Notes under the pieces: generated by a model
Told to the model about the DNA's origin: nothing
Databases searched by the model: none
What the model saw: only the letters and a program-made list of their open reading frames with translations
Translations under genes and position numbers: made by a program
Shown here: piece by piece, positions 1 to 64,000 of the stretch
Position numbering within the stretch: the stretch's first letter is position 1
Layout: every line of letters starts with the position of its first letter
Source of the DNA: an uncultured Roseburia sp.
GTDB taxonomy: Bacteria; Bacillota; Clostridia; Lachnospirales; Lachnospiraceae
DNA length: 64,000 nt
Assembly: GCA_947573605.1 (NCBI GenBank)
Contig: CANPGM010000001.1
Location: 1 to 64,000 of the forward strand
Direction: 5' to 3'

Positions 1-32
1 CCACCCCTCAAGATTGAGGGGCAGGGGAGCTG

Positions 33-53
33 AATAGGCGAAGCCTATTTTTT
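33..53 (+). terminator. Short intrinsic terminator-like hairpin
   Basis: A 7-bp stem (AATAGGC with GCCTATT) closes on a GAA triloop and runs into six T residues. It probably ends transcription of a gene to the left of the window. It is the second of four short hairpins packed into the first 112 bases. Confidence 0.6.
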
Positions 54-90
54 GTCATATAGGAAACTGCGTCGTCAGACGCATGTATAT

Positions 91-112
91 AGAGTGCGAA
101 GCGCTCTTTTTT
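91..112 (+). terminator. Short intrinsic terminator-like hairpin
   Basis: AGAGTGC pairs with GCGCTCT (one T-G pair) around a GAA triloop, followed by TTTTTT. The core GCGAAGC matches a heptamer known for unusually stable mini-hairpins. From here to argF (about 200 bases) there is no gene. A perfect inverted repeat, AGAATAA-gg-TTATTCT at 129-144, is the only other feature. It loosely resembles an arginine-repressor box, but its half-sites sit two bases too far apart for the usual consensus. Confidence 0.55.
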
Positions 113-322
113 ACGTCAGAGAATGTTCAGAATAAGGTTATTCTTTGTGCGGATGAATGTTTTTACATAGCGTAATTATGGAGGTTTGTGTGATAAATTA
201 GTGTGCTCGCTTCTTTTTCGCACTCGGATTTGGTACGGAGCAACAAATCGGAATTGCAGTCCGAAAGCTGGCGTTTCGGGCGCGATGCCTTCGCAAACTT
301 GGCTCAGGTATGGAGGATTATT

Positions 323-1309
323 ATGGATTTAAAAGGACGCAGTTTTTTAAAGCTGATTGATTATTCACCAGAGGAAATTACATATTTAATAGATCTTTCC
401 GCAGAGCTGAAGCGGAAAAAGAAAGAGGGGATCGCTCACGATTCCCTTCACGGAAAAAATATCGCGCTTATTTTTGAAAAGACAAGCACCCGCACCCGTT
501 GTTCGTTTGAGGTTGCGGCGCATGATCTCGGTATGCATGTGACTTATCTCGATCCTTCCGGTTCTCAGATTGGAAAAAAGGAGAGTATAGCAGATACGGC
601 CCGTGTATTGGGAAGAATGTATGACGGCATCGAGTATCGCGGATACGGCCAGGAAATTGTGGAGGAACTGGCAAAATATGCCGGCGTTCCGGTTTGGAAC
701 GGACTGACAAATGAATTTCATCCGACACAGATGCTGGCGGATATGCTGACGATTCGGGAGCATTTGGGGAGGCTTGGCGGCGTGAAACTCGTTTATATGG
801 GGGACGCCCGTTATAATATGGGAAATTCGTTAATGGTAGTGTGCGCAAAACTTGGAATGCATTTTACCGCCTGTACATCAAAAAAATATTTTCCGGATAC
901 AAAACTCGTTGAATACTGCAGGAAGACGGCGGCGGAAACGGGCGGTTCCGTTAAGCTGACCGAAGACGTAAAGGAGGCTGCGTCGGGAGCGGATGTTGTT
1001 TATACCGACGTATGGGTTTCGATGGGTGAACAGGACGAAGTATGGGAAGAACGGCTGCATGAACTTTCTCCGTATCAGGTAAATAAAGCCGTGATGGAAT
1101 ACGCAGGACAAAACGCGATTTTTATGCATTGTCTTCCGGCCTTTCACGATTTAAAAACTGTGATCGGAAAACAGGTTTTTGAAAAGTTCGGTTACAGGGA
1201 GCTTGAAGTAACGGACGAGGTGTTTGAGGGGCCGCAGTCAGTGGTCTTTGACGAGGCGGAAAACCGTATGCATACGATTAAAGCGGTTATGCTTGCAACG
1301 CTGGCTTAA
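323..1309 (+). CDS. argF: Ornithine carbamoyltransferase
   Basis: Makes citrulline from ornithine and carbamoyl phosphate in arginine biosynthesis; arginine-catabolic use is possible because the reaction is reversible. The 328-residue product shows the carbamoyl-phosphate site STRTR near residue 55, the FHPTQ motif near 135 and the ornithine-loop HCLPAFHD near 272, all in family order and at normal family length. I chose the ATG at 323 because a GGAGG-type ribosome site lies just upstream at 311-317 and the protein then begins [11 protein letters not shown], as expected. An in-frame start at 203 would add 40 unrelated residues. No other arginine genes are nearby, so the argF versus arcB role cannot be decided from context. 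Confidence 0.93.
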
Positions 1310-1346
1310 AACGTCTTTTTGCGAGTAAACAGCACGGAGGAATCCA

Positions 1347-2324
1347 ATGAGGACAGAAATTCTTGCTTTATTGAGAGAAACGGACGGTTATGTATCGGGC
1401 CAGGAGCTTTGTGAAAAGTTCGGGGTATCGAGAACGGCAGTCTGGAAAGCCGTAAAGCAATTGAAGGAAGCGGGGTATCAGATACGGGCGGTGCAGAACA
1501 AGGGGTATCGTCTCATTTCCGTACCGGATATCTTAAGCGAGAGCGAATTGAAAAGCCGACGCAAGACAACGTGGATCGGAAAGAAAATCTTTTATTTTGA
1601 TACAGTCGGTTCTACGAATACGGAAGCGAAGCGGCTGGCGGAGGAAGGACTGGAAAGCGGGACACTTGTAGTTGCAGGACGTCAGGATTCGGGCCGCGGC
1701 AGAAGGGGAAAAGTCTGGCAGTCACCGGAAGGTACGGCTATTTATATGACGCTTTTATTAAAGCCGGAAGTCGAGACGAACCATGCCGCAAGGCTGACGT
1801 TAGTTATGGCGCTTGCCGTTTCAAAAGCGATTACGGAAGTAACCGGAAGACCTGCCGGTATCAAATGGCCGAACGACATTGTGATGAACGGAAAAAAAAT
1901 CTGCGGAATCTTGACGGAGCTGAGCGCGCAGCCTGATTATATCGACTATCTTGTAATCGGAGTAGGCATTAATGTGCATACGGAGGAATTTTCAGAGGAG
2001 CTTGCCGAAACTGCCACATCTGTTTTTCTCGAAACAGGCAGACATTTTTTACGTGCGGAGCTGATAGAAGCCGTATGGGAGGCTTTTGAAGAATATTATG
2101 AGATCTTCCTTTTGACGGAGGATTTAAGTGCGCTGGTAAAAGAATATGATTCCCGTATGGTGAATCTTCATAAGATGGTAAAGGTACTTGATCCGAAAGA
2201 GCCGTTTGAGGGAAAGGCCATGGGTATTACGCCGGGAGGAGAACTGATTGTCGATACCTGGGAGAGCAGAAGACTTGTTTCTTCCGGGGAAGTATCAGTA
2301 AGAGGAATTTATGGGTATGTGTAA
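1347..2324 (+). CDS. birA: Bifunctional biotin-[acetyl-CoA-carboxylase] ligase / biotin repressor BirA
   Basis: Activates biotin with ATP and transfers it to a lysine of biotin-carrier proteins. The N-terminal 60 residues form a winged helix-turn-helix (CEKFGVSRTAVWKAVKQL), so this is the repressor-type ligase rather than the short one. The catalytic biotin/AMP loop reads GRGRRGKVW near residue 117, and KWPNDI near 173 carries the conserved lysine. A small C-terminal SH3-like domain follows. At 325 residues it is normal for group II BirA. A clean GGAGG ribosome site precedes the ATG. It follows argF by 37 bases, and may be co-transcribed with it and with the genes up to coaX. Confidence 0.95.
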   Translation: MRTEILALLRETDGYVSGQELCEKFGVSRTAVWKAVKQLKEAGYQIRAVQNKGYRLISVPDILSESELKSRRKTTWIGKKIFYFDTVGSTNTEAKRLAEEGLESGTLVVAGRQDSGRGRRGKVWQSPEGTAIYMTLLLKPEVETNHAARLTLVMALAVSKAITEVTGRPAGIKWPNDIVMNGKKICGILTELSAQPDYIDYLVIGVGINVHTEEFSEELAETATSVFLETGRHFLRAELIEAVWEAFEEYYEIFLLTEDLSALVKEYDSRMVNLHKMVKVLDPKEPFEGKAMGITPGGELIVDTWESRRLVSSGEVSVRGIYGYV

Positions 2325-2354
2325 ATGAGGAAGGAAACGGGGAAAGGGTTGAAT

Positions 2355-2368
2355 GGAAAGCGCTTTCC
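2355..2368. promoter_or_regulatory. Perfect 14-bp palindrome, cre-like
   Basis: GGAAAGC-GCTTTCC is a perfect palindrome between birA and the next small gene. It matches the high-affinity CcpA operator TGAAAGCGCTTTCA at 12 of 14 positions. Its role is an inference; no clear promoter was identified next to it. Confidence 0.35.
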
Positions 2369-2411
2369 GCCCGGAATTTGCGCCGAGGAACAAAATTCTT
2401 CCTTATGAAAA

Positions 2412-2425
2412 GCCGCTGAAGCGGC
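2412..2425 (+). promoter_or_regulatory. Stable leader hairpin just upstream of a ribosome site
   Basis: GCCGC-TGAA-GCGGC, a 5-bp GC stem with a tetraloop, ends 15 bases before the start codon at 2441. Almost the same hairpin plus downstream ribosome site recurs at 57147-57160, in front of an unrelated gene. Confidence 0.5.
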
Positions 2426-2440
2426 AGGATGAGAGGAAAT

Positions 2441-2773
2441 ATGAAAGAAATCGCTTTATGTGCGGCAAATGCCTATCAAAAAAAATATTATCTAAATCCG
2501 TCTTTCAATGGGCTTCCGGCTTCCATACGCGATGAATTGAAAATTATGTGCGTCCTTTTTACCGAAGATGTAGGAGGCATATTGGAACTTTTCTTTACCC
2601 AGGACGGCAGCCTTGAATTTCGTACTGCCTGCGACGAGGGAGATCTTTTGTACGATGAGATAGGCAGCGGGCTAAAGCTGAAGGAATTGCAGCGTACGAA
2701 AACGGAATTGTTTGAAGGCTTGGAATTGTATGTTAAGCTGCTGACGGGAAGCTTTACGGAAGAGGACGTATAG
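2441..2773 (+). CDS. Small conserved protein, probably DUF6145 family
   Basis: A 110-residue acidic soluble protein with no signal peptide or membrane segment. Its size, position between birA and coaX, and sequence style fit a Lachnospiraceae family that I recall as DUF6145; I cannot verify that here. The central part ([15 protein letters not shown], then an acidic GDLLYDEIG stretch) predicts an alpha/beta fold. The ATG at 2441 is preferred over the one at 2429 because the GAGAGG ribosome site lies between them and because the context mirrors the hairpin-led gene at 57175. Function is unknown. Co-transcription with birA and coaX is likely, as gaps are short. Confidence 0.7.
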
Positions 2774-2837
2774 AGGGAAAAGAAGCGGATTTTTATCCGG
2801 CAGAGGGCGATCGCCTGGAAAGGAATGTTTTGCGGCA

Positions 2838-3629
2838 ATGGTAATGACAATTGATGTGGGGAATACGAATATTACGGTGGGAGTGTTTCAGGAGGACGAT
2901 CTGGAAGCGAGTTTTCGGATGACGACGAAAATGCCACGGACATCGGATGAATACGGAATGCTTATTATTACACTTTTAGAGCAGAATCAGATTCATCATG
3001 AGGAAATTGAGGATACGATTATTGCATCTGTCGTTCCGAATGTGATGCATTCGCTTGAGGGCGCCATTATAAAATATTTGGGAATAAAACCGATTCTGGT
3101 CGAAACGGGAATAAAGACAGGAATTCGTGTCGTTACGGACAATCCGCGACAAATCGGTGCGGATCGGATTGTGGACGCGGCCGCGGCATATGGGTTATAT
3201 GGAGGACCCGTTCTGGTACTGGATTTTGGAACGGCAACGACTTATGACCTGATCGACAGAAACGGTTCCTTTCTTTCGGGCGTTACTGCGCCCGGAATCC
3301 GTATTTCAGCAAAGGCCCTGTGGGAAGATGCTGCAAAGCTTCCGGAAATAGAAATCAGGAAACCGGACAGTATTCTAGGCAAGGATACGATCACAAGTAT
3401 GCAGGCGGGATTGATTTACGGACAAATCGGACAGACAGAGTATATTATCAAAAAAACAGTTGAGGAGGCTGCGCTTGGACCGGTAAAGGTGGTAGCGACA
3501 GGAGGGCTTGGAAGAATTATTGCAAACGAAACAAAACTGATTGACGTGTACGATCCGAATCTGACGCTTAAGGGCATGAATTTGATCTATAAGAAGCAGA
3601 ATCGGAAGTCCGGCAGGTTAAGGCGTTAG
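2838..3629 (+). CDS. coaX: Type III pantothenate kinase
   Basis: Phosphorylates pantothenate in the first committed step of coenzyme A synthesis. It belongs to the ASKHA superfamily: the N-terminal phosphate loop reads [14 protein letters not shown], the pantothenate-site region reads [17 protein letters not shown] near residues 108-124, and the second nucleotide motif is [11 protein letters not shown] near 130. The GVTAPGI segment and the C-terminal VVATGGLG motif are also present. Its 263 residues are normal for CoaX. Ribosome binding is weak: AAAGGA lies about 14 bases before the ATG. An in-frame ATG six bases downstream is an alternative start. Confidence 0.94.
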
Positions 3630-3754
3630 CATGAAGAGATGTTCCGGGTCTTACAGCGGAGGCCATTTTGCAAAGGCAGCGTAACCGCCTGAGAACTTTG
3701 TAGTCAGCAGAGATTGCGGTGAGCGGATTCGTAGGAATCAGCAGGAAGATACGT

Positions 3755-4738
3755 ATGGGTGTGATAAAAAAGCTTCAAATCGGAAATGTTACAATTGAAA
3801 ATAACTTAATATTAGCGCCGATGGCAGGGGTAACAGACCTGCCATTTCGCTTGCTTTGCAGAGAGCAGGGGGCCGGGCTTTTGTGTATGGAAATGGTGAG
3901 CGCGAAGGCCGTTTTATATAAAAATAAAAATACGGAGGAACTTCTAACGATCGCGCCGGAAGAAAAACCGGTCTCTTTACAGCTTTTCGGCTCTGATCCT
4001 GCCGTTATGAGCGAGATTGCAAAGCAGATAGAAGAGAGACCTTTTGACATTCTCGATATCAATATGGGCTGTCCCGTACCAAAAGTCGTAAATAACGGGG
4101 ACGGTTCCGCATTAATGAAAAATCCGGTATTGGCAGGGAAAATTATCGAGCAAACGGTGAAAGCGATAAAAAAACCCGTAACGGTAAAATTTCGTAAAGG
4201 TTTTGACGATAAGCATGTGAATGCCGTCGAAATGGCACATGTGGCCGAAGAATCCGGAGCGGCAGCGGTAACGGTTCACGGAAGAACGAGGGAACAGTAT
4301 TATGCGGGGGAAGCCGACTGGGAAATCATAAGAAAGGTCAAAGACGCAGTTTCGATTCCGGTTATTGGGAACGGTGATATATTAACGGCAGAAGACGTAA
4401 TAAAAATGGCGGAAGAAACAGACTGCGACGGGTTTATGATTGCCCGTGGAGCGGAAGGAAATCCGTGGATTTTTCGGCAGATTCTGCATTTTTTTGAAAC
4501 GGGAGAATCTCTGCCGCGGCCGGATTTTGCCGAAATGGAAGAAATGCTTCTCCGCCATGCCAGAATGCAGATTAAATGGAAGGGAGAGCATACCGGAATC
4601 AGAGAGATGCGCAAACATGCGGCATGGTATACGGCGGGGTACCGAAATTCGGCAAAGCTTCGCGCCGAAATCTGCAAAATTGAAAATTATGGGGAACTGG
4701 AGGCATTATTTAAAGAACTGCCGGCATATAATAAATAA
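3755..4738 (+). CDS. dus: tRNA-dihydrouridine synthase (DusB-like)
   Basis: FMN-dependent TIM-barrel enzyme that reduces uridines in tRNA D-loops. The 327-residue product begins with the FMN-binding [11 protein letters not shown] segment. It contains the catalytic-cysteine motif [10 protein letters not shown] near residue 100, and [18 protein letters not shown] with PVIGNGDI further on, all standard for the DusB group. The ATG at 3755 has an AGGAAG ribosome site; a GTG at 3719 would add 12 non-conserved residues. It starts a block of four closely spaced genes (dus, unknown, greA, lysS), an order that suggests one operon for translation and transcription functions. Confidence 0.93.
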
Positions 4739-4759
4739 AAATCTCCCGGAGTTTACGGT

Positions 4760-5314
4760 ATGGCGTATTCCAATGAGTTTCTTTCTGATTTTACACCCGT
4801 TTTTAAAGCGATACTAAAGGAAAAGAAAATTACGATGGAACGGCTGGAGCTGATGATTATTGATGAAGAGCCCGACGGAGGCAGTATTTTTGAACCGGCC
4901 GACGTCGGCGACGTTTTAAACCAGTTGGGACAGGAACTGAATGCGCTGACGATTTATACGGACAGGCCGGAATATTTTGAGGAATTTGTACGGGAGATGT
5001 TTGATGAAAACGGATTGGTGGTTACTGTTTTTTCCAAGCGGGAGATGAAGCAGGCAGACAGGCTGAAGAACTCGAAGGCGTTCAAAACGCAGAAGCTGAT
5101 TCTGGACTTCGAGTGGGAGGGCGAGTGCTGTTATTCGCAGATAGGACGCGGAAAAGGCTATATTCCCATCCATAAGAAACCCTGGAAGGTGGCGGAAAAT
5201 CTTGACATCATAGTGCCGTTCGGTTATAATACTGTGATTGTTAAGAATATGCAGATGACGCGCAGAAAGCCGGTTTACGACAGGTTTGAGGAGGCTTTTT
5301 ACAGAAACGAATAA
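4760..5314 (+). CDS. Conserved hypothetical protein in the dus-greA-lysS operon
   Basis: I do not recognise this 184-residue family. It has no signal peptide or membrane helix. The N-terminal half predicts alpha/beta structure (ELMIIDEEPDGG; LNALTIYTDRPEYFEEF). The second half holds a basic stretch (KREMKQADRLKNSKAF) followed by beta-rich sequence with CCYSQIGRGKGYIPIHKKPW. The start ATG has a CGGAG site nine bases upstream. It sits 21 bases after dus and 23 before greA, so it is almost certainly co-transcribed. The location suggests a link to translation or RNA metabolism, but this is inference only. Confidence 0.75.
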   Translation: MAYSNEFLSDFTPVFKAILKEKKITMERLELMIIDEEPDGGSIFEPADVGDVLNQLGQELNALTIYTDRPEYFEEFVREMFDENGLVVTVFSKREMKQADRLKNSKAFKTQKLILDFEWEGECCYSQIGRGKGYIPIHKKPWKVAENLDIIVPFGYNTVIVKNMQMTRRKPVYDRFEEAFYRNE

Positions 5315-5337
5315 AACTATGAGGAAGGGTAGAGGAA

Positions 5338-5817
5338 ATGGATAAGAAAAACATTCTGACTTATGAGGGACTGAAGAAGTTAGAGGATGAGCTGCAGAAT
5401 CTTAAGGTAGTAAAGAGAAAAGAAGTCGCGGAAAAAATTAAAGAGGCAAGGGAACAGGGAGACCTTTCCGAAAATGCGGAATATGACGCGGCGAAAGACG
5501 AACAGAGAGACATTGAAGCACGGATTGAAGACATTGAAAAAATATTAAAAAATGCCGAAGTTGTTGTAGAAGAAGAGGTTGATTTGGATAAAATCAGCAT
5601 CGGCTGCAGTGTCAGAATTTTAGATATTGAGTTTGACGAGGAGTTGGAGTATAAGATCGTAGGCTCTACGGAGGCAAACAGTTTAAAGGGTAAGATATCG
5701 AATGAATCTCCGGTCGGAAAAGCGCTTTTAGGCAAACGGGTCGGAGACGTTATTAAAGTAGAAACACACGCGGGAGAACTGGAGTACAAGGTACTTGAGA
5801 TTCACAGAGCAGGCTAA
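5338..5817 (+). CDS. greA: Transcription elongation factor GreA
   Basis: Binds the secondary channel of RNA polymerase and stimulates cleavage of backtracked transcripts. The 159-residue protein has the two expected parts. An N-terminal antiparallel coiled coil (residues about 1-78) carries the acidic tip at [20 protein letters not shown]-terminal FKBP-like globular domain includes [16 protein letters not shown] near residue 120. Length and motifs are canonical. It follows the upstream unknown gene by 23 bases and is separated from the lysS start by only ten bases. Confidence 0.96.
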
Positions 5818-5827
5818 GGAGGTCACG

Positions 5828-7333
5828 ATGGCGCAGCAGAAGAATAACGGCGGGGGACAGCAGGAAGCCGGTCAGCTGATACAGGTGCGTTACGATAAAC
5901 TGCATGAACTGCAGGAAAACGGAAAGGACCCGTTTCGAATTACAAAATATGACGTGACGCACCACAGTGCGGAAATAAAAAACAATTTTGAGAATTTGGA
6001 AGGGCAGGAGGAGGCCGTTGCCGGACGCATGATGTTCAAACGCGTCATGGGAAAAGCTTCGTTCTGCAATATTCAGGATTTACAGGGACGAATTCAGATT
6101 TATGTCGCCAGAGACGAGATCGGAGAGGAATCCTATAAAGACTTTAAGAAGTTTGATGTGGGCGATATTCTGGGGATCAGAGGAACGGTTTTTAAGACGA
6201 AGACCGGGGAAATTTCTGTCCATGCGAAAGAGGTGACGCTGCTTTCAAAGAGTCTGCAGATTTTACCGGAGAAATTCCACGGTTTGACGGATACGGACGT
6301 CAGATATCGTCAGCGCTATGTGGATTTGATTATGAACGAAGAAGTGAAGGATACTTTTATTAAGCGTTCGAAAGTCATTAGCAGCATCAGACGCTATCTG
6401 GACGAACAGGGCTTTATGGAGGTGGAGACGCCGATGCTTGTTTCTAATGCGGGCGGAGCGTCCGCACGGCCGTTTGAGACGCATTTTAACGCGTTGAATG
6501 AAGACCTGAGGCTTCGTATTTCTTTAGAGCTTTATTTAAAGCGGCTGATTGTGGGAGGTATGGAGCGCGTTTACGAAATCGGGCGTGTGTTCCGCAACGA
6601 GGGGCTTGACACCAGACATAATCCGGAGTTTACGCTGATGGAGCTTTATCAGGCATATACGGATTATAACGGTATGATGGATTTAACCGAGAATCTCTAC
6701 CGGTATGTTGCTAAGGAAGTGACCGGCTCGGAAGTGCTGACATACGGTGAACATACGATGGACTTGTCTGTGCCTTTTGAGAGAATTACAATGGTTGACG
6801 CAGTTAAAAAGTATGCCGGTGTTGACTTTAATGAAGTTCATACAACGGAAGAGGCCAGAAAGCTTGCGGACGAGCATCATATAGAGTATGAAGAACGGCA
6901 CGGAAAGGGAGATATCTTAAACTTATTTTTTGAAGAATACGTTGAAGAGCATTTGATACAGCCAACGTTTGTAATGGATCATCCGATCGAAATTTCTCCG
7001 CTTACCAAAATGAAACCGGATAATCCGGATTATGTGGAACGCTTTGAATTTTTTATGAACGGATGGGAAATGGCGAACGCTTATTCCGAGCTGAACGATC
7101 CGGAGGATCAGAGAAGACGTTTTGCGGCGCAGGAAGCCTTGCTTGCCGCAGGCGACGAGGAGGCGAATCATACGGACGAGGACTTTTTGAATGCGCTCTG
7201 CATTGGGATGCCGCCAACCGGAGGGATTGGCTTTGGGATTGACCGTATGGTGATGATGATGACGGATTCACCGGCGATTCGGGATGTTCTGCTGTTTCCG
7301 ACGATGAAAACGCTTGGCGGAAAAGACCAGTAA
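5828..7333 (+). CDS. lysS: Lysyl-tRNA synthetase, class II
   Basis: Charges tRNA-Lys. The 501-residue product has an N-terminal OB-fold anticodon-binding domain (VAGRMMFKRVMGKASFCNIQ) and the class II core. Motif 2 is visible as ERVYEIGRVFRNEG followed by DTRHNPEFTLMELYQAY, and motif 3 as PPTGGIGFGIDRMVM. The ATG at 5828 has an AAGGAGG site that overlaps the end of greA, so I prefer it over an in-frame start at 5795 that lies inside greA. No T-box leader is visible. Transcription of this operon ends at the terminator at 7376-7412. Confidence 0.96.
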   Translation: MAQQKNNGGGQQEAGQLIQVRYDKLHELQENGKDPFRITKYDVTHHSAEIKNNFENLEGQEEAVAGRMMFKRVMGKASFCNIQDLQGRIQIYVARDEIGEESYKDFKKFDVGDILGIRGTVFKTKTGEISVHAKEVTLLSKSLQILPEKFHGLTDTDVRYRQRYVDLIMNEEVKDTFIKRSKVISSIRRYLDEQGFMEVETPMLVSNAGGASARPFETHFNALNEDLRLRISLELYLKRLIVGGMERVYEIGRVFRNEGLDTRHNPEFTLMELYQAYTDYNGMMDLTENLYRYVAKEVTGSEVLTYGEHTMDLSVPFERITMVDAVKKYAGVDFNEVHTTEEARKLADEHHIEYEERHGKGDILNLFFEEYVEEHLIQPTFVMDHPIEISPLTKMKPDNPDYVERFEFFMNGWEMANAYSELNDPEDQRRRFAAQEALLAAGDEEANHTDEDFLNALCIGMPPTGGIGFGIDRMVMMMTDSPAIRDVLLFPTMKTLGGKDQ

Positions 7334-7375
7334 AATCAAGGGTTTGCGGTTAAAAGGAAATAATTTCAGATTAGG

Positions 7376-7412
7376 CGGTATAGCCCCGGTTACAAGGGCT
7401 GTACCGTTTTTT
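7376..7412 (+). terminator. Intrinsic terminator of the lysS operon
   Basis: An 11-bp stem (CGGTATAGCCC with GGGCTGTACCG, one T-G pair) with a nine-base loop is followed by six T residues. Confidence 0.85.
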
Positions 7413-7534
7413 CTTTGTTCAACGAGCGCATTTTCCTTATGCGTCGTGTCGTTTCGGTTGCGCAGTACAATAATTGCAGCCATTAGAGACCGCCTTTTTC
7501 GTGAATGGTGTCTATTTAATATAGTATAGATCCG

Positions 7535-7560
7535 CTAAGCTACAACTAAGGTATTATAAT
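7535..7560 (+). promoter_or_regulatory. Response-regulator promoter with CTAAG-N6-CTAAG direct repeat
   Basis: CTAAG at 7535-7539 and 7546-7550 form a direct repeat with an 11-bp period, followed by a consensus TATAAT at 7555-7560. The position expected for the -35 box is poor, which is typical of activator-dependent promoters. The same repeat occurs at 9546-9561 in front of the next operon. OmpR-family regulators commonly bind such repeats; binding here is inferred. Confidence 0.6.
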
Positions 7561-7591
7561 GATAATATGAGATAGATTGGAGTGATGTATA

Positions 7592-8266
7592 ATGAAACTG
7601 CTATATGCAGAAGATGAAAAAAGTATGTCGGAAGCCGTAGTGGATATTCTTACTTATCATAAATATATCGTGGATGCCGTTTATGACGGAGAAGAAGCCT
7701 TGTCTTATGCTTTAGCTGAACAATATGACGGTATTATTTTAGATATTATGATGCCAGGGAAAGACGGCTTTGAGGTGCTGAAAACTCTACGGCAAAAAGG
7801 CAATAATACCCCGGTGCTGCTGCTTACAGCAAAGTCAGAAGTTGAGGATAGAATCTTAGGGCTTGATATGGGTGCTGACGATTATCTCCCCAAACCTTTT
7901 GCTATGGGGGAACTCCTTGCTCGTGTCCGTGCAATGCTGCGTCGTAAGGAAACTTTTACACCTGACATTTTGAAATGCGGTAGTATTTCTCTTAATATGC
8001 AAAGCTATGAACTTTCGAATGGGAAGCAAGCCTTTGTTTTGCCCAAACTCGAATATCAACTTATGGAAATATTAATGCTCAATCAAGGTATTTATTTATC
8101 AAGCGAGGACTTGCTTGTTAAAGTGTGGGGTTATAACACCGATGCCGAGCTTGGAACTGTTTGGGTATATATTTCATATCTCCGAAAGCGTTTGACGGCT
8201 CTTGATGCCAATGTTGCCATTACCGCCAAGCGTAATGTGGGATATATGCTTGAGGTGGTTCAATGA
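7592..8266 (+). CDS. Two-component response regulator, OmpR family
   Basis: A 224-residue DNA-binding response regulator. The receiver domain (1-115) has the acidic pair at AEDE, the phospho-acceptor Asp51 in GIILDIMMPGKDG, the LLLTA switch threonine and the DYLPKPF lysine. The C-terminal winged helix (about 125-222) ends with the recognition helix in TVWVYISYLRKRL. It overlaps the kinase gene by four bases, so the two are translationally coupled. The repeat-bearing promoters before this gene and before the VTC gene suggest it regulates both. The signal is unknown. Confidence 0.92.
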   Translation: MKLLYAEDEKSMSEAVVDILTYHKYIVDAVYDGEEALSYALAEQYDGIILDIMMPGKDGFEVLKTLRQKGNNTPVLLLTAKSEVEDRILGLDMGADDYLPKPFAMGELLARVRAMLRRKETFTPDILKCGSISLNMQSYELSNGKQAFVLPKLEYQLMEILMLNQGIYLSSEDLLVKVWGYNTDAELGTVWVYISYLRKRLTALDANVAITAKRNVGYMLEVVQ

Positions 8267-9498
8267 TTAAGACTTTACAGCGAAAGTTTGTTGTAACGGC
8301 AATGACGGCAATTTCTGTATTGCTGATACTGTTGCTCGGAACAATTAACATGCTTAATATCAGGACGGTCGGAAAGCAAATCGACGCAAAACTTGAAATG
8401 ATTTCCCGAAATGAAGGAAATCCGGATAATATTCCAAGGGTTCCAGGAGATATGCCGCCGAGAGAGCACGGAACGAAAAACGATTACGATACCTTTATGT
8501 CCTCTAACTTTTTTGTTGTACGGTTTGATAGTAAGGGAGATATTGTTTATTCGGATGTGAGCCGCATATCCTCCGTCACCGAAGAAGAAGCCAAAGAATT
8601 GGCAGAGAAAGTTTATATCAAAAATGAACGATCGGGCAAAATTGATGGCTTTGAGTATATGGCCAGAGAAAGCCGTATGGGAATGGGGAAGGTTGTAGTA
8701 TTTCTTGATACCTCCGGCGATATCTATTCCTATATTCGAGTATTGTTCCTTTCCGCCGCCATCGGTATTGCATGTTGGTTTATAATGCTGTTGTTTGTAA
8801 TCCTGCTTTCCAAACGAGCCATTCGCCCCATTGCTGAAAATATGGAAAAACAAAAGCAATTCGTCACTAACGCCGGCCACGAAATCAAAACGCCTGTCGC
8901 CATTATTCAATCGAATACAGAAGCAATGGAACTTTACAACGGCGAAAATAAGTGGAGTAAAAATATTAAGGAACAGACGGTCAGGCTAAATGAATTAATG
9001 AAAAATCTGCTCACCCTTGCCCGTATGGATGAAAGCAGTGCTAATTTGATTCAGTCTGATTTTTCGCTCAGTCAACTGCTTACAGATCATATCGAATGCT
9101 TTAGAGAAACCTTAGAACTTCGTGGGATTACCCTCCAAGCCAGTATTCAGCCAATGATTTTTTTCCGGGCGAACAAAGAACATATCACACAGCTTATCTC
9201 GGTACTGATGGATAACGCCATGAAGTATACAAATGAAGGCGGTAATGTATTTGTATCACTTGAGAGAAATGACAAGCGGTTAAAATTGCAGTTTAAAAAT
9301 ACTTGCCGGCAGTTACCGCCCGCTTCTCCTGATAAACTATTTGAACGGTTTTATCGTGCCGATGAAGCACGGACACAAAAAAACGGAGGTTATGGTATTG
9401 GTTTGTCAGTAGCACAGTCTATTACCGAAACTTACAAAGGCAGAATCTCTGCCGAATATGAAAACGGCAATACAATTGTCTTTACCGTTTGTTTTTAA
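8263..9498 (+). CDS. Membrane sensor histidine kinase, partner of the preceding regulator
   Basis: A 411-residue sensor with one membrane helix at about 14-32 and another at about 160-183. They frame an extracytoplasmic sensing domain of about 125 residues, which is rich in charged and proline residues. The phospho-acceptor His206 lies in FVTNAGHEIKTPVAI. The ATPase domain shows the N box (LMDNAMKYTNEGG), then ERFYRADEAR and the G2 box GYGIGLSVA. There is almost no HAMP linker. The family is the common Firmicutes EnvZ/VanS-like type. It is followed by a strong terminator, so the downstream VTC-CotH genes form their own transcription unit. Confidence 0.92.
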   Translation: MIKTLQRKFVVTAMTAISVLLILLLGTINMLNIRTVGKQIDAKLEMISRNEGNPDNIPRVPGDMPPREHGTKNDYDTFMSSNFFVVRFDSKGDIVYSDVSRISSVTEEEAKELAEKVYIKNERSGKIDGFEYMARESRMGMGKVVVFLDTSGDIYSYIRVLFLSAAIGIACWFIMLLFVILLSKRAIRPIAENMEKQKQFVTNAGHEIKTPVAIIQSNTEAMELYNGENKWSKNIKEQTVRLNELMKNLLTLARMDESSANLIQSDFSLSQLLTDHIECFRETLELRGITLQASIQPMIFFRANKEHITQLISVLMDNAMKYTNEGGNVFVSLERNDKRLKLQFKNTCRQLPPASPDKLFERFYRADEARTQKNGGYGIGLSVAQSITETYKGRISAEYENGNTIVFTVCF

Positions 9499-9513
9499 GA
9501 ACAAAGCAATTAA

Positions 9514-9545
9514 GCCTCACAGTATTTTTTACTGTGGGGCTTTTT
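9514..9545 (+). terminator. Intrinsic terminator after the sensor kinase
   Basis: A 10-bp stem (GCCTCACAGT with ACTGTGGGGC) around ATTTTTT is followed by TTTTT. Confidence 0.88.
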
Positions 9546-9577
9546 CTAAGTCTGAACTAAGGTTGCCGCTTTATAAT
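9546..9577 (+). promoter_or_regulatory. Promoter of the VTC-DUF4956-CotH operon with CTAAG-N6-CTAAG repeat
   Basis: The direct repeat CTAAG (9546-9550) and CTAAG (9557-9561), with the same N6 spacing as at 7535, is followed by TATAAT at 9572-9577. The repeat covers the region expected for the -35 box. The shared repeat is the main evidence that the adjacent response regulator controls this operon. Confidence 0.6.
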
Positions 9578-9609
9578 GGCACTACAAGATGAAGAAAGGA
9601 GTTGATTTT

Positions 9610-10281
9610 ATGCAGTTCAGGCACGAATGGAAGCACGAAATTTCCTATGTGGATATGCTCTCGCTTCGCAGCCGGTTGTCTGCCGTTATGCAGCAGGACA
9701 GTCACGCCGTAAATGGCAGGTATAAAATAAGAAGCATGTACTTTGACAATTTTCGAGATAAAGCATTGCTTGAAAAAATTAACGGCGTGAATACACGAGA
9801 AAAATTTCGCGTCCGTTATTATAACGATGATCTGTCTTTCATTCTGCTTGAAAAGAAAAGCAAGAGCAACGGTTTATGCAGGAAAGAACAAGCGGTCATC
9901 ACATTAGAAGAAGCTCGGCTTATTGCAAACAAAAATATTGAAAATCTTTCAAAAAGCGAAAAGCCTCTTGTGAAAGAACTTTGTTATAAGATGCGTACCG
10001 AAAGTCTTGAACCAAAAACAATCGTGGAATATAACAGAGAACCGTTTGTATACGCCCCCGGTAATGTTAGGGTAACACTTGATTATGATATCCGAACAGG
10101 GCTAACCGGCAGGGATTATCTAAGCCCTGATTGTGTCATGATTCCCGCAGGAAATGCCCCTATTATTTTGGAAGTAAAGTGGGATGAATTTTTGCCCGCA
10201 GTTATTCGTGATGTGGTACAGGTTCCGGGTACACACACTTCGGCATTTTCAAAATATGCAGCTTGCCGCATCTACGGCTAA
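9610..10281 (+). CDS. VTC-domain (polyphosphate polymerase domain) protein
   Basis: A 223-residue protein of the VTC domain family, the tunnel-fold domain that in yeast Vtc4 makes polyphosphate from ATP. Visible family features are the basic N-terminus MQFRHEWKHEI, the strand-turn pattern YKIRSMYFDN, the basic RVRYY and the LEKKSKSNGLCRK segment, the glutamate in VEYNREPFV, and the late acidic strand PIILEVKWDEFLP. I chose the ATG at 9610 because an AAAGGAG site precedes it; an ATG at 9589 lies before that site. There is no membrane segment here, so membrane attachment is likely to come from the DUF4956 partner encoded next. Substrate and product are not shown by sequence. Confidence 0.85.
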   Translation: MQFRHEWKHEISYVDMLSLRSRLSAVMQQDSHAVNGRYKIRSMYFDNFRDKALLEKINGVNTREKFRVRYYNDDLSFILLEKKSKSNGLCRKEQAVITLEEARLIANKNIENLSKSEKPLVKELCYKMRTESLEPKTIVEYNREPFVYAPGNVRVTLDYDIRTGLTGRDYLSPDCVMIPAGNAPIILEVKWDEFLPAVIRDVVQVPGTHTSAFSKYAACRIYG

Positions 10282-10309
10282 ATTAAAAAAGTTAAAGGAG
10301 TAAATGATT

Positions 10310-10981
10310 ATGAGTTTTCAGGATATTTTTAAGTCCGGGTTTTTAGAAAATATATCAAGCGTTTCTCTGCTTGATATGGGAATTGCTTTGGCGTTGGCAT
10401 TTGGCATCGGCATGTTTATCTTTTTAATCTATAAAAAGACCTTTGCCGGCGTTATGTATTCTTCCTCTTTTGGCGTAACCTTAGTTGCCCTTACAATGAT
10501 TTCGACCCTTGTTATTTTGGCAGTCACTTCCAATGTGGTATTGTCTCTCGGTATGGTCGGTGCATTGTCTATTGTCCGTTTTCGTACGGCGATTAAAGAA
10601 CCTCTCGATATTGCGTTCCTGTTTTGGTCGATTGCAGTCGGAATTGTACTTGCCGCCGGCATGATTCCTCTTGCTGTACTTGGCAGCGTAGTTATTGGAA
10701 TTGTACTTTTAGTATTTGCGAATAGAAAAGCACACCTTAACCCTTATATCGTTGTGATCCGCTGTGAGAATCACGACGCCGAAATTGCCGCTATGGATTT
10801 CCTTAAAAAACAGGTTAAACGATATGTCGTAAAGAGTAAAACAGCTCAAAAAGGAGCGATTGAAATAAATGCGGAGGTTCGCATGAAAGAGGATAACACG
10901 GATTTCATCAATATTCTTTCCGAAATGAACGGTGTAAACAGTGCGGTCCTTGTAAGCTACAACGGGGATTATATGGGTTAA
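10310..10981 (+). CDS. DUF4956 family membrane protein
   Basis: A 223-residue integral membrane protein. Three or four helices are visible (MGIALALAFGIGMFIFLIY, SSFGVTLVALTMISTLVILA, then FLFWSIAVGIVLAAG and LAVLGSVVIGIVLLVFA). The highly conserved cytoplasmic loop SLGMVGALSIVRFRTAIKEP marks DUF4956. A soluble C-terminal domain of about 85 residues follows. The ATG at 10310 is better spaced from the AAAGGAG site than the one at 10304. DUF4956 genes are repeatedly found beside VTC and CotH genes in Firmicutes and Actinobacteria, so a joint membrane complex is a reasonable inference. Its biochemical function is unknown. Confidence 0.87.
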   Translation: MSFQDIFKSGFLENISSVSLLDMGIALALAFGIGMFIFLIYKKTFAGVMYSSSFGVTLVALTMISTLVILAVTSNVVLSLGMVGALSIVRFRTAIKEPLDIAFLFWSIAVGIVLAAGMIPLAVLGSVVIGIVLLVFANRKAHLNPYIVVIRCENHDAEIAAMDFLKKQVKRYVVKSKTAQKGAIEINAEVRMKEDNTDFINILSEMNGVNSAVLVSYNGDYMG

Positions 10982-10997
10982 TAAAAAGGAGGTAACG

Positions 10998-13007
10998 ATG
11001 TCAACGCACAAATATTTTGATAAAATTTGCTGCGTCATTCTTGTCTTAACCCTTGTGCTGACAATATTGTTTATGAACGCCGAAAGTTTGGGCATTCAAA
11101 AGGCTTCTTCTGTTCCGGGATATGAAACCCGATTGTTTGACACATCAAAGGTACATACCCTGAATATCGTTATGGATGATTGGGAGGAATTTATTGAATC
11201 CTGTACCGACGAGGAATATACCCGGTGTTCGGTTATTATTGATAACGAAGCCTATAAAAATGTAGCAATCAGAGCAAAGGGCAATACTTCGCTTACGAAT
11301 GTTCAAAATTATGGAAATGACCGATACAGTTTCAAAATTGAGTTTGACCACTACGATGGCACAAACACTTATTACGGTCTTGATAAGCTCAGCCTAAACA
11401 ATATCATTCAGGATAATACCTATATGAAGGACTATCTGACCTATCAAATGATGGGATACTTTGGCGTAAGCGCACCTCTATGCAGCTATGTTCAAATTTT
11501 AGTGAACGGCGAGGAGTGGGGGTTGTATCTTGCGGTCGAAGGGGTAGAAGAATCCTTTCTTTCAAGAAATTACGGGAATGACTACGGTGAACTTTATAAG
11601 CCCGACAGTATGAGTATGGGCGGCGGTCGTGGAAACGGCGGCAAATTTGATATGGATAATTGGGAAAACGATCAGGATAATGCAAATGAAAACCCTGATT
11701 CGTCTGCCAATGCGAAACCTGATATGAAAGGCGGCATGAAACAACCAGGTGGAACGGAGCGGCCGAACGATAATAATCAACCGCCAAACGGCAGTTTCGG
11801 TCAAGGCGGTATGCAAATGCCGGATATGAATGGTGGCGGGATGGGCAGTTCAGATGTTTCACTTATCTATTCTGATGATGAATACTCCAGCTATTCCAAC
11901 ATCTTTGACAATGTCAAGACGGATATTTCAGATGCGGACAAAGACCGTTTAATTGCGTCTCTTAAAAAGTTGAATGAAAACAGCAGCATTGAGGAAGTTG
12001 TGAATGTAGAGGAGGTCATACGCTACTTTGTGGTACATAATTTTGTCTGTAACTTTGACAGCTATACCGGCTCAATGATTCACAACTACTATCTTTATGA
12101 AGAAGATGGTCAGCTTTCTATGATTCCATGGGATTACAATCTTGCGTTTGGCGGCTTCGCGGGAGGCTCGGATGCAACAAACCTTGTGAACTATCCCATT
12201 GATACACCCGTATTCGGCGGCGCTGTAGAATCAAGGCCAATGCTTTCCTGGATTTTTGAAAATGAGGAATATACGGAACTTTATCATCAGTATTTTGCAG
12301 AATTTATTTCAGAGTATTTCGACAGCGGTTATTTTGCAGAAATGATAGATGATGTAAAGGTTATGATTTCTCCCTATATTGAGAGCGATCCTACAAAATT
12401 TTGCACCTATGAAGAATTTGAACAGGGAATTGATACGCTCAAAGAATTTTGCCTGCTCCGCGCAGAGAGCGTAAACGCACAGCTAAACGGAACAATCGCA
12501 TCCACTTCTGATAATCAGGAAAAAGAAACTTTGATTCATGCTTCTAATCTTTCTATCTCTGATATGGGCAGTATGGGCGGTGGAAACGGCGGCGGTATGA
12601 ATAGATTGGATAACAACGGTCAAGGACAAATGCCGGATATGAAGAATCCCGATGCAAGCAATGAACAAAATAGTTCTTTGCCGCAAATGCGGGGAAATGG
12701 TAATCATGGCGAAACCAATGCCCCGTCTGACTCAAGCGGAATACAAGGGCAATTTCCAAATGACAGTAACAGTATGCAGCCGCCTCAAAACAATGGAGAA
12801 ATGCCGCAGATGCCGCAAGATGGAAATATTCAGGATTTCCCGCAAGGCGCTAACCGGCAAGGAATGATTCGCCCCAATAACAATGACAGGCAAAAGGAAA
12901 ATCAAGTAAGTTTACTAAATCGTAATTCCTATATAATGCTCGGTATCTGTGCCACAGTATTATTTACAGGATTGCTTTTTGCCCTGCTTTACAAAAAGCG
13001 AGTTTGA
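10998..13007 (+). CDS. CotH-type protein kinase with Met/Gly/Asn/Pro-rich inserts
   Basis: A 669-residue protein related to CotH, the atypical kinase that phosphorylates spore-coat proteins in Bacillus. Kinase-like features are the nucleotide-loop region VAIRAKGNTSLTN, YSFKIEFD, the DKLSLNN segment, GLYLAVEGVEESF, and two aspartates spaced as in CotH: D354 (NFDSYTGS) and D379 (MIPWDYNLAFGG). An N-terminal hydrophobic segment (about 11-25) and a C-terminal one (about 645-665, then KKRV) suggest both ends are membrane anchored, with the catalytic part outside. Two low-complexity stretches rich in Met, Gly, Asn, Pro and Gln lie at about 205-280 and 525-640. It is not in a spore-coat context, so the substrate is open. 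Confidence 0.88.
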   Translation: MSTHKYFDKICCVILVLTLVLTILFMNAESLGIQKASSVPGYETRLFDTSKVHTLNIVMDDWEEFIESCTDEEYTRCSVIIDNEAYKNVAIRAKGNTSLTNVQNYGNDRYSFKIEFDHYDGTNTYYGLDKLSLNNIIQDNTYMKDYLTYQMMGYFGVSAPLCSYVQILVNGEEWGLYLAVEGVEESFLSRNYGNDYGELYKPDSMSMGGGRGNGGKFDMDNWENDQDNANENPDSSANAKPDMKGGMKQPGGTERPNDNNQPPNGSFGQGGMQMPDMNGGGMGSSDVSLIYSDDEYSSYSNIFDNVKTDISDADKDRLIASLKKLNENSSIEEVVNVEEVIRYFVVHNFVCNFDSYTGSMIHNYYLYEEDGQLSMIPWDYNLAFGGFAGGSDATNLVNYPIDTPVFGGAVESRPMLSWIFENEEYTELYHQYFAEFISEYFDSGYFAEMIDDVKVMISPYIESDPTKFCTYEEFEQGIDTLKEFCLLRAESVNAQLNGTIASTSDNQEKETLIHASNLSISDMGSMGGGNGGGMNRLDNNGQGQMPDMKNPDASNEQNSSLPQMRGNGNHGETNAPSDSSGIQGQFPNDSNSMQPPQNNGEMPQMPQDGNIQDFPQGANRQGMIRPNNNDRQKENQVSLLNRNSYIMLGICATVLFTGLLFALLYKKRV

Positions 13008-13063
13008 TGTCACAAGGCGGGTCAATGAAAATAATACGACTGTTTCTTTTTTTGCCTTTCGTA

Positions 13064-13104
13064 AATCAGAGGGCGGCCGCGTTATGGCCATCCTCTGATT
13101 TTTT
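13064..13104 (+). terminator. Intrinsic terminator after the CotH gene
   Basis: AATCAGAGG pairs with CCTCTGATT, with an inner GGCC/GGCC pairing, followed by a T run with one C after TTTTTT. Confidence 0.85.
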
Positions 13105-13220
13105 CTTTGCATAACATTAAAAACTCTTCTCGGATTTCTCTGCTTCATATAGGATCGTTTTTTGTCTATCATTCACAAAATTTAATTAATTTTTTCAACT
13201 TTTTATACAACTAAGATACT

Positions 13221-13250
13221 TTTTCAAGCTATGTTTTTTTCGGGTATAAT
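13221..13250 (+). promoter_or_regulatory. Candidate promoter of the cystathionine-family gene
   Basis: TTTTCA at 13221-13226 and TATAAT at 13245-13250 are separated by 18 bases. The resulting leader of about 155 bases before the TTG start at 13411 contains no riboswitch that I recognise. Confidence 0.45.
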
Positions 13251-13410
13251 AAACGCTGCGTATAAAGAAAAACAGGGCAGCTACAACAGATACGAAAAGG
13301 TGGATTTTTGTAAAATAAGATTCGGGTGTCAAACTGCACAAAATATCACTCGCTGTATGTTTTGGCAAATGGATTTTAAAAAAGCAAAAATCGGTGAGGA
13401 GGGTACATTC

Positions 13411-14601
13411 TTGAAAAATGTGAACGGATATTTTGATTATGATAACAGGCGCAGTCAATCCCTGCATATTGAATCTCTGGCGGTACACGGCGCGCTTGGT
13501 ACGGAGCCGCTGACCGGCGCTGTCAGCACGCCGGTTTTTCTTACGGCCACCTACCGTCATCCGGCTCTCGGCGAAACAACGGGTTTTGCGTATAGCAGAC
13601 TGGAAAATCCGACAAGGCTCGAATTGGAACGGACGATGGCGCTTCTGGAAGAAGGGAGCCGAGGCTTTGCGTTTTCCAGCGGACAGGCAGCCAATATGGC
13701 AGTCTTTTCCTTGCTGTCTTCCGGTGATCATATTCTGTGTTCGGATGATCTTTACGGCGGTACCTGTCGGCTTGTACAGGATTTTCTGCACCGAAGAGGG
13801 GTGGAAGGAGATTTTGTGGACATGTCGGATTTAACGGCGGTGCAGGCGGCCATGAAAGGAAATACGAAGATGATTTTTATCGAAACGCCTACAAATCCAA
13901 TGATGAAAGTAGCGGATATTCGGGCGGTTTCAGAGATAGCCTCGAAAAACGGGGCAATTACAGTAGTAGACAATACGTTTTTGACGCCATATTTTCAAAA
14001 ACCGCTTTGCCTCGGCGCTGATATTGTGACGCACAGTTCTACAAAATATCTTGGCGGACACAATGATGTCATTTCAGGTATTGTTGTAGTGAAAGAAGAC
14101 AATGAGCTGGCCGAACGAATTTTTACATATATAAAGACGGCGGGAAGCCAGCTTGCCCCGATGGACTGCTTTCTGGTACTGCGGGGAATCAAAACGCTTG
14201 CGGTTCGGATGGAAAGGCACAGCGAAAATGCAAAAAAAGTAGCCGAATGGCTATGCACCCAGAAAAAAGTAAAAAAGGTATATTATACGGGACTGAACGA
14301 TCATCCTGCATATGCGGTGACAAAAAAGCAGACCGGAGGTTTTGGGGGCATGATATCCTTCGCGGTGGATTCGGCGGAAACCGTAAACAAAATCCTGAAA
14401 AATGTGAATATGATTATGTTTGCCGAAAGCCTGGGGGGAACGGAAACGTTAATTACCTATCCGCTGACACAGACACATAAAGATGTGCCGGAGGAAGCAA
14501 GAGAGCGGCTGGGAATCAGCGACTGTCTGCTTCGCCTGTCGGTGGGGCTTGAACATGCCGCAGATATTATAAACGATCTGGACAAAGCGATGAATTCATA
14601 A
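13411..14601 (+). CDS. Cys/Met-metabolism PLP enzyme (cystathionine gamma-synthase / gamma-lyase family)
   Basis: A 396-residue fold-type I PLP enzyme. Family marks are SRLENPTRLELE, the cofactor-stacking loop SSGQAAN, DDLYGGTCRL with the conserved tyrosine, ETPTNPMMKV, VVDNTFLTPYFQKPL, and the PLP lysine in THSSTKYLGGHNDVISG. The C-terminal SLGGTETLITYPLTQTH is also standard. Sequence alone does not separate cystathionine gamma-synthase, gamma-lyase and methionine gamma-lyase. I chose the TTG at 13411, eight bases after a strong GAGGAGG site, because the protein then has normal length; longer in-frame starts add about 60 unrelated residues. Its neighbours dapF and murE do not share its pathway. 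Confidence 0.88.
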   Translation: MKNVNGYFDYDNRRSQSLHIESLAVHGALGTEPLTGAVSTPVFLTATYRHPALGETTGFAYSRLENPTRLELERTMALLEEGSRGFAFSSGQAANMAVFSLLSSGDHILCSDDLYGGTCRLVQDFLHRRGVEGDFVDMSDLTAVQAAMKGNTKMIFIETPTNPMMKVADIRAVSEIASKNGAITVVDNTFLTPYFQKPLCLGADIVTHSSTKYLGGHNDVISGIVVVKEDNELAERIFTYIKTAGSQLAPMDCFLVLRGIKTLAVRMERHSENAKKVAEWLCTQKKVKKVYYTGLNDHPAYAVTKKQTGGFGGMISFAVDSAETVNKILKNVNMIMFAESLGGTETLITYPLTQTHKDVPEEARERLGISDCLLRLSVGLEHAADIINDLDKAMNS

Positions 14602-14614
14602 AAAAGAAGCGGAT

Positions 14615-14680
14615 AAATCGCGAGATTTGTGTCTGCGCGCAGCAAACTTGTTATGCAAAAAAGTACAGAAATGGAGAAAA
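14615..14680 (+). repeat. Recurrent leader element (hairpin, then CAGAAATGGAG)
   Basis: AAATC-GCGA-GATTT forms a small hairpin with a GNRA-type loop at 14615-14628, and CAGAAATGGAGAAAA follows at 14666-14680 as the dapF ribosome site. The same elements recur at 50564-50598 before the WbqC gene, and the second part at 57586-57602 before the flagellinolysin gene. Confidence 0.45.
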
Positions 14681-14682
14681 AA

Positions 14683-15582
14683 ATGCGTTTTACAAAAATG
14701 CAGGCGTTAGGAAACGATTATATCTATATTGATGTCATTCATCAGAAAATAAGCCGTTTGCCTTCACTGGCGCGGTTCTTATGCGACAGGCATTTTGCGG
14801 TAGGATCCGACGGAATGGTGTTGATCGGACCGTCCGCAGAGGCCGATTTCTCCATGCGGATTTTTAATCCGGATGGGACGGAAGCGCAGATGTGCGGCAA
14901 TGCATTGAGAAGTGTGGGTAAATATGTTTACGACCATCAAATGACAAAAAAAACAGAATTAAAAATAGAAACGCTCGCAGGTGTCCGGACGTTAAAGCTT
15001 ACGCTTTTTAAGGGTGAGGTTCGTATGATCCGTGCGGATATCGGAGAACCGGAATTTCTTGCCGTTAATATACCGGTTGCAGCACAGCGGGAACGGTTTA
15101 TCGGGCAGCAGGTTTTTGTATTGGACAGGTATTTTAAAATGACGGCGGTTTCGTGGGGAAATCCGCATGTTGTAGTATTTACAGAAAACGTCCTTTCTTT
15201 TGACGCAGCAAAATACGGGAAGGAAATCGAAGGCATGACAGACCTGTTTCCTGAAAAAACAAATGTTACTTTTGCGCAATTTCTGCCGGACGGCAGGATT
15301 CAAATAAGAGAATGGGAACGCGGAACGGGGGAAACGATTAGCTGCGGAACCGGATGCTGCAGTGCGCTTGCGGCAGGCGTACTGGAAGGGATAACAAGAC
15401 GAAGCGCCGATATTTTGCAGATTGGAGGTACGCTTCATGCGGAATGGGATGAAAATACAAATCATATGTTTTTGTCCGGCCCGTCGAAAACAGTATTTGA
15501 AGCCGAAATTGATGTGTCGGATACGATAGGAGAAGACGGTGCGGGAGCAGAAGCGGAGGAAAACGGATATGAAACTTTTTGA
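14683..15582 (+). CDS. dapF: Diaminopimelate epimerase
   Basis: Converts LL- to meso-diaminopimelate for lysine and peptidoglycan synthesis. The 299-residue product has the first active-site cysteine in MCGNALRS near residue 75 and the second in GTGETISCGTGCCSA near 220, plus the substrate contacts in QALGNDYIYID at the N-terminus and SWGNPHVVVF near 160. The ATG at 14683 has a GGAG site six bases upstream; an in-frame start at 14629 adds 18 unrelated residues. Its last 14 bases overlap murE, which uses the product as substrate, so translational coupling makes pathway sense. Confidence 0.95.
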   Translation: MRFTKMQALGNDYIYIDVIHQKISRLPSLARFLCDRHFAVGSDGMVLIGPSAEADFSMRIFNPDGTEAQMCGNALRSVGKYVYDHQMTKKTELKIETLAGVRTLKLTLFKGEVRMIRADIGEPEFLAVNIPVAAQRERFIGQQVFVLDRYFKMTAVSWGNPHVVVFTENVLSFDAAKYGKEIEGMTDLFPEKTNVTFAQFLPDGRIQIREWERGTGETISCGTGCCSALAAGVLEGITRRSADILQIGGTLHAEWDENTNHMFLSGPSKTVFEAEIDVSDTIGEDGAGAEAEENGYETF

Positions 15583-17050
15583 ATTATGTCAAAATACGGA
15601 ATATACCTGCCTGCAGGGAAAACTGACGCGCGAAGTCGCAGGAATTGCATACGACTCAAGAAAAGCAGAGGCGCATTTCCTGTTTGTCTGTCTGGTCGGA
15701 GGGCAGTCCGACGGGCACAGGTATATTTCCGACGCGATAAAAAACGGCGCCGATGTGATTGTAACGGAACGGATTCCGGAAGAAAAACTGCCGGAAACAA
15801 TTACGGTTTTACAAATGAAATCAACGCGGAAAGGACTTGCACAGCTTTCGGCCGCATTTTTTGGTTATCCCGCAAAGCGTCTGACGACGATTGGCATTAC
15901 CGGAACAAAAGGAAAAACGACTACCTCGTTTATGATAAAAAGTATGCTGGAACAAGCCGGGAAAAAGGTCGGTCTGATCGGGACGCTGGGCGCCTTTATC
16001 GGAGAAACGGCAGTACCGCAGAAAAATACAACGCCGGAATCCTGGGAAATTCAGCGGCTTTTACGCGCAATGGCGGACGAAGGGTGCGAGTATGCGGTCA
16101 TGGAAGTCTCTTCTCAGGGCTTAAAACAGCATCGTACGGACGCAATTACCTTTGATTACGGTATTTTCACCAACCTTTCGCCCGACCATATCGGACCGCT
16201 GGAACATGAGTCGTTTGAGGAATATCTTCTATGCAAAAGCAGGCTTTTTTCACAATGTAAAACCGGAATTGTGAATGCAGACGACTGTTACCGGACGGAA
16301 GTGACGAAAGGGCATACCTGTGATATCGTTTCCTATTCTATTTTGACGCAGTCGAATTTAAAAGCGGAAGCGGTAGATTATCTGGACGAAGAGGATGGGC
16401 TTGGGATGCATTTTACGACCTGCGGATGTCTTACGGTATATGCAAAGGTATTTATACCGGGAACATTCAGCGTATATAATGCGCTTGCCGCAATGCTTTG
16501 CTGCCATTTATGCGGCGTGAGAAAAGAAGCGATACTGCCGGGACTGTCGCGGGCGAAAGTCTGCGGAAGAGCGGAACTTGTTACGGTCTCAAAAGATTTT
16601 TCCGTAGTAATTGATTATGCACACAATGAAGCAAGTACGGACGGAATTTTAGAAGCGCTGCAAAAGTATCGTCCCAACCGTCTGATCTGCCTGTTCGGAT
16701 GCGGCGGAAACCGCCCTAAAATACGGCGCTTTGCGATGGGCGAAGCCGCAGGAAGGCGGGCGGATTTATGCGTTTTAACATGCGACAATCCGCGGGACGA
16801 AGCGCTTTGTGATATTAATACGGATATTAAAGAGGGATTGTTTTCGGTAAAGCACAGCAGATACATTGAGATTGACGACAGAGAAAAAGCGATTTATTAC
16901 TGTCTGGATCATGCACAGAAAGGCGATATCATTGTATTGCTGGGAAAAGGGCATGAAACCTATCAGGAGATCAAAGGCGTAAAATATCATTTTGACGAGC
17001 GGGAAGTACTGGCAAAATGGAAAGAGAATCATATAAATCCGCCGCATTAG
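15569..17050 (+). CDS. murE: UDP-N-acetylmuramoyl-tripeptide synthetase MurE, probably meso-DAP type
   Basis: Adds the third amino acid to the peptidoglycan precursor. The 493-residue product has the Mur-ligase ATP loop GITGTKGKTTTSF at residues 109-121, the TTPES substrate motif, EVSSQGL, the IDYAHN motif and DNPRDE near residue 400. The DNPR signature is the one associated with meso-diaminopimelate rather than lysine as added residue, which agrees with dapF directly upstream. The start ATG lies inside the dapF end with a GGAGG site, so the two genes overlap by 14 bases. Confidence 0.94.
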   Translation: MKLFELCQNTEYTCLQGKLTREVAGIAYDSRKAEAHFLFVCLVGGQSDGHRYISDAIKNGADVIVTERIPEEKLPETITVLQMKSTRKGLAQLSAAFFGYPAKRLTTIGITGTKGKTTTSFMIKSMLEQAGKKVGLIGTLGAFIGETAVPQKNTTPESWEIQRLLRAMADEGCEYAVMEVSSQGLKQHRTDAITFDYGIFTNLSPDHIGPLEHESFEEYLLCKSRLFSQCKTGIVNADDCYRTEVTKGHTCDIVSYSILTQSNLKAEAVDYLDEEDGLGMHFTTCGCLTVYAKVFIPGTFSVYNALAAMLCCHLCGVRKEAILPGLSRAKVCGRAELVTVSKDFSVVIDYAHNEASTDGILEALQKYRPNRLICLFGCGGNRPKIRRFAMGEAAGRRADLCVLTCDNPRDEALCDINTDIKEGLFSVKHSRYIEIDDREKAIYYCLDHAQKGDIIVLLGKGHETYQEIKGVKYHFDEREVLAKWKENHINPPH

Positions 17051-17123
17051 ATAGTAATTGAAATCGTATTCGTAATAGAGCAGGAAACGCCGCCTTTGTA
17101 TCTTTGGCAGAGCAGCGCAGTAA

Positions 17124-17168
17124 CAAGGCCCCCTTGTTTTCCCAAAGGAAAAATCAAAGTGGGCCTTG
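17124..17168. terminator. Inverted repeat between convergent murE and anti-sigma genes
   Basis: CAAGGCCC (17124-17131) pairs with GGGCCTTG (17161-17168), with an inner TTTTCC/GGAAAA stem. There is no T run directly after it on either strand, so it may be a weak bidirectional terminator or an mRNA 3' end structure. Confidence 0.45.
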
Positions 17169-17184
17169 CATTTCCTCAAAGCGT

Positions 17185-18102
17185 TCAGCGTTTTTTTTCA
17201 TCTTTCTTTTGAGATGGGGCTATTTTTGCTTTATAAAGAGATGTTCCTGTCAACGTCGCAAAATAAAACAGTATCGTAACAAGAATGAGAATACAAAAAT
17301 CTCGTTGTGACGAATAAGTCGTAAAGCAAATTCCTTTTGTGCAAAGTTGAGCTGCAATATAGGAAATTGGAAATAATAGCATTCGGTCAAGCCAAATAGT
17401 GAAAGCTGACTTATTTTTCAATAGGAACCGCATCATTGCCAGGATAATAAGGGCAGCAATGGCTAATAAAAAGTACGGCATTAAAATCAGTCTTGGAAGT
17501 GTTACGCCATTTTCTTCCGTATTTTCATTTATCCCATAAATCAGCACATCTTCAGAACCGTCGTTTTGGGCGTAGAAGATCTGAATTTTATTTTCTCTGT
17601 CAGAAGGTATAATCATATTTTGTTTTCCACGATTAGACGAATATAAGTCCCAGGTTGTAGTCCAGGCATTTATGCGATAGATTTCTGTTTGGGTTTCATT
17701 GTCAAATTCTTTAACACAGCTATAACCTGTCACCTTATGATCAAAGGTGATGGTAATGCTCCCGTCAGCGCCGTCAATAACACGGAACAAATGATCGGAA
17801 TAGGGGAAAAATTCAGGCGATGTTAAAATTCCAAAGGCAACCGTCACTATGGCACATGCCAGAATTGCTGTAAAAAAAACAGTCTGAAGGCGTTTAACAA
17901 ATAACTCTTTTTTTATTCTTTTTAGCGGAACAATATCGGCGTCGGGGATAGGGTCCGCAGGTTTTTGCATATGTTCAAGCTCTGCACGGCACTCTTCACA
18001 ATGTTTGAGATGTTCGCGAACAAACTCCCGTGTATCCGTACTTACCATGCCTTCTACATAAAGCGGAAGGATGTCTCTAATTAAATTACATCTATTACTC
18101 AT
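17185..18102 (-). CDS. Membrane anti-sigma factor with zinc-binding N-terminus
   Basis: A 305-residue protein with an N-terminal zf-HC2/ZAS domain. The zinc motif HxxxCxxC is visible in EHLKHCEECRAE near residues 30-40, the site that normally holds an ECF sigma factor. One membrane helix follows at about 76-95, then a domain of about 110 residues (beta-rich, with VTGYSCVKEFDNETQTEIYR), then three more hydrophobic helices at the C-terminus. The first helix and the domain after it could form an extracytoplasmic sensor. The start overlaps the end of the sigma gene by eight bases, the normal arrangement of a cognate pair. The domain order suggests that release of the sigma factor depends on an envelope signal; this is inference. 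Confidence 0.83.
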   Translation of the reverse strand: MSNRCNLIRDILPLYVEGMVSTDTREFVREHLKHCEECRAELEHMQKPADPIPDADIVPLKRIKKELFVKRLQTVFFTAILACAIVTVAFGILTSPEFFPYSDHLFRVIDGADGSITITFDHKVTGYSCVKEFDNETQTEIYRINAWTTTWDLYSSNRGKQNMIIPSDRENKIQIFYAQNDGSEDVLIYGINENTEENGVTLPRLILMPYFLLAIAALIILAMMRFLLKNKSAFTIWLDRMLLFPISYIAAQLCTKGICFTTYSSQRDFCILILVTILFYFATLTGTSLYKAKIAPSQKKDEKKR

Positions 18103-18595
18103 CTTTGTCCTCCATTTGCATTACTATTTTCTTTTTTGCTCGGTGATAAGTGACGCAAGCCCAATTTTCTGTTTTTTGAAAAATATCTGCAATTTGTTTA
18201 AAACTTAACTCTCCAAAGACCCGCAGCATAAAAACTTCTTTATATGGTTCGGCTAACTTATGCAGCAGGAGATGTATTTGCATAGCATCGTATTGCTTTG
18301 AGATTTGTTCCTCAATGGTTTCCTGATTGTCCGGAAAATCATTATCCTCAATAGTTTCAATACGCTGCTGCTTTTTCAGGTAAGAGAAATAAGCGTTTTT
18401 AGCAATTTGGCAAAGCCAAACACGGACATCTGTTTCACCACGAAAATGATTTATGGAACGCATTGCCTTAAAAAAAGTTTCGCTTGTGATTTCTTCTGCA
18501 ATATTTTCGTCTTTTGACAGCTTTTTGAGAAAAAGAAATACATCATTAAAGTATCTTCTATAAATTTTCTCAAATTCTTCTTCGAATCCTGCCAC
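18095..18595 (-). CDS. ECF-type RNA polymerase sigma factor
   Basis: A 166-residue extracytoplasmic-function sigma-70 factor. Region 2 is visible as VFLFLKKLSKDENIAEEITSETFF (shown in part: NIAEEITSETFFKA) with RGETDVRVWLCQIAKNAY, and region 4 as LPEPYKE-like LAEPYKEVFMLRVFGELS followed by FKQIADIFQKTENWACVTYH. The start codon is GTG at 18595, preceded by a strong GAGGAGGTGA site. ECF factors usually activate their own operon, so the promoter probably lies in 18600-18660; I could not assign its boxes. The target regulon is not evident. Confidence 0.88.
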   Translation of the reverse strand: MAGFEEEFEKIYRRYFNDVFLFLKKLSKDENIAEEITSETFFKAMRSINHFRGETDVRVWLCQIAKNAYFSYLKKQQRIETIEDNDFPDNQETIEEQISKQYDAMQIHLLLHKLAEPYKEVFMLRVFGELSFKQIADIFQKTENWACVTYHRAKKKIVMQMEDKDE

Positions 18596-18837
18596 TTTCT
18601 CACCTCCTCACTTATAAGACTTCGCAGTTCAAAAAACATTACAAGTTTTTTGAACTATTTTTCTTTTCTCGTGCATCATCTGGTTTAGCACAGCTAAAAA
18701 GATCGCATCATTTCACAAAGAAAAGAAATGCTTTTTATACCGCAAAATTACAATCCCGTGTCCAAAGGAAGGACGCACCGTTATCAGCATCCCACGGAAT
18801 ATCACATTTGTAAAGACATTCGAGCATATAAAATGAA
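18596..18837. other. Intergenic region between divergent sigma and restriction-modification genes
   Basis: About 240 bases without a convincing gene. It should contain the minus-strand promoter of the sigma gene near its left end. No repeat, RNA gene or attachment site was recognised. Confidence 0.5.
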
Positions 18838-18866
18838 TTGAAAGACCTGTTATTTTATGGTAGGAT
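18838..18866 (+). promoter_or_regulatory. Promoter of the restriction-modification genes
   Basis: TTGAAA at 18838-18843 and TAGGAT at 18861-18866 have an exact 17-base spacer. The leader that follows contains the terminator at 18922-18946 before the first gene. Confidence 0.6.
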
Positions 18867-18921
18867 AGCCGTAGAGAAAGTATTGGAGACAGACGGGGAA
18901 TTTATTCTGGCATAACCGGGA

Positions 18922-18946
18922 AGAGACTTGAAAAGGTCTCTTTTTT
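18922..18946 (+). terminator. Intrinsic terminator within the methyltransferase leader
   Basis: AGAGAC pairs with GTCTCT around an eight-base loop and is followed by TTTTTT. It lies between the promoter at 18838 and the methyltransferase start at 18988. It could therefore be an attenuator that limits expression of the restriction-modification operon. Confidence 0.7.
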
Positions 18947-18987
18947 GCCTTATGGAATCCGGGTGTCGAGAGGGAAGGAACAATAAA

Positions 18988-20292
18988 ATGGTCGCAGAGG
19001 ACAGAAACTATCAGGTGCTTAATACGGAACAGGCGAAAGAGATTGTATGGAATGATTTAACGGGGCAGCTTGACAGTATGGAATACATCGCTTTTGGACT
19101 GCCTGAAATTAACGACAGATACGACATTTGGAATGTGCCTGTTTTGTACAAAAAGGAAGTCATCGGTGAAGTGGCGGTGGATGCTTATTCAAAAAAAATT
19201 AACGCAAAACGGTCTTCTGATATCTGTGTTCTGAAAGGCAGAATAGATAAGGTAAACAGAGGAGAAATTGCTGCCGCTCAAAAACGCCCCCGGAAAAAAG
19301 AAACATACCGGATCTCTGAGCTATCCAGCAAGCTGATAAAAGGACGTTCCGAACTGGTATTAAAGCAATTCCCGGAACAGTGCGTAGATATGATATTTAC
19401 GTCTCCGCCCTATTATAATGCAAGAAAGCAGTATTCGGAATATGATACGTATGAGGACTATCTTGCTTTCATACGGAGAGTGGTAAAAGAGTGCCGGAGA
19501 GTACTGATGGATGGTAAATTTTTTATCATAAATTCTTCTCATGTATTAGTTCCACGGGCAAGCAGGAACGAATCCTCGTCGCGGATTGCCGTTCCGTTTG
19601 ACATTCACCAGATTTTTTTAGAAGAAGGATTTGAATTTGTAGACGACATTATATGGCAGAAACCGGAAGGAGCGGGCTGGGCAAGCGGCAGAGGAAGAAG
19701 ATTTTCAGCAGACAGAAATCCGATGCAGTATAAGGCGGTGCCCGTTACGGAATATGTGATGGTATACAGAAAAAAACCGGCGGTTTTGATTGATTATTTT
19801 ATAAGAAATCATCCGAGTCCGGAAATCATTCGTGCGTCAAAGATTGGAGACGGGTACGAGAAAACGAACGTATGGTATCTGTCGCCGGCGAGAGATAAAC
19901 GCCATCCTGCCGTGTTTCCGAAAGAACTGGCCGAAAGGGTGATCACTTATTATTCGTTTAAAAATGATGTAGTACTGGATCCGTTTGGAGGAATTGGTAC
20001 GACGGCAAAGGCGGCTGCCGGTCTGGACAGAAGATTTATTTCAATTGAATGCTCCGGCGAATACGCAGAAGCGGCATTGGCTGATATGAACAGTGTGAAT
20101 ACGTTTGTAAATCCGGTGGAATTTGAATTTTGCGACTGTTCCAGCCTGACTGACAGCCCGGAGAAATCCGGATACGGGTTACATGAATTAATTAAAATGC
20201 TTGAAAAAAAAGGGGTATCCGGAGAGGAAGTAGCGGATCTTTTACGCAAAGAATATAAAGACACGTTGCACGGAAACGGACAGGAGGCTTAG
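18988..20292 (+). CDS. Type II DNA methyltransferase (N4-cytosine or N6-adenine, DPPY-first order)
   Basis: A 434-residue DNA methyltransferase. The catalytic motif IV reads TSPPYYNARKQYSEYDTY near residue 130. The SAM-binding motif I, DPFGGIGTTAKAA, comes much later near residue 330, so the order is catalytic before SAM motif. The SPPY form is common in N4-cytosine enzymes of this order, so an m4C product is plausible. About 90 residues before the catalytic domain form an extra N-terminal module that I do not recognise. The ATG at 18988 (GGAAGGA site) is preferred: an in-frame TTG at 18928 lies inside the terminator hairpin. The gene runs into the nuclease gene with a five-base gap. Confidence 0.88.
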   Translation: MVAEDRNYQVLNTEQAKEIVWNDLTGQLDSMEYIAFGLPEINDRYDIWNVPVLYKKEVIGEVAVDAYSKKINAKRSSDICVLKGRIDKVNRGEIAAAQKRPRKKETYRISELSSKLIKGRSELVLKQFPEQCVDMIFTSPPYYNARKQYSEYDTYEDYLAFIRRVVKECRRVLMDGKFFIINSSHVLVPRASRNESSSRIAVPFDIHQIFLEEGFEFVDDIIWQKPEGAGWASGRGRRFSADRNPMQYKAVPVTEYVMVYRKKPAVLIDYFIRNHPSPEIIRASKIGDGYEKTNVWYLSPARDKRHPAVFPKELAERVITYYSFKNDVVLDPFGGIGTTAKAAAGLDRRFISIECSGEYAEAALADMNSVNTFVNPVEFEFCDCSSLTDSPEKSGYGLHELIKMLEKKGVSGEEVADLLRKEYKDTLHGNGQEA

Positions 20293-20297
20293 AACAG

Positions 20298-21365
20298 GTG
20301 GGAATCTATGATTCTTATAACAGATTAGGAAAAGAGTATATAAAAGGAACCAGACAAAATTTTGTGGAGCGGGTAGGAGAGAGCGGCTTAAAGAAGATTA
20401 TAAAAGATATTTTTATAGGAAAAAATATCAGGGATTATACCGAGTTTCAAACGCAGAGCAGATTGATTTATTCCTATTCAGCGCTATTGGAGTTATATGT
20501 CCGTCTCCTGGGGGATAAAACAGATAGCGTAGAGCAATATGCCGATTATATCATGAATGATTATGTGGAAGCGGAGAATGACGAGAAGAGAAAGCTGGAT
20601 CTGTGGCTGCTTGGTCTGACCGGAAAAGGACTTGATAACATTACAAGAGATAATATTCTTGATTATCGGATTTCCTTTGCGGATTCCATGAACGATATTG
20701 TTGCCAGCCTTGAAGACTATTACGGCCCCGTCACCGGATTTGTGGAATTGAGCGGAAGAAGGATAGATTTAAGCTGGAATACGTTCTCGCTGCTGATGAT
20801 GGCTGCCGGGGCGCAGACCCTGACTATACGGGGCTCCGAAAAGTCAACAAACGGAAAAATGTTTGAAAAGCTGATTTTAGGATCTCTTCTTACAATTATG
20901 GGATTTGAGTATCTGAAAAAACCGCCTGCCAGATTAGATAAAAATAAAAAGCTATTTTGGTTATCTCATATGGATGCGAATGAGCGGGAAATTGACGCTA
21001 CATTCGCATATCATGGGAAGGCCGTTAATGTTGATATCGGGTTCATTGGTAAGGGAAATCCTGAGATTACACTCGACAAAGTAACAAGATTCGGCGCTTA
21101 CAAAGAGATTGGCGGGGTGCCGCACGATATGACAACCATGATTATTGTTGATACTGTGGCGGACAACAGCGATTTGTTTCAAAAGGCAAAACGGGTCAAC
21201 GGATATGTATTTCAAATGAAAGACAGCGACTGGACGATTCAATTTGCAGGAGTTCTTTGCAGGATCATGGGTATTTCGCATGAATTAACGAAAAAAAACG
21301 CCGGCAGTCTGGAAGAATATTTTAGACGAAAGCTGGGCGGGATAGAGATACAGAATTTTATTTGA
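20298..21365 (+). CDS. Putative Type II restriction endonuclease partner
   Basis: A 355-residue soluble protein directly downstream of the methyltransferase, starting at GTG with a GGAGG site. Position, size and expression coupling make it the cognate nuclease. Sequence support is weaker: I see a charged segment EREIDATFAYHG near residues 235-246, then VNVDIGFIGKGNPE about eight residues on, which could hold a PD-(D/E)xK-like core, but no unambiguous catalytic triad. Its length and m4C-like partner recall the CfrBI family, but I cannot confirm that from memory. The recognition sequence is unknown. Confidence 0.68.
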   Translation: MGIYDSYNRLGKEYIKGTRQNFVERVGESGLKKIIKDIFIGKNIRDYTEFQTQSRLIYSYSALLELYVRLLGDKTDSVEQYADYIMNDYVEAENDEKRKLDLWLLGLTGKGLDNITRDNILDYRISFADSMNDIVASLEDYYGPVTGFVELSGRRIDLSWNTFSLLMMAAGAQTLTIRGSEKSTNGKMFEKLILGSLLTIMGFEYLKKPPARLDKNKKLFWLSHMDANEREIDATFAYHGKAVNVDIGFIGKGNPEITLDKVTRFGAYKEIGGVPHDMTTMIIVDTVADNSDLFQKAKRVNGYVFQMKDSDWTIQFAGVLCRIMGISHELTKKNAGSLEEYFRRKLGGIEIQNFI

Positions 21366-21540
21366 CATGCGAAACGAAATTTCTGTATGAAATCAGGTCT
21401 TCCGCTTATACTGATTATATGGTATGATTGCGTAAAAGGGTTATTTTCTGCCGGATTGGCTAGTGTCCTGCTTTCTTGAAAGGAGACGTGAAATCATGCG
21501 GCAGAGAAAAAATGAACAATACCTGAAGGAGAAGAAAAGG

Positions 21541-22119
21541 ATGAAAAAAACGATGAAAAAACTAATCACGGTAATGCTGGCATTTACGGCTGTTTTCTCT
21601 CTCGCCGGATGCGGCGGTCCGAAATCTTCCGCAGAGGGCGAATCTTCGTATGAGTCGGCGCTTGAAGTATTCAACGCGGTTTTCGACACTTATGCCGAAG
21701 CGGATAAGTTTGCCGTTATGGGCGGAGATTCCGGGAACCTGACGCAGGATGCGCCCGGAGCGTTCGACGTAAGTAAAACGAATGAACTTCACTATACGCT
21801 CGGTCTGCCTGAAGCAAATGCCGGCGATATCGACGATGCCGCGTCTATGGTTCATATGATGAATGGAAATACCTTTACCGGCGCCGTTTACCATCTGAAG
21901 GAAGACGTTGATGTCAGTACGTTTGCGGATTCCGTAAAAGAAGGCATTCTACAGACACAGTGGATGTGCGGATTTCCGGACAAGCTTGTTATTATAAATG
22001 TAGATGGAAGATATGTAATTACTGCTTACGGAGAAGCCGGAATTATGGATACCTTTAAGGCAAATGCGTTGTCTGCGCTGAGCGGGGCTGAAGTAATTAC
22101 GGAAGAGCCAATTGTTTAA
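21541..22119 (+). CDS. Secreted lipoprotein of unknown family
   Basis: A 192-residue precursor with a clear lipoprotein signal: KKTMKKLITVMLAF, then a hydrophobic core and the lipobox LAGC. The mature protein of about 165 residues starts GCGG, has a short acidic/serine linker and then a single alpha/beta domain. That domain includes HYTLGLPEANAGDID and VHMMNGNTFTGAVYHLK, and ends in alternating strands and helices. I do not recognise the family. The start at 21541 has an AAGGAG site nine bases upstream; an ATG at 21496 with its own AAGGAG site is a real alternative and would lengthen the n-region by 15 residues. It precedes an MBOAT/DHHW pair, so it may work in the same envelope pathway. Confidence 0.72.
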   Translation: MKKTMKKLITVMLAFTAVFSLAGCGGPKSSAEGESSYESALEVFNAVFDTYAEADKFAVMGGDSGNLTQDAPGAFDVSKTNELHYTLGLPEANAGDIDDAASMVHMMNGNTFTGAVYHLKEDVDVSTFADSVKEGILQTQWMCGFPDKLVIINVDGRYVITAYGEAGIMDTFKANALSALSGAEVITEEPIV

Positions 22120-22136
22120 GTAAGTTATAACGGGTA

Positions 22137-22185
22137 TTCGGCGTAAGACGTCAGGAACGGACTGTCTTGCGCCGAAAATATTTTT
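22137..22185 (+). terminator. Terminator-like hairpin between the lipoprotein and MBOAT genes
   Basis: A 13-bp stem (TTCGGCGTAAGAC with GTCTTGCGCCGAA) is followed by AATATTTTT. The T tract is interrupted, so read-through into the next gene at 22206 is possible. Confidence 0.65.
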
Positions 22186-22205
22186 AAAAGGAAATGTAGA
22201 TTATT

Positions 22206-23603
22206 ATGGTTTTTTCGAGTATTCCGTTTTTGTATTATTTTCTTCCGTTGGCGGCAGCGCTTTATTTTTTGGCTCCGCAACGTTTTCGAAATGCGGTTTT
22301 ATTGCTGGAAAGCCTGATCTTTTATGCATGGGGAGAACCCCGGTATGTTTTTTTAATGGGCGGTTCTATTCTGCTGTGTTATGTGTTTGGCCTGCTGACG
22401 GAAAAGTATAGGAAAAAGAAGTACGGAAGGTTTTTTTGCATACTGTCCGTTACGGTCAGCCTTCTTTTTTTATTCTATTTTAAATATGCGGATTTTTTTC
22501 TTGCAAATTTTAACGCAGTAACCGGACTTTCTGTTCCGCTTCTGCGAATTGCGCTCCCGATCGGTATCAGTTTCTATACGTTTCAAATGATAAGTTATAC
22601 GGTTGATATTTATCGGGGAGTGGCGGCGCAGAAGAATATTGTCTCTCTGGCAGCTTATATATCCATGTTTCCTCAGTTAATCGCGGGTCCGATTGTACGC
22701 TATTCAGACATTGCGGAGCAGTTGGACAAAAGAAGCCATACCTTTGGGGGAGCCTCTTACGGAATCCGCCGGTTTTTAATCGGGCTGGCCAAAAAAGTGC
22801 TGTTGGCAAATCAGATGGGAGAACTCTGCAGTGCTTTTCGAGCTTCGGAGGAAAAGTCCGTGCTGTTTTACTGGCTATATGCGGTCGCTCTCGTACTGCA
22901 GACATACTTTGATTTTTCGGGATACAGCGATATGGCGATCGGTCTGGGAAGTGTTTTCGGATTCCGTTTTCCGGAGAATTTCAATTATCCGTATATTTCT
23001 GCCAGTATCACCGAATTCTGGCGGCGCTGGCATATCTCGCTGGGCACATGGTTCAGGGATTATGTATATATTCCTTTGGGCGGGAACCGGCGGGGAAAAG
23101 GACGCCAGATTTTTAATATAATTGTCGTATGGGGACTGACCGGCTTCTGGCATGGGGCTGCGTGGAATTTTATCGTATGGGGACTATTGTTTGCTGCACT
23201 GTTAACGATCGAAAAATTGTGGCTTTTAAAACGGCTGAAAAAGTTTCGCCTGTTTTCTCATATTTATGTTGTGCTTGTCATACTTGTAAGCTTTGTCATC
23301 TTTCACGCCCAGGATATGAAAAGCGCCGTTTCCGATCTCGGAGGGCTTTTCGGCGCAGGCGGGATTCCGGCGGCGTCCGTCGAAGCAGTGTATTGTCTTC
23401 GCAGTTATGCGGTTCTGTTAGCGGCGGGTGTGATCGGAGCTACGCCCGCAGTCAGCCATATTCTGACGGCAGTTTCCAAAAAACAGACCGGTGAAAAAAT
23501 ACTGATGATTGCGGAACCTTTTGTACTTGCGGCGCTGCTGTTTTGTGTGACGGCATGGCTGTCGGACGGATCTTTTAATCCGTTTTTGTATTTTCGATTT
23601 TAA
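22206..23603 (+). CDS. MBOAT family membrane O-acyltransferase (AlgI/DltB-like)
   Basis: A 465-residue polytopic membrane protein with about ten hydrophobic segments. The family signature RFPENFNYPYISAS, then ITEFWRRWHISLGTWFRDYV and YIPLGGNRRGKG, followed by GLTGFWHGAAWNFIVWG with the catalytic histidine, places it in the AlgI/DltB/PatA branch of MBOAT. Such proteins pass acyl groups across the membrane to glycans or teichoic acids. The partner encoded next is an AlgX/J-like DHHW protein, the common pairing for acetylation of an exported polysaccharide. No dltA, dltC or alginate genes are present, so the acceptor is unknown. Confidence 0.9.
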   Translation: MVFSSIPFLYYFLPLAAALYFLAPQRFRNAVLLLESLIFYAWGEPRYVFLMGGSILLCYVFGLLTEKYRKKKYGRFFCILSVTVSLLFLFYFKYADFFLANFNAVTGLSVPLLRIALPIGISFYTFQMISYTVDIYRGVAAQKNIVSLAAYISMFPQLIAGPIVRYSDIAEQLDKRSHTFGGASYGIRRFLIGLAKKVLLANQMGELCSAFRASEEKSVLFYWLYAVALVLQTYFDFSGYSDMAIGLGSVFGFRFPENFNYPYISASITEFWRRWHISLGTWFRDYVYIPLGGNRRGKGRQIFNIIVVWGLTGFWHGAAWNFIVWGLLFAALLTIEKLWLLKRLKKFRLFSHIYVVLVILVSFVIFHAQDMKSAVSDLGGLFGAGGIPAASVEAVYCLRSYAVLLAAGVIGATPAVSHILTAVSKKQTGEKILMIAEPFVLAALLFCVTAWLSDGSFNPFLYFRF

Positions 23604-23615
23604 GGAGGAATGCCG

Positions 23616-24713
23616 ATGACGATTCAAAAAAAAGATAAGTTCATCTGTATTTTATTTGGGTTCCTGTTTGCCGCCGGCTTTTTGCTCTGCGTATTTATGC
23701 CGAAAAATAAGTACTCGGAGAGCGAAAGGCGGCAGCTTGCCGTAATGCCAGAACTATCGGCGGACGCGCTCTGGAGCGGCCGTTTTATGTCGGATTTTGA
23801 AACGTGGGCGGTCGATCATTTTCCGTTTCGCGAGCAGTTTCGAACAGGGAAAGCGCTTGTGTCCGCAGGAGTTTTTTTTAAAGGGGACAACAATGGACTT
23901 TATGTCACGGACGGTTACATTGCATCACTGGAGTATCCGATTCACGAAGCGTCGCTGGACCGCGCGGTGGAGCGGTTTCAATCTGTCTGCAATACGTATT
24001 TAACGGAGAAAAACAGGGTCTATCTTTCCGTCATTCCCGATAAAAACCGCTACCTGGCGGCAGAAAGCGGCCATCCGTCCATTGATTATACGGAATTTGA
24101 AAGACAAATAACAGAAAAAGCAACATTTGCTTCTTATATTCCGATCTCGGATCTTTTAGAGAAAGAGGATTATTATAAAACAGACACGCACTGGCGTCAG
24201 GAAAAAATTTTAGACGTGGCAAATCGGCTGGCTTCCCAAATGGGAGTCCGGCTGTCAGGGGAGTATGAGATTCATGAACTGGACCGGGATTTTTACGGAG
24301 TATATTACGGGCAGGCGGCGCTTCCGCTTGCGCCGGACAGACTCTGTTATTTAACCGGAGCGGCGATTGACGGATGTACGGTCTATGATTGGCAGAATAA
24401 GAAAGAGGCGGCGGTGTACGATATGGAACGCGCGGCAGGGAAGGACCCCTATGAGATATATTTGTCCGGTCCGCTTTCGCTTATTACGATAGAGAACCCG
24501 AAGGCGGAAACGGAGAAGGAACTTGTGATGTTCAGAGACTCCTTCGGTTCTTCCGTTGCGCCGCTGCTGATTGACGGATACTCAAAGATTACACTTGTAG
24601 ACATCCGTTATCTTTCGCCGGATTTTCTGGGACAGTTCATTGACTTTGAAGACTGCGACGTGCTGTTTTTGTACAGCACGCTTGTATTAAACCACAGTGA
24701 GACGTTGAAATAA
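23616..24713 (+). CDS. DHHW family (AlgX/AlgJ-like, SGNH-type) extracytoplasmic protein
   Basis: A 365-residue protein with an N-terminal signal anchor (FICILFGFLFAAGFLLCVF at about 9-27) and an extracellular SGNH-like domain. Family marks are SESERRQLAVMPEL, FETWAVDHFPFREQF near residue 68, the DTHWRQE motif near 190 that supplies catalytic Asp/His, and FRDSFGSSVAPL near 305. AlgX/J proteins carry out the acetyl transfer step after an MBOAT protein. The ATG at 23616 is well spaced from AAGGAGG; the ATG at 23610 is too close to it. It is translationally close to the MBOAT gene (12 bases), so the two act together. Confidence 0.86.
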   Translation: MTIQKKDKFICILFGFLFAAGFLLCVFMPKNKYSESERRQLAVMPELSADALWSGRFMSDFETWAVDHFPFREQFRTGKALVSAGVFFKGDNNGLYVTDGYIASLEYPIHEASLDRAVERFQSVCNTYLTEKNRVYLSVIPDKNRYLAAESGHPSIDYTEFERQITEKATFASYIPISDLLEKEDYYKTDTHWRQEKILDVANRLASQMGVRLSGEYEIHELDRDFYGVYYGQAALPLAPDRLCYLTGAAIDGCTVYDWQNKKEAAVYDMERAAGKDPYEIYLSGPLSLITIENPKAETEKELVMFRDSFGSSVAPLLIDGYSKITLVDIRYLSPDFLGQFIDFEDCDVLFLYSTLVLNHSETLK

Positions 24714-24771
24714 AAAATTTAAAAACCCGTTGGTCGTAAAGAAGAGGAAGGGATATTTTTAAGAAAATGAC

Positions 24772-24798
24772 TAAGGAATTGAAAAAATTGTCCGATAA
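24772..24798 (+). promoter_or_regulatory. Sigma-28 promoter of the flgM operon
   Basis: TAAG at 24772-24775 and CCGATAA at 24792-24798 with a 16-base gap fit the sigma-D/sigma-28 pattern seen at the flagellin genes. A cre-like sequence (AAAAAGCGCTTTCG, 11 of 14 matches to TGAAAGCGCTTTCA) lies in the leader at 24859-24872. Confidence 0.6.
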
Positions 24799-24899
24799 AT
24801 ATCGTGAAAGCAATTTTATAAGGCCCCGATGGAGTAGTTTCAGGACGGAGCCGTATATAAAAAGCGCTTTCGTTTCAGGGAAGAAAGGAGATGCCTAAT

Positions 24900-25181
24900 A
24901 TGCGTATAGAGACTTTTAATCAGATCGCGCAGATCTACAAAGCAGGAAAGTCTGGTAAAGCTGCGAACACAGAGAGCGTCAGCGCAAGCCGCGACGAAGT
25001 GCAGATTTCGTCTTTCGGCCGTGAATATCAGATCGCAAAACAGGCAGTCGCAGAAGCTTCAGATATCAGGGAAGATAAAGTTGCAGAGCTTAAAGCAAGG
25101 GTAAAGTCCGGTAACTATACCGTAGATACGGGAGATTTTGCGAGCCGGTTATTGGAAAAATATCATGCATTATCAAGGTAA
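24900..25181 (+). CDS. flgM: Anti-sigma-28 factor FlgM
   Basis: A 93-residue protein that holds sigma-28 inactive until it is exported through the finished hook-basal body. The C-terminal sigma-binding region is recognisable: DEVQISSFGREYQIAKQAV, then REDKVAELKARVKSGNYTVD and ASRLLEKY. The N-terminal half is polar and probably disordered, as usual. The ATG at 24900 is nine bases after AAAGGAG, while the ATG at 24891 abuts it. It leads the late flagellar operon and is followed at once by flgN, the standard order. Confidence 0.93.
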   Translation: MRIETFNQIAQIYKAGKSGKAANTESVSASRDEVQISSFGREYQIAKQAVAEASDIREDKVAELKARVKSGNYTVDTGDFASRLLEKYHALSR

Positions 25182-25196
25182 AAGTGAGGTTGTACT

Positions 25197-25709
25197 TTGG
25201 CTAGCTTAATGGAAGATCTTATGGATGTCCTGTCAAAGGAAGAGGGACAGTATCTGGGATTGATCACACTTGGAAAAAGGAAAAGAGAAATTATTATCAA
25301 GGCTGACATCCCGGCTTTGGAACAGGTCACGGCAGAAGAGCAGGAGATTGCAAGCGCGCTGCAAAACCTTGCAAAACGCAGAACCGGAGTCTTGAACGAT
25401 ATGGCGACAGTGCTCGGAAAGAATCCGGAACACGTAACCATATCAAAAATGGTAGGCTACCTGGAAGGGCAGCCGGTAGAGCAGCAGAGACTGCGCGAGC
25501 AGCGTGACCGACTGTTGAAAACCGGGGAAGAGATGAGAACCATTAACCAGCAAAATGAAGTACTGCTAAAACAGGCATTAGAAATGGTAGAATTTGATCT
25601 TACCCTGCTTAAAAGTATGCGGCAGGCGCCGGAGACGGCCAACTATAACAGGAACGCCTGTAATACGGGCGACCTGCTTGGCGGGAGCGGCTTTGACGCC
25701 AAACAGTAA
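25197..25709 (+). CDS. flgN: FlgN family flagellar export chaperone
   Basis: A 170-residue, almost wholly helical protein that by family escorts the hook-filament junction proteins FlgK and FlgL, encoded directly downstream. Heptad-like helices run through EDLMDVLSKEEGQYLGLIT, ALEQVTAEEQEIASALQNL and the long QRLREQRDRLLKTGEEMR region. The C-terminal 20 residues are polar and flexible. The start is taken as the TTG at 25197, seven bases after GAGG; an ATG at 25209 is an alternative. Confidence 0.86.
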   Translation: MASLMEDLMDVLSKEEGQYLGLITLGKRKREIIIKADIPALEQVTAEEQEIASALQNLAKRRTGVLNDMATVLGKNPEHVTISKMVGYLEGQPVEQQRLREQRDRLLKTGEEMRTINQQNEVLLKQALEMVEFDLTLLKSMRQAPETANYNRNACNTGDLLGGSGFDAKQ

Positions 25710-25730
25710 TGAGAGGGGAGGAATTTTATC

Positions 25731-27497
25731 ATGGCTAATGGCTTTGGAACGTTGTATATCGGAGCGTCAGGCTTAAAAAGTTCACAGAACGGATTAAATA
25801 CAACATCAAATAACCTTGCGAACGTAAATACTTTGGGGTATGTGCGTCAGCAGGTTATCTATTCAGATCGCAATTACAACACCTATGATACGACAACGGC
25901 AATCAGTCCGCAGCAGACAGGTCTCGGCGTTAAAATTGGCGATGTCGTACATGCAAGGGATGTTTTCTTAGATAGATCATTCCGCACCATTTCGGGGCGT
26001 CAGGCATTCTATGCATCTACAGCGGAGGCGATTGACGAGGTTTATACGTTTTATCAGGAACTGGAGGGTAAGGCCTTCCAGGATTCTATGGGAGATTTCT
26101 GGACGGCGTTTCAGGAGTTTGCCAAGAGGCCGGACGATACGGTAAATCAGAATCTCGTCATACAGAAGGCTCATTTGTTTATATCCAGAGCAGCCGCCGT
26201 TTACAAGGGATTCCGTGACTATCAGAGCAATATAAACACACAGATTTCAAACGATATTGATAAAATAAATGAACTGGGCAATACCATCTATGAATTGAAT
26301 CTTGAAATTCAGAAAATAGAGGCGGCCGGAGTGGAAACGGCAATGACGCTGCGGGATCAGAGAGACGCGGCGCTTGACGAGCTTTCTGCCTATGCCGACA
26401 TCCAGTATAAAGAGTCAACCGACGGTATTGTAAAAGTAAAGCTGGAGGGGACGGAGTTTATTGATTCCGTTGCCTGCTATAAAATCGGTAAAAGGACGGA
26501 CGATATTAACGGCTTTGTTACGCCGTACTGGATTCATTCATCCAATCCGGAAAACGGAGATTACGACGAGCTTTATAATTTTACCGTCGATATATCTTCT
26601 GAACTCGGTACGGATATGGGCGAGCTTAAGGCTCTGGTTCTTGCAAGGGGCGACCGCACGGCGAACTATAGAGATATTGAGGGATTATCCGTCAGAGAGT
26701 ACAATACTTCTACGGCTGATTCCATTGCGGCGGGAATGTCAATTATGCTGTCTGCCGAAGCGCAGCTCGATCAGCTCGTACACGGAATCGTAACGGCTAT
26801 TAATGATATTTTCTGCCCGAATATTGAGAGCGGGGCAGTAACGGGGCTGACCGGAGACAATATGTTAAAAGCGACGGATGCAAACGGCAAGGAATATTAT
26901 ATAAAGGCGGATACGCTGATATTGGATGTGGATAAATGCTCTTACGGCGTTGACGGAGAGCTGCCGCCCACAGAGCTTTTTACCAGACTTGGTACGGAAC
27001 GCTACACAAAAGTGGAAGCGGAAGACGGAAATACTTACTATATTTACAATAAAGAAGATCCGACGGATGCGTCAAAGCAGTATACGCTCGGATATATCAG
27101 TGTAAACGAGATTTTGAGGGAAGAAGAAACAAGGCTGCCGCATTTGACAAAAAATGGCAGCGTGGATCAGGCGCTTGCGGATCGTCTGGTGGGGATCTGG
27201 GATGAAAAACGTCTGACATTAGATCCATCCGACACGAACGCGCTGACCTTTATGGATTATTATTCGAATATGATAGGAAATTTCGGAACGCTTGGGTCAA
27301 TCTATGAATCTACGGCTGCAAGTCTTACAGGTTCGGTTGACTCTACAGATAATCAGAGAGCACAGGTGATCGGCGTTTCTTCGGATGAAGAGCTGACAAA
27401 GATGATTAAATATCAGAATGCTTATAATGCAGCCAGCCGGTTTATAAATGTAGTAGATGAAATGATTGAGCATCTGCTGACCCGCCTGGGCGCATAG
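25731..27497 (+). CDS. flgK: Flagellar hook-associated protein FlgK (first copy)
   Basis: A 588-residue hook-filament junction protein. The N-terminal D0/D1 signature is LYIGASGLKSSQNGLNTTSN followed by NLANVNTLGYVRQQ, and the C-terminus has SVDSTDNQRAQVIGVSSDEE with KYQNAYNAASRFINVVDEMI. The middle (about 180-480) is the exposed domain and includes tyrosine- and acid-rich segments. It is one of two adjacent FlgK-type genes, 15 bases apart, each with its own good ribosome site. They differ enough to be paralogues rather than recent copies. Confidence 0.9.
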   Translation: MANGFGTLYIGASGLKSSQNGLNTTSNNLANVNTLGYVRQQVIYSDRNYNTYDTTTAISPQQTGLGVKIGDVVHARDVFLDRSFRTISGRQAFYASTAEAIDEVYTFYQELEGKAFQDSMGDFWTAFQEFAKRPDDTVNQNLVIQKAHLFISRAAAVYKGFRDYQSNINTQISNDIDKINELGNTIYELNLEIQKIEAAGVETAMTLRDQRDAALDELSAYADIQYKESTDGIVKVKLEGTEFIDSVACYKIGKRTDDINGFVTPYWIHSSNPENGDYDELYNFTVDISSELGTDMGELKALVLARGDRTANYRDIEGLSVREYNTSTADSIAAGMSIMLSAEAQLDQLVHGIVTAINDIFCPNIESGAVTGLTGDNMLKATDANGKEYYIKADTLILDVDKCSYGVDGELPPTELFTRLGTERYTKVEAEDGNTYYIYNKEDPTDASKQYTLGYISVNEILREEETRLPHLTKNGSVDQALADRLVGIWDEKRLTLDPSDTNALTFMDYYSNMIGNFGTLGSIYESTAASLTGSVDSTDNQRAQVIGVSSDEELTKMIKYQNAYNAASRFINVVDEMIEHLLTRLGA

Positions 27498-27512
27498 GTA
27501 AGGAGGTAGTAT

Positions 27513-29381
27513 ATGCCATCACAATTTTTTGGACTGACAATTGCATCATCCGGCCTGAGCGCATTTCAGGCTTCATTAAATACAACTGCTAATAATATTT
27601 CGAATGTAAAGACGGTGGGCTATACCAGACAGTGTGCGAATCTTGCGTCTTCGGCAGCATTGCGCGTCTATGCAAAATACGGCAGCGCCGGTACCGGCGT
27701 GGAGGTTACGTCCATTACGCAGATTCGGAATGAGTACTATGATACAAAGTTCTGGCAGAATCAGTCGGCGCTTGGATTATTTGAAACAAAGCTCGGCTAT
27801 TTGCAGCAGATTGAAAATTATTATATGGACAGCGACGTTGGAAAGGGATTTACTTCGATTCTGAACGATATGTTTAACTCGCTCGATTCTCTGAAAGATA
27901 ATGCGGAACTTGTCAGTTACAGACAGCAGTTTATCTCCAAAGCGCAGAATTTCGCAGCCTATTTTAACGCGACGGCAGTTGGGCTGGGAAGACTGCAGGA
28001 GAGCATTAATGAGGAAATCAAGTCGACCGTTGCGAATATCAATGCAATCGGGAAGAAAATCTCACTGTTGAATGAACAGATTAATATCATCGAACTGGAA
28101 GGCGGCTACGCAAACGAGCTTAGAGATCAGAGGGCGGTTCTTGTAGATGAGTTGTCTGCTATTGCGGAGGTGGAAGTCAGCGAAGTGCCGGTAAGCAATT
28201 CGAAGTTCCCGGATATGCTGACGGGAGCTAACTATTATACCGTAAAAATCAACGGACAGAAGCTTGTCGATACGTATGAATATAATCCGCTTGTCTGTAA
28301 AGCAAGAGAGAACAAAATCAACCAGTCGGATATGGACGGTATGTACGAGATTTACTGGGAATCAACCGGAAACAGGTTTGACGCAGGTTCTAAGTTTTCT
28401 TCCGGTTCTTTAAAGGCAATGTTTGATATCCGCGACGGCAATAATGAAGAAAACTTTACGGGTACCGTAAACAAGATAGAAAACGGAAAAACGCTTCATA
28501 TGACAAATCCTTCGATTACGAATTTGAACGCATTGTCTATGCCGAAAGAAGGCGTGCTGACGATTGACGGAAAGAATTATGTTTATACCGATTTTTCGTT
28601 TGAGGCGGACGCGGAAGGAAACGTTTCCAACTTTGTTTTCGAGCTGAAGGAAGCGCTGACAATGGATCAGCAGGCGAGGATTGAAGGAAGAAAAGCGTCT
28701 GTCGGCGAGGCGATTGACGCGAAGGGAATCCCTTATTATATGTCGCAGATGAATGAATTTTTACGTTCGTTTGCATCTGCATTTAACGAGATTATGGAAG
28801 AAGGGCAGGATTTAAATGGTAATGACATTGATTTCTCCTTCTTTAAATCGGATGATCTGGTATTAGGAGGACAGATTGATTTTCTCAATCTGAAAAAAGA
28901 TGTTCCGGATGCCGGTACAAAACGATATTCTGCGTCGGACAATACGTATTTTCTTATGACTTGCCGTAATTTTGCGGTAGATAAGGGCTGTATTAAAGAT
29001 CCGACAAAAATTGCAACGACTGCAAATGTAAAGAAAGACGGAGAGTATGTAGAGAACGGAGCCGCGGCTTATGAGCTTGTGGAACGAATGCTTTTATTAA
29101 AGAGCGACACGGTATTATTCCGCGGAGCGGGAGCCGACGACTTCCTGGAATGTATGTATTCCGATATTTCGGTGGATACAAACGAGACCGGAATTTTCTA
29201 CGAAAATTATTTTAATATTGCAAATACAATTGATAACCAGAGAATGTCGATTTCCGGCGTGGACGAAGACGAAGAGGCGTTAAATCTGATAAAGTTTCAG
29301 AATGCTTATAATCTGTCTTCGAAAATGATTTCCGTATTTACGGAAATCTATGACCGCCTGATTTTAGAGACCGGCGTATAA
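27513..29381 (+). CDS. flgK: Flagellar hook-associated protein FlgK (second copy, paralogue)
   Basis: A 622-residue FlgK paralogue. N-terminal signature FGLTIASSGLSAFQASLNTT with NNISNVKTVGYTRQ; C-terminal NIANTIDNQRMSISGVDEDE with KFQNAYNLSSKMISVFTEIY. It is slightly longer than the first FlgK in the exposed middle. Normal flagella have one FlgK ring followed by FlgL; the second copy could replace the first in some filaments or form an extra junction ring. That role is speculation; the pairing itself is seen directly. Confidence 0.9.
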   Translation: MPSQFFGLTIASSGLSAFQASLNTTANNISNVKTVGYTRQCANLASSAALRVYAKYGSAGTGVEVTSITQIRNEYYDTKFWQNQSALGLFETKLGYLQQIENYYMDSDVGKGFTSILNDMFNSLDSLKDNAELVSYRQQFISKAQNFAAYFNATAVGLGRLQESINEEIKSTVANINAIGKKISLLNEQINIIELEGGYANELRDQRAVLVDELSAIAEVEVSEVPVSNSKFPDMLTGANYYTVKINGQKLVDTYEYNPLVCKARENKINQSDMDGMYEIYWESTGNRFDAGSKFSSGSLKAMFDIRDGNNEENFTGTVNKIENGKTLHMTNPSITNLNALSMPKEGVLTIDGKNYVYTDFSFEADAEGNVSNFVFELKEALTMDQQARIEGRKASVGEAIDAKGIPYYMSQMNEFLRSFASAFNEIMEEGQDLNGNDIDFSFFKSDDLVLGGQIDFLNLKKDVPDAGTKRYSASDNTYFLMTCRNFAVDKGCIKDPTKIATTANVKKDGEYVENGAAAYELVERMLLLKSDTVLFRGAGADDFLECMYSDISVDTNETGIFYENYFNIANTIDNQRMSISGVDEDEEALNLIKFQNAYNLSSKMISVFTEIYDRLILETGV

Positions 29382-29444
29382 TGTTTTGCAATATAAACTC
29401 TGCTTTGCCTAAATGGCGCGGAATGAAGAAAAGAGGAATTGTCT

Positions 29445-31007
29445 ATGCGAATTACAAATAATATGATGTTACGGACATCTTCCAATAATATCAACGGAAA
29501 CAAATTAAATGTGAACGATTTGAATAATCAGATGTCGTCACAGAAAAAAATTCAGCGTCCTTCGGAAGATCCGGTAATTGCGATCCGGGCGCTTCGGCTT
29601 CGCAGTAATTTAAGCGAAATTAATCAGTATTATGAGCGTAATATTCCGGACGCCGATGCATGGCTTGGCGTTACCGAAACGGCGCTTAACAATATGCAAA
29701 AGATTTTCAAGGATATCCGTACGCAGTGTGAGTACGGTGCAACCGGAACTCTGACGGAGAAGGATCGGGATACGATTCTGACGGATTTAAAGAAATTAAG
29801 AGAACAGGTTTATGCGGAAGGCAATGCGGATTATGCGGGACGTACCGTTTTTACCGGTTATCGCACGAATCATAAACTTACGTTTCTGACCGAAGAAAAA
29901 AATACGACTTACAATATTACCGAGAATTTTTCGCTGAAGGATATTGAGGCGGAGCACCGTTACTATAAGGGTACCGCAGAAGTGCCGACAAATGCGAATA
30001 TCAACGATATGGACGCTATCGTAGAAATCGATCGTTATTCCTGCGACAGAATCCGTTTTGCATATGAAGGTCTTGATACAAATGACGACGGAACGCTTAA
30101 GGATTTTGAAATTTCCTTTACGGACGGAACTACGGACGATAAGGGCGCGTTGGTGTATGATTCGATTACCAATATGGGCGGCGGAGTAAATGTTCGGACT
30201 TATAAAAATATAGAGGATTGGAAGAACGCTGATTTTGCAGTCGGAGATAATGACATTGTGGTGATTGCCGAAACAGGGGAGATGCTTCTTGGCAAAGAGG
30301 TATCCGATTCTATTAAGTCGAACGATTACAAATTATCCGTAGATTATACGAAAACCGGATTTGCGTCGGGCGAATTAAGGCCGGAGTATTATTTTAACTG
30401 TACGGATGTATCCGATCCGGATAACCCGATCGAGTATCAGAAATACGACGACGACGGAAGCGAAATTCATCAGGATATCAACTATATCGTATCAATGAAT
30501 CAAACTTTAACCGTCAATATCAATGCCTCCGATGTTTTGGATGAGTCGGCCGGCCGCGATGTGGATGAGATGATTGACGCGATGCAGAAAGCAATCGAAG
30601 CACACGATAAAGTTGATAAAATCGATGCCATGATGAAGCAGGCGGAATATGCGGACGACGATTCACAGGTAGCGCTGCAGAAGTGGAAAGATGCGGCACA
30701 GAAGGAAGCGGATTATGCGGATGATAATGTAAGGAAGCTTTACAATACTTATCTCGGTAATTTCGATGATTATATGACCAAAGTAAACCTTGCGGTTACA
30801 ACGGTCGGAAGTAAGGGAGATCAGCTTGCGCTGACCGAAGAGCGGATGTCAAACCAGCAGCTTACGGTGGAAGAATTGAAAGCTTCCAATGAGGACAGAG
30901 AAATTTCCGACATCATTATTGATTATACCTCTGCATTCAGCGCTTACCAGGCATCTCTGCAGGCAGCGGGAAAAATCAATCAGAATACTTTATTAAATTA
31001 CATCTAA
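29445..31007 (+). CDS. flgL: Flagellar hook-associated protein FlgL, enlarged
   Basis: A 520-residue flagellin-like junction protein. The N-terminus (MRITNNMMLRTSSNN, then KKIQRPSEDPVIAIRALRLR) and C-terminus (EERMSNQQLTVEELKASNED with AFSAYQASLQAAGKINQNTL) form the D0/D1 helices. Typical FlgL proteins have about 300 residues. The excess lies in an acidic central domain (about 170-400) full of Asp/Asn turns such as DTNDDGTLKDFE. The ATG at 29445 is eight bases after GAGG; a TTG two codons upstream is less likely. Confidence 0.9.
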   Translation: MRITNNMMLRTSSNNINGNKLNVNDLNNQMSSQKKIQRPSEDPVIAIRALRLRSNLSEINQYYERNIPDADAWLGVTETALNNMQKIFKDIRTQCEYGATGTLTEKDRDTILTDLKKLREQVYAEGNADYAGRTVFTGYRTNHKLTFLTEEKNTTYNITENFSLKDIEAEHRYYKGTAEVPTNANINDMDAIVEIDRYSCDRIRFAYEGLDTNDDGTLKDFEISFTDGTTDDKGALVYDSITNMGGGVNVRTYKNIEDWKNADFAVGDNDIVVIAETGEMLLGKEVSDSIKSNDYKLSVDYTKTGFASGELRPEYYFNCTDVSDPDNPIEYQKYDDDGSEIHQDINYIVSMNQTLTVNINASDVLDESAGRDVDEMIDAMQKAIEAHDKVDKIDAMMKQAEYADDDSQVALQKWKDAAQKEADYADDNVRKLYNTYLGNFDDYMTKVNLAVTTVGSKGDQLALTEERMSNQQLTVEELKASNEDREISDIIIDYTSAFSAYQASLQAAGKINQNTLLNYI

Positions 31008-31057
31008 GTTCAGGCCAGCCGGAGGCGGCCGCAGAGAAACCAGGAGGAAAAGAAAGA

Positions 31058-31534
31058 ATGAAAGCAAAAACCAGACTGTTCGGTGAGATTGACATTGAAG
31101 AGGAGAAAATCATCACCTTAGAGAGCGGAATGATCGGACTGCCGGAAATGCAGCAGTTCGCGCTGATTTTCGATAACGAGAAAAAAAGCGGGGGAAGCAT
31201 CAAATGGCTCCAGTCGATGGACGATCCGGAGACGGCTTTTCCGGTAATGGATCCGACAGAGATCGCAGCGGACTATAATCCCACTATAAATGACGCTCTT
31301 TTACAGCCGTTGGGAACGCTGAATGAAGAAAATACGTTTGTAATAGCGGTGCTTACTGTTCCGAGAAACGTAAAAGAAATGTCGGTAAATTTGAAAGCGC
31401 CGATTGTTATCAATACGGATACCGGGAAGGGAAAGCAGATTATCGTAGAGGATGATGTGCCCGTCAAGTTTAAAATATATGAACTGCTGAAGAGCAGAAA
31501 AGAGAAGGCGGGTGAACAGGCATGCTTGCATTGA
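31058..31534 (+). CDS. fliW: Flagellar assembly factor FliW
   Basis: A 158-residue beta-barrel protein that binds either flagellin or CsrA. In Bacillus subtilis it frees flagellin mRNA from CsrA repression when flagellin is used up by assembly. Family residues are seen in FGEIDIEEEKIITLESGMIG, FALIFDNE and the LTVPRNVKEMSVNLKAPIVI region. It overlaps csrA by 13 bases, the usual coupled pair. The likely target leader is present in the same window at 36431 and 37655. Confidence 0.94.
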   Translation: MKAKTRLFGEIDIEEEKIITLESGMIGLPEMQQFALIFDNEKKSGGSIKWLQSMDDPETAFPVMDPTEIAADYNPTINDALLQPLGTLNEENTFVIAVLTVPRNVKEMSVNLKAPIVINTDTGKGKQIIVEDDVPVKFKIYELLKSRKEKAGEQACLH

Positions 31535-31740
31535 CAAGAAAAAAAGGAGAATCTCTTGTAATTAACAACAATATTGAAATTACGGTTCTGGAGATTCGCG
31601 GTGATCAGATTAAAATCGGAATATCGGCTCCGAAGGATGTGCCTATTTACCGAAAAGAGGTGCATTTACAGATTCAGAAGGAAAACGAGGCTGCGCTAAG
31701 TATAGACAGCCTGGAGGCGTTAAACGATTTGCTTGATTAG
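31522..31740 (+). CDS. csrA: Translational regulator CsrA
   Basis: A 72-residue RNA-binding protein. The sequence starts MLALTRKKGESLVINNNIEI and continues VLEIRGDQIKIGISAPKDVP, followed by a YRKEV motif, so both RNA-binding strands including the conserved arginine near residue 44 are present. It recognises GGA motifs, often in hairpin loops, and represses translation when they overlap the ribosome site. Its gene overlaps fliW, and a strong terminator follows. Confidence 0.95.
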   Translation: MLALTRKKGESLVINNNIEITVLEIRGDQIKIGISAPKDVPIYRKEVHLQIQKENEAALSIDSLEALNDLLD

Positions 31741-31763
31741 GTTGTGCTGTGTTACATTTTAGG

Positions 31764-31809
31764 ATTCGGGTGCAGGCAGGGTTATCTCTTGCCAACACCC
31801 GAATTTTTT
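31764..31809 (+). terminator. Intrinsic terminator after csrA
   Basis: ATTCGGGTG pairs with CACCCGAAT, with an inner GGCA/TGCC stem, followed by TTTTT. It ends the flgM-to-csrA operon. Confidence 0.88.
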
Positions 31810-31887
31810 ATGCGGGAAACGTTCATATCACTGCTCTTTTGTTTTTAAGAAATGCCCGGAACAGCGCGAAAATTTGGGCTTTGGTAT

Positions 31888-31913
31888 TAATTTTTTTCTA
31901 TATTTTCCGATAT
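31888..31913 (+). promoter_or_regulatory. Sigma-28 promoter of the flaG-fliD-fliS operon
   Basis: TAAT at 31888-31891 and a perfect CCGATAT at 31907-31913 are separated by 15 bases. The interval is very T-rich. Confidence 0.65.
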
Positions 31914-31970
31914 AAAAACTAGAAAAGATGAGAAAGCAACCGGATACAAAGCACATGGAGGTGTAGGAAG

Positions 31971-32417
31971 ATGGCATTAGAAGCGATTAAAAACGCAGGT
32001 ATGGCATATCAGGGAAGTGTGCCAGCTGCGGAAATAAAGGCGGAAACATCGTCTGGAATGGAGGAAATATCAAACAAAACCGCAGCCGCTCGCCCGGCGC
32101 AGGAAACTGTTGCCGTTAATACGAATCGAAGTAATGAGGACGGGCTTGGTCAGGGGAGCGTCGAGGACAGCGAAGCGCTGGAGAGGCAGCGGGCAAATCA
32201 GAATGCAAAAATTAATAATGCAGTAGGAAAAATCAATAAGAAAATGCATAATTCTGAGGCTGTCTTCGGAATTCATGACAAGACGAATCGTGTAACTATT
32301 AAAATTGTAGATAAAGATACGAAAGAGGTCATCAAAGAGTATCCGCCTGAAAAGACGCTGGATATGATTGCCAAAGTATGGGAGATGGCCGGTATTATGG
32401 TTGACGAGAAGAGATAG
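31971..32417 (+). CDS. flaG: FlaG family flagellar protein
   Basis: A 148-residue protein with a variable, polar N-terminal half and the conserved FlaG domain at the C-terminus, seen as HDKTNRVTIKIVDKDTKEVI followed by KEYPPEKTLDMIAKVWEMAG. FlaG affects filament length in several bacteria, but its mechanism is not settled. It lies directly downstream of a sigma-28 promoter and 12 bases ahead of fliD, the usual order. Confidence 0.88.
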   Translation: MALEAIKNAGMAYQGSVPAAEIKAETSSGMEEISNKTAAARPAQETVAVNTNRSNEDGLGQGSVEDSEALERQRANQNAKINNAVGKINKKMHNSEAVFGIHDKTNRVTIKIVDKDTKEVIKEYPPEKTLDMIAKVWEMAGIMVDEKR

Positions 32418-32429
32418 GAGGAGAATAAA

Positions 32430-35162
32430 ATGCCAATACGTATAACAGGTTTAAACTCAGGTTTGGATACGGAATCGATTATTTCCGCACTTGTATCCAG
32501 CTATAACTACAAGACGAATAAGTTTAAGAAGGCGCAGACAAAGCTTTCCTGGAAACAGGACGCATGGCAGGCGTTGAATACAAAAATATACAGTCTGTAT
32601 AATAATGTATTTAATATGAGGTTTTCCTCGGCCTACAATATGAAGACGACGAAGGTGTCCGATCCGACGAAGGCCACCGTTAAGGCTTCGTCTAATGCGG
32701 TAAACGGTACGCAGAAGCTGAATATTATCAAAACGGCGCAGGCCGGTTACTTAACGGGCGGAAAACTGGACGGCAATGTTACAACCGGTACGACGCTGGC
32801 AGAGCTTGGCTATACCGGCGGCAACGGTAAAATCAAAGTTACAAAGGGCGACGGAACTTCCACAGATATAGAAGTAAGTCAGGGAACGACTGTCAATGAT
32901 TTCCTGAAATCACTCCAGAAAGCGGGAGTGAATGCCAGTTTTGACAGCACGAATAAGCGTCTCTATGTAAGCTCAAAGGAGACGGGAAAGAATAATGATT
33001 TTTCGCTGACGGGCTCAAATGTGGACGGCGCAAGCGCACTGACAAAGCTGGGATTAAACGTAAACTCCGCAGCGACGCAGGCGACCTATTCTTCTTATGC
33101 AAAATACTACTATGACGGATATGACATTACTGCAGGCGTTGCATCGGGAAATATTACGCAGAACGTAAAAGATGCGATAGCCGCTTATGAGCAGGCAAAG
33201 GAGAGCTATGAACATGCGGCTGCTCAGAATAAAAATCTGACAGGCGCTTACGGTTATGCGGCTGCATATGCAGCTATGAAGGATACGTTAAATGCTACGG
33301 GCTTATCGGCTGCGGATCAGGATAAGTTCCGTACGCTTCTGGGTATGACGGCAAGTCAGCGTGTAAATTCGCTGATGGACGATAACGGCAATATATATAC
33401 TCAGAAAACAAAGGATGAGGACGGCAATGCTATCTTCTCCTATAAAGATGCAAGCGGCACGGAGAGACTGGTTCAGCGTGAGGTGACATATAAGGGAAGC
33501 GACAACAATACGTATACGCTGAATAAAGATAAGACTTATACCGACAGCAACGGCAATATTTTCAAAGCGACAAAGGAAAAAGACGCTGACGGCAACACCA
33601 TTTATATCAATAAGGCTGCCGATGGAACGGAAACAAAAGTAAGCATTAAGAGCGAGACCTCTTATTATGAAGTAAATGCGGTAGAAAAGCCGACCGGAAT
33701 GACAAAATATGTAGATGCAGCCGGCAATGAGTATCTGCCGAACGATACCGGAACATATCTTGGAAAAGACGGAAAAGAATATACGCTTGAAGCAAACGGC
33801 AATCTGAAGGATGCAGACGGCAACGAAATTACGGTAACCGGAGAACCGATAACGGAGACCGTTTACGAGAGAACGACCGGAACGGCGCTGACGGATATCG
33901 GCCGCGCAACGGACGAATACAACAGAATTAAAGAAGCTTCCGGACTTAAGGACGAGGATATCAGTAAGCTTGCAAGCAACGTTGCAACGGTAAATACTTA
34001 CGAAAAGTCGACGGATACACTGGACGCTACGGATCCTTATAATAAAGCCGATATCATTACATCGATTCAGAACGCATATGCGGCAGGCGGCGCAGCGGGA
34101 ACGAGCAATGTGACGAACAACTATGCGACCATCATTACGAACAACAAAGCTGTGATGGAAGCTGACAGTAAGGTAATGGAGGAACACAGCAACCTTGCTA
34201 AAATTGCAGCGATGCAGGACGGCCCGGATAAAGATGCGGCAATCGCATCATTTGTCAGCCAGGTTACGGCCGCGAAGGATATTTTAAATTCGACAGATTA
34301 CAATGCGGATGCAAAGAAAATTGACGGACAGGATGCCGTAATAAAATTAAACGGCGTAGAATACACTGGTTCCAGCAATAGTTTTTCCATTAACGGGCTG
34401 ACTATTACGGCGGAAAATGTAACCGGCGACGGCGACGACAATGCCATTACGATAACGACAGCAACGGATGTGCAGGGTATTTATGATAAAGTAAAGGATT
34501 TCCTGACACAGTACAATGCATTAATTAATGAGATGACTTCTCTTTATAATGCGGAGAATGCAAAGGGATATGAGCCTTTGACCGACGAAGAAAGAGATGC
34601 GATGTCCGATACCGAAATCGAGAAGTGGGAAGCAAAGATCAAAGGCTCGCTGCTTCGCCGTGACGATACTCTGTCCGGTCTGATTTCGACAATGACTGGA
34701 GCAATGTCAAAGACAGTTGAGCTTAACGGAAAGAAGTATAATCTTTCCTCTTTCGGAATCAAGACGCTTGGCTATTTAAACGCACCGGAGAACCAGCATT
34801 ATGCATATCATATTGACGGAGACGAGGATGACGCGAATACGGCGGGCAACGCAGATAAGCTGATGGCAGCGATTACGGAGGATCCGGATTCGGTAATTGA
34901 TTTTATGAAGCAGTTATCGACGAACCTCTACGACGCAGTAGATAAGAAGATGAAATCTTCTTCGTTAAGCAGTATCTATAAAGTATACAACGATAAGGAA
35001 ATGGCGTCCGAATATAGCAATTATACGTCGACCATTAAGAAATGGGAGCAGAAGCTGCAGGAGAAAGAGGATTATTATTATAAGAAATTTGCTGCGATGG
35101 AAACAGCGCTTGCGAAGCTGAACAGTTCCTCTTCCGCATTGTCAGGATTATTTGGCGCATAA
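32430..35162 (+). CDS. fliD: Flagellar filament cap protein FliD, strongly enlarged
   Basis: A 910-residue filament cap, about twice the usual FliD size. The N-terminal signature is TGLNSGLDTESIISALVSSY with KKAQTKLSWKQDAWQALN, and the C-terminal one is DKLMAAITEDPDSVIDFMKQ with YSNYTSTIKKWEQKLQEKED, which form the D0/D1 legs. FLTQYNALINEMTSLYNAEN is also conserved. The extra length lies in the middle. Residues about 317-467 contain at least six short units of the form D-x-x-G-N (DDNGN, DEDGN, DSNGN, DADGN, DAAGN, DADGN), and further Ala-rich helices flank them. These domains would face outward at the filament tip and may act as an adhesin or bind divalent cations; that is inference. Confidence 0.92.
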   Translation: MPIRITGLNSGLDTESIISALVSSYNYKTNKFKKAQTKLSWKQDAWQALNTKIYSLYNNVFNMRFSSAYNMKTTKVSDPTKATVKASSNAVNGTQKLNIIKTAQAGYLTGGKLDGNVTTGTTLAELGYTGGNGKIKVTKGDGTSTDIEVSQGTTVNDFLKSLQKAGVNASFDSTNKRLYVSSKETGKNNDFSLTGSNVDGASALTKLGLNVNSAATQATYSSYAKYYYDGYDITAGVASGNITQNVKDAIAAYEQAKESYEHAAAQNKNLTGAYGYAAAYAAMKDTLNATGLSAADQDKFRTLLGMTASQRVNSLMDDNGNIYTQKTKDEDGNAIFSYKDASGTERLVQREVTYKGSDNNTYTLNKDKTYTDSNGNIFKATKEKDADGNTIYINKAADGTETKVSIKSETSYYEVNAVEKPTGMTKYVDAAGNEYLPNDTGTYLGKDGKEYTLEANGNLKDADGNEITVTGEPITETVYERTTGTALTDIGRATDEYNRIKEASGLKDEDISKLASNVATVNTYEKSTDTLDATDPYNKADIITSIQNAYAAGGAAGTSNVTNNYATIITNNKAVMEADSKVMEEHSNLAKIAAMQDGPDKDAAIASFVSQVTAAKDILNSTDYNADAKKIDGQDAVIKLNGVEYTGSSNSFSINGLTITAENVTGDGDDNAITITTATDVQGIYDKVKDFLTQYNALINEMTSLYNAENAKGYEPLTDEERDAMSDTEIEKWEAKIKGSLLRRDDTLSGLISTMTGAMSKTVELNGKKYNLSSFGIKTLGYLNAPENQHYAYHIDGDEDDANTAGNADKLMAAITEDPDSVIDFMKQLSTNLYDAVDKKMKSSSLSSIYKVYNDKEMASEYSNYTSTIKKWEQKLQEKEDYYYKKFAAMETALAKLNSSSSALSGLFGA

Positions 35163-35183
35163 TAAACAAAAAAGAAACAAAAG

Positions 35184-35206
35184 GGGCATATGGGGACCAT
35201 ATGCCC
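35184..35206 (+). promoter_or_regulatory. Hairpin with GGA loop upstream of fliS
   Basis: GGGCATATGG pairs with CCATATGCCC over 10 bp (12 with flanking pairs) around the loop GGA. There is no T run after it, so it is unlikely to be a terminator. It ends ten bases before the fliS ribosome site AGGAGG and could bind CsrA. Confidence 0.45.
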
Positions 35207-35228
35207 TTAAAACAACAGGAGGATTTGT

Positions 35229-35618
35229 ATGTTAGCAAATAAAGGATATGCAGCATATACCAACAGCAGGATTGCAACCGCTTCCCCGGCCGAGCTTACG
35301 TTAATGTTATACGAAGGCGCAATTAAATTCTGTAATATTGCAATTTCGGCGATAGAGGAAAAGGATGTTATGAAAGCTCACCAGAATATTATGAAGGTGG
35401 AACGTATTGTGCAGGAATTTCAGGGGACGCTGGATTTTAAATATCCTGTAGCAAAAGACTTCAACGAGGTTTACACGTATCTAATGCAGCGATTAAGAGA
35501 GGCGAATATGCAGAAAGATAAAGAAATTCTCGAAGAGGTTTTAAAACATTTACGCACTATGAGGGACACATGGAAAGAGGTTATGCGTCTGTCTAAAATC
35601 AGCGAGTCGAATTCATAG
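35229..35618 (+). CDS. fliS: Flagellar export chaperone FliS
   Basis: A 129-residue helical chaperone that keeps flagellin monomers soluble before export. The signature NKGYAAYTNSRIATASPAEL followed by LTLMLYEGAIKFCNIA is typical, as is the later LDFKYPVAKDFNEVYTYLMQ. In Bacillus, FliS also helps load FliW with flagellin, linking it to the CsrA circuit here. A strong AGGAGG site precedes the ATG. Confidence 0.93.
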   Translation: MLANKGYAAYTNSRIATASPAELTLMLYEGAIKFCNIAISAIEEKDVMKAHQNIMKVERIVQEFQGTLDFKYPVAKDFNEVYTYLMQRLREANMQKDKEILEEVLKHLRTMRDTWKEVMRLSKISESNS

Positions 35619-35633
35619 CCGGAAGGGATGCAG

Positions 35634-36113
35634 ATGACAGAAAAGAATTATATTGATATTTTAAAAAGGGATTTAAAGAAAAAGAATCTGATTTTGGAAG
35701 AAATTATGGCGGAAAACCAGAATCAGAAACAGGCGTTGGAGAATCCGAATCTGGATCCTGATGATTTTGATGAAATTGTCGAGAAAAAAGCCGGTCTGAT
35801 TGAACAGTTAGGGCAGTTGGACAATGGATTCGAGCAGGTATATGAGCATGTCAGAGAGGAATTGAACGGGCATAAGGAACTTTATAAGGAAGATATTCGT
35901 GAAATGCAGAACCTGATTCGGCAGTTGACGGAAAAAAGCGCTGAGATTCAGGTGCAGGAGCTTCGCAATAAAGAGCTTATGGAGAAAAAGTTTACAGATG
36001 TAAAACAACAAATCCGGGAAGTACGGGCGAGTCATAAGGTCGTCAACCAGTATTATCAGAACATGATGAAGACAAATTATATCGATCCACAGTTTATGGA
36101 CAATAAAAAATAA
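35634..36113 (+). CDS. FliT/FlgN-like helical chaperone
   Basis: A 159-residue, wholly helical, coiled-coil protein directly after fliS and before a terminator. The segment FDEIVEKKAGLIEQLGQLDNGFE is the pattern seen in FliT- and FlgN-type proteins (only part is quoted here: VEKKAGLIEQLGQLDNGFE). By position it is probably the export chaperone for FliD. Start: the ATG at 35634 is six bases after GGAAGGG, whereas the ATG at 35628 is fused to it. The exact family name is uncertain. Confidence 0.75.
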   Translation: MTEKNYIDILKRDLKKKNLILEEIMAENQNQKQALENPNLDPDDFDEIVEKKAGLIEQLGQLDNGFEQVYEHVREELNGHKELYKEDIREMQNLIRQLTEKSAEIQVQELRNKELMEKKFTDVKQQIREVRASHKVVNQYYQNMMKTNYIDPQFMDNKK

Positions 36114-36117
36114 ATCA

Positions 36118-36164
36118 AAATCCGGGTAACCCATTGCGGAGATTTCCCGGATTTCGTTTTTTTT
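36118..36164 (+). terminator. Intrinsic terminator after the fliS operon
   Basis: AAATCCGGG pairs with CCCGGATTT, followed two bases later by TTTTTTTT. The stretch 36165-36298 that follows has no gene; its last 60 bases are an AT-rich tract upstream of the flagellin promoter. Confidence 0.88.
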
Positions 36165-36298
36165 GGAGGGGAGGGGTACTTTGGCGGATATCCGGCTTTC
36201 CTGTAATAACGCAGAAAGAGCTCGGTCTTTCAGCGGCGGCGGTCAATGGTACATTCAATTTTTTGCAAATTTTTTGGTAAAATTTTTAAATTTCGGTA

Positions 36299-36325
36299 TA
36301 AACAATTAAAAGGTTTCACCGATAT
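36299..36325 (+). promoter_or_regulatory. Sigma-28 promoter of flagellin copy 1
   Basis: TAAA at 36299-36302 and CCGATAT at 36319-36325 with a 16-base gap match the sigma-28 consensus exactly. A 12-bp palindrome TAACAATTGTTA lies just downstream at 36345-36356, inside the expected mRNA 5' end. Confidence 0.85.
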
Positions 36326-36430
36326 ATAATACAAGTAAACAAGATAACAATTGTTACTTGGCGGCAGAGACGCGACGGAGCGTACGGCCAGAGAAGTCCC
36401 GGCCGCAAACACAATATCATATCAGTATAT

Positions 36431-36463
36431 GTGGCAAGGATGCCGCATTAAATTCAAGGAGGA
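36431..36463 (+). promoter_or_regulatory. Candidate CsrA binding sites in the flagellin leader, copy 1
   Basis: GTGGCA-AGGA-TGCCGC (36431-36446) is a 6-bp hairpin with AGGA in the loop. CAAGGATGC matches the CsrA consensus core CARGGATGT at eight of nine positions. A second GGA lies in the ribosome site AAGGAGG (36457-36463). A two-site leader of this kind is how CsrA represses hag translation in Bacillus subtilis. Confidence 0.65.
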
Positions 36464-36470
36464 AAATAAT

Positions 36471-37292
36471 ATGGTAGTACAGCACAATCTTACAGCTATG
36501 AACTCTAACAGACAGTTAGGTATCACGACAGGATTACAGGCAAAATCTTCTGAGAAGTTAGCTTCCGGATACAAAGTAAACCGTGCAGGCGATGACGCAG
36601 CAGGTCTTTCCATTTCCGAGAAGATGAGAAGCCAGATCCGTGGATTAAACAAGGCATCTGACAATGCTCAGAACGGTATTTCCTTAATTCAGACAGCTGA
36701 AGGTGCATTAAACGAAGCACACTCCATTTTACAGCGTATGAACGAGCTTGCTACGCAGGCAGCTAACGATACTAACGTATCTGCAGACAGAACCGCTATC
36801 TCTAAAGAGATGACAGCTCTTCAGTCTGAAATCAACCGTATCGCTTGTACAACACAGTTCAATACACAGAACCTGTTAAACGGAAGCTTTGACAGCAAGA
36901 ACCTTCAGGTTGGTGCATTAGAGGGACAGAAGATTGAGATCTCTATCGCTGCTATGAATGCAAGCGGCTTAGGAATCGGCGCTTCAACAGATATTAAAGT
37001 TGACAGCTTTACAAATGCCGGCGCTGCAATGACAAAGATTCAGGCAGCTATTTCTCATGTATCACAGCAGCGTTCCGCACTTGGTGCTTTACAGAACAGA
37101 TTAGAGCACACAATTGCAAACCTTGATACAACAGCAGAGAATACACAGGCAGCTGAGTCTCTTATCCGTGATACAGATATGGCTGATGAGATGGTTACGT
37201 ACAGCAAGAACAACATTCTTGCACAGGCAGGACAGTCCATGCTTGCACAGGCGAACCAGTCTACACAGGGCGTATTATCCTTATTACAGTAA
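36471..37292 (+). CDS. Flagellin, copy 1
   Basis: A 273-residue flagellin made almost only of the D0/D1 helical core; the variable outer domain is reduced to a short hinge. N-terminal VVQHNLTAMNSNRQLGI, SEKLASGYKVNRAGDDAAGL and C-terminal ESLIRDTDMADEMVTYSKNN with GQSMLAQANQSTQGVLSLLQ are canonical. Codon choice is narrower than in neighbouring genes, as expected for very high expression. It has its own sigma-28 promoter, a leader of about 140 bases with candidate CsrA sites, and a downstream terminator. The encoded protein is identical to that of copy 2. FliS, FliW and the Maf glycosyltransferase in this window are its expected partners. Confidence 0.96.
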   Translation: MVVQHNLTAMNSNRQLGITTGLQAKSSEKLASGYKVNRAGDDAAGLSISEKMRSQIRGLNKASDNAQNGISLIQTAEGALNEAHSILQRMNELATQAANDTNVSADRTAISKEMTALQSEINRIACTTQFNTQNLLNGSFDSKNLQVGALEGQKIEISIAAMNASGLGIGASTDIKVDSFTNAGAAMTKIQAAISHVSQQRSALGALQNRLEHTIANLDTTAENTQAAESLIRDTDMADEMVTYSKNNILAQAGQSMLAQANQSTQGVLSLLQ

Positions 37293-37328
37293 TTTTAACT
37301 GCAGTAAAAATGGCATAAGGCCAATAGA

Positions 37329-37364
37329 AACAGAGTCGGTTTATGGAACCGGCTCTGTTTTTTT
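37329..37364 (+). terminator. Intrinsic terminator of flagellin copy 1
   Basis: AACAGAGTCGG pairs with CCGGCTCTGTT, followed by TTTTT. It is not part of the duplicated unit. The stretch 37365-37522 between it and the next promoter holds no convincing gene. Confidence 0.9.
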
Positions 37365-37522
37365 GTGAAATGGAAGTCAAAGCTCTTTTTATGTCAACAT
37401 TTTCCGGGAATGCGCCAGGCGCAAAGACCTTTTAGAATGGGGCGGAGGGGAGTGAATATGGCTTTACCCGAATCGTCCTGGTGCGGCACGATGCTGCGAA
37501 GAAAAAAATTTTTTTTCGGCTA

Positions 37523-37549
37523 TAAAGTATCGGAAGGTTTCACCGATAT
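37523..37549 (+). promoter_or_regulatory. Sigma-28 promoter of flagellin copy 2
   Basis: TAAA at 37523-37526 and CCGATAT at 37543-37549 with a 16-base gap. The two boxes match copy 1, but the first seven spacer bases are entirely different. Confidence 0.85.
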
Positions 37550-37654
37550 ATAATACAAGTAAACAAGATAACAATTGTTACTTGGCGGCAGAGACGCGAC
37601 GGAGCGTACGGCCAGAGAAGTCCCGGCCGCAAACACAATATCATATCAGTATAT

Positions 37655-37687
37655 GTGGCAAGGATGCCGCATTAAATTCAAGGAGGA
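37655..37687 (+). promoter_or_regulatory. Candidate CsrA binding sites in the flagellin leader, copy 2
   Basis: Identical to 36431-36463: an AGGA-loop hairpin followed by a GGA-containing ribosome site. Confidence 0.65.
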
Positions 37688-37694
37688 AAATAAT

Positions 37695-38516
37695 ATGGTA
37701 GTACAGCACAATCTTACAGCTATGAACTCTAACAGACAGTTAGGTATCACGACAGGATTACAGGCAAAATCTTCTGAGAAGTTAGCTTCCGGATACAAAG
37801 TAAACCGTGCAGGCGATGACGCAGCAGGTCTTTCCATTTCCGAGAAGATGAGAAGCCAGATCCGTGGATTAAACAAGGCATCTGACAATGCTCAGAACGG
37901 TATTTCCTTAATTCAGACAGCTGAAGGTGCATTAAACGAAGCACACTCCATTTTACAGCGTATGAACGAGCTTGCTACGCAGGCAGCTAACGATACTAAC
38001 GTATCTGCAGACAGAACCGCTATCTCTAAAGAGATGACAGCTCTTCAGTCTGAAATCAACCGTATCGCTTGTACAACACAGTTCAATACACAGAACCTGT
38101 TAAACGGAAGCTTTGACAGCAAGAACCTTCAGGTTGGTGCATTAGAGGGACAGAAGATTGAGATCTCTATCGCTGCTATGAATGCAAGCGGCTTAGGAAT
38201 CGGCGCTTCAACAGATATTAAAGTTGACAGCTTTACAAATGCCGGCGCTGCAATGACAAAGATTCAGGCAGCTATTTCTCATGTATCACAGCAGCGTTCC
38301 GCACTTGGTGCTTTACAGAACAGATTAGAGCACACAATTGCAAACCTTGATACAACAGCAGAGAATACACAGGCAGCTGAGTCTCTTATCCGTGATACAG
38401 ATATGGCTGATGAGATGGTTACGTACAGCAAGAACAACATTCTTGCACAGGCAGGACAGTCCATGCTTGCACAGGCGAACCAGTCTACACAGGGTGTATT
38501 ATCCTTATTACAGTAA
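37695..38516 (+). CDS. Flagellin, copy 2
   Basis: Encodes the same 273 residues as copy 1, with an independent sigma-28 promoter and an unrelated terminator. Two full transcription units would double flagellin output without changing the filament. The near-perfect identity, including silent positions and leader, points to recent duplication or continuing gene conversion. The following glycosylation genes may receive read-through from this unit, because the terminator after it has a short T tract. Confidence 0.96.
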   Translation: MVVQHNLTAMNSNRQLGITTGLQAKSSEKLASGYKVNRAGDDAAGLSISEKMRSQIRGLNKASDNAQNGISLIQTAEGALNEAHSILQRMNELATQAANDTNVSADRTAISKEMTALQSEINRIACTTQFNTQNLLNGSFDSKNLQVGALEGQKIEISIAAMNASGLGIGASTDIKVDSFTNAGAAMTKIQAAISHVSQQRSALGALQNRLEHTIANLDTTAENTQAAESLIRDTDMADEMVTYSKNNILAQAGQSMLAQANQSTQGVLSLLQ

Positions 38517-38551
38517 TTTTAACTGCAGTAAAAATGATGTAAAGTCAAATA

Positions 38552-38585
38552 AAATAGGGTCGGTCGTCAGACCGACCCTATTTTT
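38552..38585 (+). terminator. Intrinsic terminator of flagellin copy 2
   Basis: AAATAGGGTCGGTC pairs perfectly with GACCGACCCTATTT around a GTCA loop, followed by only a few T residues, so some read-through into 38606 is likely. Confidence 0.85.
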
Positions 38586-38605
38586 ACGATATTGAGGTAT
38601 TTTTA

Positions 38606-38920
38606 ATGAGTGAAAAAGAGCTTACGGGTTTTATACGGGAATTAGAAAAAAAACAATTATTATCGGAAGAAACAGCTTTTCAGAAACTGGAACAGGTGAT
38701 GCAGACCATCACATCCGTATATCTGAAGCTTCTGGGGGATATTCTAAAAATCAGAGAAACAGGAATCGATATTTCGGAAGAAGTTATTTTACAACAATTG
38801 AAAAATATGGAACAGGCATTGAAAAAAAAGGATGTTGTTCTTTTACATGATACAATAAAATATGAAGTGCTTGGAGCGCTTTATCTTTATCAAAATTTTT
38901 TAATGAAACAGGCAGGGTAG
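38606..38920 (+). CDS. Small helical protein upstream of the Maf glycosyltransferase
   Basis: A 104-residue soluble protein that I do not recognise. It is predicted to be almost entirely helical (KELTGFIRELEKKQLLSEET; FQKLEQVMQTITSVYLKLLG; EVILQQLKNMEQALKKKDVV). The next gene starts three bases after its stop codon. Small helical proteins beside flagellin-modifying enzymes could act as adaptors or chaperones that present flagellin to the transferase. This role is inferred from size and position only. Ribosome site GAGG lies nine bases before the ATG. Confidence 0.72.
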   Translation: MSEKELTGFIRELEKKQLLSEETAFQKLEQVMQTITSVYLKLLGDILKIRETGIDISEEVILQQLKNMEQALKKKDVVLLHDTIKYEVLGALYLYQNFLMKQAG

Positions 38921-38923
38921 CAT

Positions 38924-40804
38924 ATGGGAATATATGAAAATAACAAAGAAACGATGATAGAATATTTCCCTTATGTGAAAGCGCAGATAGAGGCTTTGGA
39001 AACAAGGGAAGAAAAGAGTGATGCTCTGCAGGAAGTTTTTTGGGATACTGACCTTGCAGGGAAAGAAATTATAGGCTTGGCATGTGAAGACGATGTCTGG
39101 TATTTTAACAGCCGGTATTACAGTGAGGAAATGGTCGAAGAATGGTGCGAGCTCCATAAGCGAAAAGACTATTTTGCACCGATTACCATATTCGGGCTTG
39201 GAAATGCGGACTATCTGAAAAAGCTTAGAGAATTAAATCCTGAAAATAAGATATATGTGTATGAACCGAGCGATTTGGTTTTCTGGGAGGTAATGCACAG
39301 AACGGATTTGACAGAACTGATTCAACAGGAAAATCTTTTTCTGACGTTTGGGGAAGAAGGCATTCTTCAAATGACACAGTGGTTAAGCGTCGGTATTAAT
39401 TTTTCCAATTATGAATATATGGAGAACTGTGTTCTGCCAAATTATAAAAATGCGTTTCCCTTAATCTATCTGCGTTTCCAAAAGTTATTGATGGAAACAT
39501 ATGAAACGCTTGTGTTCCAGAAGAATACCCTGATAAAGATGCAGAAAAAAAGTCAGGAAAATTTTTATTCCAATGTCGGAGACTGCATCAGACAGCATTC
39601 GATTCTGGAACTGGTGGAAGATTTTTCGAAGGTTTGCAATACAGAGGAAGTACCGGCGATTTTAGTATCCGCCGGACCGTCTCTTGATAAGAATATAAAG
39701 GATCTGGCTGCCGCAAAGAACCGCGCGTTTATTCTGGGCGTCGATACGGCAATCGGAACGCTGCTGAAAAATGAGATTTTACCTGATTTGGCGATTACAA
39801 TAGATCCGTTAAAGGACATTTTTTTATTTGAACAGGAAGGTATAGAAAAAATTCCGCTTGTGTTAAGCCCTTATGCAAATCATAAAGTAATTCGGATTCA
39901 CACGGGCGAGCATTTTTATTCTCAGAAAGAAAGCGACTTTTTAACGGAACTTTATACGCGTTATGGAAAAAGAGTCATTAAGCTTTCCACGGGAGGGTCG
40001 GTTGCAAACGATGCGTTTTCGCTCCTTTGTGAGATGGGCTTTCGGACGATTATTCTGATGGGGCAGGATCTGGCTTATCCGGAGAAAAAGAGTCATGCCA
40101 GCGCAGCCTATAATGACGAGGTAAATCCCGATAAAGAGGGACGCGTTTATTTTGAGGTGGAAGATATATACGGAAATCCGGTTCTTACAAGAGTAGATAT
40201 GAATCACTACAGAAGGTGGTTTGAAAATACAATTGGAGGCAGTACGAATCTTCGCGTTATTGATGCAACGGAGGGCGGCGCAAGAATTGCGGGCACAGAG
40301 ATTATGACTTTAAAAGAAGCAATTGAAAGCGCCTGCGGTTCTGCAGTATATCAGTTTGACGCAATATTACAGAATCTGCCGCTGACATTTACCGAGGAAG
40401 AACGAAAAGCGATTATGGAGGAGTTTGGCAGACTGAGCCAGAGTATTTCGGAAGCGGAATCCCGCATAAAAGAAGGGAAAAAAGTATATGAAAAACTGGA
40501 TGAGCTGAACAGAAAAGGGAAGTACAAGACCGCAGAGTTTCAAAAGACATTTGAAGAAATTTCGGAGCTGAATATGTGGGTGGACAACGACCCGATTGTA
40601 GCGTTAATGGGCAGCTTTACAAACCGGGAGGAATATGATATACAATCCAGAGTCTATGCTCATAAGGAAAATATATATGAAGAAATCAAATATATTGTAA
40701 AGAACGGAATTGAGATGCTGGAAGCATATCTGGATAAGATTCCGATGCTTTTGGAACTGTTGACATATATGGACAGGGAGAATGTGGATGAAAAAAAACC
40801 GTGA
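38924..40804 (+). CDS. Motility-associated factor (Maf) glycosyltransferase, DUF115/MptE-like
   Basis: A 626-residue Maf protein. Members of this family transfer nonulosonic acids (pseudaminic, legionaminic or related sugars) to flagellin serines and threonines. The central Rossmann-like domain has PAILVSAGPSLDKNIKDL near residue 245, FILGVDTAIGTLLKN, PDLAITIDP, and later LSTGGSVANDAFSLLCEMGF followed by ILMGQDLAYPE. The N-terminal domain (about 1-200) and helical C-terminal domain (about 470-620) are variable, as in other Maf proteins. It directly follows the flagellin genes and leads an operon that includes nonulosonate synthesis genes. It overlaps the next gene by 17 bases. Confidence 0.9.
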   Translation: MGIYENNKETMIEYFPYVKAQIEALETREEKSDALQEVFWDTDLAGKEIIGLACEDDVWYFNSRYYSEEMVEEWCELHKRKDYFAPITIFGLGNADYLKKLRELNPENKIYVYEPSDLVFWEVMHRTDLTELIQQENLFLTFGEEGILQMTQWLSVGINFSNYEYMENCVLPNYKNAFPLIYLRFQKLLMETYETLVFQKNTLIKMQKKSQENFYSNVGDCIRQHSILELVEDFSKVCNTEEVPAILVSAGPSLDKNIKDLAAAKNRAFILGVDTAIGTLLKNEILPDLAITIDPLKDIFLFEQEGIEKIPLVLSPYANHKVIRIHTGEHFYSQKESDFLTELYTRYGKRVIKLSTGGSVANDAFSLLCEMGFRTIILMGQDLAYPEKKSHASAAYNDEVNPDKEGRVYFEVEDIYGNPVLTRVDMNHYRRWFENTIGGSTNLRVIDATEGGARIAGTEIMTLKEAIESACGSAVYQFDAILQNLPLTFTEEERKAIMEEFGRLSQSISEAESRIKEGKKVYEKLDELNRKGKYKTAEFQKTFEEISELNMWVDNDPIVALMGSFTNREEYDIQSRVYAHKENIYEEIKYIVKNGIEMLEAYLDKIPMLLELLTYMDRENVDEKKP

Positions 40805-42152
40805 AAAAACGATTGAGATTTTAAGCAGAATATTGGCAGATGCAAAGGATTTAATTATACCGCGGGATAAAGTGATTCGAGTGATCAATGATTTGGAATG
40901 TGCGGTTAATCTTGCGGAGGAAAGCAGGGATTCCGAAGTATTGGAACTGATTCAGACAGAACTGGTGAAGGAACTCTCGCAGCTCGAATCCGTGTATCAG
41001 AACTTTTATACGCAGGAAAACGTCGGCATTTTCCGGGAATTGAATCAGGCGGTGGAGTCTACAATGAACCGGGTATCTTTACTGAACGAGAATCCGGTGA
41101 CACATGTCTCGGCGGATACGTATGCAAATATGGGGGATTTTCTGCTGGTACGCTGTCTGCGCAAAACAATCGAGCGAAAAACGCCAGGTAAGATCGGATG
41201 GATTGATGTGGACGTCAGAAAAAAAGTCAACGACGGATTTGTTTCGATGTGTAATCAGACAAATGCTGTTATTCTCGGCGGCGGCGGGCTTTTCCTGAAA
41301 GATACCAATCAAAATGACGTTTCTAACTGGCAATGGAATTGCACAACCGAAGACATCAGAAATATTCGCGTGCCGATTTATGTGCTTGGGATCGGATATA
41401 ACCGCTTTAGAGGTCAGGAGGATTTTGAACCCTGCTTTACGGAAAGCGTGAATACGCTGGTAGAGCAAAGCGCGTTTTTCGGCGTTCGCAATCATGGCTC
41501 CGTGAATGCCATAAGAGGTTATTTAAGAGAAGAACTACGCGAGAAAGTCCGTTTTCATCCGTGCGCCACAACCGTAATATCAAAGTTATATCAACTCCCT
41601 TCGAAACAGAAACAGGAACGGGTGATTGCGGTGAACTGGGCGTCTGACCGCATGGCAATGCGTTATCAGGGTAAACACTATGAAGTAATGAAAAGCATTG
41701 CAAATGTTTTGAAATCTTTTACGCCGGCATATCGAATAAAGTGTTATATGCACTGTCAGATGGACGAACTGATTTGTAAAGTGCTGGAAGCGGAGCAGAT
41801 ACCCTATGAAAAAGTATATATGAACAGAGAGCTGACGGAAGAAGAGCTTTTGGAACGCTATACGGAGCCGGATTTGGTGCTTGCGATCAGAGGACATGCT
41901 CAGATGATTCCGTTTGGCTGTAAAACTCCGGTTGTAAGTTTGATCTCACATGATAAACTGAAATGGTTTCTGGATGATATCGAACATCCCGAATGGGGCG
42001 TGGAAGTCCTGGATGATCATTTTGAAGAGAAATTGCTTGAGAAATGTAACTATATGCTTGATAATAGGGATAAGATCAGAAAGGAAATTGAAGCGGCGCA
42101 GGAGATTTTCTGGAACGTAATACAGGAAAATCTGAAAGAGGTTATTTTATAA
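40788..42152 (+). CDS. Polysaccharide pyruvyl transferase family protein
   Basis: A 454-residue protein. After about 100 helical residues (MKKNREKTIEILSRIL onward) comes a polysaccharide-pyruvyl-transferase domain, marked by YANMGDFLLVRCLRKTIE, AVILGGGGLFLKDTN, VPIYVLGIGYNRF, and the C-terminal LAIRGHAQMIPFGCKTPVVS. In this family the enzyme adds ketal pyruvate from phosphoenolpyruvate to sugars, although some members are glycosyltransferase-like. The ATG at 40788 is seven bases after GGGAG; an ATG at 40782 is too close. It overlaps maf and is followed by 21 bases before the next gene, so it belongs to the same operon. Confidence 0.86.
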   Translation: MKKNREKTIEILSRILADAKDLIIPRDKVIRVINDLECAVNLAEESRDSEVLELIQTELVKELSQLESVYQNFYTQENVGIFRELNQAVESTMNRVSLLNENPVTHVSADTYANMGDFLLVRCLRKTIERKTPGKIGWIDVDVRKKVNDGFVSMCNQTNAVILGGGGLFLKDTNQNDVSNWQWNCTTEDIRNIRVPIYVLGIGYNRFRGQEDFEPCFTESVNTLVEQSAFFGVRNHGSVNAIRGYLREELREKVRFHPCATTVISKLYQLPSKQKQERVIAVNWASDRMAMRYQGKHYEVMKSIANVLKSFTPAYRIKCYMHCQMDELICKVLEAEQIPYEKVYMNRELTEEELLERYTEPDLVLAIRGHAQMIPFGCKTPVVSLISHDKLKWFLDDIEHPEWGVEVLDDHFEEKLLEKCNYMLDNRDKIRKEIEAAQEIFWNVIQENLKEVIL

Positions 42153-42173
42153 CAGTTATGCAGGAGGCGCAAA

Positions 42174-43877
42174 GTGGCTGAAATTACGCAGACGATTTTG
42201 GATATAGCTGAAAAGGTAAACAAGGGAAGCATTCCGTTCGCAGCCATTTCAGAAGATTTGATCCGTGAGCTTGTTATGACCGGGTACGGAATTGAAGAAG
42301 AGACGGCCGGGCCGGTTCAGACATGGCGAAAGCTTTATCAGAACTTTGTACTGAGAAACGATGCGCATGGATGCTCCGATGTTTTGCGGGGAATTGCAGA
42401 AAATATTGAATATCTGATGGAGCGGGAGGCATACTGGGAGAATCTGACGGGGGAGCTGAACCTGGAACTGGGAAAAATCAGGGAGTCTTTTCTGGGAGAT
42501 TTTTACGATACAAAAGAAATATTTGTAAATCAATGCCTCTCTCCGGTAAAAAATGAATTTAATCGTTATGATATTGTTGTGAGGTATCTTGCGGTTGAGA
42601 ACTATTACCGGAAAAATGAAAACGGGTTTCTCTTATACGAGAAGATGCAGAAAGCCAGAAAGGGCGTTGAAAACGTACAAGCATACACGGATAATCTGAA
42701 AAATCTGATTGTGTCTTTTGAGGAAAAAGGTTATGACGGTGAATCCGAGATTGAATGCGACGAGGAACTCTGGCTGCTTGACGGCAGTCATCGGATGGCG
42801 ATGTATCTCTATCACGACATCTTAAAGATCAGAGTAAAAATCAGAAGCGTACCGAAAGAAAACCGTCCGTATTACGGAATAGACTGGTTTCGGGATAACG
42901 GTTTTACACAGGAAGAACTAAGGCAGATAGAGCAAAAACAGGAAGAGATCTTTTTGAAATGCCAGGTACCCCTTCAGGTTATCTTATGGCCTCCGGTTCA
43001 AAAGTATTTTGACGAAATAACCGAAGTGCTTTCAAATTCGTTTCCTGTTACTTCCTGGTCGGATCGGGTATATTCGGAGGAGACATTTCCGAGAATTGTA
43101 AAAGGAATTTATTATATTGACGATATTGAAGCCTGGAAAATACAGAAGAAACTGGAGCATATGACAGGTGAAAAAAAGATCCGTATCTTAACGCTTGCGC
43201 TGACAGGTCCGGATTACCGGCTGAAAAGCCGGAACAAAAAGCCGATTTCAAGAGTTGGAGAAAGAATCAAAAATTCCATCCGCAAAGCCTATAAGGATAA
43301 AATCGATCATTATTTTTACGATATCATTATACATACAGGAGATAATTTTGAACAAAACAGGTATCTGCAAAAGCTGTTTGCGCCTGCATTTGACCTGACC
43401 GCATATTTAGATAAGATATCCGGGTTTCAATATTTTCTGATAAAGACGGAAACGCCGTATCAGACGGAAGACTTTCCGAAAACATATCCATTTTCCAAAG
43501 ACCTGGATATTGTGGTTTCCAAAACGGAATTTGAGAAACTGGCTGCTTTTACGAAGGAATATCTGAAGGAAGCGGCGGCTGGTTATGAAATTCGGGTTCT
43601 GGAGGAGAACAATCATTGCAGAATCAGAGTGGAACTAAGCGGATTTTTGATTTATCAGTTGGACATTTGCTGCTCGTTTGAAGGATTATCGGACGAGTTT
43701 TTGCGGGATAGTCTTGAGGCAAGATGCAGAAAAGGCTGTTATTTTATACCGAAAATATCGGATGAAATACGTTTCAGAATGTATGAATTATCGAAATATC
43801 CAGAGAAGAAACACCATGAAGCATATATTCAGAAATATAAAGACCAATTACAGGATGAAAAGGTGACGTTATGTTAG
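42174..43877 (+). CDS. Unusual fusion: ParB/Srx-like domain with nucleotidyltransferase-like C-terminus
   Basis: A 567-residue protein that I cannot place in a named family. Residues about 150-230 contain ELWLLDGSHRMAMYLYHDIL, which looks like the ligand-binding DG(S/H)HR motif of the ParB/sulfiredoxin fold, a fold that also includes small-molecule kinases. The middle (about 270-410) is alpha/beta with RILTLALTGPDYRLKSR. The C-terminal part has YPFSKDLDIVVSKTEFEKL near residue 435, where the DLDIVV pair recalls the metal-binding Asp-x-Asp of nucleotidyltransferases, and ends with YQLDICCSFEGL. Start is GTG with an AGGAGG site. Its neighbours all act on glycans, so a phospho- or nucleotidyl-transfer step in flagellar glycan synthesis is a reasonable guess. 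Confidence 0.65.
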   Translation: MAEITQTILDIAEKVNKGSIPFAAISEDLIRELVMTGYGIEEETAGPVQTWRKLYQNFVLRNDAHGCSDVLRGIAENIEYLMEREAYWENLTGELNLELGKIRESFLGDFYDTKEIFVNQCLSPVKNEFNRYDIVVRYLAVENYYRKNENGFLLYEKMQKARKGVENVQAYTDNLKNLIVSFEEKGYDGESEIECDEELWLLDGSHRMAMYLYHDILKIRVKIRSVPKENRPYYGIDWFRDNGFTQEELRQIEQKQEEIFLKCQVPLQVILWPPVQKYFDEITEVLSNSFPVTSWSDRVYSEETFPRIVKGIYYIDDIEAWKIQKKLEHMTGEKKIRILTLALTGPDYRLKSRNKKPISRVGERIKNSIRKAYKDKIDHYFYDIIIHTGDNFEQNRYLQKLFAPAFDLTAYLDKISGFQYFLIKTETPYQTEDFPKTYPFSKDLDIVVSKTEFEKLAAFTKEYLKEAAAGYEIRVLEENNHCRIRVELSGFLIYQLDICCSFEGLSDEFLRDSLEARCRKGCYFIPKISDEIRFRMYELSKYPEKKHHEAYIQKYKDQLQDEKVTLC

Positions 43878-44848
43878 GAGAACGATTTTTATATGATGCG
43901 AAACCGGTGATTTCACTGGACGAACGTCAGATAGAAGCAAGAAATCGCGTGATACGGGAACAGGAAGACCCAAACGGGCATTATCCGTTTGAGAGCTTTT
44001 GCTGTGAGTGCGGCGCGGGTGAGGAAGCATTTGACGTACTTGCCGAGAAGGATCGCTACGGACTGAAATCAAGAACAGTTATCTGCAGAAAGTGCGGACT
44101 TGTCATGACGAATCCGCGTATGACGCAGGAAGGCTACGATTATTTCTATGATAAGGAATATGGGAAACTTTACAGAGATCATGATGCGCCCGATGAGATG
44201 TATTTTACAAAGCGCGCGCTCAAGGGAAAGCAGATTTATGATTATATCAAAACAAATAGTGAGAAACCTGTTTCTTCCGTTTTAGAAATCGGCTGCGCGG
44301 CAGGGGGAATTTTGTATTACTTTCATGTTATGGGATGTAAGGTTACCGGAGTCGATCTCGGAAGCGAATATATTCGGTTCGGACAGGAAAAGGGGCTTAA
44401 TCTGCGCCAGTGCCATTCCAGAGAACTGGTAAAAGAGGGAAAGAAGTTTGATCTGATAATTATCAATCATGTATTGGAACACTTTTTGAATATCGGAGAA
44501 GAACTTGAAGTAGTAAAAGAGCTCCTTTCCCAGGACGGCATATGCTATATCGAAGTTCCGGGCATCAAATATCTGACAAAAAGCTATTATATGGACTTTC
44601 TAATATATCTGCAAAATGCTCATATCTATCATTTTACACTGGAAACATTGGAGCAGGTGATGAACAAATATGGGTTTGAACTGCTTACGGGAGATGATAT
44701 GGTACGGTCACTGTTTCGGTATACGGGAAACCAGACGGAGAAAGGGAAAAATTATTTTCTGGATGTTATGAGTTTTCTCTATGCATTGGAAAACTATCGG
44801 GAAAAAGCGATACAGAAAAAAAAGAGCGAGGACAATAAGACGGAATAA
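43871..44848 (+). CDS. SAM-dependent sugar methyltransferase with N-terminal zinc motif
   Basis: A 325-residue class I methyltransferase. The N-terminus has two CxxC-type pairs (CCECGAGEEAF and CRKCGLVMTNPRM), as in sugar C-methyltransferases. The SAM-binding motif is VLEIGCAAGGILYYFHVMGC with GVDLGSEYIRFG, and the post-II region is NHVLEHFLNIGEEL. It overlaps the previous gene by seven bases. The product probably methylates a nucleotide-linked or transferred sugar of the flagellar glycan; the exact acceptor cannot be read from sequence. Confidence 0.85.
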   Translation: MLGERFLYDAKPVISLDERQIEARNRVIREQEDPNGHYPFESFCCECGAGEEAFDVLAEKDRYGLKSRTVICRKCGLVMTNPRMTQEGYDYFYDKEYGKLYRDHDAPDEMYFTKRALKGKQIYDYIKTNSEKPVSSVLEIGCAAGGILYYFHVMGCKVTGVDLGSEYIRFGQEKGLNLRQCHSRELVKEGKKFDLIIINHVLEHFLNIGEELEVVKELLSQDGICYIEVPGIKYLTKSYYMDFLIYLQNAHIYHFTLETLEQVMNKYGFELLTGDDMVRSLFRYTGNQTEKGKNYFLDVMSFLYALENYREKAIQKKKSEDNKTE

Positions 44849-44888
44849 GGATGAAATAGGAATCCGGGAAAGCAAAGGAGATATCAGG

Positions 44889-45764
44889 ATGGAAATATAT
44901 GAAAAACCGTACGTTATTGCGGAGGCAGGCTGCAACCATAAGGGCGAAATGGAGATTGCAAAGGAACTGATTCAGGTTGCTGCGACATTTTGTAAAGCAG
45001 ATGCGATAAAATTTCAGAAACGCTGCAACAGAGAGCTTTTGACGCCGGAACAGTATAATGCGCCGCATCCGAATCCGGCCAATTCTTACGGGGATACTTA
45101 CGGCGCGCACAGGGAATACCTGGAGTTTACGGTAGAACAGCACAGGCAGCTAAAGGAATGGTGCGAAGAGGCGGGCATCACTTATGCGACTTCTGTCTGG
45201 GATATGACGTCGGCAAAGGAGATTGCTTCCCTGAATCCGCAGTTTATCAAGATTCCGTCGGCTTGTAATAATTATTACGCGATGCTTCAGTGGCTGTGCG
45301 ACCATTACGGCGGAGAGATACAGGTTTCGCTTGGCATGACAACGCGGAAAGAGGAAGAAGCGCTGATTGATTTATTTGTAAAAAACGGAAGAAATCAGGA
45401 TCTTGTTGTATTTAATTGCACGTCCGGTTATCCGGTTCCGTTCGCGGACGTCTGTCTGCTGGAGATTACACGAATACGGGATGCTTATGCAGATGTAGTA
45501 AAAAGAATCGGTTTTTCCGGCCATCATCTCGGCATTGCAGTCGATATCGCGGCATATACGCTCGGAGCGGAAGTAATCGAACGCCATTATACGCTTGATC
45601 GTACCTGGAAGGGAACGGACCACGCGGCGTCATTGGAGCCGGACGGAATCAGGAAGCTGGTTCGAAACTTAAACGCAGTGCATGATTCACTTACTTACAA
45701 AGAGAAAGAAGTTCTTCCGATCGAAGCGGTACAGAGAGAAAAACTAAAATACAGAGAACATTAA
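44889..45764 (+). CDS. N-acetylneuraminate/nonulosonate synthase family, without SAF domain
   Basis: A 291-residue TIM-barrel synthase of the NeuB family, which condenses phosphoenolpyruvate with a six-carbon sugar or its phosphate to give a nine-carbon acid. Signatures are VIAEAGCNHKGEMEIAKEL, DAIKFQKR, the TYATSVWDMTSAKEI stretch, FIKIPSACNN and GFSGHHLGIAVDIAAYTLGA with the ERHYTLDRTWKGTDHAAS catalytic end. Typical NeuB proteins have about 345 residues, with a C-terminal antifreeze-like SAF domain; that domain is absent here. The ATG at 44889 has AAAGGAG upstream; a longer start at 44781 lies inside the previous gene. It is followed by the CMP-synthetase fusion gene. Confidence 0.87.
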   Translation: MEIYEKPYVIAEAGCNHKGEMEIAKELIQVAATFCKADAIKFQKRCNRELLTPEQYNAPHPNPANSYGDTYGAHREYLEFTVEQHRQLKEWCEEAGITYATSVWDMTSAKEIASLNPQFIKIPSACNNYYAMLQWLCDHYGGEIQVSLGMTTRKEEEALIDLFVKNGRNQDLVVFNCTSGYPVPFADVCLLEITRIRDAYADVVKRIGFSGHHLGIAVDIAAYTLGAEVIERHYTLDRTWKGTDHAASLEPDGIRKLVRNLNAVHDSLTYKEKEVLPIEAVQREKLKYREH

Positions 45765-45779
45765 GGGATGGGAGCTGCT

Positions 45780-46970
45780 ATGAACGTTGCATTTATTCCG
45801 GTAAGGGGCGGGAGCAAGTCTATTCCGCTTAAAAATATAAAGCCGATGTGCGGGAAACCACTGGTTTACTGGACAGCCGCGGCGGCGTGCGCCTGCCGCG
45901 CGATTGACCTTGTCTACATCGCAACAGACAGCGTTGAAATCAGACAGGCAGTAGAAGGTTTTCGGGGCGAATCAGAGGCGTTTGAAAAAATTCATGTGAT
46001 TGAAAGGAGCGCGGAATCGGCTTCCGATACGGCGTCAACTGAATTTGCGATGCTGGAATTTGCCGCGAACTATGAATTTGACCATATCGTTTTAATTCAG
46101 GCGACTTCTCCGCTTCTTACATCCGAAGAACTGGAGCGCGGTTTTGCGCTTTACGGGCAGAAACATACGGACAGTGTACTGTCGGTCGTACGTCAGAAAC
46201 GTTTTCACTGGGCGGTGAATGAGGAAGGCAATGCATATCCGACGAATTATGACGTCTATCACCGGCCAAGAAGACAGGAATTTGACGGATATCTGGTTGA
46301 AAACGGGGCGTTTTACATTACATCTAAAAAGCGGCTTTTGGAATCAAAAAACAGGGTATCCGGCAATATCAGTGTCTGTGAGATGCCGGAAGATACGTTT
46401 TTGGAGATTGATGAGCCGGAAGACTGGGTTATGATTGAGCATCTTTTGAAGAAACGTCTGACAAAAACACCATCTGCAGAAAAAGCCGCCAAAATTAAAA
46501 TGTTTTTAACCGATTGCGACGGATGCCTGACAGACGGAGGGATGTATTATACGGAAACCGGAGACATGGGAAAGCGGTTCTGTACGCAGGACGGTCTGGG
46601 ATTTCGGCTGCTTAGGGAAAGCGGCATTCTCTGCGGGATTATAACGGGAGAAAATGCAAAGCCGGTAGTAAAGCGTGCGGAGAAATTAAAATTGGACATT
46701 TGCAGAATCGGAGTACATGAGAAACTTTCCGTTATCAGGGAGCTATGCGAGCAATATAAAGTGTCGCTGTCTGAGATCGCTTATGTGGGGGACGACGTCA
46801 ACGACTTGGAGACGCTTGGCGCAGTCGGTCTTTCTTTTAGCGTTCCGAATGCGGTAGAGCAGGTAAAAGAGATGGCGGATGTTGTGACTTCTCGCAGAGG
46901 CGGAGACGGCGCGGTGCGGGAAGCCGCCGATTATATACTTAAAATGAGGCAAAACAGTGCGGACGCATAA
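45780..46970 (+). CDS. Fusion of CMP-nonulosonate synthetase with KdsC-like HAD phosphatase
   Basis: A 396-residue two-domain enzyme. Residues about 1-230 are an acylneuraminate cytidylyltransferase (FIPVRGGSKSIPLKNIKPM, GKPLVYWTAAAACA, IQATSPLLTSEEL, FLEIDEPEDW). Residues about 238-390 are a KdsC/NANP-type HAD phosphatase with intact catalytic DCDGCLTDGG, the IITGENAKPV threonine loop, and YVGDDVNDLETLG. Together with the preceding synthase this makes phosphate removal and CMP activation one polypeptide. That implies a pathway through a 9-phosphate, as known for KDN in Bacteroides and sialic acid in animals. The ATG at 45780 follows GGGAG; the ATG at 45768 is less well placed. Confidence 0.88.
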   Translation: MNVAFIPVRGGSKSIPLKNIKPMCGKPLVYWTAAAACACRAIDLVYIATDSVEIRQAVEGFRGESEAFEKIHVIERSAESASDTASTEFAMLEFAANYEFDHIVLIQATSPLLTSEELERGFALYGQKHTDSVLSVVRQKRFHWAVNEEGNAYPTNYDVYHRPRRQEFDGYLVENGAFYITSKKRLLESKNRVSGNISVCEMPEDTFLEIDEPEDWVMIEHLLKKRLTKTPSAEKAAKIKMFLTDCDGCLTDGGMYYTETGDMGKRFCTQDGLGFRLLRESGILCGIITGENAKPVVKRAEKLKLDICRIGVHEKLSVIRELCEQYKVSLSEIAYVGDDVNDLETLGAVGLSFSVPNAVEQVKEMADVVTSRRGGDGAVREAADYILKMRQNSADA

Positions 46971-47012
46971 ATTCTTACAAAATGTGGAAGGGACAATGCC
47001 GTCTTTCTGCGT

Positions 47013-47039
47013 TATTGTTTTGGGAAAGTATGCCGATAT
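47013..47039 (+). promoter_or_regulatory. Possible sigma-28 promoter
   Basis: A perfect CCGATAT at 47033-47039 (GCCGATAT with the base before) is preceded at 16 bases by TATT, which fits the -35 TAAA at only two of four positions. It lies before the small gene at 47101. Confidence 0.4.
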
Positions 47040-47100
47040 ATATTTGTGACATCCCGGGGAGCGGCCAAAAGAAAAGAGAAAATTTGGAGGACAAATAATC

Positions 47101-47463
47101 ATGGAAGATAACAGAGCGGAACAGAAAGAAGCGTTGGAAACATTAATGGAGTTTAACGGACGCCTTGTACAGAATATGAAAATCATTGTGAAGGAGTTCT
47201 CAGGAAAGCGTCTGGACGATACGGATCAGTTTTTAAAGGGCATTGTAGATGCGCTGAATTGGGAGATTCAGGTTGTGAACGGTACACTGTCTATGCTGAA
47301 TGAAGGTACGGAACGCATTAATAAGGAAGCGTTCAATGCGGTTATCGTAGAGCTCGGCAACGCGATATCTTCCAATCAGGATGATAAGATGGCGAAAGCT
47401 TTTGAAGCGGCGATACCGGTATTTGAAAAGCTTGGAGAGGCTGCAAAAGAAGTTACTTCATAA
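47101..47463 (+). CDS. Small helical protein of the flagellar glycosylation island
   Basis: A 120-residue acidic, helical, soluble protein that I do not recognise. Segments such as QKEALETLMEFNGRLVQNMK and EAFNAVIVELGNAISSNQDD predict a helical bundle. It has a candidate sigma-28 promoter, a ribosome site TTGGAGG, and a perfect bidirectional terminator directly after it, so it may be expressed alone with the late flagellar genes. A chaperone or adaptor role would fit its size and regulation, but there is no direct evidence. Confidence 0.72.
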   Translation: MEDNRAEQKEALETLMEFNGRLVQNMKIIVKEFSGKRLDDTDQFLKGIVDALNWEIQVVNGTLSMLNEGTERINKEAFNAVIVELGNAISSNQDDKMAKAFEAAIPVFEKLGEAAKEVTS

Positions 47464-47475
47464 ACATGGCCGGAA

Positions 47476-47520
47476 TATAGAAAAACGGAAAGCGTTAGAA
47501 ACGCTTTCCGTTTTTCTATA
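47476..47520. terminator. Bidirectional terminator, perfect 20-bp stem
   Basis: Bases 47476-47495 are exactly complementary to 47501-47520 around a five-base loop, with an A tract on one side and a T tract on the other. It separates the convergent genes at 47101 and 47535. Confidence 0.9.
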
Positions 47521-47534
47521 TTCGGATATTCTGT

Positions 47535-48704
47535 TTACAGAAATGCAATCCGTATCATTTCTTCTATTCTATGAATATAGGTATGATTTTCTTTCACAGT
47601 TTCCAATGCATGATGCGCCATTTCTTTTCTTTGCGCTTCATGAGTCAGATAATAATCCGCTTTTTCCAATAGCTCGTCGGAGCTGCTAAAGATATCCAAA
47701 TCCTCTCCCTGTTTAAAATATTCCTGCAGTTCGGCCTGGTAATTGGTAAGTAAAAAGCCTCCACATCCGAGAATATCCCATATACGGAGCGGAATTCCGG
47801 TTCGGATTCCACGAACCGTTGTATTCAGGTTGATGCGGCTGTTGCGAAAGACAAACGGCATTTCGTAATGCGTGGTAACTCTTCCGTTCCAGCGAACAGG
47901 CAGATTTAATTTGGAACTTCCCGTATAGAGATCTACCGTAAAACGGGAACCAAGCGCCGCAAGCAGATGAATCCGTTCATTGGAAGTGATTTTATTTCCG
48001 AGATAGAGCTGGGCGAGGACGGCTTTGTTATTATGTACCGATTGTTCCGGGAAACGATAAAAGCCCGTGTAATGAGCTTTGAAATCAGAAACCATTTCAT
48101 CCGAAAGCAGCGATTCAATCAGATAGTCTCCGTAAATCTGCTCCTGCATAGCCATTAAGCCTTCCAGATACCCCCTGAGATATTCCGGCAGCACGGCCTG
48201 ATCATAAGGGCTTTTTTCAGTATAGAGGGAGCCCACAAAAGAGATATCGTTTTGAAAGCGATTCTGATTGGGATTGGCCGAATCGGAAAAAAGACCGGCC
48301 CAGCGATTTATATTTGTAGCAAGCGGCAGATAAAAAATACAGTTGGGGTTAACGGGAACAAATTCCTTATACTGTGCGTAATCAAAGAGAAAAATTCGAT
48401 TCCAGGCGTTTTTCACGGAATAAGAATAGAGCTCTAAAATCGGACTGTCCACTGTCCAGCAAAGATACCTGATGTGAAAGATATTACAGAGTTCCGATAA
48501 TACAGGATAAAAATTCACGCTGAAAATGCAGTCAAAATTATGAGAATATAAAAGACAGGAGACGTTTTCCAGCATCTGAGAGGGAGAGACCGTTTTATCC
48601 TTTATTTCAGTTGCTTCCTCCATAACACTGTGTCCAAGCGTTTCAAACGCTTCTTTTATATCCGGTTCACAGATACTTCCATAGCGGTAAAATAGAATAT
48701 TCAT
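47535..48704 (-). CDS. CgeB-like glycosyltransferase (DUF3880 type)
   Basis: A 389-residue GT-B glycosyltransferase of the CgeB/DUF3880 group, common in sugar-coating and flagellar glycosylation loci. The N-terminal domain begins NILFYRYGSICEPDIKEAFE and includes FDCIFSVNFYPVLSELC. The C-terminal domain has FVGSLYTEKSPYD and the nucleotide-sugar region RINLNTTVRGIRTGIPLRIW followed by LGCGGFLLTNY. It is the only minus-strand gene within the island, so it forms its own transcription unit. No strong ribosome site is visible before the ATG. Confidence 0.85.
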   Translation of the reverse strand: MNILFYRYGSICEPDIKEAFETLGHSVMEEATEIKDKTVSPSQMLENVSCLLYSHNFDCIFSVNFYPVLSELCNIFHIRYLCWTVDSPILELYSYSVKNAWNRIFLFDYAQYKEFVPVNPNCIFYLPLATNINRWAGLFSDSANPNQNRFQNDISFVGSLYTEKSPYDQAVLPEYLRGYLEGLMAMQEQIYGDYLIESLLSDEMVSDFKAHYTGFYRFPEQSVHNNKAVLAQLYLGNKITSNERIHLLAALGSRFTVDLYTGSSKLNLPVRWNGRVTTHYEMPFVFRNSRINLNTTVRGIRTGIPLRIWDILGCGGFLLTNYQAELQEYFKQGEDLDIFSSSDELLEKADYYLTHEAQRKEMAHHALETVKENHTYIHRIEEMIRIAFL

Positions 48705-48956
48705 ATTGCGTAAATAAGTCTGCTTTCAATATTATTGACGGTGATTGATTGCCTGCATACATTAAAATTCATGAAATTCTTTTTTGCTGTCGGCATACAT
48801 CCACATCCCTGTCACATCCTTACTTTATCATAAATTCGTTTTTTTTGCCATAGAAAAAAACGGTGATTTATGGTATTTTATTAACTATAATATATATACG
48901 GCCAAAGTGTGCTGCATAAAGAAGAAGGTATTCAGAAAGGCGTGGTTTTTCAGATC

Positions 48957-50549
48957 ATGGAGAAAGAACAACTGGCGGAAGTCTTAAACGCTTTATTGAT
49001 AAGCATAAGGTCAGGCAGCGAGACAGATCAAAAAAGACTGGCTGCGGAACTTTTAAAAATTCGGAAGGAAGGCCATATCGAGGAACTGGTGCGTTTTCTG
49101 GAAAAGGAGTACGGGGCAGACGAACGATTATACGAAGAGCTGTTAAAGTACCTTACAGAAGTATCAAATGACAGGCTGTTTGTGTTCGAGCAGGTACATC
49201 GGACGCTGCTTCATGAGATTGAGAAATCGGAAAATCTTTTTTCGATTCTTCAATTAAAACAACAGTATAATAATATGGCTTTTCGGCTGAATAAAAGAAA
49301 GTCAATTGCTGAGGAATGGGAAATGAACTGTTTCTTAAGCGGGGAAATGAAAAAGTTTCTTGGAAGGACATTTGAAAAGATTCCGCTTAAGGAGCGCAAC
49401 AAAGATTATATTATCATTGCAGTTACACAGTTGCTGGGACAGAATCATGCGCCGACCAGGTTAGTTCTTGAATTATGCAGGATTATAGAAGTTTATTTGA
49501 ATAAAAAAGTATTATTGCTGAATGTGGTTTTAAAGACCGATAACCAGATTTTAATGGAAAAGGGATTGAAGTTAGACTGGATATTGGATTTTAAATATAT
49601 CGAGGAGGCATTTGGCAATTTTACTTACTGTTATCGCGATTATGTCTGTCATGGGTATCAGATTGAGATAAAAAGGGACAATCGATACGAGATGCAGATG
49701 CTGGCGGATACGATCAATCGTCTGAAGCCGTATTTTATCTGGAATTTTGGCGGAGATCTTACATATATAAACGCAATGAAAGAATTTACAACGATACTTT
49801 ATACCGGATTGAATCAGGGTTATCAAGGAGTTCCGGCGCATATTGCAGTGAACTATTTTCCGAAGTCGCCTGTTGAAAATAAAGAGGAACGGCAGTTTTT
49901 ACAGGAGCGTGACGTAGTTGTAAAAGATATTGTAATTAATTTTTCCTACAATCGTTCAACGGGAAAAATTGAGCGTTCGGATTATAACATTCCGAAAGAG
50001 GCTTTTTGTCTGGCCGTTGTCGGAAACCGTTTGCCGGATGACTGTAGCGAGGCATTTTTATGCACAATGCGGCAGGTTTTAGAGCAGGAACCGGATTGTT
50101 ATCTTGTTTTTATCGGCGAAGAGGGGGAGCCGTTTCAAGCATATGTAAAAGAAAGAGTTGGTTTTCCTGAACAACTGCGGTTTCTGGGCTTTCAAAAGGA
50201 GCTTTGCGAGGTATTGCGGATCATGGACTTGTTCGTAAATCCCGTGAGACTTGGAGGCGGAACCGGCGGCATTCTTGCGATGAATGAAGGAAAGCCGGTG
50301 ATTGCGCTTAAGTCGGGGGATGTTGCGTCGTTTGTGGGAGAAAGGTTTGTCTGTGAATCATTGGACAGGTATAAGGAGCTTATCCTTCGATATAAATACG
50401 ACAAGGAATTTTATCAAAGTCAAAGCGAGGCGGCGCAAAGAAGGGCGGAAGAAAAAGTCACAACAGACAGAGATCTTGCGAATATGATTCGCGATCTGAT
50501 AAAAACGGTTGAAATGGCTGATAACGCAGACAGGAAAGGACAGGATTGA
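48957..50549 (+). CDS. Glycosyltransferase, GT-B fold, with helical N-terminal extension
   Basis: A 530-residue protein. The first 130 residues are helical and repeat-like (EQLAEVLNALLISIRSGSET; LLKIRKEGHIEELVRFLEK). The C-terminal half is a GT4/OGT-like transferase domain: AFCLAVVGNRLPDDCSEAFL, CYLVFIGEEGE, RFLGFQKELCEVLRIMDLFV and NPVRLGGGTGGILAMNEGKP followed by VIALKSGDVASF. Start choice is uncertain. The ATG at 48957 has no good ribosome site, and a GTG at 48909 would add 16 residues. An AT-rich stretch with TATAAT lies near 48889 and could be the promoter. The gap 48705-48956 otherwise holds nothing recognisable. Confidence 0.82.
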   Translation: MEKEQLAEVLNALLISIRSGSETDQKRLAAELLKIRKEGHIEELVRFLEKEYGADERLYEELLKYLTEVSNDRLFVFEQVHRTLLHEIEKSENLFSILQLKQQYNNMAFRLNKRKSIAEEWEMNCFLSGEMKKFLGRTFEKIPLKERNKDYIIIAVTQLLGQNHAPTRLVLELCRIIEVYLNKKVLLLNVVLKTDNQILMEKGLKLDWILDFKYIEEAFGNFTYCYRDYVCHGYQIEIKRDNRYEMQMLADTINRLKPYFIWNFGGDLTYINAMKEFTTILYTGLNQGYQGVPAHIAVNYFPKSPVENKEERQFLQERDVVVKDIVINFSYNRSTGKIERSDYNIPKEAFCLAVVGNRLPDDCSEAFLCTMRQVLEQEPDCYLVFIGEEGEPFQAYVKERVGFPEQLRFLGFQKELCEVLRIMDLFVNPVRLGGGTGGILAMNEGKPVIALKSGDVASFVGERFVCESLDRYKELILRYKYDKEFYQSQSEAAQRRAEEKVTTDRDLANMIRDLIKTVEMADNADRKGQD

Positions 50550-50563
50550 AAAATAAAATTAAT

Positions 50564-50598
50564 AATCGCGGGATTTGCAGCGCAGAAATGGAGAAAAG
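50564..50598 (+). repeat. Recurrent leader element before the WbqC gene
   Basis: AATC-GCGG-GATT hairpin at 50564-50575, then GCAGCGCAGAAATGGAG at 50577-50593, identical over 17 bases to 57586-57602. It contains the GGAG ribosome site. Confidence 0.5.
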
Positions 50599-51309
50599 AT
50601 GAAAGTTGCGGTAATGCAGCCCTATTTGTTTCCGTATATCGGTTATTGGCAGCTTATCAATGCTGTGGAGAAGTTTGTAATACTGGATGACGTCAATTAT
50701 ATAAAAAAAGGATTTATCAATCGAAACCGTTTTTTAATTAACGGCGCGGAACATATTTTTACCGTTCCGTTGGAAAAAGCGTCACAGAATAAACGGATTA
50801 TGGATATGAAATTGAATTTTCCGCCGGAGGAAAGAAAGAAACTGGTTCAGAGTATTGAATATGCATATAAAAAAGCTCCGTTTTTCAATGAAGTAATGCC
50901 GATATTGGAAAAAATCATCTGCTTTAAAGAGGATAGACTTACGGAATATATTTGTAACAGCATACGCGGCATTTCCGATTATCTCGGCATAGGAACGGCG
51001 TTGTACAGATCTTCTGAAATCGATAAGGATACCGGTCTGAAGGGGCAGGAAAGGATTCTCTCATTATGTCAGAAGCTGGAGGCGGACACCTATATAAATC
51101 CGAGCGGAGGGAGGGCTTTATACAATCACAGGGATTTTACGGATAAAGGGATAAACCTGTGTTTTTTGGATGTAAAGTCAGAGAATATTTCTTATATTCA
51201 GTATAATCGGTCTGAATTTGTACCAATGCTCTCTATTATTGACGTACTTATGTTTAACGATACGACGCAGATAGAACGATTCCTGCAGGAATATGAATTG
51301 AACGATTAA
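50599..51309 (+). CDS. WbqC family protein
   Basis: A 236-residue WbqC-like protein, a family found in O-antigen and other sugar loci and often beside DegT aminotransferases. The signature AVMQPYLFPYIGYWQLINAV, VKFVILDDVNY-like FVILDDVNYIKKGFINRNR, and the late YINPSGGRALYN and PMLSIIDVLMFN segments are all present. The biochemical role is not firmly known; amide-bond or acyl transfer to amino sugars has been proposed for related proteins. The GNAT and aminotransferase genes that follow support an amino-sugar pathway. Confidence 0.88.
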   Translation: MKVAVMQPYLFPYIGYWQLINAVEKFVILDDVNYIKKGFINRNRFLINGAEHIFTVPLEKASQNKRIMDMKLNFPPEERKKLVQSIEYAYKKAPFFNEVMPILEKIICFKEDRLTEYICNSIRGISDYLGIGTALYRSSEIDKDTGLKGQERILSLCQKLEADTYINPSGGRALYNHRDFTDKGINLCFLDVKSENISYIQYNRSEFVPMLSIIDVLMFNDTTQIERFLQEYELND

Positions 51310-51348
51310 ATATTTTGCGATACAGGTAAAAAAAGGAACGGATCTTTG

Positions 51349-51831
51349 ATGAATAAAAACGATTGTATGATAAAGATTTATAACGAAGGACGAAGTATTT
51401 GCGAATTTACAGAGGCAGTGAGAGTTTTGGAAAGATATATTTGCCCGCCGCTTTCTTCGGCGGGGGTAAATATAGAGGAATATGCAAAAAAGCTGTTTTC
51501 ACAATCGGAGATCTTGATGCTGCAAAAGGAAGCGGATATTATCGGCATATCGGCTTTTTATGCGAACGATAAGAGAGGAAGAGCTTATCTTTCTTTTTTT
51601 GCGGTTGAAAAGCATCTGGAGGGCAGAGGTTATGGGAAAAAGCTTTTGCGCTTTTCGGAGGAAAGAGCGAAGGCTTTGGGAATGAACAAAATGTGTTTGG
51701 AAGTGTCCGATCTCAATCAGAATGCAATCGGGTTTTACAGGAAGATGGGATATGTGGTATCCCAAAGAGCGTCGGAACATTCCTGTTTCATGGAAAAAAT
51801 TTTCGGGAAAGGAAAGCGTGAATATGTCTGA
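51349..51831 (+). CDS. GNAT family N-acetyltransferase
   Basis: A 160-residue acetyltransferase. The acetyl-CoA binding motif A is EGRGYGKKLLRFSEERAKAL, preceded by strand AYLSFFAVEKHL, and motif B is LEVSDLNQNAIGFYRKMGYV. The first 50 residues are variable. It overlaps the aminotransferase gene by eight bases, so it probably acylates the amino group which that enzyme installs. The ATG at 51349 was chosen; a TTG one codon earlier is possible. Confidence 0.86.
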   Translation: MNKNDCMIKIYNEGRSICEFTEAVRVLERYICPPLSSAGVNIEEYAKKLFSQSEILMLQKEADIIGISAFYANDKRGRAYLSFFAVEKHLEGRGYGKKLLRFSEERAKALGMNKMCLEVSDLNQNAIGFYRKMGYVVSQRASEHSCFMEKIFGKGKREYV

Positions 51832-52945
51832 AAAGAAGCTTTTGGTGACAAGGAGTTCAATGCCGCCGTTTGAAGAATATGCGGAAATGATTAAACCGCT
51901 CTGGGAAAGCCGCTGGCTTACCAATATGGGAGAATATCACAGAATGTTTGAAAAAGAGATTGGCGATTATCTGGAAAGCAGGGTTTCGCTTACGGTGAAC
52001 GGACATATGGCGCTTGAGCTTGCGATTCAGTCCATGAACTTTCCCGCAGGCAGTGAAGTGATTACGACGCCCTTTACCTTTATTTCCACCACGCATGCGA
52101 TTGTGAGAAACGGACTGACCCCCGTGTTTTGCGATATTGGGGAGGACTTTACGATAGATGTTTCAAAGATTGAGAATCTGATTACGGAACGGACGGCTGC
52201 AATCGTGCCGGTTCACGTTTACGGGAACATATGCAATGTGGAAGAAATTGAACGGATAGCCTTTAAATACGGATTGAAGGTAATTTATGACGCGGCACAT
52301 GCGTTTGGAGAACGGTATCATGGCAGAAGCATCGCGCAGTACGGCGATATGTCAATTTTCAGTTTCCATGCGACAAAAGTTTTTCATTCCATTGAAGGCG
52401 GCGCGGTGTGCTGCCGGACGAACGAACAATATGAAACACTGTATAATCTGAAAAACTTTGGCATTCGTTCGGAGGAACTGACGGTTGGAGTCGGCGCCAA
52501 TGCAAAAATGAATGAGTTTCAGGCGGCAATGGGATTATGTAATTTAAAGTATATTACGCAGGAAATCGGTAAAAGAAAACTCGCTGTAGAACGATATCAG
52601 GAACTGTTAGCCGGGACGGACGGGTTATGGCTGAACAGGCGCAGGGAAGATGTGGAATCAAATTACGCGTATTTTCCGATTCTGTTTGAGGACGCCGAAC
52701 AAAGAGACGTCATATATCAGAAACTGAGAGAACATGAGATTTATGCAAGAAAGTATTTTTACCCGCTGACAGCCGACGCAGCGTGCTTTAAAAATAAATA
52801 CCGGAACGCGAATTTAAAACGGGCGAGATATGTTACAGATCGGATACTGACGCTTCCGCTATACGCGGATATTACGGAAGAGGAGCAGAACAGGGTTGTT
52901 TCTGTGATAAAAGAAGGCATGGCACAGGGGCGGATGAGACTATGA
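51824..52945 (+). CDS. DegT/DnrJ/EryC1/StrS family sugar aminotransferase
   Basis: A 373-residue PLP enzyme that aminates keto groups of nucleotide-linked deoxysugars. PLP features are VNGHMALELAIQSM, PFTFISTTHAIVRNGLTPVF, VIYDAAHAFGERYHG and the internal aldimine lysine in FSFHATKVFHSIEGGAVC. GVGANAKMNEFQAAMGL near residue 225 is typical. It overlaps the GNAT gene before it and shares an ATGA overlap with the fucosyltransferase gene after it. The substrate is probably a dTDP- or UDP-4-keto sugar made elsewhere, because no dehydratase gene is present in this window. Confidence 0.9.
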   Translation: MSEKKLLVTRSSMPPFEEYAEMIKPLWESRWLTNMGEYHRMFEKEIGDYLESRVSLTVNGHMALELAIQSMNFPAGSEVITTPFTFISTTHAIVRNGLTPVFCDIGEDFTIDVSKIENLITERTAAIVPVHVYGNICNVEEIERIAFKYGLKVIYDAAHAFGERYHGRSIAQYGDMSIFSFHATKVFHSIEGGAVCCRTNEQYETLYNLKNFGIRSEELTVGVGANAKMNEFQAAMGLCNLKYITQEIGKRKLAVERYQELLAGTDGLWLNRRREDVESNYAYFPILFEDAEQRDVIYQKLREHEIYARKYFYPLTADAACFKNKYRNANLKRARYVTDRILTLPLYADITEEEQNRVVSVIKEGMAQGRMRL

Positions 52946-53829
52946 AAATACAGTTTTTTAACGGCGGTCTTGCAAATCAGGCGTTTCAGTATATCTTTAC
53001 CCGGTACTATGAACTGTCTCATCCGGGAGAAATTATGGTATTAGACGATTCCTATTTTGCGCTGCATACGGTGCATAACGGTTATGAACTGGAAAAAGTA
53101 TTCGGGATAAGGCCGCATTTTCTAAGCGAATGCTTTGATAAGGAGCGCTGGGAGGATCTGCTAAACGGCAGGAGACAGGGAAAGAGTATTCCGCAGATCT
53201 TATCGGACGGCGGAATGGAAATAAAAATGATTTCCGAGGCCGGCGACGGATACCGGGAATGGAATCCTTTCGACGGAACGGTCATGAAAATCCCCGCAAA
53301 CGGGTATTTTCCGGAAATTATGGAGTATCCTGGGAATGTCTATTATCACGGGTACTGGATCAATAAAAGTTTCTTTTCCCGGTATCGGGATGTTTTTCTG
53401 GAAGAGTTTGTATTTTCAGAGCTTACCGATGAAAAAAACAGCGCTTATCTGAAAAAGATACGGGAGACGCAGTCTGTCTCCATTCATATTCGAAGAGGCG
53501 ATTATGTCACATTGAATTGGGCGTATACGGCAGAAGATTATAGAATGCTGACGGATTCTTTTCTGAGTCAGGCAAAGGGAGACTGGAATCTGTTTGTATT
53601 CTCGGACGATATGGACTGGTGCAGAAAGAATGAGGAAGCGTTGGGATTTTTGCGGTTCTCTGATATTACATATATAGATGGAAATTTGAACGGAACGAAT
53701 TATATAGACCTTCTGCTGATGAGCAGATGTAAGGCGATGATTTTATCAAACAGTGCGTTTTGCTATCTGGCGGCGCTTTTAAATACCGGACGGAAATACG
53801 TGCTTAACCCGACAAAAAGAGAAGTTTAA
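52942..53829 (+). CDS. Alpha-1,2-fucosyltransferase-like glycosyltransferase (GT11)
   Basis: A 295-residue GT11-type enzyme. The N-terminal FFNGGLANQAFQYIFTRYYE and the donor-binding VSIHIRRGDYV near residue 177 are signature sequences. LLLMSRCKAMILSNSAFCYL near the C-terminus matches the family SNSSFSWWAA region. It would transfer fucose or a related deoxyhexose from a GDP-linked donor. GDP-fucose synthesis genes are not in this window. The four-base overlap with the aminotransferase gene shows co-translation. Confidence 0.87.
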   Translation: MKIQFFNGGLANQAFQYIFTRYYELSHPGEIMVLDDSYFALHTVHNGYELEKVFGIRPHFLSECFDKERWEDLLNGRRQGKSIPQILSDGGMEIKMISEAGDGYREWNPFDGTVMKIPANGYFPEIMEYPGNVYYHGYWINKSFFSRYRDVFLEEFVFSELTDEKNSAYLKKIRETQSVSIHIRRGDYVTLNWAYTAEDYRMLTDSFLSQAKGDWNLFVFSDDMDWCRKNEEALGFLRFSDITYIDGNLNGTNYIDLLLMSRCKAMILSNSAFCYLAALLNTGRKYVLNPTKREV

Positions 53830-53843
53830 CGGGGATTGGAATT

Positions 53844-54758
53844 ATGAGTATAAAAGCAGGAAACAACGGCGGCTTTCTGACTTATGAAGGCGCGGCGCTT
53901 AAACGGGAAACCTGTTATATTGTGTGCCCGTACGGGATTGGCGATACGCTCTATGCGGCGGCGCTCGTGGGAAGTTTGAAAAGCTATCGAATAAACGGAA
54001 GAAAGGTCTGTTTGATTGTAAAGAAACATCACAGTCAGATACCGGACTGGTTTGAGGCGGTGGATGAAAAGATTGTATCGGATGAAATGGTAAAAGACCT
54101 CCATATGTATTCCGTGGCCGCCGGGATTTGGGAACTGAATAATTATTTGTACGGACATTTCCGTAAAAATACAGATCTGTCGCTTTTTCCGGAATACAAT
54201 GACTGCGAAGTGAAAAACATGATATACCGTTATAAAAAGCTTGTTTTTCATCTGCCGCCGGAAGCGGCTTTGGAGGAGCCTCGGATCATACCGGCGGAGA
54301 ATATCGTGGAAGAGGCAGTCGAAACGTACGGAATCGGTAAGGAAACGATTATTTTGATGCCTTATGCACAGTCCGCCGGTTTGATGTCTGCGGTGTTCTG
54401 GGAACTTGCGGCCGAGCTCTTTCGGGAAATGGGGTATCGGGTGTTTACAAACGTAAACGGAGAAGGAGAACTTCCGATAAAGGGGACGCAGGCAATAAGC
54501 GCCGATCTTGCTTCTATGGCGGCTTTATGTGAGATGAGCCGTCTTGTCCTGTCACTGCGAAGCGGATTATGCGACGTACTTGCGTTTACGGAGACAAATC
54601 TTGTAGTCTTAAATACCAGCACGTATCATATGAAAGAATGGAATTTAAAGGAAGTTTCGGACAGAGAGAAGATACGGAATTTTCAGGTGGAGAAGGATAC
54701 GAGTATTCGGGACATTATGCTTCCGATTTTAGAGCTTCTGGAAGAAGAGAAAGGATGA
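53844..54758 (+). CDS. GT9-like (heptosyltransferase-type) glycosyltransferase
   Basis: A 304-residue protein with a GT-B layout. YIVCPYGIGDTLYAAALVGS is the N-terminal glycine-rich loop typical of heptosyltransferase-like GT9 enzymes, and ILMPYAQSAGLMSAVFWELA with LVLSLRSGLCDVLAFTETNL forms the C-terminal nucleotide-sugar half. Unlike LPS heptosyltransferases it is in a Gram-positive-type context, so a different sugar donor is likely. It lies 14 bases after the fucosyltransferase-like gene. Confidence 0.78.
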   Translation: MSIKAGNNGGFLTYEGAALKRETCYIVCPYGIGDTLYAAALVGSLKSYRINGRKVCLIVKKHHSQIPDWFEAVDEKIVSDEMVKDLHMYSVAAGIWELNNYLYGHFRKNTDLSLFPEYNDCEVKNMIYRYKKLVFHLPPEAALEEPRIIPAENIVEEAVETYGIGKETIILMPYAQSAGLMSAVFWELAAELFREMGYRVFTNVNGEGELPIKGTQAISADLASMAALCEMSRLVLSLRSGLCDVLAFTETNLVVLNTSTYHMKEWNLKEVSDREKIRNFQVEKDTSIRDIMLPILELLEEEKG

Positions 54759-54765
54759 AACAGAT

Positions 54766-55959
54766 ATGAAGTTTTTAATTTTAGGCGCCGGGCCTGCGGG
54801 GCTTGCAATGGGAATGGAGCTGAAAAACAGAGGAGAAGATTCCTTTCTCATATTGGAAAAAGAGGCGGAGGCGGGAGGCCTTTGCCGGAGTGAAACGGTC
54901 GACGGGGCCCAACAGGACCTCGGAGGCGGACATTTTCTGGATGCAAGACCGTCGAGAGGTCAAAGCTTTTTGTTCCGTTATATGCCGAAGGAGGAATGGA
55001 ATTATTTTGAACGGGATTCCAAAATAATGGTAAAGGGCCATCTGATCGGCAGTCCGATCGAAGCTCATATCTGGCAGCTTCCGACGGCGGAGCAGGTGGA
55101 GTATTTAAAGTCGATTGCAAGGGCGGGAGCGAATCTGGATACACCGATGCCGGAGAATTTTGTAGACTGGATCTATTGGAAGCTCGGAGAGCGGATTGCG
55201 GAAGATTATATGATCCCGTATAATACGAAGATGTTTGGAAAATATTTGAACGATCTGGGAACATACTGGCTTTACAAGCTTCCGACGGTTTCATTTGAAG
55301 ATACGCTGCTTAGCTGTCTGGAGCGGAGAATGTATGGAAGTCAGCCTGCGCATACGTGTTTTTATTATCCGAAACGGTACGGATTCGGCGAGGTCTTTCG
55401 CAGAATGGCGCAGGAACTGTCGGATAAAATAGAATATGGTGTGGATTTAAAGGAGCTGGATTGCGAAAATCGAAGCGTCAACGGACAGTATCAGGCGGAC
55501 ATCGTAATTAATACGATTCCGTGGACGGAATGGACCGGTCTTCGAAACGCTCCCGACGAGATTCATAAGGCGGTGGGAGAACTGAAATATACGTCGCTGC
55601 AGGTTCGTTATTTTGGCTGGACAAATCAGGATCAGAAAACGCATTGGACGTATTTCCCGGATTTGGAAATTGAATATCACAGAGAGTTTTACAGAAGTAA
55701 TTTTTTGCTTGGGTCAAAGGGAGGTTATTACGAGACAAACACAGACCGCATTTGTTCGGAACATACGGATGATTGGAGATACGTAAATAAATATGCGTAT
55801 CCGTGTAATACGGTGAAGAAACCGCAGGCGATCAAAGAGATTCTGTCTTTTATGGAATCGAGACGGATTTTCGGAATCGGACGCTGGGGAGAGTGGGAGC
55901 ATTTAAATGCCGACAGGGTCGTTGAGCATGCGCTGGATTTAGCCGGACGTCTGCTGTAA
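54766..55959 (+). CDS. FAD-dependent UDP-galactopyranose mutase-like protein
   Basis: A 397-residue flavoprotein. The FAD loop reads LILGAGPAGLAMGMELKNRG, followed by EKEAEAGGLCRSE and GGGHFLDA, which occupies the position of the His-containing loop in UDP-galactopyranose mutases. YNTKMFGKYLNDLGTYWLYK and the C-terminal GIGRWGEWEHLNADRVVEHA, which closes the FAD site, fit the mutase/amine-oxidase superfamily. It may interconvert pyranose and furanose forms of a sugar used in the flagellar glycan. It could also be an amine-oxidase-like oxidoreductase. Confidence 0.8.
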   Translation: MKFLILGAGPAGLAMGMELKNRGEDSFLILEKEAEAGGLCRSETVDGAQQDLGGGHFLDARPSRGQSFLFRYMPKEEWNYFERDSKIMVKGHLIGSPIEAHIWQLPTAEQVEYLKSIARAGANLDTPMPENFVDWIYWKLGERIAEDYMIPYNTKMFGKYLNDLGTYWLYKLPTVSFEDTLLSCLERRMYGSQPAHTCFYYPKRYGFGEVFRRMAQELSDKIEYGVDLKELDCENRSVNGQYQADIVINTIPWTEWTGLRNAPDEIHKAVGELKYTSLQVRYFGWTNQDQKTHWTYFPDLEIEYHREFYRSNFLLGSKGGYYETNTDRICSEHTDDWRYVNKYAYPCNTVKKPQAIKEILSFMESRRIFGIGRWGEWEHLNADRVVEHALDLAGRLL

Positions 55960-55974
55960 AGAAACGGGTGCGAG

Positions 55975-57102
55975 ATGAAAAAAAATAGCGGTTTGCAGGC
56001 GGACGGAAAGTTGTCCGTCTGTATTATTACAAAAAATGAAGAAGAAAAGCTGCGGCGCTGCCTTACACATCTGCGTTCTTTTCCGTTTGAAATTGTCGTA
56101 ACGGATACCGGCTCGACAGACGGGACGCTTTCTATGCTTGCGAAGATGCAGAAAGATGCCGGCAAAGAGGGTTTTCAGAAAGCGGTGATCAAGGTCTGTC
56201 ATTTTTCCTGGTGCAGCGATTTTGCTGCGGCAAAAAATTTTGCCGTCAGTCAGGCAGAAAATGATATGGTTTTTGTATTGGACAGCGACGAGTATATTGA
56301 ACGGCTGGATTTGGGGGAATTGATGCGCCTGGTCTCTGAAAATCCGGGCAGAGTCGGAAGGATTGTCCTAAGAAATCAGGTGGAGCAAAACGGACGCATC
56401 TGCTATTTTACGGAACGGGTAAGCCGTATTTTTTCAAAAAGCAGATTTCTTTACGAGGGAAGAATTCACGAGCAGGTTGTAGCGGCAGACGGCGCGGCCT
56501 ACGATACCTATGACGTGCCGGTATGGGCGCTGCATGACGGATACCTCGGTACAAAAGAGCAGCGGGCAAAAAAAGCCGGACGGAACAGAGCGCTTTTGGA
56601 AGAAGAAATGAAAGAAAAAGGGGAGGACCCGTATCTGCTTTATCAGATTGGCAAAAGTTTTTATATGTCCGGAGATTATGAGGCGGCGGCGAATTATTTT
56701 TCAAAAGGGCTGTCGTTTGACCTGGAACCGGCGCTCGAATACGTGATTGATATGGTAGAAACCTACGGCTACGCCCTGATTCATGCGGGAAGGGCAAAGG
56801 AGGCTTTATTTTTTGAAAATATATACGATACGTTTGGAAATACGGCGGATTTTAGAATATTAATGGGTTTTATCTACATGAACAACGAACGATTTGGCGA
56901 GGCTGCGGCACAATTTGTAAAAGCAGCCGAATGCAGTACCTGCAGGATGGAGGGCGCAAATTCCTACCTTGCATATTATAATGCAGGAGTGGTAGAAGAG
57001 TGCCTCGGAAATCTTGGAAAAGCGGCAGAATACTACAAGCGGTGCGGATCATACGAACCGGCAAGGGAGAGACGAGCCAAATTAGCGATTTGTAAAGAAT
57101 AA
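55975..57102 (+). CDS. GT2 glycosyltransferase with C-terminal TPR repeats
   Basis: A 375-residue enzyme. The GT-A domain (about 10-230) begins LSVCIITKNEEEKLRRCLTH, has VTDTGSTDGTLS, the DSDEY metal-binding site and YEGRIHEQV. From about residue 225 a helical part with TPR-like repeats follows (YQIGKSFYMSGDYEAAANYF; ILMGFIYMNNERFGEAAAQF; YYNAGVVEECLGNLGKAAEY). This domain order is typical of protein-glycosylating GT2 enzymes such as the SunS type, in which the TPR region recognises the acceptor protein. It precedes the sigma-28-like promoter of the flagellinolysin unit. Confidence 0.88.
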   Translation: MKKNSGLQADGKLSVCIITKNEEEKLRRCLTHLRSFPFEIVVTDTGSTDGTLSMLAKMQKDAGKEGFQKAVIKVCHFSWCSDFAAAKNFAVSQAENDMVFVLDSDEYIERLDLGELMRLVSENPGRVGRIVLRNQVEQNGRICYFTERVSRIFSKSRFLYEGRIHEQVVAADGAAYDTYDVPVWALHDGYLGTKEQRAKKAGRNRALLEEEMKEKGEDPYLLYQIGKSFYMSGDYEAAANYFSKGLSFDLEPALEYVIDMVETYGYALIHAGRAKEALFFENIYDTFGNTADFRILMGFIYMNNERFGEAAAQFVKAAECSTCRMEGANSYLAYYNAGVVEECLGNLGKAAEYYKRCGSYEPARERRAKLAICKE

Positions 57103-57120
57103 CCTGTGATCTGCCGATAT
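57093..57120 (+). promoter_or_regulatory. Candidate sigma-28 promoter for the flagellinolysin unit
   Basis: TAAA at 57093-57096 and CCGATAT at 57114-57120 (GCCGATAT with the preceding base). The gap is 17, one base longer than at the flagellin genes. The -35 box overlaps the end of the GT2 gene. Confidence 0.5.
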
Positions 57121-57146
57121 AAACTGTGATAGTATATGGTTTTTGA

Positions 57147-57160
57147 GCCGCCGAAGCGGC
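57147..57160 (+). promoter_or_regulatory. Stable leader hairpin, second copy of the 2412 type
   Basis: GCCGC-CGAA-GCGGC ends 14 bases before the ATG at 57175, followed by AGAGTGAGGGGAAT. The arrangement is nearly the same as at 2412-2440. Confidence 0.5.
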
Positions 57161-57174
57161 AGAGTGAGGGGAAT

Positions 57175-57555
57175 ATGGGAGAAATAAGAAATTATATATG
57201 CGGCTGTGGATATCATGAGGAGCTGTATACAGGGATTGGTTTAAACGGACGGAATATGCATATGATTTCACATTTTTTTCCGGAAGAAGCGGAGAAGTTT
57301 CGGCAGAAAAAGGAAGAAAAGCTTATTTCTACATATGTATTGGCAAATGTGCTGGCGGCGTGTCCCAACTGCAATAAATTAGTGATTGTACCGGGGTTTA
57401 CCTATCAGAGAAGGGATGAGTCGTTTGCGGATTGTTTTATGAAGGATTGCCCGGATTGTGACAGTGAAGTTTTTGCCGTTTTAAATACGGAAAAGGTTCC
57501 GTGTCCGAAGTGCGGCGCGGTTATGGATTATAAAATTACAGGTGACTGGGATTAG
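57175..57555 (+). CDS. Small cysteine-rich (double zinc-ribbon-like) protein
   Basis: A 126-residue protein that I do not recognise. Cysteine pairs occur at CGCG near the N-terminus, at ACPNCNKL, at DCPDCDSE and at PCPKCGAV, so it probably binds one or two zinc ions. The region between, HMISHFFPEEAEKFRQKKEE, is helical and charged. It shares the candidate sigma-28 promoter with the flagellinolysin gene 53 bases downstream. Hence it may be an accessory or chaperone for that protein, or simply an unrelated neighbour. Confidence 0.72.
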   Translation: MGEIRNYICGCGYHEELYTGIGLNGRNMHMISHFFPEEAEKFRQKKEEKLISTYVLANVLAACPNCNKLVIVPGFTYQRRDESFADCFMKDCPDCDSEVFAVLNTEKVPCPKCGAVMDYKITGDWD

Positions 57556-57585
57556 TAAATGTCTCAGCGAGGCTTAGTCAGGAGA

Positions 57586-57608
57586 GCAGCGCAGAAATGG
57601 AGTAAAAA
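57586..57608 (+). repeat. Recurrent leader element before the flagellinolysin gene
   Basis: GCAGCGCAGAAATGGAG at 57586-57602 is identical to 50577-50593, and supplies the GGAG ribosome site six bases before the GTG start. Confidence 0.5.
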
Positions 57609-59657
57609 GTGATTTTACAGCACAATCCGGGGGCGGCTAATGCGGCCAGACAATATCATATTGTAATTGAGAAACAAAGAAAAGGGGCGGAAAAGCTGTC
57701 TACCGGATATCGGATTAACCGGGCAGCGGATGATGCGGCAGGGCTTACAATCAGCGAGAGTATGCGCTATATGATAAGGGGAGCCGGGAAGGCTTCGGAT
57801 AATGCGCAGCATGGAATTTCGCTGCTTCAGACGGCGGACGGCGCACTGAATGAGTCGCAGCAGGTGATTCAGCGAATCAGGGAACTATCGGTTCAGGCCG
57901 CCAATGATACCAATACCGAATCCGACCGCGAAGCGATACAAAAGGAAGTCGTCAGTATGCTTTCGGAGGTGGACCGAATCGCAAATGATACGGAATTTAA
58001 CACCATAAAGCTGTTGGACGGAACGCTGGAGGCATCGCCGTATCAAAGCAGTCCGATCTTGATTCGGGGAACGGCGCAGACAGACGCTATGCAGCAGGCG
58101 GCATTTGAAATCGTCGCAGACCCGATTGTCGGGGCGGGAGTGAAGCTTAACAATACGCAGGTGGCCGGACTAAACGAGATGCTTGTAAATTCCATTGTTC
58201 CGCAAGCGGTAAACGCGTTTTTAAAGACGTTTCCGGTATTTCAGACGGCAGCCGGCGCAAATCAGGTAAGCAATCAAATCGGGCTGAAGCTCTATGGCGA
58301 TACGTCTACCACACTGGCTTCCGTATCAATTAAGTATGCCAGATATTCGAACGGGACGATTGCAGGCGATTCGATCCAACTGAATCTTTCCGTGAATACA
58401 AGGGCACTTTCTTTTTCGGGAAACGATCTGACGCCGGAGAGCAGGACGTCATTGGAGACTACAATTGTTCATGAAATGATGCATGCATTTATGGACGATA
58501 CGCTGACGAACGGAATGATCGGAGCGACAGACGGGAAAGCAGACAGCGCCAATCAGTTTCCCGGATGGTTTAAGGAAGGAATGGCGCAGTGTGCGGCAGG
58601 CGGGTGCGCCAATTATAACGACTGGGTAAACGGCGCGCTGAAACTGAACGAAAATTCTACGACGGCTCAAATCAGCGCGGCGGTAAAGTCGTCTGCGAAT
58701 CGGCTGTCAAGCAATTCCACGGCGTCAAAATACGGAACCGGTTATCTTGCGTGTATGTATCTGAGCTATCTGGCGGCGGGAAAACCGGCTGCGCTTGATT
58801 CCGCGGGACTTGCAGGGGGAATCAATCAGATTTTCGAAAAGCTGATAAACGGAGATTCTTTAAATAATATCGTAAAGGACATATCGGGCGGAACGTATAC
58901 ATCCGTAACGGATTTTCGAAATAAATTCGGGGATAACGCTTCGGCGGAATTTATATCAAAGCTTTTAAAAGCGGTCGGGAACACCGGAAACGGAGGGGTT
59001 GTCGCGTCTTTGACCGCGGATGATCTGTTAAGCGACAATAATGCCGCTTCTCCTGTATTTCAAGTGGACGATACAAAGGAATTTGTTGTTTCGAGTGTCG
59101 GAAATAACCGGAATTGGGGAACCGGCGGAGCAAATAAGACAGGGAGCGGTTTTGCCGGCGGCAGTACGGGCGGCCCGGGCGGTACGGGAGGTCCAGGCGG
59201 TCCGAGTGGCCCAGGCGGCGGTACGGGCAGCGGTCCAGGCGGACCTGCAGGCACGAATCTTGCGGGAGCGCTGAACCTTCAGATCGGCGCGCGTGAGGGA
59301 AATGCATTTGCGATTTCCATTGACGATATGCATACGGCTGTTTTAGGAATTGAGAATCTTTCCGTCAGGAGCTTTGACGATGCCGGAATGGCGATTACCG
59401 CCTGCGACAATGCGCTGACAAAGATATCGGAAAACAGATCAAGAATAGGCGCGTACATAAACAGGCTGGAATATGCTGTAAATAATCTGGAAAATACGTC
59501 TGAAAACACACAGGCAGCGGAAAGTCTGATCCGGGATTCGGATATGGCGGACGAAATGGTACAATATTCTAAAAATCAGATTCTTTCGCAGGCCGGACAG
59601 TCTATTTTAAGCAACGCGGTCAATCAGCCGGAATCGGTACTTGCACTGCTTGGATAG
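57609..59657 (+). CDS. Flagellinolysin: flagellin with an inserted HExxH zinc metallopeptidase domain
   Basis: A 682-residue flagellin. Residues 1-140 form the N-terminal D0/D1 region (ILQHNPGAANAARQYHIVIE; GAEKLSTGYRINRAADDAAG). The last 125 or so form the C-terminal D1/D0 (ESLIRDSDMADEMVQYSKNQ; GQSILSNAVNQPESVLALLG). Between them, about 150-490 is a metallopeptidase with H288-E289-M-M-H292 in TTIVHEMMHAFMDD and a likely third zinc ligand E323 in PGWFKEGMAQ. A Gly/Pro-rich linker (about 504-553) joins the peptidase to the C-terminal helices. Proteolytic flagellins of this layout are a described family that makes enzymatically active filaments. Substrate and activity here are unproven. The GTG start and a sigma-28-like promoter upstream fit late flagellar expression. 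Confidence 0.93.
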   Translation: MILQHNPGAANAARQYHIVIEKQRKGAEKLSTGYRINRAADDAAGLTISESMRYMIRGAGKASDNAQHGISLLQTADGALNESQQVIQRIRELSVQAANDTNTESDREAIQKEVVSMLSEVDRIANDTEFNTIKLLDGTLEASPYQSSPILIRGTAQTDAMQQAAFEIVADPIVGAGVKLNNTQVAGLNEMLVNSIVPQAVNAFLKTFPVFQTAAGANQVSNQIGLKLYGDTSTTLASVSIKYARYSNGTIAGDSIQLNLSVNTRALSFSGNDLTPESRTSLETTIVHEMMHAFMDDTLTNGMIGATDGKADSANQFPGWFKEGMAQCAAGGCANYNDWVNGALKLNENSTTAQISAAVKSSANRLSSNSTASKYGTGYLACMYLSYLAAGKPAALDSAGLAGGINQIFEKLINGDSLNNIVKDISGGTYTSVTDFRNKFGDNASAEFISKLLKAVGNTGNGGVVASLTADDLLSDNNAASPVFQVDDTKEFVVSSVGNNRNWGTGGANKTGSGFAGGSTGGPGGTGGPGGPSGPGGGTGSGPGGPAGTNLAGALNLQIGAREGNAFAISIDDMHTAVLGIENLSVRSFDDAGMAITACDNALTKISENRSRIGAYINRLEYAVNNLENTSENTQAAESLIRDSDMADEMVQYSKNQILSQAGQSILSNAVNQPESVLALLG

Positions 59658-59668
59658 GGTATAAAGAA

Positions 59669-61021
59669 ATGAGACGAAGGGAAAAGAAGGAAATAACGGA
59701 AAAACTTGCCGAAATGAAAAAGCGGCATGAACTGATACGAACTAATTTTTTGCAGGGCGAAGCAGTAACCGCGGGGGGATTGCTTGCCCAATGCCAGGAG
59801 GACGCTATTTTTATAGGGACTGCGCTGGAAGAAGAAGGCGATTTTCATAACGAAGCAGTAAAAAGACTGGAGCTTTATTGCGAGGCGGTTTATGAGTGGT
59901 CGGCCCAAAAAGAGGAAGCGCAGAACGCGGTATCCTGCGTTACGCCGGAAAAAAACCATGATAGGATGCAAGTCAGGTTGGACAGGGAAGCGGACTGGGT
60001 TTGCGACTATATAGAAAATCGGATACAAGGAAAACTTGAGGTTGTTTTTTTTCCGTACAAAGCCTGTATGTGGGACAGTCTGGAAAGCGTCTGGCAGGCA
60101 GCGGACGCAGACGAAGGCTGTGATGCATATGTAGTGCCAATTCCGTATTTTGATAAAAATCCGGACGGGACAGTTACGGCTATGCATTATGAAGGCGAAG
60201 CGTTTCCGGATTATGTTCCGATTGTGAATTGGCAGGAATATCCTGTGGCGGAGCGTCATCCTGATATCATTTATATCCACAATCCATATGACAATGCAAA
60301 TCGGGTGACGGTTGTTCATTTGGATTATTTTGCAAAAGAGCTGAAAAAGCATACGGATATGCTCGTCTATATTCCTTATTTTGTCTGTGTCGGAGATTAT
60401 GTACCCGAGCATTTCTGCGTCCAGCCCGCCACGATGTATGCCGATCGCGTGATTGTACAGTCCGAGGCGGTCAGGATGGAATATATTCGTCAATTTCACA
60501 TATTTGAAGAAGCGTATCATTGCAGGGGCAGATTCGGAGTGGCCGAAGAAAAATTCGTGGCGCTCGGTTCACCGAAATTTGATAAGGCGCTTCATACCAC
60601 GCGCGAGAATGTGGATATGCCGAAAGAATGGCTGGATTTGATTTTAAAACCGGACGGGAGCCGCAGGAGGGTTTTGCTCTATAATACGAGTATTACAAAA
60701 CTGCTGGAAGGGAAAGAGCAGGTATTGAAAAAACTGAAATCAGTGCTTAGTCTTATGAAGACAAAGGAGGACGTCGTTCTGCTCTGGCGTCCGCATCCGC
60801 TCAGTGAAACAACCTGTGCGGCGATGCGCCCGCATCTGCTGGAACAGTACCATGAAATCATAAAAGAATACAAAAAAGAAGGATTCGGAATTTATGACGA
60901 TACGCCGGACGTACACAGGGCTATTGCGGTATCGGACGCCTACTATGGGGACGGCAGTTCTTTAGTTGAAATCTACCGGACGACCGGAAAGCCGATTATG
61001 ATACAGAATATTGAGATATGA
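59669..61021 (+). CDS. CDP-glycerol glycerophosphotransferase family-like protein
   Basis: A 450-residue protein. The N-terminal 110 residues are helical (EKLAEMKKRHELIRTNFLQG). The rest is GT-B-like: VVFFPYKACMWDSLESVWQA, DIIYIHNPYDNANRVT, RVIVQSEAVRMEYIRQF, VALGSPKFDKA, VLLWRPHPLSETTCAAM and the C-terminal DAYYGDGSSLVEIYRTTGKP. This is the pattern of CDP-glycerol glycerophosphotransferase-type proteins, which transfer polyol-phosphates to glycans. It starts 11 bases after the flagellinolysin gene, so the two are probably co-transcribed. No CDP-glycerol synthesis gene is present, so the donor may be something else. Confidence 0.82.
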   Translation: MRRREKKEITEKLAEMKKRHELIRTNFLQGEAVTAGGLLAQCQEDAIFIGTALEEEGDFHNEAVKRLELYCEAVYEWSAQKEEAQNAVSCVTPEKNHDRMQVRLDREADWVCDYIENRIQGKLEVVFFPYKACMWDSLESVWQAADADEGCDAYVVPIPYFDKNPDGTVTAMHYEGEAFPDYVPIVNWQEYPVAERHPDIIYIHNPYDNANRVTVVHLDYFAKELKKHTDMLVYIPYFVCVGDYVPEHFCVQPATMYADRVIVQSEAVRMEYIRQFHIFEEAYHCRGRFGVAEEKFVALGSPKFDKALHTTRENVDMPKEWLDLILKPDGSRRRVLLYNTSITKLLEGKEQVLKKLKSVLSLMKTKEDVVLLWRPHPLSETTCAAMRPHLLEQYHEIIKEYKKEGFGIYDDTPDVHRAIAVSDAYYGDGSSLVEIYRTTGKPIMIQNIEI

Positions 61022-61030
61022 CAGAAAGAA

Positions 61031-61080
61031 AAGGTCTGAGACTTTTCGCCGGCAGGCGAAAGGAATCAGACCTTCTTTTC
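61031..61080. terminator. Bidirectional terminator between convergent genes
   Basis: AAGGTCTGA pairs with TCAGACCTT, with an inner TTTCGCC-GGCA-GGCGAAA hairpin, followed by CTTTTC. It separates the island from the minus-strand sensor kinase. Confidence 0.85.
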
Positions 61081-61082
61081 AT

Positions 61083-63215
61083 TTATTTTATGTATTGCTG
61101 AAGTGTTTTTTCGATTGGTCCGATATCTACCGGTTTGGCGATATGGTCGTTCATACCCGCCAGTTTTGCATTTTGCACGTCCTCAGCAAGCGCGTTGGCT
61201 GAAAGGGCAATGATCGGAATTGTTTTTGCATCTTCCCTGTCCATTGCGCGGATCTGGCGCGTAGCTTCATACCCGTCCATAACAGGCATTTGAATGTCCA
61301 TAAAAATCAGGCTGTAATAGCCGCAGGGCTTTGTACGAACCAAATCGACCGCCTCTTTGCCGTTACATGCTTTTTCGGCATTTGCACCGATCATTTCAAG
61401 GAGCGCTTCCATAATCTCCATATTCAGTTCCACATCATCTACCAGCAAAATGTGTTTATCCGAGTAATCATATACAGCTTCCGCATCGGAGAGTTCCGTA
61501 ATAGCTGCCGTTTGGATATTGGCTTCATCCGCGGCCGCTTCGTCTTCCTGCAGCAGAAAACGAAATTCGACGATAAAAGTAGAGCCTTTATCAGGTTCGC
61601 TTTCTACGGAAATACTTCCCTTCATAATATCCAGCAGTCCTTTGGTAATCGAAAGGCCTACGCCCATTCCTGCAATGCCGCTATGCGTTGTATTTCTGCC
61701 TCTTTCAAAAGAAAGAAACATTTTTTCCAGCAGCTCAGGCTCTATGCCGATACCGGTATCCGTACATCGGAAACGATAGATACCGTATCCGTCTTTTACT
61801 TTTTCCGACTGTGTCAGCTCTACGGATACCCGCCCGCCGGAAGGCGTATACTTGATTGCGTTGCTGATAATGTTTATCATTACCTGCCGGATTCGAATGG
61901 GATCGCCGACAACTGTTTCATGATTTAGATGAGCCGGTGCAGGTTCCATTGTAATGTTGGATTCCATTGCCGGAAGTTTCATCAGGTTTATGACCTCATT
62001 GTATATTTGTGAAATAGAAACGGTCTCTTCTTTTAGAATAATTTCCCCGTTTTCAATCTGAGACATATCCAGTAAATCATTTACAAAGCTGACGAGATGT
62101 TTTCCGGATAAATTTATTTTTTCCAGGCATTCATCTACTCTTTCGTTGTCGTCTCTGTTGTCCTGGGCGATAATCGTCATTCCGATAATCGCATTCAGCG
62201 GCGTACGAATATCGTGGGACATATTCATCAGAAAATGGCTTTTTGCTTTGTCGGCCTTATCCGCCATTTCAAGCGCGTCCCGAAGCTCACGATTGTATTC
62301 TCTGGTTTCATGCATGATAATTCCGGAGAAGTAGGCAACGAGAACAAGTACGACCGCTCCCAGGAATCCGGAAAAAATCAGGGTTCTTGTTAAAATACTT
62401 TTCGTCTGCGCCGTTATAACAGATTCCGGAACAATGGAAACCATCAGCCAGTCGGAGTCCATTTCAAGCGGTTCGTAACAAAATACCATATCCGTTCCTT
62501 CGCATACGAACTTTGCCCACCCGGATTTTTTTCCGTAGATACTGTCCCGAAAAAAAGTGATCATAGACTCATCGTTTTCTTTTGAGGCAATAAAATCGAA
62601 TAAGTTGTGGTTGGTCTTATTGCTGTTTCTGTGCTGAGGCCGTACCATTATGGTTCCGTCCCGGTTCACAAGATAGGAAAAACCGTTGTTGTCGTAAAAA
62701 GAAAGCGTAAATTGCATGGAAATGTCTTTGGCCCGGTATTCCTTCACCAGATAACCTCTTGTTCCGTCCCGGAAAGGAACGCGAACAAAGATGTTAAATA
62801 CGCTTTCGCCTGTCATGCTGTTAATATGTGAATCCAAAATTCCGCGCTCTTTATCGGTTTTCTCCAAATACTGACGAACGGTATAATCCTGCTTTACGAC
62901 TTCGGCATCCGGGTCGTCGTCGTAAAGGTACATTGTGACATCCGGATCGATAATTTTTGACGGAGCCAGAATCTGTTTTTGTACGCTTGAAGTTACTCTT
63001 AAGATACTTTCTTTTGTTATCTCAAGTTTGTAGAAATCTGTTTCAAATTGGATATTAATTGCATTTGCTCCCTGGCGCATATGTTCGGTCATTGTCTGAA
63101 TGGAATTTGTCCAGAGCTCTCTGCTGATTCCGTTGGAAAAAAGCAGAACGCCCCCGCTTAAAATAAGCAGTAACATGAGTGCCATAATCAAATGTAATTC
63201 TTTTTTTCTTTTCAT
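61083..63215 (-). CDS. Membrane hybrid sensor kinase with extracellular domain and C-terminal receiver
   Basis: A 710-residue hybrid histidine kinase. Two membrane helices (about 9-27 and 277-300) frame an extracellular Cache-like sensor of about 250 residues that includes SFYDNNGFSYLVNRDGTIMV. The kinase core has His334 in NMSHDIRTPLNAIIGM, the N box INIISNAIKYTPSGG, the G1 motif DTGIG and GMGVGLSITKG. A receiver domain follows (about 585-705) with LLVDDVELNMEIME, phospho-acceptor aspartate in LIFMDIQMPVMDGYEATRQI, and HIAKPVDI. The gene is 28 bases downstream of a solute-binding protein gene on the same strand, which suggests that ligand binding outside the cell is signalled through this kinase. 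No DNA-binding output is seen nearby. Confidence 0.92.
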   Translation of the reverse strand: MKRKKELHLIMALMLLLILSGGVLLFSNGISRELWTNSIQTMTEHMRQGANAINIQFETDFYKLEITKESILRVTSSVQKQILAPSKIIDPDVTMYLYDDDPDAEVVKQDYTVRQYLEKTDKERGILDSHINSMTGESVFNIFVRVPFRDGTRGYLVKEYRAKDISMQFTLSFYDNNGFSYLVNRDGTIMVRPQHRNSNKTNHNLFDFIASKENDESMITFFRDSIYGKKSGWAKFVCEGTDMVFCYEPLEMDSDWLMVSIVPESVITAQTKSILTRTLIFSGFLGAVVLVLVAYFSGIIMHETREYNRELRDALEMADKADKAKSHFLMNMSHDIRTPLNAIIGMTIIAQDNRDDNERVDECLEKINLSGKHLVSFVNDLLDMSQIENGEIILKEETVSISQIYNEVINLMKLPAMESNITMEPAPAHLNHETVVGDPIRIRQVMINIISNAIKYTPSGGRVSVELTQSEKVKDGYGIYRFRCTDTGIGIEPELLEKMFLSFERGRNTTHSGIAGMGVGLSITKGLLDIMKGSISVESEPDKGSTFIVEFRFLLQEDEAAADEANIQTAAITELSDAEAVYDYSDKHILLVDDVELNMEIMEALLEMIGANAEKACNGKEAVDLVRTKPCGYYSLIFMDIQMPVMDGYEATRQIRAMDREDAKTIPIIALSANALAEDVQNAKLAGMNDHIAKPVDIGPIEKTLQQYIK

Positions 63216-63243
63216 ATCGCAAACCTGCCTGAATCGTTTTTCA

Positions 63244-64000
63244 TTATTTTAAAGCCTGTGCTACCTGTTCATCCATCCATTCCATAAGCGATTCTGTTTC
63301 TTCTCCTGCAAGGAGTTTCTTCGAGACTTCCGCGGTAATATCCCATATCGGAAATTGAATATGACTGTTTGCTCCGATGACGGAAGGTTTCGTTCGATAA
63401 CTGTCTACAATGGGCCGGATTTCTTCAAGCGACGGCTCAAAGTCGTCTTCAAGCGGGCTGAAAGAAGACTGATTATCTGCAAACTGACGAATATTTTCCG
63501 TCCTTAAAAAGTATGCGACAAATTCTTTTGCATATCCCTGCTGTTCTCCTTTAGCCGATACGCTTAAAAGAGTATCGGGATTGATCATAAGAACGGACCC
63601 GTCTTCCAATACCGGGTAGGGAACAACCTGAAACTCGAAATCCGGCTCCATTTTTTTGACTCTGCCGGCGGCCCAGGCTCCGGTCAGCATAAAAGGCGAT
63701 TCTCCTTTGACAAATTCTTCCAGATCATCGGAAGTTTTTGCGGTATTTAAGGCGGCTGTGGCGTCAATATAACCCTTTTCACAGAAGGATTTGGCAAGCG
63801 CAAACCCGTCCGTGAGGTAGGAGCTTAACGTTTCCTTGCCGCTGTTTAGTCGATCAAATGTTTCAATCTGTGTACCCTTCTCATAAACAGGGTAAAAACC
63901 GACGGATAATGCCAGCGTTTTCAGTGAAATATCGTTATTGGCGATAATGGGAGTGATTCCTTCCGATACAAAATAGTCGCATACGGACTCCCATTCTTCA
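63244..64000 (-). CDS. ABC-type extracellular solute-binding protein (family 1), N-terminus beyond window
   Basis: The reading frame stays open to the window edge, giving at least 252 residues of the C-terminal part. Reading in from the edge it begins EEWESVCDYFVSEGITPIIA, then VGFYPVYEKGTQIETFDRL and FALAKSFCEKGYIDATAAL. After these come VKGESPFMLTGAWAAGRVK and PVLEDGSVLMINPDTLLSVS. The C-terminus is WDITAEVSKKLLAGEETESL and EWMDEQVAQALK. These are typical of sugar- or oligosaccharide-binding lipoproteins. Permease genes are not visible, and the gene leads directly into a hybrid sensor kinase, so it may serve as a sensory rather than a transport binding protein. The true start and signal peptide lie outside. 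Confidence 0.85.
   Translation of the reverse strand, partial: EEWESVCDYFVSEGITPIIANNDISLKTLALSVGFYPVYEKGTQIETFDRLNSGKETLSSYLTDGFALAKSFCEKGYIDATAALNTAKTSDDLEEFVKGESPFMLTGAWAAGRVKKMEPDFEFQVVPYPVLEDGSVLMINPDTLLSVSAKGEQQGYAKEFVAYFLRTENIRQFADNQSSFSPLEDDFEPSLEEIRPIVDSYRTKPSVIGANSHIQFPIWDITAEVSKKLLAGEETESLMEWMDEQVAQALK

Follow-up and report, generated by a model that had tools for sequence, protein, structure and literature searches.

A conserved zinc-ribbon-like gene beside flagellinolysins of Clostridia and its possible role in guarding a proteolytic flagellin

Introduction

A flagellin that carries a protease raises the question of how the cell restrains this enzyme while it is in the cytosolic flagellin pool. 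The portions available to us of two papers on flagellinolysins (PMC5595980, PMC7643111) contain no explanation that we could find. The question is posed here by a gene in the window, by which we mean the entire 64,000-nucleotide stretch of DNA that was analyzed. While flagellinolysins themselves are known, the same portions of these papers do not describe a conserved partner gene, which is the main subject of this report. Because this partner is linked to the protease gene and has an invariant chain end, it makes the question of cytosolic restraint directly testable with two small proteins. The partner is also a candidate specific inhibitor of flagellinolysin, and a genomic marker for a Clostridia-centered branch of proteolytic flagellins that is found in many gut-derived genomes. 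The guard mechanism that we discuss below is a testable proposal.

Results and discussion

The flagellinolysin of the window

The ORF at 57609..59657, which like all its features given below lies on the + strand, encodes 682 amino acids and has a GTG start behind GGAG. A first-pass annotation of this DNA had claimed that the protein keeps both flagellin ends, and that an HExxH metallopeptidase (H288, E289, H292 and probably E323) lies between them. Both claims agree with our results. A Flagellin_N domain (57639..58025; residues 11-139; E 3.9e-37) and a Flagellin_C domain (59397..59651; residues 597-681; E 8.2e-24) are matched at the two ends. The metallopeptidase domain (58152..59024; residues about 182-472) contains the zinc-binding motif HEMMH (58470..58484; residues 288-292) and the third zinc ligand Glu323 (58575..58577), which is the Glu within WFKEG and is followed three residues on by Ala326. 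The residues H288, E289, H292 and E323 are invariant in all 94 rows of a peptidase alignment that includes the window, and W320, G324 and Y375 are likewise identical in every row; near-duplicates and short fragments were removed from this alignment beforehand, such that L014, L035, L036, L074, L095, L108 and L119 are among the sequences left out.

The NCBIfam flagellinolysin model, NF033876, matches the ORF from end to end with an E-value of 8.5e-54, and the resemblance is therefore far beyond chance. The score is 183.5 bits, which is 21.5 bits under the curated cut-off of 205. In all 50 of the aligned relatives, window included, this model is found at E 1e-20 or better, the best being 8.1e-71. 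Judged by these sequence features, the product is a flagellinolysin, i.e., a kind of protein that has already been published.

The first-pass annotation had also called for a structure prediction, and this prediction places HExxH and E323 on helices of a confidently predicted domain. Specifically, the AlphaFold2 model of the flagellinolysin has a mean pLDDT of 82.7, with block values of 82-98 in the peptidase domain, where helix 276-298 contains HExxH and, after three strands, helix 319-330 contains E323. The pLDDT is below 50 at residues 144-171 and 513-552; the Gly-rich linker that leads from the peptidase to the C-terminal flagellin half (59142..59258) has such low values. We take the inserted domain to be a predicted gluzincin-like zinc peptidase. 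In a fold search of the PDB with the full model, all 50 rows listed are flagellins, and the peptidase part was barely probed. The peptidase sequence had only chance-level matches in Pfam and the PDB, and a profile of the domain had no PDB sequence match.

Two published enzymes resemble this protein, as far as the available parts of the respective papers describe them. In FliA(H) of Clostridium haemolyticum (Eckhard 2017, PMC5595980), a peptidase is also located in the hypervariable region between flagellin ends, and the HExxH motif is also followed by a downstream Glu with an Ala three residues on (Glu262/Ala265, corresponding to Glu323/Ala326). However, the distance from the second His to this Glu is 31 residues in the window and 25 in FliA(H), and the Gly-rich linker is a feature of the window protein, unlike FliA(H). 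HgrFlaMP of Hylemonella gracilis (Eckhard 2020, PMC7643111) has the same architecture, and its substrates include flagellin ends. As an additional observation, a segment with at least 10 Gly per 25 residues follows the peptidase in 24 of the 78 flagellin-type relatives that we counted.

A small gene beside flagellinolysins

When the neighborhoods of flagellinolysins were compared, only one gene recurred widely. In the window, this partner gene is directly upstream of 57609, at 57175..57555 on the + strand, and had been missed by the first-pass annotation. The listed ORF begins at 57136, and we selected the ATG at 57175 based on the alignment. The resulting protein of 126 amino acids is zinc-ribbon-like, with four Cys pairs, has no evident export signal and ends in Gly-Asp-Trp-Asp. 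This end is highly conserved: Trp-Asp directly precedes the stop codon in 72 of the 72 partners that adjoin a flagellinolysin. An alignment of 62 partners shows no exception to the last Cys pair or to the terminal Trp-Asp. The remaining cysteines occur in 59 to 61 of these sequences, and a GxWD tail in 59. The partner in L090 (L090:6758-7168) has lost most of its cysteine pairs, and retains the last pair and a GFWD end.

Our searches of Pfam and NCBIfam suggest that the partner belongs to no named family in these collections. At E 0.01, the window protein matches one NCBIfam family, with 17.9 bits where the cut-off is 37, and in Pfam only three zinc-finger or short-domain models, all of them under their cut-offs and none a chaperone family. 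Other members match generic zinc-ribbon families of NCBIfam (FmdB-type in 17 of 62), among the 25 of 30 families that were listed, and weak HypA-type matches occur in 6 of 51 members. We considered CpXC (PF14353) as the partner's family and rejected it; matches at E 0.01 or better are limited to 5 of 51 members and do not include the window protein, and a CpXC family search of 146 genomes misses both G000 and G106, which bear the partner. A tblastn search of a plasmid collection with the partner gave no match at E 0.01. We found no description of the partner in the part of the literature that was searched. For example, the available main text of the FliA(H) paper has no match for zinc ribbon, zinc finger or chaperone (PMC5595980), and the neighbors of HgrFlaMP in the available description include NUDIX and MarR genes, with no zinc-ribbon partner named (PMC7643111).

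Linkage and co-occurrence

We searched for partners using an iterated profile that was built from matches in these same loci, and found one at most 500 bp from the flagellinolysin in 67 of 76 named flagellin-type loci, a count that leaves out the broken or partial ORFs in L074 (no partner match) and L119 (partner match). The other nine loci have no nearby partner. Of the 67 linked pairs, 65 are on the same strand, and the partner is upstream in 33 and downstream in 34. The intergenic gap, measured between stop-to-stop ORFs, has a median of 17 bp and is at most 4 bp in 26 of the named loci. A second set of 13 flagellin-type loci, which includes the window, consists of short stretches and omits L040 (broken or partial ORF, no partner match), has a partner within 500 bp in five cases, two of which duplicate named loci (L014 = L078 and L035 = L109, with identical peptidase domains). 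According to parsimony on a 68-row tree of partner-bearing loci, the arrangement of the two genes changed at least 5 times with linkage kept. A count over 99 rows, which omits five edge cases, gives at least 5 changes between presence and absence of the partner among flagellin copies.

Co-occurrence in genomes was analyzed at two levels. Within the genus, 5 of 60 genomes have a flagellinolysin, and exactly the same 5 have a partner above 90 bits (Fisher p 1.8e-7, relatedness ignored); one further genome has a zinc ribbon that scores 45 bits and lacks the Trp-Asp tail. Within the order, a full partner (above 100 bits) is present in 5 of 392 genomes, in each case beside a flagellin with a peptidase match (p 1.1e-8, relatedness again ignored). 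One of these flagellins, in G252 (L164), has a divergent 53-bit peptidase match that the single-protein search did not list. No partner was found beside any of 10 peptidase copies that are not flagellins, of which 8 have flanks of only 87 to 1089 bp a side, and order genomes with only such copies do not have a full partner anywhere. We regard the link between the partner and flagellinolysin genes as well supported by these sequence data.

The partner is not universal. A full partner is absent from the entire genome in 7 of the 12 flagellinolysin genomes of the order sample. Among 398 genomes of the phylum, we found six flagellin-borne loci with scores of 49-60 bits (L184-L189), and none has an adjacent partner within flanks of about 1 kb. 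The partner therefore appears to mark a large part of the Clostridia branch, with losses, and not to reflect a universal need. Inspection by eye of partnerless flagellinolysins revealed no recurring substitute small gene. In one of them, an uncharacterized gene is directly upstream (L069:2766-3242). Three weaker relatives of the partner (35-47 bits) have no flagellin within 12 to 17 kb around. One of these three, the stand-alone relative in G271 (47 bits), has a YWD end and no flagellin within 17 kb; when it was used as the query, 295 genomes gave no other such protein.

In 68 loci, evolutionary distances between partners track those between peptidases (partial r 0.49) more than those between flagellin ends (0.21), and neither value was reached in 500 permutations. 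This correlation fits a contact of the partner with the peptidase, and it is weak proof of such a contact, because partner, peptidase and scaffold are inherited together. The peptidase residue that most strongly separates partner-bearing rows (97% of 69) from partnerless ones (40% of 15) is Thr300; these percentages are uncorrected for relatedness, and we make no claim based on them.

A promoter upstream of the partner

The pattern TAAA-N16-GCCGATAT has a single exact match on both strands of the 64 kb, with 0.02 expected from shuffles; we fixed the exact pattern once a less strict scan of the + strand had listed 26 sites with at most two mismatches, three of them with one. This match (57093..57120, + strand) is 54 bp before the ATG of the partner, and we take it to be a promoter of the sigma-28 type, i.e., a late flagellar promoter, going by the consensus. 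Like the partner gene, this site had been missed by the first-pass annotation. In the window, partner and flagellinolysin thus look like one late-flagellar transcription unit, and would be co-transcribed.

Across loci, the promoter evidence is uneven, which counts against the operon proposal discussed below. Allowing one mismatch or none, we found a site ahead of the first gene in 25 of the 63 loci that have a partner on the same strand, and in the stretch between the two genes in 2. Such upstream sites are present in 7 of 32 loci where the partner comes first, versus 18 of 31 where the flagellin comes first. For comparison, 22 of 1460 random 260-base stretches have a promoter-like site, but this comparison is rough because stop-to-stop ORFs defined the upstream ends, and between-gene stretches are shorter. 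A promoter-like site also occurs in 3 of 10 loci that lack a same-strand partner.

Possible roles of the partner

Given what can be read from the sequences, i.e., the architecture of the protease, the linkage and co-occurrence of the two genes, the promoter site, the invariance of the tail and the absence of the partner beside the non-flagellin copies examined, we infer that the partner may bind and guard the protease and may plug its active site. Under this proposal, a two-gene operon controlled by sigma-28 would encode a flagellin that displays a zinc peptidase, together with a small zinc-ribbon protein located in the cytosol. Before export, the protease would share the cytosol with flagellin monomers, which such enzymes are able to cleave. 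There, the partner would bind the peptidase domain and prevent it from doing harm, acting as an inhibitor and perhaps as an export escort as well. We judge the chances to be about even that the partner guards the protease flagellin in this way. In a more specific version, the invariant Trp-Asp end would occupy the active-site cleft in the manner of a cleaved product, such that the Trp fills the hydrophobic S2 pocket and the Asp carboxylates reach the zinc. The partner would be stripped off and left behind at the export gate, and the protease would be armed only outside, where the flagellin joins the filament and exposes its peptidase. We hold this version more tentatively, and are inclined to doubt it. 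We know of no earlier example in which a flagellar filament with enzymatic activity has a guard protein dedicated to it.

A cytosolic guard seems to be the simplest reading, because the partner often accompanies a peptidase that is borne by a flagellin, and so held in the cytosol, and never accompanies the copies examined that lack flagellin ends, and because a homologue cuts both flagellin and itself. The free Trp-Asp chain end, in turn, suggests a product-like plug. Inhibitors of carboxypeptidases and of serralysins place a chain end in the metalloprotease site, and their likeness to the partner is in the proposed way of working only, with no sequence relation claimed. Regarding the homologue, the available text on the Hylemonella enzyme states that it degraded the N- and C-terminal domains of flagellin, and that purification of the full-length enzyme was lost to aggregation and autolysis (PMC7643111). 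The hydrophobic S2 pocket has been described from a docking model (PMC5595980), and the Hylemonella enzyme prefers Leu in P2 (PMC7643111). However, Asp is a disfavored residue for the latter enzyme, which counts against a plug that ends in Asp (PMC7643111). The fact that the partner is not universal, as seen in the order genomes (7/12), the named loci (9/76) and L184-L189, counts against the guard reading as a whole, and so does the G271 relative with its YWD end and no flagellin nearby.

The same linkage and specificity data would also fit a dedicated export chaperone, which would keep the bulky peptidase unfolded for the narrow flagellar export channel and leave the active site untouched. 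Such a role would explain why copies with a signal-peptide-like start lack the partner, and cysteine-rich holdases exist elsewhere. However, a free and invariant two-residue tail in 72 of 72 adjacent rows exceeds the needs of a holdase, and Pfam shows no chaperone family for the window partner at E 0.01. We consider this role unlikely, but worth taking seriously. The four Cys pairs that most partners keep, along with the weak HypA-type matches in 6 of 51 members, might instead point to a zinc donor that loads the peptidase. Such a donor is improbable, in that a peptidase supplied with zinc inside the cell would already be armed ahead of its export, the partner in L090 keeps its tail despite the loss of most cysteines, and non-flagellin peptidase copies manage without a partner. 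Finally, the partner could control the expression or translation of the flagellinolysin. FliW acts on flagellin in this manner, a FliW gene is present in the window, and the partner gene is adjacent, mostly on the same strand, and encodes a small zinc-ribbon protein in which no export signal is evident. The balance of 33 upstream to 34 downstream partners argues against a role as a leader in cis, and the family matches are to generic zinc ribbons only, although nucleic-acid binding is still compatible with these. We think that such control is very improbable.

The first-pass annotation raised yet another possibility, in which the protease works with a surrounding island of flagellin-glycosylation genes, being glycosylated or processing glycosylated substrates. 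The sugar genes are real: the window has a Maf/PseD-like gene (38924), a NeuB gene (44781), a cytidylyltransferase gene (45768) and several glycosyltransferase genes, with glycosyltransferase, WbqC and DegT genes extending up to 57102. However, the island is loose, as the Maf-like gene is about 17 kb from the flagellinolysin. A functional link to the protease found little support. We compared 80 named loci using homologues of the window's own sugar genes, as opposed to glycosyltransferases in general, and detected such homologues near only 10 (L056, L062, L075, L078-L080, L094, L098, L109 and L127); the flanks examined for the other 70 contain none, and no locus has a homologue of the Maf-like gene nearby. 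A Pfam scan of 55 of the 68 neighbor ORFs of eight related loci (84 ORFs for ten loci) found 7 Flagellin_N, 3 LicD, 1 NeuB and no Maf matches, among the 25 of 62 families that were listed. It is only the partner that is widely kept beside flagellinolysins. We give very little credence to the glycosylation reading, and regard the sugar genes as ordinarily placed near flagellar genes rather than functionally tied to the protease.

Relatives and history of the peptidase

Using a reading by eye to distinguish flagellin-borne from other copies, we found the peptidase domain in 19 of the 392 order genomes, of which 12 have a flagellin-borne copy and 7 have only a non-flagellin copy (one of them broken). 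A scan of named records, whose patterns favor the flagellin type and from which the best 80 of 138 loci were retained, gave nearly exclusively records of Lachnospiraceae or other Clostridia, plus one Treponema. Overall, 102 loci contributed 105 peptidase ORFs or fragments, including some genes counted twice. Both flagellin ends are present in 85 of these, one in 6 and neither in 14.

On a tree of 99 peptidase domains, 10 non-flagellin rows require 3 changes, and comprise a clade of 8, L038 and the Treponema row L076. The peptidases of L038 and L076 are nested among flagellin copies. Long branches are flagged on this tree for L044, L049 and L053; L049 is a flagellin. The non-flagellin copies in L034, L038, L047, L048 and L050-L053 are proteins of about 700-950 amino acids that share the catalytic domain and the invariant residues with the window protein. 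Unlike it, they have no flagellin ends, have signal-peptide-like starts (by inspection) and have no partner nearby. The Treponema protein (L076:7659-9029) has a lipoprotein-like start, and its peptidase looks as if it had departed from a flagellin.

The peptidase domain of the window groups with L054-L056 on the 99-domain tree, and on a quick tree of flagellin ends, L054, L056 and L055 are the closest to the window. Therefore, scaffold and protease probably traveled together. Within the genus, there are two distant types of flagellinolysin, one represented by the window and G447 (52% identical) and the other by G004, G430 and G436 (36-37%).

Other flagellins

Two structural flagellin genes are located at 36471..37292 and 37695..38516, both on the + strand. 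The first encodes 273 amino acids and is likely the main filament subunit. The second differs from it by one base and zero amino acids, and 161 bases upstream of the two genes are also identical. The pair is a recent tandem duplication. Co-assembly of the flagellinolysin with this 273-residue flagellin is plausible by analogy with a published homologue, as far as the available text on it goes (PMC5595980). The window also contains two adjacent FlgK-like hook-associated genes (25731-27497 and 27513-29381). Further flagellins in the same genome are at L009:612-2339, L010 (G000:C4:13504-14931) and G000:C4:118772-119086, of which two have large variable regions and one is an apparent orphan flagellin C-terminus.

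Among the relatives, some protease flagellins are giant, with frames of 961 to 1668 residues, e.g., those in L064, L065, L066, L067, L068, L071, L073 and L075, where the frame in L066 ends at a contig end. The extra length in L065, L067 and L071 is, by inspection, rich in glycine repeats and perhaps forms a beta-helix.
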